From: Phycisphaerae bacterium
GTDB lineage: Bacteria; Planctomycetota; Phycisphaerae; SM23-33
Direction of reading: 5' to 3'
DNA length: 46,479 nucleotides
NCBI GenBank assembly: GCA_011050235.1
Contig: DRGC01000089.1
Coordinates: forward strand, 1-46,479
Shown: one piece after another, positions 1 to 46,479 of the stretch
Layout: every line of letters starts with the position of its first letter
How positions within the stretch are numbered: the first letter of the stretch is position 1
Program-made: the position numbers and the translations under genes
The notes under the pieces: generated by a model
What the model saw: the letters and a program-made list of their open reading frames with translations, nothing else
What the model was told of the DNA's origin: nothing
Databases searched by the model: none

Positions 1-467
1 CGTCGACAAGGCCGTCGGCGTTGGCATCGCCGAGCTCGAAGCCGACCCCGGCGGCTCCGTAGCTGTGCTTCATGATGGCCAGGTCCGTGGCGTTGACCAT
101 CAGATCGCCGTTGAAGTCGGGGACGATTCGTATCGCATCGGCCCCTTGAAGCCCCGTGCCATCCATCAGCAGGCCCGTCAGGGTCAAGTCGGTCATCCCC
201 GGCTCGATGCCCAGCGCCTGCATCTCGAAGTGTATGACCAAGTCCAGCAGCAAATCGCCATCGACGTCCTCGAACGAGACGTGCCAACTGCCGTCGGGCA
301 TTAGTCTGGGGCCCACGCCGTTCAGCAGAAGCGTGTCCAGGGAGATCTCGGTCACGTCCAGCTCTTCGCTGCCGTAGACGACCACAGGCAGGAGGCCCAT
401 CGACTTGAGGTTGACGCTGTTGGCATCGCTGCCGGGCTTGATGTCCAGACTCACCGAGACGATTTCG
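1..467. repeat. Duplicated 467-bp gene segment, copy 1 (partner 1436-1902)
   Basis: Bases 1-467 align to 1436-1902 with a constant offset of 1435 and no indels. I counted about 19 mismatches, i.e. about 96% identity. The segment codes for the SLDIKPGSD module and dockerin-like repeats of two tandem paralogous genes. Identity falls off sharply at 467/1902, where the N-terminal domains diverge. This fits either a recent tandem duplication followed by domain replacement, or gene conversion limited to the 3' halves. The left boundary lies outside the window. Confidence 0.9.
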
Positions 468-1111
468 GCCGGCCCGAGGATTGTGCCTGTCGTGGTCGAG
501 CTCAAGTAGCTGTAGCTGGACCAATTGATCGGGGCGGGGGAGTTGGGGTGGAGGATACGGAAAGTGAATATCAGGCCGTCCAATGCCGCTCCGCCGACCT
601 GCCTGGCCTTGAAGATCAGGCTTTGGCCATCTCCAGCGATTTGCCCCGGGTAGAGCATTGAAGGAACGACCCAGATGACGTAGGGGGCGCCTACATACTC
701 GCTGGGCGCGTGCCAGGTGTTATCGATGGTCCAGTCCTTGGGGCCCACCGGAGTGTCCGAGTCCGACAGCAGCGTCCACGTGGCCCCGTCGGTCGAGTAC
801 GAGCCATAAACGTATCGCTCGTAGGTGGCGGGGTTGTTGGCGGCGATGTAATCCCATTTCTGCAGGAGCGTCCCCGTATGGCCACCGTACGATTGCGCGG
901 GCGCCTGGTTGATGATCGCCGATGCATCGAAGCCGGACAGCCCGACGTTCACAAACCACGACGACCCGCCGCCGTAGACGTCGTAGATGTACTCCCAGTT
1001 CCCGTCAGGCAACTGATCGTACTGCACCTCCATGTAAGGGACATTGGTAGCCTCAGCCTGCGAAGCCATCGCGATAACCAACACCAGTGCGCATGTCGTT
1101 AGTTGTTTCAT
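1..1111 (-). CDS. Secreted dockerin-like protein, C-terminus cut by the window edge
   Basis: The frame is open from ATG 1109-1111 to the window edge, giving about 370 residues without a stop, so the 3' end is missing. GGGAGA lies 8 nt before the ATG. The N-terminus is a Sec signal peptide (MKQLTTCALVLVIAMASQAEA). The middle is an unrecognised secreted domain. It is followed by a region starting SLDIKPGSDANSVNLKS, a module I know from secreted planctomycete proteins, and then a dockerin-like repeat (DFNGDLMVNATDLAIMKHSYG, then DANADGLVD at the edge) with Ca-loop-like Asp/Asn spacing. Its downstream neighbour has the same architecture and a nearly identical 3' half, so a PEP-CTERM sorting tail probably follows off the window. 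Likely cell-surface or exported; biochemical role unknown. Confidence 0.75.
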   Translation of the reverse strand, partial: MKQLTTCALVLVIAMASQAEATNVPYMEVQYDQLPDGNWEYIYDVYGGGSSWFVNVGLSGFDASAIINQAPAQSYGGHTGTLLQKWDYIAANNPATYERYVYGSYSTDGATWTLLSDSDTPVGPKDWTIDNTWHAPSEYVGAPYVIWVVPSMLYPGQIAGDGQSLIFKARQVGGAALDGLIFTFRILHPNSPAPINWSSYSYLSSTTTGTILGPAEIVSVSLDIKPGSDANSVNLKSMGLLPVVVYGSEELDVTEISLDTLLLNGVGPRLMPDGSWHVSFEDVDGDLLLDLVIHFEMQALGIEPGMTDLTLTGLLMDGTGLQGADAIRIVPDFNGDLMVNATDLAIMKHSYGAAGVGFELGDANADGLVD

Positions 1112-1304
1112 GAGCTAATCTCCCGAATAGAACAAGGCCTGAATCCAACTCCAAAGAACAGTCACGTCCTTCTCCAACCCCAGCCATCGGGCCGGGATCG
1201 ACGTACTCAACCATATCACATCTACTACTGCCACCCATCAGCGCGGACCTTCCTCCGCTGCAGCACACGCAGGCGCCCAGGGCCAGCAGTCTATTTGGGA
1301 TGAT

Positions 1305-2615
1305 CTATGGGCGTCTGCGTCTGCGAAACAGTCCAATCGCTCCGCATCCCATGACGAGAAGCGTGGCCGGTTCGGGGACAGCCCCCGTCGGCGCCTCGAA
1401 GCCGAAGCTGGCTTTCAGGATGGCCAGGTCCGTGGCGTCGACAAGGCCGTCGGCGTTGGCATCGCCGAACTCGAAGCCGACCCCGGCGGTTCCGTAGCTG
1501 TGCTTCATGATGGCCAGGTCCGTGGCGTTGACCATCAGATCGCCGTTGAAGTCGGGGACGATTCGTATCGCATCGGCCCCTTGAAGCTCCGCGCCATCCA
1601 TCAGCACGCCCGTCAGGGCCAGTTCGGTCATCCCCGGCTCGATGCCCAGCGCCTGCATCTCGAAGTGCACGAGCAAGTCGAGCAGCAAATCGCCATCCAC
1701 GTCCTCGAACGAGACGTGCCAACTGCCGTCGGGCATTAGTCTGGGGCCCACGCCGTTCAGCAGAAGCGTGTCCAGATCGATCTCGGTCAGGTCCAGCTCG
1801 TCGCTGCCGTAGACGACAACAGGCAGGAGGCCCATCGACTTGAGGTTGACGCTGTTGGCATCGCTGCCGGGCTTGATGTCCAGACTCACCGAGACGATTT
1901 CGACAACCGGCCCGATGGTCGTCCCGGACACCAGGTCAGGATCTCCGGTGGTGTAGTTAGTCCATGTCTCCCACTGGACATCTCCTGGAGAGTATGGGTG
2001 GACGATGCGGAACGTCAGAAGCAAGCCGGCAAGGTACTGAAAATTCGTGACGCCGCTGGCGTTCTGCCACGTAACGCCATCCTCGTCGACGAGCCCCGGC
2101 TGATTCCAGAAGCTCAGTTCGTGAGCGTACTCATCGCCCGTGTGCCACTGGTTGATCATGCCCCACGCGGCGTTGGGGTCGGCCGGGTCGGGCAAGACCC
2201 ACTCATGGACGCCGGGGGATACTTCATCCCAATACGAGGGGTACTCCGTGCGCAGCTGGTAGCCCATCCACCAGGAGAGCCCTTCGGTCGTGTGGTCATC
2301 CCACCGCTGGGTAAGCCCGGTGTACTCGGCCCATTCGCTGTAGTATTGGTTGACGATCTGCGTCCCGTCGAACCCTCTCAAATACACATCTCTCGTCCAG
2401 GCATGGTTCTGGCCGTCGGCGGCCGTGGAACCCACGACGTCGTAGACATATTCCCACATGCCCGGGAAGTCATCACCGGCGCCGAGCTGTCGATACGAAA
2501 TGCATTCCACGTACGTGTCCCCGGGCACAAACGAGCGCGTCCCTGCCCCGGCCTGAGCTACCATGATTAGGCAGCCAAGAAGCACTGTTCCTGTTTGGAG
2601 TCTTGTTCGTTTCAT
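1305..2615 (-). CDS. PEP-CTERM protein with dockerin-like repeats
   Basis: 436 residues. Starts GTG 2618 and ATG 2615 are adjacent; ATG 2615 is preferred because AAGGA lies 8 nt upstream. A Sec signal peptide (TVLLGCLIMVAQAGAG) precedes an aromatic-rich N-terminal domain of about 210 residues that I do not recognise. Next comes the SLDIKPGSD module with an acidic FEDVDGDLLLDLL stretch, then two dockerin-like Ca-loop repeats (DFNGDLMVNATDLAIM and GDANADGLVDATDLAILK). The C-terminus is a textbook PEP-CTERM signal: VPEPATLLV, a short hydrophobic helix and RRRRR. Proteins of this kind are processed by an exosortase and delivered to the envelope or extracellular matrix. The exosortase itself is not in the window. 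From the SLDIKPGSD module onward the gene is ~96% identical in DNA to the neighbour at 1-467. Confidence 0.85.
   Translation of the reverse strand: MKRTRLQTGTVLLGCLIMVAQAGAGTRSFVPGDTYVECISYRQLGAGDDFPGMWEYVYDVVGSTAADGQNHAWTRDVYLRGFDGTQIVNQYYSEWAEYTGLTQRWDDHTTEGLSWWMGYQLRTEYPSYWDEVSPGVHEWVLPDPADPNAAWGMINQWHTGDEYAHELSFWNQPGLVDEDGVTWQNASGVTNFQYLAGLLLTFRIVHPYSPGDVQWETWTNYTTGDPDLVSGTTIGPVVEIVSVSLDIKPGSDANSVNLKSMGLLPVVVYGSDELDLTEIDLDTLLLNGVGPRLMPDGSWHVSFEDVDGDLLLDLLVHFEMQALGIEPGMTELALTGVLMDGAELQGADAIRIVPDFNGDLMVNATDLAIMKHSYGTAGVGFEFGDANADGLVDATDLAILKASFGFEAPTGAVPEPATLLVMGCGAIGLFRRRRRP
1436..1902. repeat. Duplicated 467-bp gene segment, copy 2 (partner 1-467)
   Basis: This is the second copy of the segment described at 1-467, lying inside the complete PEP-CTERM/dockerin-like gene. 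Several mismatches change residues, for example VIHF versus LVHF and TGLQGAD versus AELQGAD. Both reading frames stay open, so both copies appear to be under coding constraint. Confidence 0.9.
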
Positions 2616-2707
2616 CACGTTGTTCCTTTCCTAAACGTCATCCTCATTGTGACTGTCACCCGCTCAACCCAATGCCACGGGTCCATGTTCGTTTTCCCAC
2701 CAGCGCT

Positions 2708-2992
2708 TTACGCTTCATAGCGGCGTTGACGGGCAAGGAGGCTCAATGCGCCCAGCGCAAGTAGCCCCATCGTCGCCGGCTCGGGGATCGGCTCGCCAAA
2801 GGCCGACTCCGACCAGCCCAAGTCCAGCCGCAGCAGCGCCAGGTCCGTGGCGTCGACAAGGCCGTCGGCGTTGGCATCGCCGAACGGGTCGCCCCAGCAG
2901 TAAATGCGGTTATTCTCGATGATGGGCGTTGCCGCCGCAGGGGCCGCGCACAGACCAACCGTCATAGCCATCGTAGCTACGAGGGTCCGCAT
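2708..2992 (-). CDS. Very small dockerin-like PEP-CTERM protein
   Basis: 94 residues from ATG 2990-2992; an upstream start at 3043 would put a basic, non-signal stretch in front of the signal peptide. A purine-rich GAGAAAGG sits directly before the ATG. The protein is little more than a Sec signal peptide (MRTLVATMAMTVGLCAAPAAA), one dockerin-like Ca loop (GDANADGLVDATDLALLRLD) and a PEP-CTERM tail (PIPEPATMGLLALGALSLLARQRR). It lacks the 200-residue N-terminal domain and SLDIKPGSD module of its neighbours. It may be a deletion derivative or a real minimal surface protein. The loop residues DANADGLVDATDLA match the neighbour exactly, pointing to common origin. Low-confidence function; clear sorting signals. 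Confidence 0.65.
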   Translation of the reverse strand: MRTLVATMAMTVGLCAAPAAATPIIENNRIYCWGDPFGDANADGLVDATDLALLRLDLGWSESAFGEPIPEPATMGLLALGALSLLARQRRYEA

Positions 2993-3216
2993 CCTTTCTC
3001 TCCCACGTGTCCATCTCGAGCCCCTGTCCCCAAATGCGGGCAAAGACTCTCCACCGCGCCTCTAATTCAACTCCTTAGGATAACGACCAATCTGTTCGAG
3101 TCAAGACAAGAACGGAAATTATCCCGTCTCCGGTCCCGACGCGTCGGGACACACCCTACGGACAAACCAACATGCAATGAGTTCTCATAAGCTGTGCGAC
3201 TTTCTGTGTGTTCGTT

Positions 3217-3300
3217 TCAGTTCCGCCTTCGCTTCAACAGCGCCGCCGCGCCCATAGCCAGCAGGCTCAGCGTGGCGGGCCCGGGGATCGCGGCGGCCAT
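3217..3300 (-). pseudogene. Remnant of a PEP-CTERM gene tail
   Basis: On the minus strand a 27-residue stretch ends at a stop at 3217-3219. It reads A-A-I-P-G-P-A-T-L, a hydrophobic helix, then KRRRN, which is a PEP-CTERM sorting tail with PGP in place of PEP. The frame continues back to 3444 but codes for basic, low-complexity sequence without a signal peptide, overlapping the dnaE promoter and start. I read it as the surviving 3' end of a lost family member, which would make four in a row on this strand. It also argues that dnaE does not begin at the far-upstream 3194 start. Confidence 0.4.
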
Positions 3301-3361
3301 CGCTATTCTTCCCGGGACAGTCGAACAAGTTCCCCGCAGGCGACCGGCAAACAAGAACCGC

Positions 3362-3390
3362 TTGGTCGGGGTTGGCGCGTGTGGTATCAT
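3362..3390 (+). promoter_or_regulatory. Candidate sigma-70 promoter of dnaE
   Basis: TTGGTC at 3362-3367, a 17-bp spacer and TATCAT at 3385-3390. Transcription would start near 3397, upstream of both plausible dnaE starts (3419 and 3431) and downstream of the 3194 start. The -35 box is weak (3 of 6) and the -10 box is good (5 of 6). Confidence 0.4.
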
Positions 3391-3430
3391 CCGCCGGCTT
3401 GGCCGCCGCGACGGTCGCATGGAAGCGAGT

Positions 3431-6400
3431 ATGGACGGATTCACCCACCTTCACGTGCACTCACATTACTCCCTGCTCGATGGGGCCAATCGGATCGGGG
3501 ACCTGGTCGCCGTCGCCGGTGAGTTTGGGATGGACGCCCTGGCCCTGACCGACCACGGGAACCTGTTCGGGGCGGTCGACTTCTACACGGCCGCGACCGA
3601 AGCCGGCATCAAGCCCATCCTGGGGCTCGAGGCGTACATCTCGCCGACGACGCGTCAGGATCGGACGATGGCCAATATCTCCGCCGCCTCCAGCCACGTC
3701 GTTCTGCTGGCCATGAACCAGACGGGCTGGCGAAACCTGATGAAGCTTTCGTCGCGGGCGTATCTGGAGGGCTTTTACTATCGCCCGCGCATCGACCGCG
3801 AGCTGCTGGCTGAACTGAACGAGGGGCTGATCTGCATGACGGCCTGTTTGGGCGGGCAGGTGCCCTCGGCCCTGCTGTCGGGCAAGGGCGACCAGGCCCG
3901 AACGTTCGCCGGCCAGTACCTGGACATCTTCGGCCGCGAGCGATTCTTTATCGAACTGCAGGATGCCGGCCTGCCCGAGCAGCGCCAGGTGAACCCGCTG
4001 CTGCTGGCGCTGGCCGACGAGCTCGGCGTTGAGGTCGTCGGCACCAACGACGTGCACTTCCTGCGGCGCGACGACAAGCGCGCCCATGAAGTTCTCACCT
4101 GCATCGCCACCGGCCGAACGCTCGACGATCCGGGGCGGCTGGAATACTCCGAGGAGCTCTACCTCAAGAGCCCTGCCGAGATGCGGCAGGTCTTCGCGTT
4201 CTGCCCGCGGGCGGCCGACAACACGCTGACCATCGCCGAGATGTGCGACGTGAAGCTCGACTTCTCGGCGAAGTATTTACCCTCCTTCGCCACGCCCGAC
4301 GGCAAGACTGCCGATCAGTACATCCGCGAACTGGCCGAAAAGGGCTTGCGGCAGCGCTTCGACGGCGGCGACCCGCCGGTGGAGTATCGCGACCGCCTCG
4401 ACCGGGAGTTGCGGGTCATCGCGGACAAGGGGTACAGCAGCTATTTCTTGATCGTCAACGACTTCGTCCAGTTCGCTCACGCCAACAGCATCCCGGCGGC
4501 CCCGCGCGGCAGCGGCGTGGCGACGCTGCTGGGCTACGCGTTGGGCATCGCCAACGTCGATCCGATCCACTACGGCCTGCTGTTCGAACGCTTCACCGAT
4601 CCGCAGCGTGATGAAGACCCGGACATGGACATCGACATCTGCCAGGACGGCCGCGCCCGAGTCCTCCAGTATGTCCGCGAAAAATACGGGCACGTCGCCC
4701 AGGTGATCACCTACGGAACGCTCAAGCCGCGGGCGGTCCTTCGCGATGTGGGGCGCGTGATGGGCATGCCCATCCCGGACGTCGACGTGATCTGCAAGAA
4801 GATCCCTGAGGGCTTGAATGTCACGCTCGACAGCGCCCTCGAAAGTGAGCCCGAACTCCAGCGGATGGTCGAGACCGACGATCGGATCCGCCAGATGGTC
4901 GACTACGGCCGCTCGCTCGAAGGCCTGGCCCGCCACAGCGGGGTCCATGCTGCAGCCGTCATCGTGGCCGATCAGGCGTTGGAGAACCTGCTCCCGCTGT
5001 GCCGACAAGCCGACAGCGAGGACGTCATCACCCAATGGGACGGTCCCACCTGCGAGAAGATCGGGCTGATGAAGATGGACTTCCTCGGTCTGCGGACGCT
5101 GAGCATTATCCAGCGGGCCCACGAACTCGTGCGAGACCGCACCGGCGAGGATATCGACCCCGAGAAGCTCACGCTGGACGACCCGGCGGTATTTGAGCTT
5201 TTCTGCGCCGGCCAGACCGACGGCGTGTTCCAGTTCGAATCTGAAGGGATGAAGAACGTCCTGACCCAGATGCGGCCGAACCGGATCGAGGACCTCATCG
5301 CCGCCAACGCTATGTACCGCCCCGGGCCCATGGAGTTGATCCCCAGCTACTGCGCCCGCAAGCACCAGCGCGAGGCCGTCCCGTCGGTCCACAAGCTGGT
5401 CGACGATGTCCTCGCCGAGACCTACGGCGTGATGTGCTATCAGGAACAGGTGATGCAGGTCCTCAGCCGCCTGGGGCAATTCCCGCTGAGCCGGGCCCTG
5501 ACGCTGATCAAGGCGATCTCCAAGAAGAAGGAAGAAACCATCGCCGCCGAGCGCCCGAACTTCATCACCGGCGCGAAGGCCAACGGTATCGTCGAGGGGG
5601 AAGCCCAGGAGCTTTTCGATTTGATCCTGAGGTTCGCCGGCTACGGGTTCAACAAGGCCCACTCCACGCGCTACGCGATCGTGGCCTACCAGACCGCCTA
5701 CTTCAAGGTCCACCACCCGCTGGAGTTCATGGCCGCTCTGCTGACGTTCGAGAGCGGCGACACCGACAAGGTCGTGCAATACATGTCCGAAGCGGCGCGG
5801 ATGAAGGTCGGCATCGCCCCGCCGGATATCAACACCTGCGGCAAGGATTTCGCCGTCGACGGCGATTCGGTGCGGTTCGGCCTAGCGGCCGTCAAAGGCG
5901 TCGGGGCCAAGGCCGTCGACGCCATTCTCGCCGACAAGGCGACGCTGGATCGGCCCTTCCGCGACCTGTTCGACTTCTGCGAGCACGTCGACGTGCGGGC
6001 GGCCAACCGGGCGACCCTCGAAGCCCTGATCAAGTGCGGCGCCTTCGACGCCCTCGGCGCCCACCGGGCGGCCATGATGGCGGCGCTGGACCAGGCCCTC
6101 TCGCTCGGCCAGTCCGCCGCCGCCGATCGACAGAGCGGCCAGTTGAGCATGTTCGCCGTCACCGACGACGATCGGCCGGCCGCGCGGTTCCCCGACGTCG
6201 AGCCCTGGTCCGAGGCGCAGCTGCTGACGGCGGAGAAGGAAACGCTCGGCTTCTACGTAAGTTCCCACCCGCTGGTCAAGTATGGCCGGGAACTGGCCAG
6301 CCTGACCACCCCGCCGACGTTCGCCCTCGCCCGCACCGACGAGGCCGCGGACCGCACGCCCGTCTGTGTGGGCTGCACCATCGCCGGCGTCCGCCGCGTG

Positions 6401-6943
6401 ACGACGCGCAGCAGCAACCGGCGCATGGCCATGCTGACGCTGGAGGACCTCACCGGCAAGTGCGACGCGGTCGTCTTCCCCGACACCTACGAGCAACTGG
6501 GCGAGCAGCTGGTCGAAGACGCCCTGGTGTTCGTCATCGGCGCAGTCGACCGGTCGCGCGATCGGCCGAACATCCTGGTCAACAAGATCATCCCCATCGA
6601 CCAGGCGATCCAGGAGCTGACCCAGTCCGTCCTGATCCGCCTGCCGGGCGGGATCACCGACGAGATGCTGGAGGGCCTCAAGGCCTGCCTGTCGGCCCAT
6701 CCGGGCCCGGCGCCCGTCCATGTCGAGCTGCAGCCCCAAACACGCGGCGACGTCCGGGCAACCGTCCGGCTGGACGCGCAATGGTCCGTCCAGCCGTCCC
6801 GCCAACTGGCCGACGCCCTGATCGACCTGCTCGGCGACCAGAAGCACCTTGTCCTGCTTCCCAAGCGCCCCACGTCCGATGAGGCCAACGGCCAGCGCCG
6901 CCGCCGCGGTCGAGCCAAAGCCGCCGCCAGCCAGACCAGGTGA
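3431..6943 (+). CDS. dnaE: DNA polymerase III alpha subunit
   Basis: Replicative polymerase of about 1170 residues, the usual DnaE1 size. ATG 3431 is chosen because GGAAG lies 5 nt upstream and the PHP domain starts at once; ATG 3419 is an alternative. The PHP domain opens with THLHVHSHYSLLDG (residues 5-18) and continues with DHGNLFG, LEAYI, CMTACLGG and GTNDVHF. By eye these supply the full set of metal ligands, unlike the decayed set in E. coli. The polymerase core shows PRGSGVATLLGYALG, the catalytic PDMDIDI (about 396-402), MDFLGLRT (about 548), YRPGPMELIP and AGYGFNKAHSTRYA. An OB fold lies near 980-1040. The C-terminus ends in a basic arginine/alanine tail. It is followed by dnaA 242 bp downstream. 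Confidence 0.97.
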   Translation: MDGFTHLHVHSHYSLLDGANRIGDLVAVAGEFGMDALALTDHGNLFGAVDFYTAATEAGIKPILGLEAYISPTTRQDRTMANISAASSHVVLLAMNQTGWRNLMKLSSRAYLEGFYYRPRIDRELLAELNEGLICMTACLGGQVPSALLSGKGDQARTFAGQYLDIFGRERFFIELQDAGLPEQRQVNPLLLALADELGVEVVGTNDVHFLRRDDKRAHEVLTCIATGRTLDDPGRLEYSEELYLKSPAEMRQVFAFCPRAADNTLTIAEMCDVKLDFSAKYLPSFATPDGKTADQYIRELAEKGLRQRFDGGDPPVEYRDRLDRELRVIADKGYSSYFLIVNDFVQFAHANSIPAAPRGSGVATLLGYALGIANVDPIHYGLLFERFTDPQRDEDPDMDIDICQDGRARVLQYVREKYGHVAQVITYGTLKPRAVLRDVGRVMGMPIPDVDVICKKIPEGLNVTLDSALESEPELQRMVETDDRIRQMVDYGRSLEGLARHSGVHAAAVIVADQALENLLPLCRQADSEDVITQWDGPTCEKIGLMKMDFLGLRTLSIIQRAHELVRDRTGEDIDPEKLTLDDPAVFELFCAGQTDGVFQFESEGMKNVLTQMRPNRIEDLIAANAMYRPGPMELIPSYCARKHQREAVPSVHKLVDDVLAETYGVMCYQEQVMQVLSRLGQFPLSRALTLIKAISKKKEETIAAERPNFITGAKANGIVEGEAQELFDLILRFAGYGFNKAHSTRYAIVAYQTAYFKVHHPLEFMAALLTFESGDTDKVVQYMSEAARMKVGIAPPDINTCGKDFAVDGDSVRFGLAAVKGVGAKAVDAILADKATLDRPFRDLFDFCEHVDVRAANRATLEALIKCGAFDALGAHRAAMMAALDQALSLGQSAAADRQSGQLSMFAVTDDDRPAARFPDVEPWSEAQLLTAEKETLGFYVSSHPLVKYGRELASLTTPPTFALARTDEAADRTPVCVGCTIAGVRRVTTRSSNRRMAMLTLEDLTGKCDAVVFPDTYEQLGEQLVEDALVFVIGAVDRSRDRPNILVNKIIPIDQAIQELTQSVLIRLPGGITDEMLEGLKACLSAHPGPAPVHVELQPQTRGDVRATVRLDAQWSVQPSRQLADALIDLLGDQKHLVLLPKRPTSDEANGQRRRRGRAKAAASQTR

Positions 6944-7185
6944 CGCCAGCGATCGTCGCTCGCCAAACGCAGATGTCGACCCCGCGGGCGATTTGTTTGG
7001 TGACGATGTAGAAATTCACGTTGCTTTTTCCCGCGTAATCTGTAAAGTTCACCGTCCGGCGGTGAGTGGATCCAAGGATGGAACACCAATAACGCAGCAC
7101 ACCCCCACGGAGTGGATCTCGCCCGTTTTTCAACGACACACCGGCTTGCATTTCGTACGGCATCCGCCAGGAAAGGCTGCTCCAG

Positions 7186-8532
7186 ATGGCAACGGTCGAT
7201 CGCGCCTTATGGCAGGGAATCATCCAACACGTCGTCGCCTCGGGCGGCAGCATCATCCGCCCGTGGTTCACACAACTCGAACCGATCGCTCTGGAGCACG
7301 GCCTGCTGGAAATCCAGGTCCCCGGCGAGACCGAACGCACCTATTGCCAGCAGAACGCCACGCGCCTGTTCACTGAGGCCGCCCAAGCGACGACCGGCAG
7401 GCTGGTGACCGTGTGTTTCCTGACGGCTGTCCTGGCCGAGCAGGCCAACAACCCCGCCGACGTGATCGAGGTCGACAGCTACAACGCCACCTGGGACGAA
7501 GAGGGCCTGCTGCCCTTCAACGAAGACTACACCTTCAGCGGGTTCGTCACCGGGCCCTGCAACCGCCTGGCCCACGCCGCCAGCCTGGCCGTCAGCGAGT
7601 CGATGGGCAAGACGTACAACCCCCTGTTCCTCCACGGCAGCAGCGGCCTGGGCAAGACCCACCTCCTGCAGGCCACCTGCCAGCGAATTACGGAACTCGC
7701 GCCCGGCGCGCAAATCTACTTCCTGTCCTGCGAGACGTTCGTCAACCATTTCATCCAGGCGGTTGAGCGCGGCCAGTTGCACCAGTTCCGCTACCGTTAT
7801 CGCCACGTGGACGTGCTGGCCATCGATGACATCCAGTTCCTCTCCGACCACGAGCAGACGCAGGAAGAGTTTTTCCACACCTTTAACACCCTCTACCAGG
7901 CGCAGAAGCAGATCATCCTGTCCTCCGACCGCGGCCCGGCGGAGATCGCCGGCCTGGAGGACCGCCTGGTCAGCCGATTCAACTGGGGACTCGTCGCCCG
8001 CATCGACCGCCCATGCTACGAGACGCGCATGGCCATCCTGCACAAGAAGGCCCGGATGCGGGGCCTGGAACTGCCCGAGGATGTCACGTGCTTCATCGCC
8101 GGGACGATCGAATCGAACACGCGCGAACTGGAAGGCGCGATCGCCAAGGTCGCGATGCTGGCCCAGGTGGCCGAGCGGCCGATCGATCTGGATCTGGCCA
8201 GGCGGGCCCTCGGCGCCGATGGGGCCACCTCCGGCGCCGAGATCACCATCGAGGACATCCTCTCAGCAGTGACGTCACGATACAGCGTGCGCCTGGCCGA
8301 CCTGCAGAGCAAGAAGCGCACCCGCTCGATTACCTTCCCCCGCCAGATCTGCATGTATCTGGCGCGGCAGTTGACCCGCCACAGTCTCGAAGAGATCGGT
8401 GGGTACTTCGGCGGGCGCGACCATACCACCGTCCTGCACGCCAACCGGACAATTAAGGACCTCATCCAGCGCGACCCGCAATTGCAGGCCACCGTCGATC
8501 GACTATCGCAAGATATCCGCGCCGTCCGCTAG
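7186..8532 (+). CDS. dnaA: Chromosomal replication initiator DnaA
   Basis: 448 residues, standard size. The AAA+ ATPase that binds DnaA boxes and melts the origin. Seen: Walker A GSSGLGKT near residue 151, Walker B LAIDDIQF near 212, sensor-like ILSSDRGP, an arginine-finger region LEDRLVSRF, and the C-terminal box-binding helix-turn-helix with GGRDHTTVLHANRTI near 409. The N-terminal domain I (ALWQGIIQHVV) is short and divergent, as usual for the family. AGGAAAGG precedes the ATG. The 242 bp upstream hold only a weak promoter-like pair (TTGCTT 7021-7026, TAAAGT 7043-7048). The downstream intergenic region carries a consensus DnaA box, so the gene probably sits beside its own origin. Confidence 0.97.
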   Translation: MATVDRALWQGIIQHVVASGGSIIRPWFTQLEPIALEHGLLEIQVPGETERTYCQQNATRLFTEAAQATTGRLVTVCFLTAVLAEQANNPADVIEVDSYNATWDEEGLLPFNEDYTFSGFVTGPCNRLAHAASLAVSESMGKTYNPLFLHGSSGLGKTHLLQATCQRITELAPGAQIYFLSCETFVNHFIQAVERGQLHQFRYRYRHVDVLAIDDIQFLSDHEQTQEEFFHTFNTLYQAQKQIILSSDRGPAEIAGLEDRLVSRFNWGLVARIDRPCYETRMAILHKKARMRGLELPEDVTCFIAGTIESNTRELEGAIAKVAMLAQVAERPIDLDLARRALGADGATSGAEITIEDILSAVTSRYSVRLADLQSKKRTRSITFPRQICMYLARQLTRHSLEEIGGYFGGRDHTTVLHANRTIKDLIQRDPQLQATVDRLSQDIRAVR

Positions 8533-8565
8533 GTCGCTGGGCCTGTCGGCAAACCTGTGAGCGAG

Positions 8566-8575
8566 TTGTGGATAA
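8566..8575 (-). promoter_or_regulatory. Consensus DnaA box
   Basis: The plus strand reads TTGTGGATAA, so the minus strand carries TTATCCACAA, a perfect match to the DnaA box consensus TTATCCACA. It lies 34 bp after the dnaA stop codon. Confidence 0.7.
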
Positions 8576-8690
8576 GCTATTGTTGCTGCTGTGTGCTACG
8601 GAAACATAGACTTCCCAACACGGGACTCCCCGGCGGCTTACCGCAACCCGGCAGCACTAACCGATCTCTCCTAACAGCGCCGCCGACAGG

Positions 8691-8699
8691 TTTTCCACA
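8691..8699 (+). promoter_or_regulatory. Near-consensus DnaA box
   Basis: TTTTCCACA differs from TTATCCACA at one base. It is on the opposite strand to the box at 8566 and about 120 bp away, at the left edge of the G-poor stretch. Confidence 0.45.
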
Positions 8700-8888
8700 G
8701 CCCTCAGCGCCCAAAACGTCACCAGAACCCTAGCAACAACCCTGCCTTACAAATAACCGCCTCTACAAACCCCACAACCCACAACACCTACCAATACGAT
8801 AGACTACTTAAATTTATATCCCTCTACACCTCCACATCGAACAACCATTTCGCTTCTCACCCATGTGCATTGGCGTATAATCCGCCCG

Positions 8889-9947
8889 ATGCTTCACCGA
8901 ATACGCCCCACAACCGGAACTCCGATTCCCGTCGGTCCGGACCGCCCAATATGGTGGCGGGTGCTTGTCCTTTCCGGTGTCTTGATCGCGTTCGTCATAG
9001 CTGCATCTGTGGGCTATCACGTTATTGAAGCTGAATACAGTTGGCTGGATGCAGTCTATATGACGGTCATCTCAGTTTCGACGGTCGGCCTGCGGGAAGT
9101 GGGCGATTTATCGGATGCCGGCCGAATCTGGACGATGTTCGTGATTGCCCTGGGGCTTATCATCATGGCTGTTTTTATCAGTTCGCTAGGTGGCATAATT
9201 ATCGAACGCAGAATCCGACAGGTTCTTGGGAGGCGTCTCGTGGAACGAAAGATAAACTCGTTGGCTGGACATATTATTGTCTGCGGATACGGACGCATGG
9301 GCTCGGTTATTTCCGATGAGTTGAAAACAGCCAAGCGCTCGGTTGTTGTAATCGATGCGGATCCGGAACGAATAGTGATGGCTGAACGTACGGGGTTATT
9401 CGTTGTGCTAGGCGATGCCCAGGAAGAAAATATTCTTGAAGCCGCGGGCATCAAACGGGCATCCGTGTTAATGGTCGCCCTTACCAACGACGCCGATAAC
9501 CTGTTCGTAACGCTCTCGGCTCGTCAAGCCAACGCGGATATTCACATCGTTGCCCGAGCTCAGCAGGAGACCTCTCAGCGAAAGCTCCTCAAGGCTGGCG
9601 CCGACAGTGTGGTTTGTCCGCAGACGATCTGCGCACGGCGGATGGCGGGTCTGATCCTTCGCCCGGCCGTCGTGGAACTGGCCGACATGGCCCAGCGCGG
9701 GCTGAATCTGGAGGTCAACCAACTCCAGGTGGCCGCCGGATCGAAGCTCGCCGACAAGACGCTCGCCGAGCTCGAACTGCCGCGAAAACTCGGCGCCCAT
9801 ATCGTCGCCATTCGCCACGCCGAAGGTCAGGCCAACTATCACCCCAAGCCCGACACGAAGCTCTCTGTGGGCGACACGCTCGTTCTGATGGGCGAGAGCG
9901 GCTCATCCGACGCCATCGAACGTCTCCAGAGCGAGACGGCCGGGTAG
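8889..9947 (+). CDS. Two-TM potassium channel with RCK (TrkA) domains
   Basis: 352 residues from ATG 8889. GTG 8865 is possible, but a TATAAT at 8876-8881 lies between the two, favouring the later start and a very short leader. A first TM helix (about 22-45), a pore loop with STVGLREVG, and a second TM helix (about 78-98) form the channel unit. It is followed by RCK_N with a Rossmann motif (GHIIVCGYGRMG) and acidic IDAD, then RCK_C. This is the layout of MthK/Kch-type ligand-gated K+ channels in the inner membrane. The selectivity filter reads TVGLRE rather than TVGYGD, which may change selectivity. The first two thirds look lower in GC than the last third (break near 9600). Confidence 0.85.
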   Translation: MLHRIRPTTGTPIPVGPDRPIWWRVLVLSGVLIAFVIAASVGYHVIEAEYSWLDAVYMTVISVSTVGLREVGDLSDAGRIWTMFVIALGLIIMAVFISSLGGIIIERRIRQVLGRRLVERKINSLAGHIIVCGYGRMGSVISDELKTAKRSVVVIDADPERIVMAERTGLFVVLGDAQEENILEAAGIKRASVLMVALTNDADNLFVTLSARQANADIHIVARAQQETSQRKLLKAGADSVVCPQTICARRMAGLILRPAVVELADMAQRGLNLEVNQLQVAAGSKLADKTLAELELPRKLGAHIVAIRHAEGQANYHPKPDTKLSVGDTLVLMGESGSSDAIERLQSETAG

Positions 9948-9952
9948 CGGTC

Positions 9953-10594
9953 TCAGACGTATCGCATCAGGGCCAGTGAATAAACGGGTCGGCCCTGGGC
10001 GCGGTACTTGCGTTCGAAGTTCGTCCCCACCAGCCCCTCCGTCTCGACCAGCCGCGGCGTGGGGATGCGGACAAAGCCCGCCACGTCCTGCAACACGCGG
10101 CGGATGTGGCGGGCATAGTCGAAATGGTCGGTCACGATCAGCAGCTGTCCGCCCGGCCGAAGCACGCGGCGGACGAGGTCGACGAATGCCGGCTGAATGA
10201 GACGGCGCCGCTGGTGACGGCGCTTGGGCCAGGGGTCGGGGAAGTAAACATGCACGCGTTGCAGACTGTGCGGGGCCAAGGCGGCCTTGAAAAATGCCCC
10301 CGCCTCGACTCGCAGGATCCGAACGTTGGTCAGCTTGGCCCGGCGGAAACGGTCGGCGCAGTAGCCGGCGTAGGCGGCTGCATACTCCAGGCCCAGGAAG
10401 TTCACCTCTGGCCGCGCCGACGCGCGGGCTAGCAGGAACGTCCCCTTGCCCGAGCCGATCTCAAGCTCCACCGGCCGGGTGTTGCCGAACATCGCCGCGA
10501 AGTCCACGGGGCTTGGCAACCGGTCCGCATCCAGCAGGATCCCAGCGGTCTCCCACTTGCGGCGCTTGAGCTTGCTGGGTGTCTCGGGCCTCAT
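9953..10594 (-). CDS. trmB: tRNA (guanine-46-N7)-methyltransferase
   Basis: 213 residues from ATG 10592-10594; a TTG start at 10618 is possible. SAM-dependent enzyme that methylates G46 in the tRNA variable loop. Seen: SAM motif I LEIGSGKGTFLLA, the family signature YFPDPWPKRRH, and the late VTDHFDYA/TNFERKYRAQGRPVY segment typical of TrmB. It converges on the potassium channel gene with a 5-bp gap between stops. It lies 70 bp downstream of the dCTP-deaminase-like gene on the same strand, so read-through from the cassette is possible, but its base composition matches the host chromosome rather than the cassette. Confidence 0.93.
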   Translation of the reverse strand: MRPETPSKLKRRKWETAGILLDADRLPSPVDFAAMFGNTRPVELEIGSGKGTFLLARASARPEVNFLGLEYAAAYAGYCADRFRRAKLTNVRILRVEAGAFFKAALAPHSLQRVHVYFPDPWPKRRHQRRRLIQPAFVDLVRRVLRPGGQLLIVTDHFDYARHIRRVLQDVAGFVRIPTPRLVETEGLVGTNFERKYRAQGRPVYSLALMRYV

Positions 10595-10664
10595 GAACAG
10601 AGAATAGAGTACCCGCAAGGACTGAGCAAGCTATCCGAAGGTGCTACACATTCCTGATGTGGGG

Positions 10665-11468
10665 CTAAGCATTTGGCGCAGGAGGCTCGATCCGATAGCC
10701 GTGAGCTGCGAGCTTGTCTACTGCTAACTTACGCCAGTCATCGGTCGTGTCGTCTAAGGCTTCATTGATGACGCGTTCGCGATACTGCGGATTACCAATA
10801 ATGTTGTCAGCGTATTCGTCGTAGGGATGGACGACTTGTCGTGGCTGGATACCAATACTCTTGAGAGCTTTGGTTGGTGATTCGAGCTTGGAAGGCTCGG
10901 GATAAACAGCGCCTGCGTAGGTTCCCGTAATGGTGTCCGGATGTGCGTCGGCGGAAGAGGCGTGACTGTCAGGAGGAGTGGGGGTGGGACAATCAAAGAA
11001 TATTAATTGAGCAATCTGCAGGCCTGGATAGAGGATAATGGGCGTGTGCGAAACATTTGCGATCTCCAGCGTAAGACATCCTCGGTAGAACGGATGGATC
11101 CAAGGAGCAGTTTCAATGGTGATGAAATTCCGGGCCCAAGATGACTTCGTCAGTACTTGGGCAGACAAGTCGTTGGGGAGTTTCACATACTCCAGCGTGG
11201 CCCCCAGCACAGTATTGTGTGCGGGCACAACGATGAAATCCCCGAAGGGAATATACTCCTCTTGGTAGAGAAACTCGACCGCGGACGCCCCAGGGCAGAA
11301 ATGGGGGCTACGGTGAGATCTTGGGACGAAGAAGTGAGTCCCAAGCCGAAGATCAACCGAGTCCTCGTCCCACCCGTCTGACGGTTTGGGGATGATGCGG
11401 GCACTCCCTGCCTGCCAAAGGGGCCGCTCTAACCTCTCTCGAATCTCGGATTCTCGGACCACGGACAT
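10665..11468 (-). CDS. dCTP deaminase-like protein of a candidate defence cassette
   Basis: 267 residues; classical Dcd proteins have about 190. Family marks: SVDLRLG (37-43), KSSWAR (108-113, cf. SSLAR in E. coli Dcd), catalytic-type Glu135 in LTLEIAN, and a YAGAVYPEPSK segment (184-194) matching the YQGQ-GPTPSR nucleotide-binding tail. The fold normally deaminates dCTP to dUTP in a trimer. In the strand where relatives have ID-P or a dUTPase Asp, this protein has I-H-P (His125). About 70 extra C-terminal residues show no known domain. The ATG follows the peptidase stop by 2 nt, so the two are translationally linked. GC is visibly lower than in flanking genes. Relatives in phage defence deplete dCTP; that role here is inference. 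Confidence 0.8.
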   Translation of the reverse strand: MSVVRESEIRERLERPLWQAGSARIIPKPSDGWDEDSVDLRLGTHFFVPRSHRSPHFCPGASAVEFLYQEEYIPFGDFIVVPAHNTVLGATLEYVKLPNDLSAQVLTKSSWARNFITIETAPWIHPFYRGCLTLEIANVSHTPIILYPGLQIAQLIFFDCPTPTPPDSHASSADAHPDTITGTYAGAVYPEPSKLESPTKALKSIGIQPRQVVHPYDEYADNIIGNPQYRERVINEALDDTTDDWRKLAVDKLAAHGYRIEPPAPNA

Positions 11469-11470
11469 TG

Positions 11471-12892
11471 TTAGCTACCAACTTTTCCTTCAGCAAGAAG
11501 CCAATCTTCCACAGCCTTCATAGCCCACCCCTCAACACGACCTTCTACAACCGAACGATCTTCAACATCTTGCTGGTTTGCCTCATTGAAGATCTTGTAG
11601 AGATCGTCCATACCATCCAGCCAGTACATCATTGCGCTGTTAATGATGCTCGTGGTTGTAGGGCGTGCAGATCCAGCATTCGTTGTCACCAGCGATGGAA
11701 CTACCCCGTGCGCTATGGATTCTTGGATGAAAGCGTCATACTTGGCGAAATCATTGGCGGCAGTCCTAGTGGGCTGGATACAGTCGGCGCAAAGGGCATG
11801 AATGCCCGGGACCGCCTGAAGAAAGATATCCATCAATGGTCGCCAGACGTTGTCTTGGAAACCTTGCTCATATTCAGAGGGTGGGAGGAAATCACGGTTC
11901 TTGGCGGCGCCCTCCTTTCTAACTTGTTGCCAGAGCGGGCCCCTTATTGTCCATCCGCGACGGCGCAGAGCTCTGAGTTGTTCTCGGAAACGCAGAGCAT
12001 GTGGGGGATGAAGATCGTGGAACTGTTGACCTTCATCCGGTAGGAGACCTACAAGCAGGTGGATCAGGAATGCACCAGCAAAAGTGTAACCGGGCCCAAG
12101 AAGCGTGATGGCCATTAGGTCTGCGAATAGCTCTTCTGCCCAAGCCATTAATCGTTGCAGCAACCAGCTACGGGTAACTGGCATGGGGTTTGAGAAGCGT
12201 TTGTCTTGTTGGATAGAAGTAAGGAAGTCTATCCACAACTGGCTGCGGTATTCCTTTTCCTCGAAGATGAGGTGACCTATTTCATGGTAAAGAATGCAAT
12301 TCAGGAACAGACCTCTGGACTCAAAGAACGGCAAAGAGACAAATCCTATCTTGCCGAATTCTGGGCACTTTCGAACAACTGTTTTCAGATCGGCCAGGAG
12401 GCGACGAATGCCAGTGTGTCGGCGTTGGAAGTAGTTAAGCTGAGGGGTCAGGCAGACCAGAATTCGAACATCTTCCATTTCCGGAATAGATTGGACTTGG
12501 TGGTTCAGCAAATTGGTGAGCGGGTAAGGAATCTGAAGGGCAGTTGCGTCCAAGACGGGCTTAATGAAATCATGCAAGCCGACCCAAGCGCCCCGGAGTT
12601 GAGCTATCGCTCCTCGGCAATCCTGTAAGGCTTGGGGATTACCGCGAGTGTCGTCCAGGCGACGGACGACGTCCTTCTTAGTTTCAAGAATGGCTTGGCG
12701 GCAGTTCGCAAGAAAATCGTTAGCACACCCTGGGAACTTACCCCCCGCTTGGGATCGGCTTATCGCCTTTTCGATGCCCAGCAACAGGCGGTAGAGAGCG
12801 GTTGCTTCAGTTAGGGCTTCATTGTGCGGCAAGCTGTCGTACTCCAGGTGGGATTGTCTCTTCAGGGAACAACGCCTTGACGCGCGACGCAT
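11471..12892 (-). CDS. HEXXH zinc-metallopeptidase-like protein
   Basis: 473 residues from ATG 12892, or 453 from TTG 12832, which has GGAG 9 nt upstream and would cut the overlap with the preceding gene from 74 to 14 nt. A HEIGH motif (residues 203-207) in a hydrophobic helix is followed about 45 residues later by EELFADL (253-259), the spacing of a gluzincin third ligand (Glu, then a conserved Asp). A hydrophobic helix (FAGAFLIHLLVGLL) follows. The N-terminal 200 residues are mostly helical, the C-terminal 200 unrecognised. No signal peptide, so probably cytoplasmic. HEIGH proteins of the ImmA/IrrE type cleave repressors, but no sequence similarity beyond the motif is claimed. Second-last gene of a four-gene cassette. 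Confidence 0.65.
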   Translation of the reverse strand: MRRASRRCSLKRQSHLEYDSLPHNEALTEATALYRLLLGIEKAISRSQAGGKFPGCANDFLANCRQAILETKKDVVRRLDDTRGNPQALQDCRGAIAQLRGAWVGLHDFIKPVLDATALQIPYPLTNLLNHQVQSIPEMEDVRILVCLTPQLNYFQRRHTGIRRLLADLKTVVRKCPEFGKIGFVSLPFFESRGLFLNCILYHEIGHLIFEEKEYRSQLWIDFLTSIQQDKRFSNPMPVTRSWLLQRLMAWAEELFADLMAITLLGPGYTFAGAFLIHLLVGLLPDEGQQFHDLHPPHALRFREQLRALRRRGWTIRGPLWQQVRKEGAAKNRDFLPPSEYEQGFQDNVWRPLMDIFLQAVPGIHALCADCIQPTRTAANDFAKYDAFIQESIAHGVVPSLVTTNAGSARPTTTSIINSAMMYWLDGMDDLYKIFNEANQQDVEDRSVVEGRVEGWAMKAVEDWLLAEGKVGS

Positions 12893-13271
12893 GTGCTAGC
12901 GCGCGGAAGAACGGCGCCAAGTCCGTTGCCTCTCTCGAACGCTCACCTGGATCTGTAGCGTCAAGAAGATGCTGTACGCTATCTGCGACGAGATCTGGTC
13001 TGTTAAGATCTGGTTCTTTGGCAAGCACGCCAAAAAGAGTCGATAGGGCACTGTAGCTTCGAAACGCGAACTGTCCCGGGTGAGGATGGGACTTGGTGAT
13101 GGGGTTTACCACATCACGAAGTGAGTCGATAGCATTCTGCAGAATGGACTGGTCGGGGGTATGTCCCCCTCTAGTTAGCTGCGTCTCACGCAGCTCGTCG
13201 ATTAGCGCGGTGCAAAATAGGCCCAGCGTCACGTAGTCCAGACTAGCGCGTGTATCTCCGGAAGGAAACAT
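12819..13271 (-). CDS. Unknown 150-aa helical protein of the cassette
   Basis: 150 residues from ATG 13269-13271 with a strong GAGGAG 8 nt upstream. The sequence is soluble, without signal peptide, TM segment or Cys motif, and looks largely helical (LDYVTLGLFCTALIDELRE near the start, LAPFFRALAHASRVKALFPE near the end). I do not recognise a family. Its 3' end overlaps the peptidase frame by 74 bp, unusually long for two bacterial genes. It could be the N-terminal part of the peptidase broken by a frameshift, or a separate partner coupled by a downstream TTG start. It begins 50 bp after the MerR gene, same strand, and shares the lower-GC composition. Confidence 0.55.
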   Translation of the reverse strand: MFPSGDTRASLDYVTLGLFCTALIDELRETQLTRGGHTPDQSILQNAIDSLRDVVNPITKSHPHPGQFAFRSYSALSTLFGVLAKEPDLNRPDLVADSVQHLLDATDPGERSREATDLAPFFRALAHASRVKALFPEETIPPGVRQLAAQ

Positions 13272-13321
13272 GGTCAGTTCTCCTCAGTCCATTTCTCTGC
13301 GCACCATGTTAGGGGGCATCA

Positions 13322-13786
13322 TCATCCAACGGAGGCGGATCTCCGCCCACCGTAAAGTTCTATGCGGCGTCTCACTTTGGCTTCAACCTGCCCGATGGCG
13401 ACAACGCTGAAGGCGAGCTGTCCCTGTGACAGTACGTCCTCCACGGTCGCCGGGTCATTCGTGAGCCGATGAACTCGTTGGCCGTCTGTTATGAGCGTTT
13501 CCGTAAGTAGTGGATCGCTATCATGCTTTCGCTTCTTGAGAATGCCAACCGCCTTCCGGATTCGCTGGAGGCTGAGCCCGGACTGGCGGAGCTGTTTTAC
13601 TACGCTCAGCTTGATTAGGTCCGCGTAAGAATAGCGTCGCTCACTACCTTTTCCCGTGCCCGACTGAATTGAAGGCTTCACCAGGCCCTTTTCGTCCCAA
13701 TAGTCAAGCTGGCGCTGGCTTACCCCTGCAATCCTACGGGTTTGCCCAGCGGCATACCAGGAAACAGTTATTGGCTGATTGGGCAT
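13322..13786 (-). CDS. MerR-family transcription regulator of the cassette
   Basis: 154 residues from ATG 13784-13786; an upstream GTG at 13825 is rejected because it lies in the promoter. The N-terminal half is a MerR winged helix-turn-helix: AGQTRRIAGVSQRQLDYWDE, then wing RRYSYADLIKLSVV and helix LSLQRIRKAV. The C-terminal half is short and lacks the Cys pattern of metal sensors. It has a basic KKRKHD segment and an unrecognised 60-residue end that could be a small effector or dimerisation region. As the first gene of the cassette, beside a promoter with an inverted repeat in its spacer, it probably regulates its own operon. What it senses is unknown. Confidence 0.8.
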   Translation of the reverse strand: MPNQPITVSWYAAGQTRRIAGVSQRQLDYWDEKGLVKPSIQSGTGKGSERRYSYADLIKLSVVKQLRQSGLSLQRIRKAVGILKKRKHDSDPLLTETLITDGQRVHRLTNDPATVEDVLSQGQLAFSVVAIGQVEAKVRRRIELYGGRRSASVG

Positions 13787-13793
13787 CCAGGTA

Positions 13794-13822
13794 AATACAA
13801 CCTTGTTGTTCTTTAATGTCAA
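13794..13822 (-). promoter_or_regulatory. Sigma-70-type promoter of the four-gene cassette
   Basis: Minus strand: a perfect TTGACA (plus coordinates 13817-13822), a 17-bp spacer and TGTATT (13794-13799). The -10 box ends only 7 nt before the MerR ATG, so the transcript would be leaderless or nearly so. The spacer contains ACAAC-AAG-GTTGT, a 5-bp inverted repeat that could be the regulator's operator. MerR proteins often bind stretched spacers of 19-20 bp; this one has the normal 17. Confidence 0.6.
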
Positions 13823-13890
13823 CACATTTTTCAGTCAGCTTGGCCGCTAAGACCAATGGCCTACAAGAGGTCAAAAATTGCCGCCTGCCC

Positions 13891-13918
13891 TTGCATCGCT
13901 CCCGTCGCGAGGGATAAT
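13891..13918 (+). promoter_or_regulatory. Candidate promoter of the TIM-barrel isomerase gene
   Basis: TTGCAT at 13891-13896, a 16-bp spacer and GATAAT at 13913-13918. The start would be near 13925, leaving a leader of about 80 nt before ATG 14007. The region is divergent from the MerR promoter at 13794-13822. Confidence 0.4.
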
Positions 13919-14006
13919 GGATCGCGCCGTCGCCGCCGGGCAAGGCCCACGCGCGACGGGAGCATCTTGGATACCCAACCGTAAGAATCTCTGAAAGGAG
14001 ACCACG

Positions 14007-14969
14007 ATGAAACTTGGCGTCATGGCGGCATGTTTCGCGGGCATGAAACTCGACAATGCCCTCGACTATTGCCAGGAAGTCGGCTTGGATGCGATCGAGC
14101 TGCCGGTTGGCGGATACCCCGGCGACCCGTGGAAGCTCTCGAGCATCCACCAGAACAAGACAAAGCTCGCCGAACTGAAGAAGAAACTCGCCGACCGCGG
14201 CCTGGAGGTCCAGGGCATCGCGGTGCACGGCAACCCTGTCCACCCCAACAAGACCATCGCCGCCCAGCACGCCGCCGCCCACCGAAACGCGGTCCTGCTG
14301 GCCAAGGAGTTCAAGACGGTGGTCATCAACTTCTCGGGCTGCCCTGGCGGCTGCGCGACCGACAAGACCCCGAACTTCGTCACCTGCCCCTGGCCCGACG
14401 AGTTTACCGAAGCGACCAACTATCAGTGGAACAAGGTCATCATCCCGTTCTGGAAGAAGGAGAACACCTTCGCCGCCAAGCACGGCGTGAAGATCGCCTT
14501 CGAAGCCCATCCGGGTATGGTGCTGCACAATCCCGAGGATATCGTTCGCCTGCGCAAGGCGGCCGGCAAGCAGCTCGGCGCGAACCTCGACCCCAGCCAC
14601 TTCTTCTGGCAGGGCATCGACCCGATCGCGGCGGCCAAGTTCCTCGGCGACAACAAGTGTATCTTCCACGTCCACGCCAAGGACTGCGCGATTCACCCGC
14701 ACATGGCCGGGGTCGTCGGCAACCTGGACGTCAAAAGCTACGGCGACATCGCCCATCGCGGCTGGGTCTTCCGCACCGTCGGCTACGGGCACGGCGACGA
14801 GTTCTGGAAGCCCTTCATCTCGATGCTGAGGATGGTGGGCTACGACGGCGTGATCTCGATCGAGCACGAAGACGGACTGATGAGCATGGGCGAGGGCTTC
14901 GAGAAGGCTATCGAATACCTCGAACGCGTCATGATCTTCGAAAAGGTCGGCAAGGCCTGGTGGTTCTAA
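14007..14969 (+). CDS. Sugar phosphate isomerase/epimerase-like TIM barrel
   Basis: 320 residues with AAAGGAG before the ATG. The xylose-isomerase-like/AP-endonuclease-2 fold is shown by LDAIELPVGG on an early strand, and by candidate metal ligands on later strands: Glu in IAFEAHPGM, Asp and His in ANLDPSHF, His in FHVHAKD, and Glu in ISIEHEDG. These are the usual Glu-Asp-His-Glu set for a divalent-metal ketose epimerase or isomerase. There is no signal peptide, so it is cytoplasmic. Planctomycetes carry many members of this family and the substrate cannot be read from sequence. Codon use matches the host, in contrast to the preceding cassette, so the island ends between 13825 and 14007. Confidence 0.88.
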   Translation: MKLGVMAACFAGMKLDNALDYCQEVGLDAIELPVGGYPGDPWKLSSIHQNKTKLAELKKKLADRGLEVQGIAVHGNPVHPNKTIAAQHAAAHRNAVLLAKEFKTVVINFSGCPGGCATDKTPNFVTCPWPDEFTEATNYQWNKVIIPFWKKENTFAAKHGVKIAFEAHPGMVLHNPEDIVRLRKAAGKQLGANLDPSHFFWQGIDPIAAAKFLGDNKCIFHVHAKDCAIHPHMAGVVGNLDVKSYGDIAHRGWVFRTVGYGHGDEFWKPFISMLRMVGYDGVISIEHEDGLMSMGEGFEKAIEYLERVMIFEKVGKAWWF

Positions 14970-15113
14970 CCGCACGACGTGCGGTTAGCCTGAGCGAAGG
15001 GCCAAAGGCCCGAGTCGAAGGATAGAGCCGATCGACGCAACCATCGCTGGCGGGTCTTCGTGCAAGGCCCGCCGCGTTTAATTTTGGCGCGGCCGCGACA
15101 AAGGAGCTCTACG

Positions 15114-15638
15114 ATGGCATTAATAGCATGTCCGGAATGTGGCAAGGAGATATCGGATCAGGCGCCGATGTGTCCGCACTGCGGCCTGCGGCAGCGCCAG
15201 GTCGGTCGACTGCCGAGCTTTGAATATCGCTCGAAAAGAAAAGTCTGGGGCATGCCGCTGGTGCACATCGCCTTCGGCTTCGATCCCGAGACCCGGCGGC
15301 CGATGGTGGCCAAGGGCTTCATCGCCATCGGACAGTTCGCCCGCGGCATCGTGGCCATTGGGGGCCTGGCGATGGGCGTTGTCGCCTTCGGCGGGCTGTC
15401 GCTGGGTGTGCTGGCGTTCGGTGGCGTGGCGCTTGCCTTGGCGGTCGCGGCCGGCGGTGTGGCGGTCGGTGCGGTCGCCGCGGGCGGGCTGGCGATCGGC
15501 CTGATCGCTGTGGGTGGGCTGGCCATAGGGATTTACAGCATAGGCGGCATGGCCGTTGGGCCGCACCGATACGACGCCTATGTCAAGGATCCCGAAGTGG
15601 CGCGATTCTTCAGGCGACTGTTCGGCTGGTCCGAATGA
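15114..15638 (+). CDS. Zinc-ribbon protein with Gly/Ala decapeptide repeats
   Basis: 174 residues from ATG 15114, with AAGGAG 8 nt upstream (a longer frame starts at 15060 without support). The N-terminus is a zinc ribbon, CPECGKEI then MCPHCG. After a linker come about eight 10-residue repeats of the form G-x-x-A-x-G-G-x-A-x (for example GIVAIGGLAM, GVVAFGGLSL, GVLAFGGVAL), one of them 11 long. It ends in a short charged tail (RFFRRLFGWSE). The repeats are hydrophobic with regular glycines and could form a membrane-associated bundle or a small solenoid. The function is not known to me. It lies 35 bp upstream of the superoxide dismutase gene on the same strand. Confidence 0.75.
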   Translation: MALIACPECGKEISDQAPMCPHCGLRQRQVGRLPSFEYRSKRKVWGMPLVHIAFGFDPETRRPMVAKGFIAIGQFARGIVAIGGLAMGVVAFGGLSLGVLAFGGVALALAVAAGGVAVGAVAAGGLAIGLIAVGGLAIGIYSIGGMAVGPHRYDAYVKDPEVARFFRRLFGWSE

Positions 15639-15673
15639 TCCGCGCGTGAACCGTAGCGGGCAGGGAGACACTC

Positions 15674-16405
15674 ATGGACAAGCAACTATCACGTCGCGAT
15701 GCATTGAAACTCGGCGGGGCTGCGATCGCGCTGGCTGCGACCGGCCGGGCGTGGGGAGAAGAACCCTTCATAGAAGGTCAATACGAAGGTCAATACGGCG
15801 CCGCTGACGTCGGCAAGTACGTCCTGCCGCCATTGCCCTATGCCGCCAACGCCCTGGCGCCCCTGCTGGACGCCAAGACGTTGACGATCCATCATGACAA
15901 GCACCACGCCGGGTACGTCCGCGGCGCCAACAAGACGCTCAATGCCTTGGACGGCGCGCGAAACTCTCAGGACTTTGCGAAGATCAAATCGCTCTCACGG
16001 GCGCTGGCGTTCCATATCAGCGGGCACGTGCTGCACACGTTATTCTGGCACTCGATGGCGGCCGGCGGAAGTCCACCGGCGGCCGAACTCGTTGCAGCAG
16101 TGAAGCGCGACTTCGGTGCGGTCGACGCGATGCAGCAGCAGTTCGCCGCCGCGGCCAAGAAGGTCGAAGGCAGCGGCTGGGGCGTGTTGGCCTACGAGCC
16201 CATCGGCCACAGACTGCTGGTCCTGCAGGCCGAGAAGCACCAGAACCTCGCCGTCTGGGGGGCCGTGCCGCTGCTGGTCTGCGATGTGTGGGAGCACGCG
16301 TACTACCTCCAGTACCAAAACAGGCGCAGCGATTGGGTCGACGCCTTCATGAGCATGGCGAATTGGAAGTTCGCCTCCGAGCGTTACGCAGCTGCGACCG
16401 CATAG
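15674..16405 (+). CDS. Fe/Mn superoxide dismutase with Tat export signal
   Basis: 243 residues; AGGGAG precedes the ATG. A twin-arginine signal (SRRDALKLGG, hydrophobic core, then TGRAWG) occupies about residues 1-28, so the enzyme should be exported folded with its metal. The mature part has the Fe/Mn-SOD ligands His73 (TIHHDKHHAGY), His121 (HTLFWHSM), Asp204 and His208 (CDVWEHAYYLQYQNRR). It converts superoxide to peroxide and oxygen. The spacing of conserved residues is normal apart from the N-terminal extension. Fe or Mn preference cannot be settled by eye. Most bacterial Fe/Mn-SODs are cytoplasmic, so periplasmic delivery suggests defence against external superoxide. Confidence 0.93.
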   Translation: MDKQLSRRDALKLGGAAIALAATGRAWGEEPFIEGQYEGQYGAADVGKYVLPPLPYAANALAPLLDAKTLTIHHDKHHAGYVRGANKTLNALDGARNSQDFAKIKSLSRALAFHISGHVLHTLFWHSMAAGGSPPAAELVAAVKRDFGAVDAMQQQFAAAAKKVEGSGWGVLAYEPIGHRLLVLQAEKHQNLAVWGAVPLLVCDVWEHAYYLQYQNRRSDWVDAFMSMANWKFASERYAAATA

Positions 16406-16421
16406 CCGCGATTCGTTCTTC

Positions 16422-16448
16422 AGCATTCATCATTAAGCATTCATCATT
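16422..16448. repeat. Short tandem repeat, 13-bp unit twice
   Basis: AGCATTCATCATT occurs at 16422-16434 and again at 16436-16448, separated by one base. It lies between the superoxide dismutase stop and surE, just upstream of a TACAAT (16462-16467) that may be a -10 box for surE. No function is assigned. Confidence 0.6.
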
Positions 16449-16473
16449 TAGTTAGTACTGCTACAATCTCGTT

Positions 16474-17268
16474 ATGCGAATCCTTATCAGCAACGACGAC
16501 GGGATCGATGCGCCTGGCATTGCGGCTTTGGCGACGGCGGCGGCCGATTTCGGCGACATCGTCGTCGCCGCGCCCGACAGCGTCCAAAGCGGCGCCGGCC
16601 ACGGCATCACCGTTCATCACCCGTTGACGGTTCAGCCGCGCGAGTTCTGCATCGACGTCGATGGGGGCAAGAAGATGGTGCCCGGCTTCAGCATCGACGG
16701 CCGCCCTGCCGACTGCGTGCGGCTGGCGGTGCGCGAACTGCTCGACGAGCCGGTCGATCTGGTCCTTAGCGGCATCAACGACGGCGCTAACGACGGCGTC
16801 TGCGTGTTCTATTCCGGCACGGTCGCCGCCGCCGCCGAGGCCGCCATCCTGGGCATCCCGGCGGTGGCGTTTTCGGCCAGGACGACCAGGCCGGCGATCG
16901 ATTTTGCCGCCGCAGCGGTTCATTGTCGGGGGGTGTTGGGCAGGCTTCTCGATGTCGGCCTGGCCCCGGGCGATCTGGTGAACGTCAACATCCCCAACCT
17001 CACCAAGCCCGGCTGGCCCAAAGGCGTGCGCGTGGCGCGGATGTCCACCGCGGAGCTGCAGGACACCTACGACCTGCTCGACGAGTCGAACGGCCAACGG
17101 GTCTACAAGATTGGCGGCGACTACGACCTGGGCTTTGACGGGCATGACACCGATTCGGTCGCGCTGCGGGAGGGGTACATCACCGTCACGCCGCTGCGCG
17201 TCGACATGACGTGCCATGACCGCCTGGCGAAGTGGCTGGGGCAGAACTGGGGCGGCGATGACGCCTAG
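16474..17268 (+). CDS. surE: 5'/3'-nucleotidase SurE
   Basis: 264 residues. Metal-dependent nucleoside monophosphate phosphatase (survival protein). The family marks are all present: the N-terminal metal-binding NDDG (residues 7-10), LSGINDGAN with its metal-binding Asn, and YSGTVAAAAEA. The ATG has no clear Shine-Dalgarno; a TACAAT box sits 6 nt upstream of it, so the message may be leaderless. The 3' end overlaps the convergent oxidoreductase gene: both stop codons share the tetranucleotide CTAG at 17265-17268. Confidence 0.94.
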   Translation: MRILISNDDGIDAPGIAALATAAADFGDIVVAAPDSVQSGAGHGITVHHPLTVQPREFCIDVDGGKKMVPGFSIDGRPADCVRLAVRELLDEPVDLVLSGINDGANDGVCVFYSGTVAAAAEAAILGIPAVAFSARTTRPAIDFAAAAVHCRGVLGRLLDVGLAPGDLVNVNIPNLTKPGWPKGVRVARMSTAELQDTYDLLDESNGQRVYKIGGDYDLGFDGHDTDSVALREGYITVTPLRVDMTCHDRLAKWLGQNWGGDDA

Positions 17269-18356
17269 TCAGCGTGGTGGCCTTCCAGGGGGCGGTGGAT
17301 GAGGCAATCGGGGATCGTGAACCCCGACGCGTGGAGCATGGTGTCGGGCCGTTCGGCCGCGGCGGTCTTGTCGGACAGATACAGGGCGTCCAGCACGGCC
17401 AACGTCAGCAGGCTCTCGCGGCCCGAGCACGGATAGGTCCTGGACCCGCTGGTGATGGCGGCGGCGAAGGCGTCGATCATGCGGCTGGCGCTGGTGGTGG
17501 GGTCGTCGATATCTTCGATCTGGTCGAGCACCCGGCCGTCGGGATCGCGCAGCACGCATCGCTGGCTGTCGGCCGTCAGCGAGCCGTCCTGGCCATGCAG
17601 TGCGAACTGCTCGAAAACCGGCCCGGACGCGCGCGACGCGATCAGCGACGCCATCCCGCCGCCCGGCATCCGCAGAACGGCGACGGCTGTGTCGTCGGTC
17701 GTATTGGGCGGGGCGGGCCGCCCGTTGGCGTCGACCAGGTCCCGCCGGGCGTTGACGGCGCTGGCGCCGAAGACGTCCTCGGGCAGGGAGTGTATCCAAA
17801 TCAGCAGATCCAGGAACTGGAACCCCAACTCCAGCAGCGCCCCCCCGCCGGCCAACACATGGTCGGCTCGCCAGCCGGTCACCGGGCCCCAGTTGAACAG
17901 ATATTCCGCACGGGCCAGGAACAGCCGGCCCACCGACCGCCGCAACTCGAACGCCCGACGATAGGTCAGCATGAACCGCCGTTGCGTGGCGACCATGAGC
18001 TTGAGCCCGGCCTGTTCCATCTGGCGGACGAGGCCGGCGCCCTCGGCGAGGTTGCGGGCGAGGGGGACCTCCTTGATCACGTGAATGCCGCGCTGGGCGC
18101 AGGTGGCGATCAGATCGGCCGTCGGCACGGGCGGTAGGGCTGCGTAGACGGCCTGGGGTTGCGTCTGGGCCAGCAGCGCCCGGCTGTCGGTGAAGGTGGG
18201 CAGATCGCCCGTGTCGACCGCGTCGAGCGCGTCGCCGTCACGGTCGGCGACGCCGACGAGCTGAACGGATGGGCATCGCTGCAAGGCCGCCAGGGCGCGT
18301 CGGCCCATGCTGCCCAGGCCCAGGACGGCGATGGTCAACGGATCGGCGGCGGTCAT
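17265..18356 (-). CDS. Gfo/Idh/MocA-family oxidoreductase
   Basis: 363 residues from ATG 18354-18356, chosen for the GGGGAG upstream; a longer frame begins at 18413. The N-terminal Rossmann fold reads IAVLGLGSMGRRAL with VGVADRD after it. The usual EKP catalytic motif is altered to KEVPLARN. The C-terminal domain (GGGALLELGFQFLDLLIWI, with H-less GFQ in place of GxHxxD) is the substrate-binding sheet. These enzymes oxidise or reduce sugars and sugar derivatives with NAD(P). Loss of the standard EKP lysine position and the altered HD motif make the exact activity uncertain. It stands alone, convergent with surE and divergent from the DAHP synthase gene. Confidence 0.85.
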   Translation of the reverse strand: MTAADPLTIAVLGLGSMGRRALAALQRCPSVQLVGVADRDGDALDAVDTGDLPTFTDSRALLAQTQPQAVYAALPPVPTADLIATCAQRGIHVIKEVPLARNLAEGAGLVRQMEQAGLKLMVATQRRFMLTYRRAFELRRSVGRLFLARAEYLFNWGPVTGWRADHVLAGGGALLELGFQFLDLLIWIHSLPEDVFGASAVNARRDLVDANGRPAPPNTTDDTAVAVLRMPGGGMASLIASRASGPVFEQFALHGQDGSLTADSQRCVLRDPDGRVLDQIEDIDDPTTSASRMIDAFAAAITSGSRTYPCSGRESLLTLAVLDALYLSDKTAAAERPDTMLHASGFTIPDCLIHRPLEGHHAD

Positions 18357-18497
18357 GTTGGCTCCCCGTAGGGCATGGGCTGCAAGCCTAGAACCGTCAG
18401 CGACGGGTGTCAAGATGTCCGCGAGCGTGTAGAATAGTCTTCAGCGCCGGCCAATGCCGCCGCCCGGTCAGTTGAACCCCAGGTGAAAGGATCGCCG

Positions 18498-19559
18498 GTG
18501 TCCGCATCGAAACGCCCAACAGATAAGCCTGCTGCCCCGACGGCCGACCTGCACGTCGCCGCCTTCGAGCCGCTGGCGGCCCCCGATGAGGTCAAGGGCA
18601 AGCTGCCCGCCGACGAGGCCGTCCTGCAAACCGTCCGCCGCGGGCGAGACGATATCCGCCGCGCCCTGTGCGGGCAGGATGAGCGGCTGGTGATGATCGT
18701 CGGGCCCTGCTCGGTGCATGACACCGAGGCCGCCTACGACTACGCCCAGCGCCTCGCCCCGCTGAGCGCCGCCGCGGCCGACAAGCTCATCATCGTCATG
18801 CGGGTCTACTTCGAAAAGCCCCGCACCACCGTCGGGTGGAAGGGGCTGATCAACGATCCCCACGGTGACGGCAGTTGCGATATCAATACCGGCCTGCTGA
18901 ACGCCCGCGAGCTGCTGCTGCGGATCAACGCGCTCGGTCTGCCGTGCGCGACGGAGTTTCTCGACCCGATCGTCCCGCAGTACGCCGCCGACCTGGTCAC
19001 CTGGGTCGCCATCGGGGCCCGCACCACCGAAAGCCAGACCCACCGCGAGATGGCCAGCGGCCTGTCGATGCCGGTGGGCTTTAAGAACTCCACCGACGGC
19101 AGCCTGCAGGCGGCGCTCGATGCGATGGTCTCGGCCCGCCACCCCCACGCGTTCCTCGGCATCGACGGGGCGGGCGCGACGTGTATCGTCCGCACCAGCG
19201 GCAACCCCGACACCCACTTGGTGCTTCGCGGCGGGACGGGCGGGCCCAACTACCACGCCGCCGACGTCGCCGCCGCCAAGAGCGCACTGGCGGGCGAGGC
19301 GGGCGAGCGGCGGATCATGGTCGATTGCGGCCACGGCAACACGAGCAAGGACTACCACAAGATCCCAGCCGTCTTCCGCGACGTTCTGGCCCAACGGCGA
19401 GCGGGCGAAAAAGCCATCCTGGGCATGATGCTCGAAAGCAATCTCCTCGCCGGCCGACAGGACATGACAAGCCCGCTCACCTACGGCCAATCCATCACCG
19501 ACCCCTGCATCGACTGGCCAACCACTGAGCAACTCCTGGGCGAAGCATCGCAAAAATAG
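18498..19559 (+). CDS. Class I DAHP synthase
   Basis: 353 residues from GTG 18498, with AAAGGA 6 nt upstream; GTG 18483 would put that ribosome site inside the gene. First step of the shikimate pathway: phosphoenolpyruvate plus erythrose-4-phosphate to DAHP. The AroG/AroF/AroH-type TIM barrel shows VGPCSVHD (metal Cys), KPRTTVGWKG, GFKNSTDGSL and CGHGNTSKD. The N-terminal 40 residues are likely the allosteric arm found in the E. coli enzymes, but which aromatic amino acid inhibits it cannot be told. The gene appears monocistronic, closed by the palindrome at 19581-19601. Confidence 0.94.
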   Translation: MSASKRPTDKPAAPTADLHVAAFEPLAAPDEVKGKLPADEAVLQTVRRGRDDIRRALCGQDERLVMIVGPCSVHDTEAAYDYAQRLAPLSAAAADKLIIVMRVYFEKPRTTVGWKGLINDPHGDGSCDINTGLLNARELLLRINALGLPCATEFLDPIVPQYAADLVTWVAIGARTTESQTHREMASGLSMPVGFKNSTDGSLQAALDAMVSARHPHAFLGIDGAGATCIVRTSGNPDTHLVLRGGTGGPNYHAADVAAAKSALAGEAGERRIMVDCGHGNTSKDYHKIPAVFRDVLAQRRAGEKAILGMMLESNLLAGRQDMTSPLTYGQSITDPCIDWPTTEQLLGEASQK

Positions 19560-19580
19560 ATTCCCTCTGTCGTTACTAAG

Positions 19581-19601
19581 CCCGGCCACTGCGTGGCCGG
19601 G
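19581..19601. repeat. 21-bp palindrome, copy 1 (also at 30240)
   Basis: Arms CCCGGCCAC and GTGGCCGGG around a TGC loop form a perfect 9-bp stem. It sits between the convergent DAHP synthase and recJ stops and could act as a bidirectional terminator or REP-like element, although no T-run follows. An identical 21-bp copy is found at 30240-30260, in both cases preceded by AAG. Confidence 0.75.
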
Positions 19602-19606
19602 ATCAC

Positions 19607-21358
19607 CTACTCCCAAACCACGTCCTTGAGCATCAGTTCGACGTTGGTGCGGCCTTGGTAGGTGTTTAGGTTTGGGGCGGCGGCGACGTCGATTTCGTTG
19701 ACGCCGGCGAGGCGGTCGGCGAGGTCGCCCATGCCGAAGCCCACCGCCCGCATGGTGACGTTGTCCTGGCCCAGGATCATGCCGAGTGTCTTGCCCGACT
19801 TGCCCATCCGCCGCGGGGCCGACACCACGCGGCAGCGGCGCACCGCCACCAGCGGCTGGGGATTGCCCTGCCCATGCGGGGCCAGGCGGGCCAGGTGGTT
19901 GACCACGGGGAAGCTCAAGGCCGACAGCGTGGTCTCGGCGTCGAGCGCCAATGTCGCCGCTATGGCGTCGGCGGCGAGATGATCGTTGGCATACTGCACG
20001 AACGCATCGGCGAACGCGTCGATCCGGGCCGGGTCGATCTTCAGCCCGCCCGCCATCGCGTGGCCGCCGAAGCTCAGCAGGTGCTCGCTGCAGGCGTCCA
20101 TGGCCTCTCGCATGTGGAGGCCCTTGACGCTGCGGCCGCTGCCCTGGCCGACGCCGTCGCCGTTGATGGCGATCAGAATCGCCGGGCGATGGAACCGGTC
20201 GACCAAGCGTGATGCGACGATGCCGATGACGCCGCCGTGCCACTTGTCCGAGGCCAGCACGATCGCGCGGCGATCGTCGGCGGCGAGGTTGTTCGATTCG
20301 ACCATCTCGATGGCCTCGGCTGTGATGGCGCGTTCGACGCGCTGGCGTTCGGTGTTCTGGGCGGCGAGGTACTCGGCGATCTCGCCGCAGCGGTCGCCGG
20401 CGGCGCCGGTGAGCAGGTCGACGGCCAGGCGGGCGTGGCCCATTCGCCCGGCGGCGTTGAGGCGCGGGGCCAGCACGAAGCCGACATGGTAGGCGTCGAG
20501 TTTTTCGCCGTCGAGGCCGGCCGATGCGATGAGCGCGCGGAGGCCGATATGCGGCGCCTGGGGCAGGCCCATCAGGCCGTGGACGGCCAGGACGCGGTTT
20601 TCGCCGACCAGGGGCACGACGTCGGCGATCGTGCCCAGGGCGGCCAGGCAGGTCGCACTCAGCAGGAAGTCGCGCATCGGTTCGTCCACGCGCGTCGAGC
20701 CGCACAGCTCGCGGGCGAGCTGCCAGGCGAGCTTGAAGGCCACCCCCGCCCCGGCCAGGTCGGCGAAGGGGTAATGGCCGGCGGGCACGGCCGGGTGGAC
20801 GATGACGTTGGCCGGCGCGAGATCGGCGGGTAGGGCATGGTGGTCGGTGACGATCACATCGACCCCGGCGGCGCGGGCGGCGGCCACCGCGTCGACGGCG
20901 CCGATGCCGCAGTCGACGGTGACGATGAGCTTGGCGCCGTCGCGGATGATCGTCTCGACGGCCTCGGTGTGCAGGCCGTAGCCTTCCTCGAGGCGATGGG
21001 GCACGTAGTAATCGACGTCGGCGTCGACGAGGTCGAGGCACGACTTGAGGATGGCGATGGATGTCATGCCGTCGACGTCGTAGTCGCCGTAGATGACGAT
21101 ACGGCGGCCTGCGCGGACGGCGCCAGCGATGTGGCGGGCGGCGGGCTCGACGCCGGCCAGCTCGGCCGGGTCGCGGAGGTCCGAGAGCTTGGGATTGAGA
21201 AATGCCCGGGCCTCGTCCGGGTCGGTGATGCCGCGATTGGCCAGCACCTGGGCGACCAGTGGGCTGGTGCGCACCTGGCGGGCGAGTTCGGCGGCGCCAT
21301 CAAAACTCGCGGCGATGCGCCACTGCAGCGCGCGACACTTCCATGTGTTGGCGGTCAT
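19607..21358 (-). CDS. recJ: Single-stranded-DNA exonuclease RecJ
   Basis: 583 residues, normal RecJ length. 5'-3' ssDNA exonuclease for recombination and mismatch repair. The DHH-superfamily motifs are intact: YGDYDVDGMTS (motif I, near 94), VTVDCGIGA, VTDHHALP (the DHH motif), and APRLNAAGRMG. The DHHA1 domain has GVIGIVASRL and SFGGHAMAGGLK. An OB-fold-like C-terminal part follows. It lies 96 bp downstream of the membrane protein gene on the same strand. Coding is continuous with no sign of damage. Confidence 0.95.
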   Translation of the reverse strand: MTANTWKCRALQWRIAASFDGAAELARQVRTSPLVAQVLANRGITDPDEARAFLNPKLSDLRDPAELAGVEPAARHIAGAVRAGRRIVIYGDYDVDGMTSIAILKSCLDLVDADVDYYVPHRLEEGYGLHTEAVETIIRDGAKLIVTVDCGIGAVDAVAAARAAGVDVIVTDHHALPADLAPANVIVHPAVPAGHYPFADLAGAGVAFKLAWQLARELCGSTRVDEPMRDFLLSATCLAALGTIADVVPLVGENRVLAVHGLMGLPQAPHIGLRALIASAGLDGEKLDAYHVGFVLAPRLNAAGRMGHARLAVDLLTGAAGDRCGEIAEYLAAQNTERQRVERAITAEAIEMVESNNLAADDRRAIVLASDKWHGGVIGIVASRLVDRFHRPAILIAINGDGVGQGSGRSVKGLHMREAMDACSEHLLSFGGHAMAGGLKIDPARIDAFADAFVQYANDHLAADAIAATLALDAETTLSALSFPVVNHLARLAPHGQGNPQPLVAVRRCRVVSAPRRMGKSGKTLGMILGQDNVTMRAVGFGMGDLADRLAGVNEIDVAAAPNLNTYQGRTNVELMLKDVVWE

Positions 21359-21454
21359 GGCCGATCTTCCGTGGGTGTCCTCGGCGGGCCATTATAGCGA
21401 CCTGGGGACAGGCCGCACCAGCGAAGGCAAATGGGCGGGCGGGGAGGCGGTGGG

Positions 21455-22222
21455 TCAGTCCTGGTCGGTCTTGTCGTCGTCCCCCTCTTCGGGGGCCTTG
21501 CGCATACCCAGGAATTGCAGCAGAATGCCCAGGACCGTCAGCGCGGCGATGGTGGCCAGGCTGGCTGTGCTGACCACGACGCCGGCGGGGTTGGTGGTCT
21601 TGCCGGCGACCTGCAGCAGGCAGGCCACCGCACCGACCAGCGCGATACTGCCCAGCACCGACATGATGAGCACGGCTGAGAGGCGTTTGAGAAACAGCGC
21701 CAGGATCAACGGCACGAGGACGGCCCCGGCCAGGACGGCCAGGGGGACCAGGGCCTTCTCGTTCCAGCCCGCGCCGACATACTGCTGGCCAACGTCGACA
21801 AACTCGACGACCCACTCCCGGGGCGTGCCAGTGGTGGGCAGTTGGAAGGAAGGTATGGACCCATCGGGGATCTTGGCGATGTTGTTTTCGAGGATCCAAT
21901 AGAGCGCCGCCCCGCCGACCAGCGCCCCGGCGGCCGCTGCCAGGATCACCCGGGCCATCACGAACGCCAGCACCGCCCCCATGCCGACGAGCGTGACGAT
22001 CATGATCGCCCACGGCGCGTTGACGTGCTCCTGCAGCATCGGCAATAGGGCCCAGCCCAGAGCCCCGCCGGCGGCGGCCAGCAGATAACGGCTGAGGCGA
22101 TAGCCCTTCCAGATCAGCAGGGCCCCGACTACCAGACACCCCAGCGCCAGCAGCGCGACGATGCTGCTAGCCCAATCGGTCGGGGGGAACTGGGGGATGG
22201 TGATGTGAATGCCGTTTTCCAT
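21455..22222 (-). CDS. Multi-pass inner-membrane protein (DUF4203/TMEM198-like)
   Basis: 255 residues with six or seven hydrophobic helices: SIVALLALGCLVVGALLIW, YLLAAAGGALGWALLP, AIMIVTLVGMGAVLAFV, ILAAAAGALVGGAALYW, ALVPLAVLAGAVLVPLIL and two more after 185. Glycine-rich small-residue repeats in the first helices resemble the DUF4203/TMEM198 fold. A loop of about 45 residues (IPDGSIPSFQLPTTG) separates the halves. It ends in an acidic tail (EEGDDDKTDQD). No catalytic motif is seen. It starts 9 bp after the rhomboid protease stop, so the two are probably co-transcribed. Transport or scaffold roles cannot be separated from the sequence. Confidence 0.7.
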   Translation of the reverse strand: MENGIHITIPQFPPTDWASSIVALLALGCLVVGALLIWKGYRLSRYLLAAAGGALGWALLPMLQEHVNAPWAIMIVTLVGMGAVLAFVMARVILAAAAGALVGGAALYWILENNIAKIPDGSIPSFQLPTTGTPREWVVEFVDVGQQYVGAGWNEKALVPLAVLAGAVLVPLILALFLKRLSAVLIMSVLGSIALVGAVACLLQVAGKTTNPAGVVVSTASLATIAALTVLGILLQFLGMRKAPEEGDDDKTDQD

Positions 22223-22231
22223 GTGAAGGCG

Positions 22232-23437
22232 CTACGTGGTCGAGGGGTCGGTGAGTTTTTTCCGGGCGGCCTGGAGCTCGGTTTCGGCCAGTTGTCGCTT
22301 GCGCGCGTCGGTCAGGCCCTTGCTCGCATGCTCGAGCAACTCGGCGGCCTCGGCGTACCGTTGGAGATATCGGCCGTAGATCATGCCCAGCATCAGCTCG
22401 ATGTCGGCGATGTACTTGTAGGATGCGAAGTGCCTGCGGAATCGCTCGTAGGCTTCGGCGGCCTCGAGGTGGCGTTCGGCGCTCATCAAGTGGTTGGCGA
22501 TATCCAACTGCTGCTGCCGCGGCAGGACGATCTCGGTGTTGAGCTGCACGATGCGGGTGTACAGGTTGGCAGCGGCGGCGAAGTCGCGCCGCTGGGTGGC
22601 GATGGCGATATCGCGTCGCAGTTGCAGTTCCTGCGCGCTCTCGGTGTCGGTGCGGCCGGCAACATTCACGGCGCGTGTGCGGAGACGTCGCGGGCCATCC
22701 GGCTCGCCGCGGCGGAGGCGATTGGGAGCAAATGGGCTTGGGCCGCTGCGGACGGCGGCGCGGTACTGCCGGCGGCGAAAGCCCTGCCGGACGAGATAGA
22801 GCAGGTCGAACCCATCGCGCGGCAGGAGCCTCGTCAGCAGCAACCCGGCGGAGACAACGATGCCGAAGAGGTACCCACTGCTGTGGGCGACATAGGCAAC
22901 GCCCCCCAGCGGCGAGATGGCGATGGCCTTGTAGGACATGATAAAGTTCCACGCGACCTGCAGGCCGAGGAAGATCAGGCTGGAGACCTGGAAGGTCGTG
23001 ATGATGATGAACCAGAAGAGCACCGTTACGTGGGTCCGGGGGAAGAGCACCAGGTATGCTCCGGTGACGGCGGAGATGGCGCCCGAGGCGCCGAGGACGG
23101 GCGCGATGGGGCTGAGCAGCAGATACCCCAGCCCCGCGATGACGCCGCCGCCGAGGTAGAACAGCAAATAGCCCACGTGGCCGAGGCGGTCGTTGAGGGC
23201 ATTGCCGAAGACCCACAGGAACAGCATGTTGCCGGCGAGGTGCTGGAAATCGGCGTGCAGGAACATGCTGGTGAAGAACTGGGTCAACTCCGGCGCAGTG
23301 GGCTGGAGCATGAACGGGTCGATCACCGGCGACGGGATGTGCCAGCCGTTCAGGAAGATCAGCGCGTTGGCGCCGATCAGCGCGAAGTTCATCCACGGGC
23401 GAATGCGCATACGGTAGTCGGTGCGAATCGGAATCAT
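22232..23437 (-). CDS. Rhomboid intramembrane serine protease with TPR tail
   Basis: 401 residues. The N-terminal 210 residues form the rhomboid core: HADFQHLAGN (with Asn70), catalytic Ser118 in GASGAIS, and catalytic His185 in AHSSGYLFG. The family has a Ser-His dyad buried in the membrane that cleaves TM segments of other proteins. The usual HxxGxxxG motif is H-S-S-G-Y-L-F-G, so conserved. About 190 further residues are cytoplasmic, charged and helical with TPR-like pairs (AAANLYTRIVQLN, AAEAYERFRRHF, AAELLEHASKG), probably for substrate or partner binding. First gene of the minus-strand unit running through the membrane protein, perhaps to recJ. Confidence 0.92.
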   Translation of the reverse strand: MIPIRTDYRMRIRPWMNFALIGANALIFLNGWHIPSPVIDPFMLQPTAPELTQFFTSMFLHADFQHLAGNMLFLWVFGNALNDRLGHVGYLLFYLGGGVIAGLGYLLLSPIAPVLGASGAISAVTGAYLVLFPRTHVTVLFWFIIITTFQVSSLIFLGLQVAWNFIMSYKAIAISPLGGVAYVAHSSGYLFGIVVSAGLLLTRLLPRDGFDLLYLVRQGFRRRQYRAAVRSGPSPFAPNRLRRGEPDGPRRLRTRAVNVAGRTDTESAQELQLRRDIAIATQRRDFAAAANLYTRIVQLNTEIVLPRQQQLDIANHLMSAERHLEAAEAYERFRRHFASYKYIADIELMLGMIYGRYLQRYAEAAELLEHASKGLTDARKRQLAETELQAARKKLTDPSTT

Positions 23438-23572
23438 GCAAGGGTCCTACGTCTTGTGGGGCGGCTGGGTTCGCGCCGAGCGCCGAGGCTGCGCGAGTCG
23501 GTGCATTCTATGGATAGCGCCAACAACGGACAACGCAAATCCTCGCCGCGGTCGCCGATGCGGGCGCGGGCC

Positions 23573-23600
23573 TTGCGGCTGGACGGCGTGTGCGTATAGT
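23573..23600 (+). promoter_or_regulatory. Candidate promoter of the TauE/SafE gene
   Basis: TTGCGG at 23573-23578, a 16-bp spacer and TATAGT at 23595-23600. The start would be near 23607 with a leader of about 40 nt before GTG 23649. It lies in the divergent 211-bp region shared with the rhomboid gene. Confidence 0.4.
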
Positions 23601-23648
23601 GGGCGTTTCGTATCGATCTCGGCGCGGGGGCGTGCAAAGGACAGATCT

Positions 23649-24503
23649 GTGACAGTGTTTGGCGTTGACCTCATCGGCGGCCAGGTCCCCGACGTGACCA
23701 CGTACCTCGTGTTGGGGGGGCTGGCGGTGATGATCATGTCGATGGCCAAGGCGGGCTTCGGCGGCAGCATTGGCCTGCTGGCCATCCCGCTAATGACTTA
23801 CGCCACGGGCGGCAAAGCGTCGCTGGGCGTGGCCCTGTTCCTGCCGATCCTGATCGCCACCGATTACATGAACATCATCGTCTGGTGGCGCCAGTGGCGC
23901 TGGCCGGTGGCGGCCAGGCTGTTGCCGGGGGCGGTGCTGGGGGTGTTGATTGCCTGGGCGGCGCTGCACTGGATGGGGTTCGGCCAGCAGGCTGGGAGCA
24001 ACCGCGCCGAGGCCGACCGCGCCATCGCCGATGCGGTCATGAAGCTGGGGATCGGCGTGATCTCGCTGAGTTTCGTCACGATCCGCGCGATCCAGGCGAT
24101 TCGATCGCGGCAGATGGTGTTTCGCCCGGTGATGTGGCAGAGCACGGTCGCCGGCGGCATCGCGGGCGTGACGAGTACGTTCGCCCACGCGGCCGGGCCG
24201 GTGACGGCCATGTACCTGCTGCCCCAGCAACTGGGCAAGAACGCCTACGTGGCCACGACGGTGCTGTATTACTTCATCGGCAACCAGATAAAACTCGCGC
24301 CGTACATCCATCTAAACCTGATCAACAGGGAGTCTCTGCTGCTGGGGCTGGCCCTTGTGCCGGTCGTTCCGGTGGGCGTTATCCTTGGCCGCTGGCTGGC
24401 CAAGAAGATCAACGAGAAGATCTTCGGCGCGATTGTCTACTCGCTGCTAACACTGACGGGTTTCGATCTGTGCCTCAAAGCGATCATGTCGCTGACAGGA
24501 TAA
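23649..24503 (+). CDS. TauE/SafE-family membrane transporter
   Basis: 284 residues from GTG 23649, with AAAGGA 7 nt upstream; a longer open frame from 23421 overlaps the rhomboid start and has no support. Eight or so hydrophobic helices. The opening AKAGFGGSIGLLAIPLM and the second-half GGIAGVTSTFAHAAGPVTAMYLLPQ are the paired repeats of the family, each with the Gly-rich helix break. Members export sulfite, sulfoacetate or related organosulfur anions through the inner membrane. The substrate is not evident and no sulfur gene lies nearby. It is transcribed toward the tandem lipoproteins, but a 92-bp gap and a GC-rich TTCG-loop hairpin separate them. Confidence 0.88.
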   Translation: MTVFGVDLIGGQVPDVTTYLVLGGLAVMIMSMAKAGFGGSIGLLAIPLMTYATGGKASLGVALFLPILIATDYMNIIVWWRQWRWPVAARLLPGAVLGVLIAWAALHWMGFGQQAGSNRAEADRAIADAVMKLGIGVISLSFVTIRAIQAIRSRQMVFRPVMWQSTVAGGIAGVTSTFAHAAGPVTAMYLLPQQLGKNAYVATTVLYYFIGNQIKLAPYIHLNLINRESLLLGLALVPVVPVGVILGRWLAKKINEKIFGAIVYSLLTLTGFDLCLKAIMSLTG

Positions 24504-24595
24504 ACACCGCCGCGGGCGCGCCGGGTGGGCTTCGGCCCGGCGGGGCGGATAGAATGAAGTGCCGGGCAAGCGGCTGGTCCGGCTGAGGGTACATT

Positions 24596-25693
24596 ATGAT
24601 ACGACGAGGTTGGCACATCTGGGTCCTGTTGGGCGGGTTGTGGTTGGCGGCGGCGGGCGCGCCCGGCTGCATGAGGAAGATCGCCATCGACCAGTACCCG
24701 GTCTTCTGGGGGGAAACCGAGATCCGGTCGGTCGCGGTTGCGCCATTTCGCATTATCTCCAGCGACGATCCCCGGGCTGGGGCGATCATGGCCGACAATC
24801 TGGCGGCGGCCCTGGCGATCAATGGGACGTATGACCGCGTGGTCGGCCGTCGCTCGCTGGAGAACCTGCTGAGCGAGGAGGACTTGTCGCATCTGACCGA
24901 TGGGGCCGGCGGCGTGGTGCGGCGGCTGAAAGAACTCGCCGATGTCGACGCCGTCATCATTGGCACGGTGATCCAATACGAAGCGACGGGCTACAGTGTC
25001 GAGTATGACTATGCCTATCGCCGTCCCTACTATCCCTATTACGATTACCATCCGTACTACCGTCACTATCATGGCGGGTACTACGGCCGCTACTGGGATG
25101 GGCCGTACTACGATGATTACATCACCGAACGCAACGACGCGAAGGTCACCGCCGCCGCTGAGATTCTGACGACCGAGACGGGACAGACCCTTCATGTCGC
25201 CCGCCCGTTGGGCAAGCGCATTGTCTCGGAGGGCTCGCCGCCTGCGAGGGATCTGGACATGTGCCTGGCCATCGCCGCCCAGGGCGTCGCTGCCGGGATG
25301 GTCGAGCAGTTCGCCGTCACCCATAGGGTCATCGAGGTCAAGGCCAAGGAAGCCTTGCGGATCAGTTCGGGCGAGTTTGTCGACGGCCAGTGGCTCGAGG
25401 CTGACCGTTTCATGACGGCCGAAACGCACATGGCCGTCGTGATCGCCCTGCCGCCGGTCGCCGACCGCAATCACTTCCGCCTAACCGTCAGCCGAGAAGG
25501 CGCCGACGAGGTCCTGGCCGAGACAACGTTCATCTGGCGGCGGGACCATCCGGCCACGGGCGTGACGTTTAGCTTCGACCCGTCGCGCATCGCCGCCGAT
25601 GGCGGCGGGCCGGGCGAGTACACCGTGACGTTCTACGGGATCGCCGACGAGCCCTTGATGACCAGAGATTTCAAGATCGTCAAGCCGGAGTAA
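24596..25693 (+). CDS. Lipoprotein with Tyr/His-rich insert, paralog 1
   Basis: 365 residues. A lipoprotein signal peptide ends at AAGAPGC (Cys25), so the protein is lipid-anchored. The next 110 residues (RSVAVAPFRI, NLAAALAINGTYDRVVGR, LADVDAVIIGTVIQYE) resemble the alpha/beta domain of CsgG/LpoB/FlgO-like envelope lipoproteins. A low-complexity insert (about 135-176) is full of Tyr, His, Pro and Gly (PYYPYYDYHPYYRHYHGGYY) and could bind metal or carbohydrate. The C-terminal half has a beta-rich ending (GGGPGEYTVTFYG). No catalytic site is seen. A paralog follows 105 bp downstream. Confidence 0.72.
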   Translation: MIRRGWHIWVLLGGLWLAAAGAPGCMRKIAIDQYPVFWGETEIRSVAVAPFRIISSDDPRAGAIMADNLAAALAINGTYDRVVGRRSLENLLSEEDLSHLTDGAGGVVRRLKELADVDAVIIGTVIQYEATGYSVEYDYAYRRPYYPYYDYHPYYRHYHGGYYGRYWDGPYYDDYITERNDAKVTAAAEILTTETGQTLHVARPLGKRIVSEGSPPARDLDMCLAIAAQGVAAGMVEQFAVTHRVIEVKAKEALRISSGEFVDGQWLEADRFMTAETHMAVVIALPPVADRNHFRLTVSREGADEVLAETTFIWRRDHPATGVTFSFDPSRIAADGGGPGEYTVTFYGIADEPLMTRDFKIVKPE

Positions 25694-25798
25694 ATTGAAT
25701 CGTGTTGACACGTCGGGGTGGCCCGAGCGAGGATAGGCGTACATGTTGCAGCACTTGTGACCATTCTGCGACTGCAGACACTTCATGGAGTTCCTGCA

Positions 25799-26839
25799 AT
25801 GACACGTCGTCGAATATACGTCGGTTGGGTCGGGGTAATGCTGCTGAGTGGGATGTTGTGCGGAGGCTGCGAGAAGGAAATCGCCATTTGGCAATACCCG
25901 ATCTTCTGGGAGCCCGGCGAGCTCGAAGCGATCGCGGTCGTGCCGTTTCGCAACACGTCGATACAGGATCCCGAGGCCGGCAATACGATCGCCGACCGCC
26001 TGGCGGTGGCGTTGGCGGCCAACGGGACGTATCCGAAGGTGTACAACCGTGGGGACCTTCAGGCGCTGCTGACCGAGGAGGACCTGAGGATGCTGGCCGG
26101 CGGCGAGGGCGACACCGCCGCGATCCTGAAACGCGTGACCGCCGTGCAGGCCATCATCACCGGAACGGTGTCTCAGTTCGATGCCAGCACCCAAAGCCAT
26201 CAGAGGCAGGACCCGCAGTATGCCTGGGATCAATACGGCAACCCCTACTTCGTGGGCAATAGCATCCGCACGTTTACGCGCAACGACGCGATCGTGACGG
26301 TCACGGCGACGATGCTGTCGACCAAGACGGGCCAAACTATCCACGCGACACAGACGGCGCAGTGGCACATGTGGGCCGAGGGCTCCCCACCAGAGATGAG
26401 CATGGACGCCTGCCTGGCGGTGGCCGTCAACGTCGTGACCAGCCAGCTTCTCGCCGAGTTCGCCATCGTCGGCCGGGTTATCAAGGTCAAGCCGGAGGAG
26501 GTGTTCCGCATCACCACAGGCGAACTGTACGACGGCAAGTGGGAGGACAAGAACAGCTTCACCACCGCCGACGAGACGATGACGGTGGTCATCAACATGC
26601 CGGCCGTGGCCGACCGCAGCCAGTTCCGCATGACGGTCATCCGCGCCAACACCAAGAAGGATCTCTTCGAGCTCGATTTTCAGTGGAGTCGCGACGCCCC
26701 CGTGACCGGCCAAGTGTATATCTTCAATCCTTCCGCGATCGCCGCCGGCGGCGGCGGCCCCGGGGAGTACGTGCTGAAGTTCTACGCAGGCGTCGAGCCG
26801 ATCATGGAAAACAGGTTCTACATCCACCGCGCCCGATAA
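25799..26839 (+). CDS. Lipoprotein, paralog 2 without the Tyr-rich insert
   Basis: 346 residues from ATG 25799 (GGAG 10 nt upstream; the frame is open from 25718 but that start lacks a signal peptide). The lipobox is LCGGC. Sequence follows its upstream paralog throughout: IAIWQYPIFWEPGELEAIAVVPFR against IAIDQYPVFWGETEIRSVAVAPFR near the start, and similar GGGGPGEYVLKFY at the end. In place of the Tyr/His-rich block it has a shorter polar stretch (SHQRQDPQYAWDQYGNPYF). Tandem duplication followed by divergence is clear. The pair probably works together at the envelope, possibly as an assembly or sensing unit; the role is unknown. The unit ends at the terminator 26872-26910. Confidence 0.72.
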   Translation: MTRRRIYVGWVGVMLLSGMLCGGCEKEIAIWQYPIFWEPGELEAIAVVPFRNTSIQDPEAGNTIADRLAVALAANGTYPKVYNRGDLQALLTEEDLRMLAGGEGDTAAILKRVTAVQAIITGTVSQFDASTQSHQRQDPQYAWDQYGNPYFVGNSIRTFTRNDAIVTVTATMLSTKTGQTIHATQTAQWHMWAEGSPPEMSMDACLAVAVNVVTSQLLAEFAIVGRVIKVKPEEVFRITTGELYDGKWEDKNSFTTADETMTVVINMPAVADRSQFRMTVIRANTKKDLFELDFQWSRDAPVTGQVYIFNPSAIAAGGGGPGEYVLKFYAGVEPIMENRFYIHRAR

Positions 26840-26871
26840 CGGCGCGGGACCTTCAGGCCATACCCCACACG

Positions 26872-26910
26872 AACGCGCAGCCGATCTTGGGATGGGCTGC
26901 GCGTTTGTTC
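26872..26910 (+). terminator. Intrinsic terminator after the lipoprotein pair
   Basis: Perfect 11-bp stem, AACGCGCAGCC at 26872-26882 and GGCTGCGCGTT at 26895-26905, followed by TGTTC. It ends the plus-strand lipoprotein unit. Confidence 0.75.
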
Positions 26911-26920
26911 AGTTAACTGC

Positions 26921-26951
26921 GCAAGAAGAAAGTGCGGCCGAAAAGGCCGCA
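26921..26951 (-). terminator. Intrinsic terminator of ppdK
   Basis: Read on the minus strand: TGCGGCC, loop TTTTC, GGCCGCA (plus coordinates 26933-26951), then a pyrimidine-rich CTTTCTTCTTGC tail. It lies 46 bp past the ppdK stop and faces the terminator at 26872-26910. Confidence 0.7.
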
Positions 26952-26997
26952 TTCGCCTTCCACCTCCGCTTCCGGGGTCCCGCTCAGCAGGTTGGCC

Positions 26998-29931
26998 TTA
27001 GCGCCGTGAGCGCTTGGCCTTTTTCTTCGCAGTCTTCCGCCGCTTGGCGGCCTTCGGCTTTGCGACTTTCTTCCGCCGCTTGGCGACCTTCGGCTTTGCG
27101 GCCTTCGGCTTGGCCGCCCTCCGTTTGGCGACCTTCGGCTTGGCGACGCTTTTCTTCACGACCTTTTTCCGCCGCTTGGCGACCTTCGGCTTGGTGACCT
27201 TCGGCTTAGTCACCTTCCGCCGCTTGGCCACCTTCGGCTTTGCGGTTTTCTTCCGCTTTGCGACCTTCTTCTTGGCCCGGCCCGTCAGCGCGCCGGGGGC
27301 GCCATGGGTGAGGGCGGCCTGGGCGGCAGCCAGGCGAGCGACCGGCACGCGGAACGGCGAGCAGGACACGTAGTCCAGCCCGAGGAGGTGACAGAACTCC
27401 ACGCTGCTGGGGTCGCCGCCGTGCTCACCGCAGATGCCGAGCTTCAGGTTCGCTCGGGCGGCCTGGCCCTTTTCGACGGCGATCCGCATGAGTTCGCCCA
27501 CACCGGCCCGATCGAGCGTCTGGAACGGATCCTGTTCGTAGATGCCTAACTCGACGTACTCGCCCAGGAAGGCGCCGGCGTCGTCGCGGCTGAACCCGCA
27601 GCCCATCTGCGTCAGGTCGTTGGTGCCGAAGCTGAAGAACTCCGCTTCGGCGGCGATCTCGTCGGCCGTCACCGCGCCGCGCGGGACTTCGATCATCGTG
27701 CCGATCAGCAGCTTGAACGGCAGCTTGCGGACGCCCTTCTCGGCCTTGACCTGCTCGATGACGTCCAGAACGATCTGCTTCTGATGGCCGAACTCTTTGA
27801 CGTTGCCGACCAGCGGGATCATGATCTCCGGGCAAGCGCCGGGGACGTCGAAGGCGGCCTCGATGACGGCGCGGGCCTGCATGGCCGTGATCTCCGGATA
27901 GGCGATCCCCAGCCGGCAGCCGCGATGACCCAGCATCGGGTTGAACTCGTGCAGGCTGGCGACTTTGTCGCGGATCACCTGGACCGAGACGCCCATGGCG
28001 TTGGCCATCTGCTTCTGCCCGGCCTCGTCGTGGGGGACGAACTCGTGCAGCGGCGGGTCGAGGAAGCGGATGGTGGCCGGTCGGCCTTGCAGCACCTTGA
28101 AGATGCCGACGAAATCGGCCTTCTGGACCGACAGAAGTTTGTCCAGCGCCCCCTGGCGTCCCTCGGCGTCGGGGGCGAGGATCATCTCGCGCATGGCGAC
28201 GATGCGGTTGCCCTCGAAGAACATATGCTCGGTGCGGCACAGGCCAATGCCCTCGGCGCCGAATTTGACAGCCGTGGCTGTGTCGTTGGGGGTGTCGGCG
28301 TTGGTGCGAACACCGAGCTTGCGATGCTTGTCGGCCAGTTTCATGATCGTCTCGAACGGGCCTGTCATCTCAGGCTCGACGGTACCGACCTTGCCGGCAT
28401 AGACGGCTCCGGTCGAGCCGTTGAGGCTGATCCAGTCGCCTTCGGTCAACACCGTCCCGCCGGCGGTGAGGGTCTTGGCGGCGTAGTTGACGACGGCCCC
28501 GCCGCAGCCGGCGACGCAGCAGGTGCCCATGCCGCGGGCGACGACGGCGGCGTGGCTGGTCATGCCGCCGCGGCTGGTCAGGATGCCCCTGGCGACGCTC
28601 ATGCCGCCGATGTCCTCGGGGCTGGTCTCCATGCGAACGAGAATGACCGCCTTGCCGACGTCGTTCCACTCCTCGGCGGTGTGGGCGTCGAAGACAATCT
28701 GCCCGGTGGCGGCGCCCGGCGAAGCGGGCAGGCCGCTGGCGATTGTCGGGGCGGCCTCTTCGGCGGCGGGGTCGAACATCGGGTGCAGCAACTGGTCGAG
28801 ACTCTTGGGGTCGACGCGCAGAATCGCCGTGCGCTCGTCGATGAGTTTCTCTTTCATCATGTCGACAGCCATCTGGATGGCGGCCGCCGCCGTGCGCTTG
28901 CCGGTGCGCGTCTGCAACATGTAGAGTTCGCCGCGTTCGATGGTGAACTCGACGTCCTGCATGTCGCGGTAGTGCTTCTCGAGTTGCGTGCGGATGGCCA
29001 GAAGCTTCTGGTAGCTCTTCGGGTCGACCTTGGCCAGTCGGCTGATCGGCTCGGGCGTGCGGGTGCCGGCGACGACGTCCTCGCCCTGAGCGTTCATCAG
29101 GTACTCGCCGTAGAACACATTCTTCCCGGTCGACGGGTCGCGCGTGAACGCCACGCCCGTGCCGGACGTCTCGCCCATGTTGCCGAACACCATCGTCTGG
29201 ACGTTGATGGCCGTGCCCATCAGGCCGCGGATATCGTTGAGCTGGCGATACTTGATCGCGCGCGGGTTGTTCCAACTGCCGAAGACCGCGTCGATGGAGG
29301 CCTGAAGCTGCTCGCGGGCGCTCTGGGGAAAGCTCTTGCCCGCCTTCTTGTAGACCTTCTGGAACTGCTTGCAGACATCCTTGAGGCCGTCGACGTCGAG
29401 GTCGGTATCGAGCGCGGCCCGGCGGCGTTCCTTCACGCCGGTCAGGGCGTGCTCGAAATCATGATGCTCGAGCCCCATCACGACGTCGCCGAACATCTGC
29501 ATGAAACGGCGATAGGAATCCCAGGCAAACCGCTCGTTACCCGTCAGGCGGATCAGCACATCGAGCGTCTCGTCGTTGAGGCCTAGGTTTAAGACGGTGT
29601 CCATCATGCCCGGCATGGAAACCGCTGCGCCCGAGCGGACCGAGAGCAGCAGCGGGTTGGGCCCGCGGCCGAAGCTCTTGCCGGTGATCTTCTCCATCTT
29701 GGCGATGTTGGCGTCGATCTGCTTGTCGAGCCCGGCGGGGTACTTTCGCCCGAGCTTGTAGAACAGGTCGCAGACTTCGGTGGTGATCGTAAACCCTGAC
29801 GGGACGGGCAGGCCGAGGCTGGACATCTCGGCGAGGTTGGCGCCCTTGCCGCCCAGCAGGCTTTTCATCTCGGTTCGACCTTCAGCTTTGCCGCTGCCGA
29901 AGAAGTAAACGAACTTTGCTTTCTTGGCCAT
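26998..29931 (-). CDS. ppdK: Pyruvate phosphate dikinase with histone-H1-like tail
   Basis: 977 residues from ATG 29929-29931 (GGAG 9 nt upstream; a frame from 30066 adds an unsupported basic leader). Interconverts pyruvate, ATP and phosphate with PEP, AMP and PPi. N-terminal ATP-binding domain: [20 protein letters not shown] and [18 protein letters not shown]. Phosphohistidine domain: [19 protein letters not shown] with the catalytic His. C-terminal PEP barrel: [10 protein letters not shown] with the catalytic Cys. The enzyme proper ends near residue 883, the normal length. Then follow 94 residues of almost pure Lys/Arg/Ala/Pro/Val repeats ([10 protein letters not shown] type), as in the C-terminal domain of histone H1 and bacterial H1-like proteins. 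No frameshift or stop separates them. Confidence 0.95.
27001..27282. repeat. Lysine-rich coding repeats (tail of ppdK)
   Basis: About 282 bp of imperfect repeats built around a theme of GACCTTCGGCTT alternating with CCGCCGCTTGGC on the plus strand. On the minus strand they code for the A-K-P-K-V-A-K-R-R motif of the ppdK tail. Such arrays grow and shrink by replication slippage, so copy number may differ among related strains, and short-read assembly could have altered it here. Confidence 0.8.
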
Positions 29932-30153
29932 CGATGCAGTCTCCATCAGGTAAGCGTGTGGGTTGGTCCGTCGTGCCAAGCGCCAGCGCGGCGGACGCCG
30001 CGTCGGGAGGCCTCCGTTCCCGCTGGCCGGACCGGAGAGTTTAGGAGCGGCCGCGAGGGCTGTCAAACGATTTCACCACCCCGGCGACACGATCGATCCA
30101 TCTGCGGAGGCGTTCACCAATCCCCGCCCCGTCCTTCACAGAGACAACGTGTT

Positions 30154-30208
30154 GGGTGCCACGCTTCTGCAACCTGCCTGCGGTAGGCAGGGCAGAAGCA
30201 TGGCACCC
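30154..30208. repeat. 55-bp nested palindrome
   Basis: The outer arms are GGGTGCCA-c-GCTTCTGC (30154-30170) and GCAGAAGC-a-TGGCACCC (30192-30208), complementary at 16 of 17 positions. Inside them CCTGCCT (30173-30179) and AGGCAGG (30185-30191) form a second stem with a 5-nt loop. The whole can fold as one long hairpin. It lies in the 404-bp gene-free gap (29932-30335) between ppdK and the glycosidase gene, which otherwise contains only the 21-bp palindrome at 30240. It looks like a dispersed, REP-like or miniature non-autonomous element rather than a terminator. Confidence 0.75.
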
Positions 30209-30239
30209 GCTCATTTGGGCCCTACAGGACCTCTCCAAG

Positions 30240-30260
30240 CCCGGCCACTGCGTGGCCGGG
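30240..30260. repeat. 21-bp palindrome, copy 2 (also at 19581)
   Basis: Identical to 19581-19601: arms CCCGGCCAC and GTGGCCGGG around TGC. It lies 31 bp after the 55-bp palindrome and 75 bp before the glycosidase ATG, so it is not a terminator for an adjacent convergent gene. Two exact copies in 46 kb suggest a genome-wide repeat family. Confidence 0.75.
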
Positions 30261-30335
30261 AACTGCAATCGAGGTTTGCCCGGTCGGAGGGAATTCTCTA
30301 TCATTTGCCTCCCAACGAATACAGGAGATTTCCCC

Positions 30336-32366
30336 ATGACCGTAAGTGTTGTTGCCAAGCCCGGCGCCGATAAGGCGAATCGTCATTATGTTTCCAACCG
30401 GGCGCCGTTGTTGGCCGGTCCGCTGGTGAAGTTGCCGTTGGGGTCCGTGCGGCCGAAGGGGTGGCTGAAGCATCAGCTCGACCTGATGGTCGAGGGCATG
30501 ACGGGGCGGCTGAAGGAGGTCAGCCATTTCGTCGCCGACGACAACGGCTGGCTGGGCGGCAAGGAGGAGGGCTGGGAGGAGCAGGCGTACTGGTTCCGCG
30601 GCTTTTACGCGATGGCCCGGCAGACGGGCGACCAGCGATGCCTGAAGATCGCCGACGAGTGGATCGAGAAGATCCTCGCCACCGCCGAGGCCGACGGCTA
30701 CTACGGCCCGCAGTGGTGCAAGGACCAAAAAAGCAAAAACGGCAAGTGGAAGGTCACCGATCTCTGGCCGCACATGGTCATGAACGATGCGCTGATCCTT
30801 CACTACGAATACACCGGCGACAAGCGGATCATCGCGCTGCTCAAGAAGTTCTTCCAGTACTGCCGCGACATCCCCGAGAAGGACTTCATCCCGCCGCTGA
30901 CGCGCGGCATCGACGTGGCGCCGGAGTTCGGCGAGTGGAGGATCACCGTCCAGATCCCCCGCGCCGTGGACATGTGCCCGCAGATCTACTGGCTGTACAA
31001 CCACCTCGGCGGCGCGTGGCTGCTCGATCTGGCCACGCGGTTCTTCCAGCATTGCAGCGGGCCGGACGACAACTGGCTCGCCCGCCACATCGTCAACTTC
31101 ACGCAGCGGTTCAGCTACCCGGGCATTTACTATCAGCAGTCCAAACGCCAGCGGCACCTGGAGCAGACGGAGTATTGGTATCGCCAGCACATGGGTACGT
31201 GGGGCCAGCAGCCGCGCGGCATCTTCGGGGCTGACGAGTGCGTGCGCGACGGCAAGATCGACCCGAGGCAGGGCTTCGAGACGTGCGGCATGACGGAGTT
31301 CGCCAAGAGCTTCTACCTGCTGGGCCGGATCACGGGCGATGCGCTTTACGCCGATCGTTGCGAAGACGTGATGCTCAACCACTTCCCGGCCTCGCAGCCG
31401 GCGGACCTCGCGGGCCTGCACTACCTCACAGCGGCCAACCTGCCGCAGCTCGACGGTAGCGGCGAGCACGACTTCTTCAACAAGTGCGAGCAGCTCAACT
31501 ACTCGCCGCACGAGGTCTACCGCTGCTGTCAGCACAACGTGGCGATGGGCTGGCCTTGGTACGCCGACAACCTCTGGCAGGCGTCCGCCGACGATGGCCT
31601 GGTCGCGTGGCTGTACGCCGCCAGCACGGTCACCGCCACCGTCGGGGCCAAGGGCGATGAGGTCACGATCAACGAGCAGACCGATTATCCGTTCAAGGGC
31701 AGCGTGCGGCTGACCGTCAAGGCCGCCAGGAGGGTTACATTCGCCCTCTATCTCCGCGTGCCGCGGTGGTGCGTGGGCGTGACGCTGAAGGTGGCGGGCA
31801 AGCGTGTGGCCGTCGACTCGGCGGCCGGGCAATACATTCGCATCGAGCGCACGTGGAAAAACGGCGACCGCGTGAGCGTCAATTTCGCCATGGACGTCTC
31901 GCTGACGACCTGGCCGCGGACGGGCGCGGTGACCGTCGACCGCGGGCCGCTGAGCTACTCGGTCAAGATCGGCGAGCGCTGGAAGAAACATCACAGCGCC
32001 GAGATCTGGTCCAACTCGGACCGGAAAGAATGGCCGGGCTGGGAGGTCTTCCCCACCACGCCGTGGAACTACGGCCTGGTGATCGACGATCTCAAGAAGG
32101 CGCTGAAGGTCGTGACCAAGAAGGGCGCCGTGGCCGACCAGCCCTGGACGGTCGAGGCGGCGCCGATCGAGATCAAGGCCAAGGCCAAGCAGATCGCCAA
32201 ATGGAAGCTCGGCCCCGACAAGACCGTGGGCGAATTGCAGACCAGCCCGATCGAGGTTGCCGGCCCGGCCAAGACGATCACGCTGATCCCCCTGGGCTGC
32301 GCGCGCCTGCGGATGAGCGTCCTGCCGACGATCGAGAACAGCCCCGACGCCCGCCCGTGGCAGTAG
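30336..32366 (+). CDS. GH127-like glycosidase (DUF1680 family)
   Basis: 676 residues from ATG 30336 with AGGAGA upstream; an upstream frame from 30156 runs through the palindromes and is rejected. No signal peptide, so it is cytoplasmic. The first 370 residues look like the (alpha/alpha)6 barrel of beta-L-arabinofuranosidases. The residues that bind zinc and act as nucleophile in the Bifidobacterium enzyme have clear counterparts here: Glu315 and Cys317 in FETCGMTE, and Cys397-Cys398 in YRCCQHN. The last 230 residues are two beta domains. Probably removes L-arabinofuranose or a related sugar from oligosaccharides. The unusual cysteine chemistry is well established for the family; the substrate here is inferred. 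Confidence 0.88.
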   Translation: MTVSVVAKPGADKANRHYVSNRAPLLAGPLVKLPLGSVRPKGWLKHQLDLMVEGMTGRLKEVSHFVADDNGWLGGKEEGWEEQAYWFRGFYAMARQTGDQRCLKIADEWIEKILATAEADGYYGPQWCKDQKSKNGKWKVTDLWPHMVMNDALILHYEYTGDKRIIALLKKFFQYCRDIPEKDFIPPLTRGIDVAPEFGEWRITVQIPRAVDMCPQIYWLYNHLGGAWLLDLATRFFQHCSGPDDNWLARHIVNFTQRFSYPGIYYQQSKRQRHLEQTEYWYRQHMGTWGQQPRGIFGADECVRDGKIDPRQGFETCGMTEFAKSFYLLGRITGDALYADRCEDVMLNHFPASQPADLAGLHYLTAANLPQLDGSGEHDFFNKCEQLNYSPHEVYRCCQHNVAMGWPWYADNLWQASADDGLVAWLYAASTVTATVGAKGDEVTINEQTDYPFKGSVRLTVKAARRVTFALYLRVPRWCVGVTLKVAGKRVAVDSAAGQYIRIERTWKNGDRVSVNFAMDVSLTTWPRTGAVTVDRGPLSYSVKIGERWKKHHSAEIWSNSDRKEWPGWEVFPTTPWNYGLVIDDLKKALKVVTKKGAVADQPWTVEAAPIEIKAKAKQIAKWKLGPDKTVGELQTSPIEVAGPAKTITLIPLGCARLRMSVLPTIENSPDARPWQ

Positions 32367-32501
32367 CGCCTGCCTCGCCGCCCGATGAATGGGGGCCGTT
32401 TGGGCTCGCATTTAGCGGGACAGGTGGTCACGGGCCCGCTGGGCGCCTACAATATGTATGTAGACCATTTCTCGGCAGCTGAACCGGCGGAGGCTGTCAC
32501 C

Positions 32502-32792
32502 ATGACCGAAAAACGGATTCCCATCACGTTCTACGACGAGAAGACCCGGCCCTGCCCGCAACTCGGTGGTGACGTGCCGTTCAAGTACTGTCGCACGAAG
32601 GACGATGATCTGCCGTGCGACAATGTCCTGGCGTGCTGGTGGGATCGGTTCGATATCGCCGACTTCATCGGCCGCCACCTTAGCGAGGCTGACATCGCCC
32701 GCCTGCTGGGCCCCCAACGCCGGAATCTGGCCTCTCTGGTGAAGCTCATTCGCCAGGCTGACCAAACCGTCGATGCCTGCCCGGGCCGGTGA
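32502..32792 (+). CDS. Small cysteine-containing protein
   Basis: 96 residues from ATG 32502, with GGAGG about 9 nt upstream (frame open from 32385). Four cysteines fall in a compact block: RPCPQLGG, KYCRTKDDDLPC and LACWWDRF, a pattern that could bind zinc or iron or form a small redox site. The second half is helical (LSEADIARLLGPQRRNLASLVKLIRQAD). I have a general impression of similar C-P-x-L-G...Y-C-R...P-C proteins in other bacteria but cannot name a family. No signal peptide, so cytoplasmic. It lies between the glycosidase gene and the promoter at 32887. Confidence 0.65.
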   Translation: MTEKRIPITFYDEKTRPCPQLGGDVPFKYCRTKDDDLPCDNVLACWWDRFDIADFIGRHLSEADIARLLGPQRRNLASLVKLIRQADQTVDACPGR

Positions 32793-32886
32793 CACCTCCG
32801 TCGGACAAGGGCTAATCCATTGATCGGCGAAATGCCGATAAGTGCCTTTGTGTCCATGTCCATCACCGTGGCGACGGGCCAGGGCC

Positions 32887-32914
32887 TTGAAGGACTGCGT
32901 GGTGGGTCTATAAT
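32887..32914 (+). promoter_or_regulatory. Sigma-70-type promoter of the envelope trio
   Basis: TTGAAG at 32887-32892, a 16-bp spacer and a perfect TATAAT at 32909-32914. The start would be near 32921, with a leader of about 50 nt before ATG 32972. With the terminator at 35318-35354 it would frame a three-gene unit. The 179 bp from 32793 to 32971 hold nothing else that I can see. Confidence 0.55.
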
Positions 32915-32971
32915 CAGTGTTGGGTAACAGGTGAATTGCGCTTGGATTTGCCGCCCGTGGCGAACGTACCG

Positions 32972-33448
32972 ATGAATGCGAACGAACAGTCCACAAAGCA
33001 ACCGGGGACGCCAAGCCGTTGGGTGCTGGTCGCCCTGCTGGGCGTCATCGCCGCCGGCTTGCTGATCGAGCTGGGCCGGGCGACCGCCGCCGGGCCGGGC
33101 GACTTGCCGGGCGAGTCGGCCGGCGCCACGCCGTCGATGATGGCGGTCACCGGCCAGATCACCCGAGACGGCTACGGGATCTATCTGGTCGACCTGAACA
33201 GCCGAACGATATGTATCTACCAGTATGTCTCGACGCAGCGAAAGCTCCGCCTGCTGGCGGCGCGAACGTTTGCGTTCGACACGCAGTTGGACGACTATAA
33301 CACCGAACCGTCACCCCGGGAGATCCGGGACCTTGTCAGCCGGCATCCTCGGCTGACCGATCGCGGGCCGCCGGTCGTCGAGCCGGATTCACCGGGCCCC
33401 CAGGATGACCCGACGGATCCGATGACCCAGCCGGATGGTGATGACTAA
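32972..33448 (+). CDS. Single-pass membrane protein, unknown
   Basis: 158 residues from ATG 32972 (frame open from 32936). One TM helix (RWVLVALLGVIAAGLLIELG, about residues 16-35) anchors it. After a Gly/Pro linker comes a compact beta-rich domain of about 50 residues (DGYGIYLVDLNSRTICIYQY, then KLRLLAARTFAFDTQLDDYN). It ends in a disordered acidic/proline tail (PDSPGPQDDPTDPMTQPDGDD). I cannot name the family. First gene of the promoter-terminator unit and 20 bp upstream of the membrane HTH protein, so a function with the other two at the envelope is likely. Confidence 0.7.
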   Translation: MNANEQSTKQPGTPSRWVLVALLGVIAAGLLIELGRATAAGPGDLPGESAGATPSMMAVTGQITRDGYGIYLVDLNSRTICIYQYVSTQRKLRLLAARTFAFDTQLDDYNTEPSPREIRDLVSRHPRLTDRGPPVVEPDSPGPQDDPTDPMTQPDGDD

Positions 33449-33468
33449 TCCGCAGGAGGCCGTAACCG

Positions 33469-34419
33469 ATGGGTAAGAAGATGTACTACAGCGAAGAAGA
33501 GGCCGCCGCCAAGCTCGGCTGCAGCGTCGACGAACTGAATGCCTACGTCAGCGAGGAAAAGATCCGTGTCTTCAAGGACGGCTTGCGGAACATGTACAAC
33601 GCTCAGGAAGTCGACGCCCTGGCTGAGGAAAAGGGCGTGGGCGGGGAAGAGGACATCGTCCTCACCCCGGCCGATACCGGCGCCGGGGACGAGGTCGAGA
33701 TCACACTGGCTGCAGCCGGCGAGGAGACCGATATTGGCATGCAAAGCGAGGCCGGCGAAGGGGTGATCCCGGTCGAGCCCGCCGGTCCCGCCGCCGATGC
33801 GGTGGACCTGTCGATCGAGGCTGAGGATCTCGCCGAGGGCGGCAAGGAAGACACCGCCCTGTCCGAGGAAGGCGTGAGCATTTTCGACACGGATGACTTC
33901 GATGTCGAAAGCGCCGATGCGATGAGCAAGACGCAGGTCGCCCCCAGCCTCGAAGAACAGATTGCGATGGAGGGTGTGGGCAGCGGCTCGGGCCTGCTGG
34001 ACCTGACCCGCGAAAGCGACGACACCTCGCTGGGCGCCGAGATCCTCGAGCATATCGACGCGGACGCCGAGGGGGCCCCTGAGCTGATCGAAGAGTCCCT
34101 GGCGGACGATCTTTCGGGCCTGTCCGAAGCATCCGCCCCGGCCGTCGTCGCCCCGACCGTCGTCGAGGAAGTGGATCCCGCCGCCGGGTTGTTCGGCGGC
34201 CTGATCATTGGGTGTGCGGTGGTGGCGCTGGTGCTGACGGCCATGGCGCTGGCGAGCCTGACGAATCAACAACCCGAGTACCTCACATGGCTGAATAAGA
34301 ATCTCTTCGCGCTGGTCGTCGGCTCGGTCGCCGTGGTCGGCATCGGCGCGTTGGCTGGATTCATGATTGGCAAGACAGCCGCCGACAGACAGGCGGCGAT
34401 TCGACGGGCCGGCGGATAA
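33469..34419 (+). CDS. Membrane-anchored protein with MerR/excisionase-like HTH
   Basis: 316 residues, AGGAGG upstream. The N-terminal 60 residues look like a MerR/excisionase-type helix-turn-helix (YYSEEEAAAKLGCSVDELNAY, then KIRVFKDGLRNMYNAQEVD). The next 170 residues are acidic and low in complexity (ETDIGMQSEAGEGVIPVEP and similar). Two TM helices close the protein (FGGLIIGCAVVALVLTAMALA about 240-262; FALVVGSVAVVGIGALAGFMIG about 280-302). The HTH would be cytoplasmic, tethered to the membrane. It may bind DNA or, as in some planctomycete proteins with this start, act in protein-protein contacts. It lies between the single-pass protein and the OmpA lipoprotein. Confidence 0.75.
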   Translation: MGKKMYYSEEEAAAKLGCSVDELNAYVSEEKIRVFKDGLRNMYNAQEVDALAEEKGVGGEEDIVLTPADTGAGDEVEITLAAAGEETDIGMQSEAGEGVIPVEPAGPAADAVDLSIEAEDLAEGGKEDTALSEEGVSIFDTDDFDVESADAMSKTQVAPSLEEQIAMEGVGSGSGLLDLTRESDDTSLGAEILEHIDADAEGAPELIEESLADDLSGLSEASAPAVVAPTVVEEVDPAAGLFGGLIIGCAVVALVLTAMALASLTNQQPEYLTWLNKNLFALVVGSVAVVGIGALAGFMIGKTAADRQAAIRRAGG

Positions 34420-34471
34420 GCCGCCGGTGCAGCCCGGCAACCGAAGAAAAGGACCGAAAGGACGTCGGACC

Positions 34472-35272
34472 ATGAAATGCCTTAACACTATCGGGATCAT
34501 CCTCATCGTGATCGGGGCAGTCGGCATGACGGGTTGTTGGTTTGTCCCGGAAAGCCAGCTCCGCGAGGCCCAGGCCGTCAACAACAGGCTGCTCAGAGAC
34601 AAGCAAAAGCTCAAAGCGGATGTCGAAGAGCTCAGAGCGCAGAACGAAGAGTTGGAGCAGGAGCTCATCGATCGCGGCCCGGTGGACGAGCAGGTGCGTC
34701 TGCTGGAGCAGGAATACGGCCAACTGCGATCGGACTACGACGACCTGGACATTAAGTACCAGCAGTTGCTCGTAGAGGGTCCCCCCGAGCCGCTGCCAGA
34801 ACATGTCAGCGTTGAGCTGCAGCGACTGGCGGAGCAGTACTCCGACGTGGTCGAGTTCTCACCCCGTCACGGCATGATCAAGCTTAAAGCCGACCTGACG
34901 TTCTCTGCCGGCAGCGTCTCGATCAGGCCCGCCGCACGCGACGCTCTGGCCCAATTGGCCACGATTGTCAACTCGCCCAAGGCCGAGCCGTTCAACATCT
35001 ATATCGCCGGCCACACCGACGACATGCGGATCGTCAAAGAGGCAACCCTCAGGCATCATCCCAACAACTGGTACCTGTCGGTCCACCGCGCCATCGAGGT
35101 CCAGAAACTCCTCGAGGCTGACGGCGTCGGCGCTAATCGCATCGCGGTGATAGGCTTCGGGCAACACCAGCCCGTCGAGTCCAACGCCGGCAACCGCCGC
35201 GGTAATCCGCTCAATCGGCGCGTGGAGATCTGGCTCGTACCCAGCGGCCAATTCCTCACGGTCAGCCCGTAG
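34472..35272 (+). CDS. OmpA-family peptidoglycan-binding lipoprotein
   Basis: 266 residues from ATG 34472 (AAAGGA upstream; a frame from 34367 adds a basic stretch without signal function). The signal peptide ends in the lipobox VGMTGC. A coiled coil of about 100 residues follows (ESQLREAQAVNNRLLRDKQK to LDIKYQQLL). The C-terminal 120 residues are an OmpA/MotB peptidoglycan-binding domain: FSAGSVSIRPAARDALAQLA, YIAGHTDDMRI, SVHRAIEVQKLL and GNPLNRRVEIWL, with the conserved Asp and Arg that grip diaminopimelate in relatives. It would link the outer membrane to the cell wall. It is the last gene of the unit; the terminator is 45 bp downstream. Confidence 0.88.
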   Translation: MKCLNTIGIILIVIGAVGMTGCWFVPESQLREAQAVNNRLLRDKQKLKADVEELRAQNEELEQELIDRGPVDEQVRLLEQEYGQLRSDYDDLDIKYQQLLVEGPPEPLPEHVSVELQRLAEQYSDVVEFSPRHGMIKLKADLTFSAGSVSIRPAARDALAQLATIVNSPKAEPFNIYIAGHTDDMRIVKEATLRHHPNNWYLSVHRAIEVQKLLEADGVGANRIAVIGFGQHQPVESNAGNRRGNPLNRRVEIWLVPSGQFLTVSP

Positions 35273-35317
35273 CGGACCCGCCGCATCCGAACCGATCCAT
35301 CTCGGCCCCATCGGCGC

Positions 35318-35354
35318 AAGGCCCCATCGCCACGTGCGGTGGGGCCTTGTCTTT
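35318..35354 (+). terminator. Intrinsic terminator after the OmpA lipoprotein
   Basis: A stem of 13 pairs (one G-U): AAGGCCCCA with its inner extension to 35330, loop CACGT at 35331-35335, and the complementary arm ending TGGGGCCTT at 35348. GTCTTT follows. A strong candidate rho-independent terminator. Confidence 0.85.
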
Positions 35355-35433
35355 GCGCCCGGACGCTGCTGTCTCTGGCCGGGTGTTTCGGGCCCTAAGC
35401 TCAGGACGGGCACGTTGTTAAGACAGGCAGGCA

Positions 35434-35462
35434 TTGACAGACTTGGGGTTTTCGGGTATGAT
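35434..35462 (+). promoter_or_regulatory. Near-perfect sigma-70 promoter
   Basis: TTGACA at 35434-35439, a 17-bp spacer and TATGAT at 35457-35462. The predicted start lies near 35469. It removes the TTG 35434 and ATG 35458 candidates for the following gene, since they are inside the promoter. It drives the receiver-like/GGDEF pair. Confidence 0.75.
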
Positions 35463-35502
35463 GAAGTTTTGCAGTGGAGGCCTTGGGCCCGGGAGCAGCA
35501 GT

Positions 35503-36045
35503 GTGTGTCGAGACGGCCGCCATCTAAACACTCTGCGCGTGGTCGTCGTGTCGCGCGAAGATTCCTTTGCCGGCGGCGACCCCGTTGGAAAGATGCTGCG
35601 CGGCCTCAAGTGCGTGTGCGTCCGGACGCCGTACGAGGGCGCAGCCGAGTTGTTGGCCGAGGGCGCAGCGGCGCTGGTGATCGAACTGGCCCAGATGACG
35701 CCTACCCATCTCAGGCTTCTTCAGATCGCTCGGGCCGCCCACGCGCCGGTTTTGGGCTTTGGCCCGCTGGGGCCGGGGACGTCGAGCGAGGACGTCAACG
35801 GCGTTCGTCTCGTCGACCGCGATGAGCTTGCCGAGCAGCTGCAGCAGGTGTTGGCCGCGGGCAAGCAGGATCAGCCGCCCGCCGCAACGCCGGCCGAGCC
35901 TGAACCAACCATCCCCCCAGCCGCCCACGTCGACGAAACGCCTGTCCCGCTCCATCCTGAAGACCGCGCAATGATGGCGGCGGCGCGGAAGTTCCTCGCC
36001 GAACGCGGCGTGTCCGTGGATGATCTATTGGACGATGATGCATGA
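35503..36045 (+). CDS. Receiver-like regulatory protein
   Basis: 180 residues from GTG 35503, with GGGAG 7 nt upstream and the promoter just before. The first 115 residues follow the alpha/beta plan of a response-regulator receiver (LRVVVVSRED, then AALVIELAQMTPTHLRLLQIA, then APVLGFGPLG). The phospho-acceptor position reads VIELAQ with Glu in place of Asp, so it is probably a pseudo-receiver. After a Pro/Ala linker, a short helical C-terminus (DRAMMAAARKFLAERGVSVDDLL) may be a docking segment. The stop overlaps the ATG of the GGDEF gene (ATGA), so the two proteins are likely made together and may form one signalling unit. Confidence 0.68.
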   Translation: MCRDGRHLNTLRVVVVSREDSFAGGDPVGKMLRGLKCVCVRTPYEGAAELLAEGAAALVIELAQMTPTHLRLLQIARAAHAPVLGFGPLGPGTSSEDVNGVRLVDRDELAEQLQQVLAAGKQDQPPAATPAEPEPTIPPAAHVDETPVPLHPEDRAMMAAARKFLAERGVSVDDLLDDDA

Positions 36046-37295
36046 GCCGTTCACCTGATATCCTGTTGATCACCGAGCCATGGATCGGTCAGCAGTTGGC
36101 CGACCGCCTGGATGACGGTCGCTGCCTGCAGTGCAGCGACCGCTACGAGGCGCTCGAGCGGCTGGCCCACAAGTCGTGGTCGGCCGTCGTGGTGACCGGT
36201 CCGCAGGAAGACATGCTGCCCCTGGTCCGCGCGGTTCGCCGCCTGCGGGGCAGCGCGAAGCTGTTCGCATGGCAGTCGCCGACCTGGCCCGACCGTCTCC
36301 ACGAGGCGCTGACCCGCAGCGCCGATGACTTGTTCGCCTATCCCCCCATGCCGCAGGAACTCGCCCGCTGCGCAGCGGCCATCAGGGGCCCGGTGCGACC
36401 CGCAATGCCCGGTCGACCCTCCGCCCAGACGACGACCCCGCCGGCGCTCACCAACGGGCTGGCCCCGGCGGAGATGGCGGCCCTGGTCCAATCGGCCCGG
36501 ACGATCGGCAGCCTGGAGGCCGCCCTGGCGGATCTTGTGAGACGGCGGGGGGGACGACCCGTTCGCTGGCAGGACGCCGCGCCCACAACGCCCGACGAGG
36601 CGGTGTTGCTCCGCATCGAAAACGGTCATCCGCGCGTGCTCGTGGCCGCCGGGGCCGGGCTGCCGGCCAAAAGCGTCGACAAACTTCTGGTCAGTCTGCA
36701 GATGTGTGCGGGCGGGCTGGCGACGATGGCTCGGCGGATGGAGTCGATGCAGCGACTGGCGACCACCGACGATCTGACGGGCCTGGCGAATCGGCGGTAC
36801 TTCTACTACCGGACGGACCAGATCCTCCGCGACATGCGCCGCCAGAACCGCCCAGCCACGCTGGTGTTGTTCGATGTGGACAACTTCAAGCATTACAACG
36901 ACACTTACGGACATGCCGTTGGCGATGAGATTCTCCGGGAGACAGCGATGATGATGCGCCGCGCCCTTCGTGAGCACGACCTGATCGCCCGCATCGGCGG
37001 CGATGAGTTCGCCGTGCTGCTGTGGGACGAGCACCCCCCGCGCCAGCCGGACAGCGAACCTGTCCGCACCGCCATGGCGCTGGTCCAGCGGTTTCGACAG
37101 ACAATCTCCCGCCACACGTTTCCGATGCTGGGCCAGGAAAGCCGAGGCGTCTTGAGCATGTCGGGCGGGGCGGCGATCTTCTCCGATGACGGCGATAGCT
37201 GTCGCGCGCTGCTTCGCGGCGCCGACAAGGCCCTACGCCGCGCAAAACGGTCCGGCAAGAACGCCATCCACCTGCTGGGCGACACCGACGCCTAG
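36042..37295 (+). CDS. Diguanylate cyclase with receiver-like N-terminus
   Basis: 417 residues; ATG overlaps the previous stop by 4 nt. The C-terminal 170 residues are a GGDEF domain: DDLTGLANRRYF, LVLFDVDNFKHYNDTYGHAVGD, and RIGGDEFAVLL with an intact GGDEF. An RxxD product-inhibition site (REHD) sits at the canonical spacing before GGDEF. It should make cyclic di-GMP and be feedback-inhibited. The first 110 residues (DILLITEPWIGQQLADRLDD, VVVTGPQEDMLPLV) form a receiver-like fold without a clear phospho-Asp. The middle 150 residues look GAF-like and are not firmly assigned. No TM segment. The input signal is probably relayed by the partner encoded upstream. Confidence 0.9.
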   Translation: MSRSPDILLITEPWIGQQLADRLDDGRCLQCSDRYEALERLAHKSWSAVVVTGPQEDMLPLVRAVRRLRGSAKLFAWQSPTWPDRLHEALTRSADDLFAYPPMPQELARCAAAIRGPVRPAMPGRPSAQTTTPPALTNGLAPAEMAALVQSARTIGSLEAALADLVRRRGGRPVRWQDAAPTTPDEAVLLRIENGHPRVLVAAGAGLPAKSVDKLLVSLQMCAGGLATMARRMESMQRLATTDDLTGLANRRYFYYRTDQILRDMRRQNRPATLVLFDVDNFKHYNDTYGHAVGDEILRETAMMMRRALREHDLIARIGGDEFAVLLWDEHPPRQPDSEPVRTAMALVQRFRQTISRHTFPMLGQESRGVLSMSGGAAIFSDDGDSCRALLRGADKALRRAKRSGKNAIHLLGDTDA

Positions 37296-37322
37296 ACAGC
37301 GTTCGCAGACCGACCGACACGG

Positions 37323-38153
37323 TTACGTTGCGGTGAGTTCCGCCAGTCGGTTTGCCAGCACATCTTTCTTGGCCGGGGGCATGCCGTCTTCAGCCAGAAG
37401 GGCCTGGCAGCCGTCGATAAAAAAGTCCCGCGCGAACTCGCTGGTGTATACCCGCTCGTGCTGGGGGCGGGCGGCGACGGTCTTGAGGAAGCCCTCGAAC
37501 TCCTCGAAGTAACTGCCGTAGATGTGAAACGAGTCGGCGATGTGCATGTAATGGCCGGGCTCGACGCCGAGTTCAGCGGCCACCATGGCCTGCAGTTCGG
37601 TGAAGGCGTGCATGTTCATGAACGCCGCCTTGAACGCGTCGTTGGACCGCATGTGGCAGTTCATGTGCACCTTGCCGTCGGAGATGCGGAACCAAAGCCG
37701 TTGGAGGCATGTCGGGTCGTCGATCTCCATGTCGTTCCAGACCTGATACGTCACCGCCTGGGCTCGGCGCGTGTGGGGGACCTTCTTCAGGCGGCGCACG
37801 AGGCCGTCGATCTGATCGAACAGACCGAGCGTAGGCACCTCGTAATTGCGAAGGCGCTGATGGTAGGTGTACTCCCACTTGCCGACCGACGGGTCGATCC
37901 AGTGATCGTGCACACCGAAGAGCACCTCCGACCGATACTTTTCCAGATCGTCCAAGCCGCCGGGGAAGGCGCGGTGGATCCGGGGCTCAGCGAACGGATC
38001 GGTGACGTGGATCAGGGCGGAGACATCGCGGCTGTTTGGATCGTCGGGGTGGTCGTACTCGGTCGGGAAGGACAGGCCGTTCTCCCAACACGCGATGACG
38101 GCCTTCTCCCAGGCCAATGGCAGCGACGCCTCGACAATGTGAATTGAACGCAT
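37323..38153 (-). CDS. Thymidylate-synthase-fold protein
   Basis: 276 residues from ATG 38151-38153 with GGGAGG upstream (frame open from 38225). The central part fits the TS/dCMP-hydroxymethylase fold: Cys149 in DPTCLQRLWFRI where the nucleophile sits, RSND at 169-172 where TS has the phosphate-binding RSxD, Asn180, and D-x-F-H-I-Y at 197-202. Those are the residues that bind dUMP and folate in TS. The context around the Cys (PTC rather than PCH) is altered and the N-terminal part is unlike canonical ThyA. It could be a thymidylate synthase, a nucleotide hydroxymethylase or an inactive homolog. It is the last gene of the minus-strand envelope operon and its place there is unexplained. Confidence 0.72.
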   Translation of the reverse strand: MRSIHIVEASLPLAWEKAVIACWENGLSFPTEYDHPDDPNSRDVSALIHVTDPFAEPRIHRAFPGGLDDLEKYRSEVLFGVHDHWIDPSVGKWEYTYHQRLRNYEVPTLGLFDQIDGLVRRLKKVPHTRRAQAVTYQVWNDMEIDDPTCLQRLWFRISDGKVHMNCHMRSNDAFKAAFMNMHAFTELQAMVAAELGVEPGHYMHIADSFHIYGSYFEEFEGFLKTVAARPQHERVYTSEFARDFFIDGCQALLAEDGMPPAKKDVLANRLAELTAT

Positions 38154-38229
38154 AATGTGCCTCCCTGCACAGGCGCGATGGTTGCGGCCGGGGGACATTA
38201 TGTTCCCACCGGCGGCCGGGATCAAGGTC

Positions 38230-39390
38230 TCACATCGGCGCTGAGCGGCCCAGGGCCGACAGGATCGCCGCGGTGATGGTCGCCGCCGCCGGGCGGTCCA
38301 CGCCGCCGGCGGCGGCGGAAACCGCCTCCAGACGGGCCCGATCCCTCAGCAGGGCTCCGACAGCGGGCGGCACGGCCGACCATCGCCGAACCACAACGGC
38401 GGCGCCCTGGGCCTCAAGAAACCGCGCGTTGGCCGACTCCTGCCCCGGGACGGGCCGAAGCAGGACCATCGGCAGGCTCTTGGCGGCGCATTCCGCCATC
38501 ACGATGCCGCCGGCCTTGGTGACGATCAGCGTACTGACGTGCGCCAACTCATGGAGGCGGTCGGTCATGGGGATTGCCCGCAGCCGGGCGGGATCGACCC
38601 CCAGCGCGGCGATCTGATCGACCAGCTTGCGGTTGTGCCCAGCCAACACGCACACGCACGCATCGCCGCATTCCCGGACAAGCCGCTCGGCGATCCGCGC
38701 AATCGGGCCAGTCGTGTAGGTCGTTCCGCCACTGAGCAGCACGATCGGCCGGTCCGCCGGCAGCTGCCACCGCGCCAGCACCTCTCGCCTCTCCAACGGC
38801 TGGCGCCACTTGGGGTGGATGGGGATGCCGCTCAGGCAGACCCGCTCGTCGGCGATCCCCCAGCGGCCTAGCGTCTTGACCGCCCCGTCGGTGGCGACGA
38901 ACCATCGGTCGACGCGGCGGGCATACCAGAACCGGTGGAGCTGCCAATCCGTGGCGACCACCATCTGCCGGGCGGCCAACCGGCCCGAGGCGATCAGCCC
39001 GCCCACCATCGGCGGGGCCAGGAAATGCGTGTGGACGATCAGCTTGGGCTGCATTTCCAGCAGCGTCGCCCGCAGACGGCGCAGGGCGCGGCGCTCGACC
39101 ACCAGCCGGACGCGCTCGGCCAGTCCTCGCCGCCGCCGATGGGGGTAATTCATCAGAGAAAAACCCAGCCCGTACAGCCTAGGCGTGCGGACGACGGCCC
39201 ATTCGAACCCCTTGGCGTAGCCGTGGCGGAACGGCCGGGGCACGAGATCCATGCTGTCGAGAAACGCCGTCGATACGTCGGGCGCGCGCTGGGCCAGGGC
39301 AGCCTGCAGCGCGCGGGCGGCGGCGTTGTGGCCGGCCCCGACCATCGCCGAGACGAAAACCACCTGCCGCCGGTCGCTCCCGCCGGTCAC
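38230..39390 (-). CDS. MGDG-synthase-type glycosyltransferase
   Basis: 386 residues, GTG start overlapping the stop of the preceding gene as GTGA. The two-domain GT28/GT-B layout is clear: SAMVGAGHNAAARALQAAL at the N-terminus, as in diacylglycerol glycosyltransferases and MurG relatives, and KAGGIVMAECAAKSLPMVLL plus PVPGQESANARFL in the nucleotide-sugar domain. No signal peptide; a peripheral inner-membrane enzyme. It probably adds a hexose to diacylglycerol to make glycolipid. Translational coupling to the membrane/TPR protein and position in an AsmA operon suggest envelope lipid work. Confidence 0.88.
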   Translation of the reverse strand: MTGGSDRRQVVFVSAMVGAGHNAAARALQAALAQRAPDVSTAFLDSMDLVPRPFRHGYAKGFEWAVVRTPRLYGLGFSLMNYPHRRRRGLAERVRLVVERRALRRLRATLLEMQPKLIVHTHFLAPPMVGGLIASGRLAARQMVVATDWQLHRFWYARRVDRWFVATDGAVKTLGRWGIADERVCLSGIPIHPKWRQPLERREVLARWQLPADRPIVLLSGGTTYTTGPIARIAERLVRECGDACVCVLAGHNRKLVDQIAALGVDPARLRAIPMTDRLHELAHVSTLIVTKAGGIVMAECAAKSLPMVLLRPVPGQESANARFLEAQGAAVVVRRWSAVPPAVGALLRDRARLEAVSAAAGGVDRPAAATITAAILSALGRSAPM

Positions 39391-41153
39391 TTGGGCTGGA
39401 CCTCCTGAGCCGGCATCCAGGCTAGGGCCTCCTCAGCCTGCTGCCGCCAAGGATTGGGCGCCGCCTCGATGACTCGCCGAAAATAGACAGCCGCCGGGTG
39501 GATGCCCTCCTGCAGGCGAAGGGCCCTCTCCTGCGTGACCAGGCGCCCCAGTTCGTAGTTGGCCTGGACCGCAGCGTCGTCGGTCAACGGAGCTTCGGCC
39601 AGCGGGCGCAACTCCCGGGCTCGCCCGTAGGGATCGGTCACCGTCAGCGCTGCGGCCAACTGCAGGTTGTCCTTCAAGTGCGTGTGGCCAAACCGATCGG
39701 CCAGGTCCAGGTAATCGGTCCGCGCCCCGCGTTCGGTCGGGTTGACCTGCATCCATTCAGCCATCGCGTGGGCCTCGTCGGAGGTGGCCAGAAGGTCGTT
39801 GGTCCGCATCAGCCAGATGAGGCGGCGGGTGTGCTCCAGGGCGGCGGCGTAGTAGCTGTCCGATGGCAGCGAGGGGTCGGCGGGGAATAGGCGGGCCGGC
39901 GGCTTCGCCCGCCCATCAGCGCCGATCGAGTCGTGCCCCTGCAGCTGCGAGCGGGCCCGCGCCAGCAGGCTGTGGGCGTAGCTCATCTGGGCGGGGTCGC
40001 GCAGGGCCAACTCCGCCAGCCTCAGCTGCGCCAGGCCGGCCTGTGGGCTGTGGTCGTATCGTTCGATCAGTGCTTGCCACGTAGGCTGAGCGGCCGGGTC
40101 GGCAAAGACCGCTGTGCAGCGGATGGCGCCGTGGTCGAAGGCCGGCAGGTCCAGCCGGAGGCAATGACACTGCCCGACGATCCACATCACCGACGGCGCT
40201 CGACGGCTGCGCGGGTAACGCCGGAGGAACCGGTCGCACTGGCCCAGCAGACGATCGCGGCGCCGGTACAGGTCATCTTCAGCCCGGCGCTGCAGCAGGG
40301 CTTTGGTCAACCCGCGCAGGCCCGGCCGCTGTGCGAACTGCGCCAGCGGCAGGTCGCCAAAGACCGCATCGCCCGGGGCGAGTCGATTCTCCGGGTCGGG
40401 CCGCACGATCAGCGCGTAGTGCAGTTCGTCAGCACCGACACGGCCATAGAACACCACCAGCGGCGCCGCCAGCAGCACCAGCAGTACCGGCCAGATGATG
40501 CCGGGACGAAACTTCGAAACGTGCGCGAGCGTCAGGACGGTCGCAAAGGACAGGATCGCCGCGACACCGGCAAGCAGGAACGGCATGTACATCAGCCATC
40601 GCCACAACGGCGGCGTGGCCGGGTCGATGGGCAACAGCCCCAGCATATCCAGCAGCCCCAGCAGCGCCGCCACCGGCAACAACCCCAGAATCGACGCCAG
40701 CATCGGCAGGTTGCTCCGAAGGCGCGTGCCCGTCGCCAGCAGGCACCCCACACCCACCGACACCGTCAGCAGCGGCATCGGGGCGACTGCGGCCAGGATG
40801 ATCAGAAACAGCAGCGACACCCGCAGGCGGTACATCACCGCCACGATGATGGGCACGAAAATCATCACACCCAGCAGCAACCCCACCACCAGGATCATCC
40901 AGCGGTGCGTCAGCACGCTCAGCGGGTGCAGCAGGATCTCGAACGGCATGGTCAGGCTGCGGCGATAGGCGGCAGCTGTCAGGGCGAGCCACTCGCCGGT
41001 GACCAGAAACCGCCAAAACGCCGCCACGGTCGCAAAGCCCACGAGATTCACCGCCACGAACACGATCCTGCGCCCAAGACTCGTCGAGCGAAGCAAAGGC
41101 TTTTGGCCGCGGCGATGGTCGAAGGGATCGGTGGGCCACAGAATGGGCGACAT
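39387..41153 (-). CDS. Six-TM protein with large TPR-like soluble domain
   Basis: 588 residues. The first 240 residues hold about six TM helices (RIVFVAVNLVGFATVAAFW, WMILVVGLLLGVMIFVPIIV, LLFLIILAAVAPMPLLTVSV, MLASILGLLPVAALLGLLD, and two more to PGIIWPVLLVLLAAPLVVF). The remaining 340 residues are soluble and helical with repeated A/L-rich pairs (QAGLAQLRLAELALRDPAQ, NYELGRLVTQERALRLQEG), as in TPR-like scaffolds. No catalytic motif. It lies 4 bp after the AsmA-like gene and overlaps the glycosyltransferase by 4 bp, so it is firmly within the operon. A scaffold for envelope lipid or protein assembly is plausible but not shown. Confidence 0.7.
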   Translation of the reverse strand: MSPILWPTDPFDHRRGQKPLLRSTSLGRRIVFVAVNLVGFATVAAFWRFLVTGEWLALTAAAYRRSLTMPFEILLHPLSVLTHRWMILVVGLLLGVMIFVPIIVAVMYRLRVSLLFLIILAAVAPMPLLTVSVGVGCLLATGTRLRSNLPMLASILGLLPVAALLGLLDMLGLLPIDPATPPLWRWLMYMPFLLAGVAAILSFATVLTLAHVSKFRPGIIWPVLLVLLAAPLVVFYGRVGADELHYALIVRPDPENRLAPGDAVFGDLPLAQFAQRPGLRGLTKALLQRRAEDDLYRRRDRLLGQCDRFLRRYPRSRRAPSVMWIVGQCHCLRLDLPAFDHGAIRCTAVFADPAAQPTWQALIERYDHSPQAGLAQLRLAELALRDPAQMSYAHSLLARARSQLQGHDSIGADGRAKPPARLFPADPSLPSDSYYAAALEHTRRLIWLMRTNDLLATSDEAHAMAEWMQVNPTERGARTDYLDLADRFGHTHLKDNLQLAAALTVTDPYGRARELRPLAEAPLTDDAAVQANYELGRLVTQERALRLQEGIHPAAVYFRRVIEAAPNPWRQQAEEALAWMPAQEVQPK

Positions 41154-41157
41154 GGGG

Positions 41158-44100
41158 CTAGGGCTCCTCGCGCGGCGCGGGCCGGCCGGCGTCGATGGCC
41201 TCTTGCCGGCGGCGCTGCTTGTTTACCAGCCAGATGCGATAAAGGAGATTGTTCTTTAGGAAGATGGCGTAGGCCGCCTGCGTCGGCAACGGGTAGCTGA
41301 CGCTGACGTCAAACATTCTGCCGTCGTCGATGCGGCCCTCGAACTTGAGAATGGGGATGCGGCCCACGCGGTAGGCGTGGTTCCACTCGTGCGATTGCGG
41401 CGAGGCCAGCAGGATCACGCCGATTTCATATCGACCGATGTGGTGGATGTCGGTCGTGCCCTCCATGTAGGTGTCGTAGGATGGGCCGGTGAAGACCATG
41501 TCGCTGTAGACCTCGCCGTTGGGCTTGTGGGTCTCGAACGCCGTCATGCGCTCGTAGCGGTACTTGGCGGTGTTGAGGCCCGGGAACAACTTGGTGACGA
41601 TCTTCGGGGCGGCCTGGCCTTCGGCCGACCCGTCGATGGCGACCGTCTTGGCCGTGCCCGTTGGGTGCAGCGGGTGACGCGGATGGAGGCTGTGGGCGAT
41701 CCCATTGACCAGCGGGGTGGTGAAATCCTCGCGGTGACTGAAAAATCCTGTCACGATGTTACCCGGGAACTCCCACTCGAGCAGCGGCTGAATGTTCGCC
41801 TCGGCGCGGGCGTTGCGAATCTCCGACCCGTAACGAAGCAGCGGCGCCGGCTGCGTCCAGTCGATCTCGTACCAGCGCTGCAGCGTCCCGCTGTTGAGGC
41901 CTGCGGTGTAGGCCAACCGAAACTGACCATCGGCCAGCGAGCCGGTGACCCGCATGTTTCGCAGGTTGAACACGCGGGCGATCAGCGGGTTGTACGACCG
42001 CATGTGGTCGATGGTGGCCCGCAAGGTCACATTGCCCGCCCGCATGTGCGGCAGCAACTGCTCGAGCTTGACCTGCGCCTGCTCGTGCAGGTCGGCGATC
42101 TCTTCCGGAGATAGCTTGGGGACCAGCGAACCGCTGTCCCGAAGGAAGACGAGCTCCGGCGGGATGACCATCCAGGGCTTGGGGTCGAGCCACTGGCTCA
42201 ATTGGTGGGCGTCGATTCGTTCGGCGATCAGGTGCACCTCGCCGCCGAAGGCGAGCGGCTCAATGGGCTTGGGCTGTGAGGTGGCAGGCGATGTCGGCGC
42301 AGCGACGGAGACGGTCGGCCCGGTCAGGTCCGTGACCAACCATCCGCGCGTGCGGCCGAGTTCGAACCGCAGACCGTCGAGACGAATCGCCGCCAGCGTC
42401 AGCGTCTTGTTCCGGCGGTGAAAGGCCGTTTCGATCGCGCCGCCGCCGCTTAGGGCGAGCGTCAGATCGTTGTGCGTCAGCGCCAGATTGTCGGCGCCGA
42501 ATTGCGAAACGGCGCTGATGTTGTCTTCGTCCACCTGCCAGCGGGTGTCCACGTGAAATCCGCCGGCTACGGCAAAGGGCTGAAGCGCCGGCGCCAGCGC
42601 CACCAGGGCGCCGGCGTGGTCAGCACGAAGCGAAAGGACCCCTTCGGCGATTGACTTCACCCGATCGACAGTCGCCCGCCCGCTGACGGCCAGGCCTCCG
42701 AGTCGGCCTTCGGACAGATCGATCGTGAAGGTCGACAGGTCGGCGGGCCCGTGGACGCGCATGTGCATGCGGGCGAGCAGGCCGACGGGTTTGACGAACT
42801 TGCCGATCGGCCCGACCGACAGGGCCGAGGCATCCGCGCTGGCCGAGATATCCACGGCGCTGCGGTCGCGCTTGAACCGGCCCGTGAGGGTCACCGGGCC
42901 GCGAGCATTGAACTCGTCGACGAGGTCCGACAGGGCCGGGACCAGTTCGGCCAGCCCCGGGCCCATCGTGGCGGCGACTCGGAAGCTGCCCTCGATCACG
43001 TCGAGGCCGATGGGAGCGACATGGGTGATCTCCAGCGCTGCGTCGATCAGGTCGATGGAAAAATGATCGACCCGGGCCTGGCCGGTCTGGGGGATGGTAG
43101 CCGCCAGCGCCACGCGCAGCGGCCGGCCCAAGGGCTTGCGCAAACCGTTGGGGGCTGTCTGTTGCCAGGCGAGCTCGTCGCCGCCAAGCTCGAATGTCAG
43201 TTTCAGATCGTCGGAGACGCGCTGGGTCCGCGCGGTGACGGTCAATCGGCCTTCCAGCCGGCTGGTGGGCGTGTCGGGGTCGGGCCCGAAAGGCCGGAAC
43301 CGCGCCAGGTGAATGTTGCTCAACTCAGCGGCCAGTGTGGCTGCGTCGCTGCCGATGCGGATCTCGCCGCGGCCCCGCAGGCCGCCGCGAATCTCGCCAA
43401 AGGTTGACAGGCCGCTCAGACACGCCAGGAGGTCCTGAACGTGAGAGGCCTCCATGCGCCAGGTCGCCACGGCCGCATCCTTGTCACTGAACGTCACCAG
43501 GCCCTGGCTGAGCTGTACGCGCCCGGCGCCGCTGCTGAGCTCGAGCTCGACGTCCCTCACGGCGGCCGAGTCGGCGTCGATGTTGGCCGTCAGTTGCACG
43601 TCCACGGCCTGCCCGGCCAGCTTGACGACCTGCGGTGACACCGCGAGGGTCGTTCGGCTGGGAATGTGGATCGACGCGGTCAGGCCGTGGCCGGGCCCGG
43701 CGCCGATCGACCAGGCCCCGGAGATCGACCCGGCCTGCTGAATGTCGGCCAGGTAGGCGGGCCGGTCGGGCCAGAGCTGAGCGAGTGCGGCAAGATCGCC
43801 GATTCGCCACGCGCCTTCCCACGAGACGTTGGCGAGGTCGTCCAGGATCGCCCGTCCGGTTGGCTGTCGGCCGTCCAGCCAATGCTTCAGGCGGCGGTTT
43901 AGATGTCGCACGGTCCCTGCGCCGGTCAGTTCATTATCGCCCAGGACAAGACGGCTCTCATCGATGCGGCAGGTCCAGTTGCGGTCATCCACGCGCCCCC
44001 GGACCGCCAACTTCAGGCGTCGGCCTGCAGGCTTGAGGATATGATCCGCTTGACGGACGACCGCGTCGGTCGCGTCGAGCGAGGCGGCCACGATGCAGGT

Positions 44101-45315
44101 TGGGCCGCGATGGGTCATCTCAACGGTCAGACGAACGGGCCCGTCCACGCCGAGATCGCTGTCGGGCATATCGCTGCGTGGACGGGCCATGGCGGCCAGC
44201 CGAGCGGGATATATCCGTCCGTCGAGGTGGACCGATTCGATCGCCTCCCAGTTGCCCACTAGCGCGTCGGTGAACACGACCGCGTCGCCGGTTAGCTCGA
44301 GCGCTTCGGGAAGGCGGACCGTCAGCGAGTGAATCTCCAGCCGCCCGTTCGCCTGGAGCGGGTCGTAGACCCCCTCGACGCGCAGGTGCGCCTCGGCGAT
44401 CACGGGCCAGGCCGGGCCCCCGCTGGGGTCGATGGCGAGATCGTCAACACTCAGGTCCAACTGGAACCGGTCGACCATCCCTTCGCGGTTGATCCGCACC
44501 TCGATGGCGCCGCTGGCTCGCCCGGCCAGCTCGTTCAGCGGCAGGGGCAGAAAGGCCGGAAGGGACAACTGGGCCAGGTCGACGTTGCTGAAGTGGAACT
44601 GTGCGCGGGCGGCGACCTGTTGGTTGCCGTTGCCGGACTCCACGTGCAGGCTCATGGGGGCGTTCTCGTCGCCCTGCTGGAGCGATGCAGCCACGACGAC
44701 ACTGCCGAACTGTTGCAGCCGGCCGGCTTTGAACTGCATGTCGTTGACGGTCAGGTGAAGCTGGTCGGAATGATGGGGCAGCGATACGCTGATGGCCGCG
44801 CGATGAACGATGATTCGCTCGGGCTGCGGGCCGGCCAACAGCCCCCGCAGCGCGTCGACATTGGCGTTGCCCGCCTCGTCGACCGCCAGGTGAAGGGTCG
44901 GCTGATCGAGCTGCAGCCAGGCGATTCGCTTACTGGCCAGGAAGGTCAGCGGGGAGAAATCGGCCCGGACGCGCTGGATGGTCAGCATCACCTCGCCGCC
45001 GAAATCGGGCGGGGCGTCGATCTGGAATCCATACAACTCGACCCCGCCGCTCCAACTGACCGACACGCGGCCGATCTGCACATCCAGGCCGGTCTTGTCG
45101 GCCAGGTCGGCGGCGATGAGGTCGCCCAGCCATCTCGTCGGCAGCCACCACGGCATGGTCACATAGGCGCCGCCGGCCAGAACCACCGCGAATACAGCCA
45201 CCCGCAGGGCTTTCTGCCACCACGCGCGCGGGCGGTGTCGGCGGCGATACCACACGCGCGCCTGGCGGAGCAGCCGTGGGCGACGGGAGCGTCTGGTTGT
45301 TGTGGCGGTGGTCAT
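41158..45315 (-). CDS. Giant AsmA-like envelope protein
   Basis: 1385 residues. A basic cytoplasmic N-terminus (TTRRSRRPRLLRQARVWYRR) and one TM helix (ALRVAVFAVVLAGGAYVTMPWWL, about 36-60) are followed by more than 1300 periplasmic residues of repeated beta-strand character. The opening (GDLIAADLADKTGLDVQIGR, then VELYGFQIDAP) is typical of AsmA/TamB/YhdP-type proteins: an inner-membrane anchor followed by a long groove. Relatives carry phospholipids between membranes. Strand motifs such as GSFRVAATMGPGLAELVP recur. It sits 12 bp after the GTPase gene and 4 bp before the membrane/TPR gene. Lipid transport to the outer membrane is inferred from family and neighbours. Confidence 0.85.
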   Translation of the reverse strand: MTTATTTRRSRRPRLLRQARVWYRRRHRPRAWWQKALRVAVFAVVLAGGAYVTMPWWLPTRWLGDLIAADLADKTGLDVQIGRVSVSWSGGVELYGFQIDAPPDFGGEVMLTIQRVRADFSPLTFLASKRIAWLQLDQPTLHLAVDEAGNANVDALRGLLAGPQPERIIVHRAAISVSLPHHSDQLHLTVNDMQFKAGRLQQFGSVVVAASLQQGDENAPMSLHVESGNGNQQVAARAQFHFSNVDLAQLSLPAFLPLPLNELAGRASGAIEVRINREGMVDRFQLDLSVDDLAIDPSGGPAWPVIAEAHLRVEGVYDPLQANGRLEIHSLTVRLPEALELTGDAVVFTDALVGNWEAIESVHLDGRIYPARLAAMARPRSDMPDSDLGVDGPVRLTVEMTHRGPTCIVAASLDATDAVVRQADHILKPAGRRLKLAVRGRVDDRNWTCRIDESRLVLGDNELTGAGTVRHLNRRLKHWLDGRQPTGRAILDDLANVSWEGAWRIGDLAALAQLWPDRPAYLADIQQAGSISGAWSIGAGPGHGLTASIHIPSRTTLAVSPQVVKLAGQAVDVQLTANIDADSAAVRDVELELSSGAGRVQLSQGLVTFSDKDAAVATWRMEASHVQDLLACLSGLSTFGEIRGGLRGRGEIRIGSDAATLAAELSNIHLARFRPFGPDPDTPTSRLEGRLTVTARTQRVSDDLKLTFELGGDELAWQQTAPNGLRKPLGRPLRVALAATIPQTGQARVDHFSIDLIDAALEITHVAPIGLDVIEGSFRVAATMGPGLAELVPALSDLVDEFNARGPVTLTGRFKRDRSAVDISASADASALSVGPIGKFVKPVGLLARMHMRVHGPADLSTFTIDLSEGRLGGLAVSGRATVDRVKSIAEGVLSLRADHAGALVALAPALQPFAVAGGFHVDTRWQVDEDNISAVSQFGADNLALTHNDLTLALSGGGAIETAFHRRNKTLTLAAIRLDGLRFELGRTRGWLVTDLTGPTVSVAAPTSPATSQPKPIEPLAFGGEVHLIAERIDAHQLSQWLDPKPWMVIPPELVFLRDSGSLVPKLSPEEIADLHEQAQVKLEQLLPHMRAGNVTLRATIDHMRSYNPLIARVFNLRNMRVTGSLADGQFRLAYTAGLNSGTLQRWYEIDWTQPAPLLRYGSEIRNARAEANIQPLLEWEFPGNIVTGFFSHREDFTTPLVNGIAHSLHPRHPLHPTGTAKTVAIDGSAEGQAAPKIVTKLFPGLNTAKYRYERMTAFETHKPNGEVYSDMVFTGPSYDTYMEGTTDIHHIGRYEIGVILLASPQSHEWNHAYRVGRIPILKFEGRIDDGRMFDVSVSYPLPTQAAYAIFLKNNLLYRIWLVNKQRRRQEAIDAGRPAPREEP

Positions 45316-45327
45316 GGCCGGCGGCGG

Positions 45328-46386
45328 TCAAACGTTGAATCGAAAATTGATCACGTCGCCGTCCTGAACGACGTAACTCTTGCCTTCCAGGCGGATCTTG
45401 CCGGCAGCGCGGGCGAGTTTTTCGTCGCCGGCGGCCTGCAAGTCGTCGAAGGCGACGGTCTCGGCGCGGATGAAACCCCGTGCGAGGTCCGAGTGTACCC
45501 GGCCGGCGGCGGTGACGGCGTCGGTGTTGGCGGGGATCGTCCAGGCCCGGCATTCGTTGTCGTTGTGGGTCAGAAAACTGATCAGATCCAACCGGCGGTA
45601 ACACGCGCGGATCAGTCGATCCTTCGCCGATGACGTCAGGCCTAAATCAGCCAGAAATGCCTGGCGGTCTTCGGCGTCCAGTTCGGCGATCTCGCGCTCA
45701 ATCCTGGCCGACAGGCGAACCGTCTCGGGCGAGTCGGAGGCGGCATCGAGTTGGTCTTCATCGCAGTTGACGACCACGAGCGTGGGCATGCGCGACAGCA
45801 GAGCGAACGTGCGGACAATCTTGGCTTCGGTTTCGTTGGCGATGACATCGGTGACGGGCTGTTCGTTTTCCAACGCCTCGGCCAGCCGCTGCATGAGGTC
45901 CAACTCGCGCTGCTGCTCGTCGCGATTCGGGGTGGGCTTCTTGACGGCGCGGGCGAGCTTGTCGATGCGGGCGGTGACCTGCTCGAGGTCGGCGAAGAGC
46001 ATCTCCTGGCGAAGTTCCTCCACGTCCGCGGCCGGGTCGACCCGCCCGCGGTGGACGGCCGTAGTGTCATCGGTGAAGGCCCGGACGACGAACACGATCA
46101 TGTCGCTCTGGCGCATCCCGGGCCAATGGTGCTTGGCGCGGCCTCGCCCGGCCTCGTCGCTCAGATCGATCCCGGGCAGGTCCAGGAACTCGAGCTCGGC
46201 GTGGATGCATTTGGTTGTGTGGTACGTATCGGCGAGCCAGTCGACGCGCGGGTCGGGGACCTTGGTCGCCGCCAGGTGCGGCTGGTCCGGGCGGGAGACA
46301 TCCACGCGCGACCCCCCCGCAGCGGCGATGGCGGCCAGCAGCGTGCTCTTGCCGGATTGTGGGGGGCCTACCAGGGCGACTCGCAT
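45328..46386 (-). CDS. YchF/Obg-related GTPase with TGS domain
   Basis: 352 residues. P-loop GPPQSGKST (7-15), Switch II DLPGIDL, and a VVVNCDED motif where YchF has N-x-x-E/D for base recognition. The helical insert (EELRQEMLFADLEQVTARID and REVDLMQRLAEAL-like stretches) matches the coiled coil of YchF. The last 65 residues (GFIRAETVAFDDL, GKSYVVQDGDVINFRFNV) are the YchF-type TGS domain. Both the altered P-loop (GPPQSGKST rather than GxPNVGKS) and the altered specificity motif suggest a diverged paralog rather than the standard YchF. It heads the operon. The first 93 bp beyond its start are gene-free and end in adapter. Confidence 0.85.
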   Translation of the reverse strand: MRVALVGPPQSGKSTLLAAIAAAGGSRVDVSRPDQPHLAATKVPDPRVDWLADTYHTTKCIHAELEFLDLPGIDLSDEAGRGRAKHHWPGMRQSDMIVFVVRAFTDDTTAVHRGRVDPAADVEELRQEMLFADLEQVTARIDKLARAVKKPTPNRDEQQRELDLMQRLAEALENEQPVTDVIANETEAKIVRTFALLSRMPTLVVVNCDEDQLDAASDSPETVRLSARIEREIAELDAEDRQAFLADLGLTSSAKDRLIRACYRRLDLISFLTHNDNECRAWTIPANTDAVTAAGRVHSDLARGFIRAETVAFDDLQAAGDEKLARAAGKIRLEGKSYVVQDGDVINFRFNV

Positions 46387-46460
46387 CCATCCACCTCAAA
46401 ACACCGACAACCAGCCGGCTGCACCCGCATATCCTACCCCAACGGCCAGCAAACATAAAC

Positions 46461-46479
46461 CTGTCTCTTATACACATCT
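46461..46479. other. Nextera Tn5 mosaic-end adapter (not genomic)
   Basis: The last 19 bases, CTGTCTCTTATACACATCT, are exactly the Nextera transposase mosaic end used in library preparation. They were left untrimmed. The reverse-strand reading of this end begins MCIRDR, a well-known artefact of adapter translation. The contig really ends at or before 46460. Confidence 0.98.

What the first reader, a model, noticed from the sequence alone, without database searches (positions are those of the whole stretch)
8533..8864. Candidate oriC directly after dnaA, with dnaE just upstream
A consensus DnaA box, a one-mismatch box on the other strand and an AT-rich patch lie in the gap after dnaA. The common neighbour dnaN is absent; the next upstream gene is dnaE, an unusual order that puts initiator, replicative polymerase and origin within 6 kb.
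Basis: partly seen in the sequence, partly recalled or inferred. Interest (0 to 1): 0.55.

Follow-up and report, generated by a model that had tools for sequence, protein, structure and literature searches.

The report
Replication origin next to dnaA
The gap after the dnaA gene is very probably where this bacterium starts copying its chromosome: the same roughly 250-base layout recurs, mostly once per genome, in many related bacteria, even where it has moved away from dnaA.

Summary
Gap 8533-8864 holds an exact DnaA box (8567-8575, -), a one-mismatch box (8691-8699, +) and an AT-rich patch. dnaE lies upstream, dnaN is on another contig, and the cumulative GC-skew minimum of the 46-kb contig is at 8947.

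A sequence-only model of the gap, built from 17 relatives without the window, finds one place in the 4.0-Mb genome: this gap (43.4 bits, rough E 1.1e-10). It finds 29 of 35 genomes of the family, 12 of 18 not used for training. In 8 of those 12 the element is not beside dnaA. In five one-contig genomes it lies 2, 2.5, 29, 62 and 324 kb from the parS cluster; neither dnaA is systematically near parS. The model's right end also finds the dnaA-downstream region in other groups, mostly Firmicutes (20 of 21 hits, 19 of 80 loci).

New here: a left-arm DnaA box outside the model sits 118, 129 or 140 bp from the central box, in whole helical turns. This is a BUS-type oriC of an uncultured, probably Phycisphaerae, planctomycete. 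The window's own trios are degenerate, and nothing was tested at the bench.

The parts
8567..8820 (+). Candidate oriC core: left-arm box, central box, fixed-length spacer and unwinding region
   Evidence: Model R1 built without the window hits 8683-8807 as the only place at E<=10 in the genome; left arm by register analysis; skew minimum 8947
8567..8575 (-). Left-arm DnaA box TTATCCACA, 118 bp upstream of the central ACAGG-box anchor (the 118 register of 118/129/140)
   Evidence: Exact match; register in 29 of 32 copies
8683..8699 (+). Central extended DnaA box CCGACAGG-TTTTCCACA (consensus in relatives ccaACAggTTnTCCACA)
8747..8750 (+). TTAC, the conserved spacer mark seen as TTA in the relatives (possible weak DnaA site)
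   Evidence: Alignments A3/A4; function inferred
8775..8783 (+). Weak DnaA-like box CAACCCACA beside the unwinding site (3 mismatches to TTATCCACA)
   Evidence: Column match to relatives and to Firmicutes box / GC / trio regions; fails the <=2 mismatch screen
8784..8788 (+). GC-richer link ACACC between weak box and trio-like repeats
   Evidence: Alignment
8789..8819 (+). Unwinding region: degenerate DnaA-trio-like TACCAATACGATAGACTACTT then AAATTTATAT; AT-rich patch
   Evidence: Relatives read TAtnnaTACTACTAct here; 23 of 30 A/T; the window's own trios are degenerate
8720..8835 (+). G-poor strand: 6 G in 116 bases
   Evidence: the same direction of asymmetry in 27 of 32 copies
7186..8532 (+). 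dnaA (DnaA1), with the standard box-reading motif GGRDHTTVLHA
3194..6943 (+). dnaE, replicative polymerase alpha subunit (family match starts at residue 81, so the true start is probably downstream of 3194)
8865..9947 (+). TrkA-domain potassium channel gene bordering the origin
   Evidence: a gene of the same domain make-up is beside the element in G013, where dnaA is on another contig

Best explanation
The gap is the chromosomal replication origin (oriC). DnaA1, made next door, binds two facing high-affinity boxes (8567-8575 - and 8691-8699 +), each probably with a weaker tandem partner one helical turn away. The ~130-bp stretch to the right is held at fixed length, so that DnaA is passed from the central box to weak boxes beside the unwinding site. 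There it oligomerises on the strand opposite the CTACTA-like repeats (the DnaA-trio strand, 3'-GAT-5') and opens the AT-rich DNA at about 8790-8820. The opposed left arm works through a loop that needs the right face of the helix, which would explain why its box is found at 118, 129 or 140 bp. Shown here: the sequence elements, their conservation and geometry, uniqueness in the genome, and links to GC skew and parS. Inferred from B. subtilis and other work: DnaA binding, oligomerisation, looping, opening.
For: (1) Boxes, AT patch, skew minimum at the gap. (2) Gap architecture aligns in 18 of the 30 best dnaA1 loci (17 relatives plus the window), with 129-135 nt from CCAACAGG to the trio region. 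(3) Model R1 without the window: single hit in the own genome; 29 of 35 family genomes at 26.9 bits or more, 12 of 18 untrained, strongest secondary hit outside G011's duplicate contig end 17.0 bits; 68 stretches not known to hold the element, 1.27 Mb, give one hit of 13 bits. (4) Five one-contig genomes: element to parS 2.3, 2.5, 29, 62, 324 kb, combined p 1.3e-6; dnaA1 to parS p 0.36, dnaA2 to parS p 0.69 (four of the five lengths rounded). (5) Skew step across the element: mean +0.051 over 20 usable copies, none of 20,000 background resamples as high. (6) Left-arm box outside the model in the 118/129/140 registers in 29 of 32 copies, 12 of 15 untrained. (7) R1's right end finds dnaA-downstream regions in other groups, 20 of 21 hits within 400 nt after dnaA; this box/GC/trio layout is the unwinding system shown in B. 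subtilis (PMC6669920, PMC8287927, passages read). (8) DnaA1 keeps GGRDHTTVLHA.
Against: No whole-chromosome skew or read depth for this genome. Its parS cluster is on another contig (C21:35797-36128), so the distance is unknown. The window itself fails the published BUS screen. R1 finds nothing in one-contig relatives G039, G071, G066, in 72 of 150 class genomes at E<=0.1, or in four of five named Planctomycetota loci L122-L125 and L149 (only L123, 13.1 bits). Skew steps are flat or slightly negative in L083, L086, L087, L221 and L260, and for moved copies alone the step is weak (n=6, p=0.07).
Confidence: 0.93

Rival explanations
1. The box pair is a dnaA regulatory or DnaA-titrating cluster (autoregulation or a datA-like sink), and the origin is elsewhere.
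For: It borders dnaA, and a further box lies inside dnaA at 7871-7879.
Against: It lies after dnaA, not before. The element persists where it is no longer beside dnaA (8 of 12 untrained family hits), lies near parS in complete relatives, carries an unwinding region like that of dnaA-downstream regions of other groups, and coincides with skew steps.
Confidence: 0.04
2. The origin belongs to the second DnaA gene (DnaA2, G000:C93:28877-30106) or lies near dnaN (C50).
For: DnaA2 is found in nearly all relatives, has the DnaA N-terminal domain by Pfam and one box about 250 bp upstream. Several one-contig relatives are numbered from DnaA2.
Against: No skew switch at C93 or C50; the skew step at dnaA2 in 24 loci is near background (mean +0.012, 13 positive); DnaA2 is not near parS; no R1 hit in any of the dnaA2 loci searched; its box-reading motif is altered, GKNHSSVVLT.
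Confidence: 0.02
3. The gap is an ordinary promoter or terminator region of the Trk channel gene, with DnaA-like boxes by chance.
For: It directly precedes the channel gene.
Against: Two boxes where 0.002 are expected; conserved geometry across genera; in G003, G015, G017, G018 and G025 the flanking genes that were tested are not that channel.
Confidence: 0.01

Closest known systems
Bacillus subtilis oriC (incC region) basal unwinding system (BUS)
   Same: Downstream of dnaA; boxes facing the unwinding site, short GC-rich link, DnaA-trios; a distal box whose activity is helically phased (PMC6669920, passages read). R1's right end aligns with Firmicutes dnaA-downstream regions.
   Different: Boxes next to the trios are decayed (CAACCCACA in the window; Firmicutes loci commonly show TTATCCACA or a near match there). 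The strong box lies about 100 bp away, the left-arm box faces it, spacings are fixed across genera, and dnaN is absent.
BUS-type origins predicted across bacteria (Pelliciari et al. 2021, PMC8287927)
   Same: Box, spacer about 10, CTACTACTA trios in the right strand in relatives L022, L024, L025, L027.
   Different: The window fails the screen: weak box with 3 mismatches and interrupted trios.
Escherichia coli oriC (recalled, no call)
   Same: About 250 bp, strong and weak DnaA sites plus AT-rich unwinding region, phased spacing.
   Different: Not beside dnaA; different element order; no IHF or Fis site was sought here.

Membership tests
Bacterial chromosomal oriC | Cluster of DnaA boxes in an intergenic region | tested here: met
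   Two TTWTCCACA in 332 bp against 0.002 expected
Bacterial chromosomal oriC | Adjacent AT-rich unwinding region | tested here: met
   23 of 30 A/T at 8789-8819, joint highest in the window
Bacterial chromosomal oriC | At the cumulative GC-skew minimum of the chromosome | tested here: inconclusive
   Minimum of the 46-kb contig at 8947; whole chromosome not assembled; supportive in relatives
Bacterial chromosomal oriC | One per chromosome and conserved in relatives | tested here: met
   Single R1 hit at E<=10 in the own genome; 29 of 35 family genomes at 26.9 bits or more
Bacterial chromosomal oriC | Near the parS cluster | tested here: inconclusive
   Own parS is on another contig; in 5 one-contig relatives with a hit the distances are 2.3 to 324 kb
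Bacterial chromosomal oriC | Replication initiates there (read depth, autonomous replication) | not testable with these tools
   No reads, no bench work
BUS-type origin | DnaA box with at most 2 mismatches within 16 bp of the trios | tested here: not met
   Window: CAACCCACA, 3 mismatches; met in L022, L024, L025, L027
BUS-type origin | At least three consecutive DnaA-trios (3'-NAN-5') | tested here: not met
   Interrupted in the window; CTACTACTA in several relatives
BUS-type origin | Homologous position and columns in BUS-type origin regions of other groups | tested here: met
   R1 right end finds dnaA-downstream regions in 19 of 80 loci, though weakly (8.5-18.9 bits)

The most novel reading that the evidence does not exclude
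This planctomycete class uses a two-arm origin of its own layout: two facing strong box arms kept in whole-helical-turn registers (118/129/140 bp), a fixed ~130-bp path to an unwinding site whose own boxes have decayed, read by DnaA1 while a second conserved DnaA with an altered DNA-reading helix does something else. The origin has moved away from dnaA repeatedly while its geometry stayed fixed. The registers would be a natural record of the helical phasing that was engineered in B. subtilis.
Probability: 0.45. Interest if true: 0.6.

Novelty: new member of a known kind. Interest (0 to 1): 0.5.

Why it matters
It gives a searchable signature for the origin in a group that is mostly uncultured and known from fragmented genomes, independent of dnaA and of a closed chromosome. 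In four of five one-contig relatives with a hit, the element is 0.9-3.3 Mb from dnaA1, and four of the eight one-contig genomes examined are numbered from DnaA2, so starting such chromosomes at a dnaA gene would misplace the origin. The fixed registers offer a test, by comparison, of how DnaA-bound arms must face each other.

Tried and rejected
Looking only at box counts in the window: not significant by itself. Strict BUS screen on the window: nothing found. The same screen gives low-scoring matches on both strands in many relatives, so only the plus-strand CTACTACTA-type cases (L022, L024, L025, L027) were believed. Local skew steps around all dnaA1 genes without regard to the element are weak (mean +0.028, 19 of 26 positive; dnaA2 +0.012, 13 of 24; background -0.004, sd 0.045, n=116); some flanks there are short. 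In one search six of 20 at-dnaA copies and three of nine moved copies were dropped for flanks under 2.5 kb. G049 (two contigs) gave a noisy skew and decides nothing. Origin at DnaA2 or dnaN: rejected. Other RNA or tRNA features in the window: none. G011 has a second strong R1 hit at a contig end (C43:26-141), probably a duplicated contig end; not resolved. The G-poor strand is extreme in the window (-0.69) but only moderate in relatives (mean -0.17, 27 of 32 negative), so I do not build on it. Binomial and combined p-values treat related genomes as independent and are too optimistic. Literature: (listings) showed no paper on a Phycisphaerae origin or on paired DnaAs there; PMC8287927, PMC6669920 and PMC5109545 were read as found passages only; PMC7203096 was searched and held nothing in the part kept.

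Full report
WHAT IS THERE. The window is the whole contig C89 of a 4.01-Mb genome in 98 contigs. Gap 8533-8864 separates dnaA (7186-8532) from a TrkA-domain channel gene (8865-9947); dnaE (3194-6943) is upstream of dnaA. The two boxes are at 8567-8575 (-, exact) and 8691-8699 (+, TTTTCCACA), the AT-rich patch at 8789-8819. dnaN is on contig C50. The nearest named DnaA relatives are Planctomycetota, among them Phycisphaerales, so the host is most likely an uncultured member of Phycisphaerae; this is inferred from protein similarity, not from a name.

MORE THAN CHANCE. Genome-wide there are 21 TTWTCCACA sites, so 0.002 are expected in 332 bp. The contig's cumulative skew falls to a minimum at 8947 and then rises.

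COMPARATIVE ANATOMY. Of the 30 best dnaA1 loci (the window's own and 29 relatives), 18 including the window align through the gap. The blocks are: minus-strand GTGGATAAC; plus-strand CCAACAGG-TTWTCCACA; TAA and TTA marks; CACACAAnTnACA-gg-aCCTATnnA-TACTACTACT followed by T/A-rich DNA. From CCAACAGG to the trio region is 129-135 nt in all 18, although the 32 copies aligned later are on average only 46% identical. I chose the 18 by eye from the 30 gaps printed; the other 12 did not show it at that place, although the model later found the element further along the same contig or elsewhere in several of those genomes.

INDEPENDENT TEST OF THE WINDOW. A sequence-only model (R1) made from the 17 relatives, window left out, hits one place in the own genome: C89:8683-8807, 43.4 bits. 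In the family 29 of 35 genomes have a hit of at least 26.9 bits; of the 18 genomes not used for training 12 do, three have only noise-level hits (G007, G026, G033) and three have none (G012, G014, G021); the strongest secondary hit, apart from G011's second contig end, is 17.0 bits. In a draw of 150 genomes of the class 78 have a hit at E<=0.1, some of them near noise; in a draw of 149 from the phylum 25, four of these in the class, most of the rest near noise. Negative control: 68 stretches not known to hold the element, 1.27 Mb, gave one 13-bit hit.

THE ELEMENT MOVES, THE GEOMETRY STAYS. Among the 12 untrained family hits the element directly follows dnaA1 in G000, G005, G024 and G031. In G003, G013, G015 and G025 it lies on another contig from dnaA1 or 28 kb away; in G002 and G017 a few kb away; in G018 and G030 no dnaA1 was found in the assembly. 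In G013 it still sits beside a TrkA-domain channel gene; in G017 beside dnaE. In G042, G048, G051 and G057, from three other families, it again follows dnaA1 by 0.15-0.25 kb. The dnaA neighbourhood is therefore probably ancestral and has broken on either side.

SKEW AND parS. G054 is one contig: sampled skew is negative to about 2.9 Mb and positive from about 3.19 Mb, and the only R1 hit is at 3.160 Mb, while dnaA1 is at 0.97 Mb (near the skew maximum) and DnaA2 at the first bases. G039, also one contig, has no R1 hit; its switch and a parS pair (2.169 Mb) lie near dnaA1 (2.218 Mb). In the five one-contig genomes with an R1 hit whose parS I searched, element-parS distances are 2.3 kb (G098), 2.5 kb (G093), 29 kb (G054), 62 kb (G087) and 324 kb (G080). 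The combined chance is 1.3e-6, against 0.36 for dnaA1 and 0.69 for dnaA2, with four genome lengths rounded. In G087 dnaA1 (25 kb) is nearer to parS than the element is. Across 20 copies with usable flanks the skew step is +0.051 on average; 17 of 20 are positive (12 of 14 at dnaA, 5 of 6 moved). The moved copies alone are not significant (p 0.07).

LEFT ARM. The left-arm box was not part of R1. Its best match falls 118, 129 or 140 bp (+-2) before the central ACA in 29 of 32 copies; in the 15 untrained copies, 12. L252 (106), L098 (173) and L221 (135) do not fit. The registers were read off before being counted, so they are not a prediction made in advance. The window uses 118; most use 129. 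Steps of 11 bp mean the box stays on one face of the helix. In B. subtilis a distal box was shown to act with helical phasing and in either orientation (PMC6669920, passages).

LINK TO A KNOWN UNWINDING SYSTEM. Searching 80 dnaA-flanking loci from genome contigs, mostly of other phyla, R1 gives 21 hits at E<=10; 20 of them, in 19 loci, lie within 400 nt after the dnaA match. They are weak (8.5-18.9 bits) and most use the right end of the model. The sequences there, for example TTATCCACATATTCACAGCCCCTACTACTATTATTAC in Planococcus L132, have the B. subtilis-type box / GC / trio layout. The window reads CCCCACAACCCACAACACCTACCAATACGATAGACTACTT in the same columns: decayed boxes and degenerate trios, which is why the published screen (criteria from PMC8287927) does not pick it up.

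WHICH DnaA. The genome has a second DnaA (C93:28877-30106), as do nearly all relatives. DnaA1 keeps GGRDHTTVLHA, close to the GGRDHTTVIHA of the Bacillus-group sequences aligned with it; DnaA2 reads GKNHSSVVLT. DnaA2 has a Pfam DnaA_N match, DnaA1 none. DnaA1 is therefore the likely reader of the boxes; what DnaA2 does is open.

VERDICT. This is an origin of a known kind in a little-studied group, with an unusually clear fixed geometry.

Noticed in passing
G000:C93:28877-30106 (locus L031:13788-15200): A second, diverged DnaA present in nearly all relatives, with altered box-reading motif (GKNHSSVVLT) but a recognisable N-terminal domain; neighbours include dxr and an M50 protease.
   Followed up: partly
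G054, G087, G093, G098 contig 1, first 1.5 kb: These one-contig chromosomes are numbered from the second dnaA, hundreds of kb from the element and parS: the start convention misplaces the origin.
   Followed up: partly
G000:C21:35797-36128: Three perfect parS-like palindromes TGTTCCACGTGGAACA within 330 bp, on another contig than the origin.
   Followed up: no
window 8542-8561 and 8671-8696: Imperfect long inverted repeat (CCTGTCGGCAAACCTGTGAG / CTAACAGCGCCGCCGACAGG) around the box pair, part of the facing-arm layout.
   Followed up: partly
window 8720-8835: Most G-poor stretch of the window on either strand (6 G in 116); the asymmetry is weaker but mostly of the same sign in relatives.
   Followed up: partly
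window 1305-2618 (-): Protein with a dockerin domain and a PEP-CTERM sorting signal.
   Followed up: no
L020 (G036), after dnaA: In an order-level relative an ORF that by eye looks like a dnaE start follows dnaA with no box-bearing gap, the reverse of the window's order.
   Followed up: no
G080:C1:3701061-3701131: A second, partial R1 hit 26 kb from the main one on the same strand.
   Followed up: no
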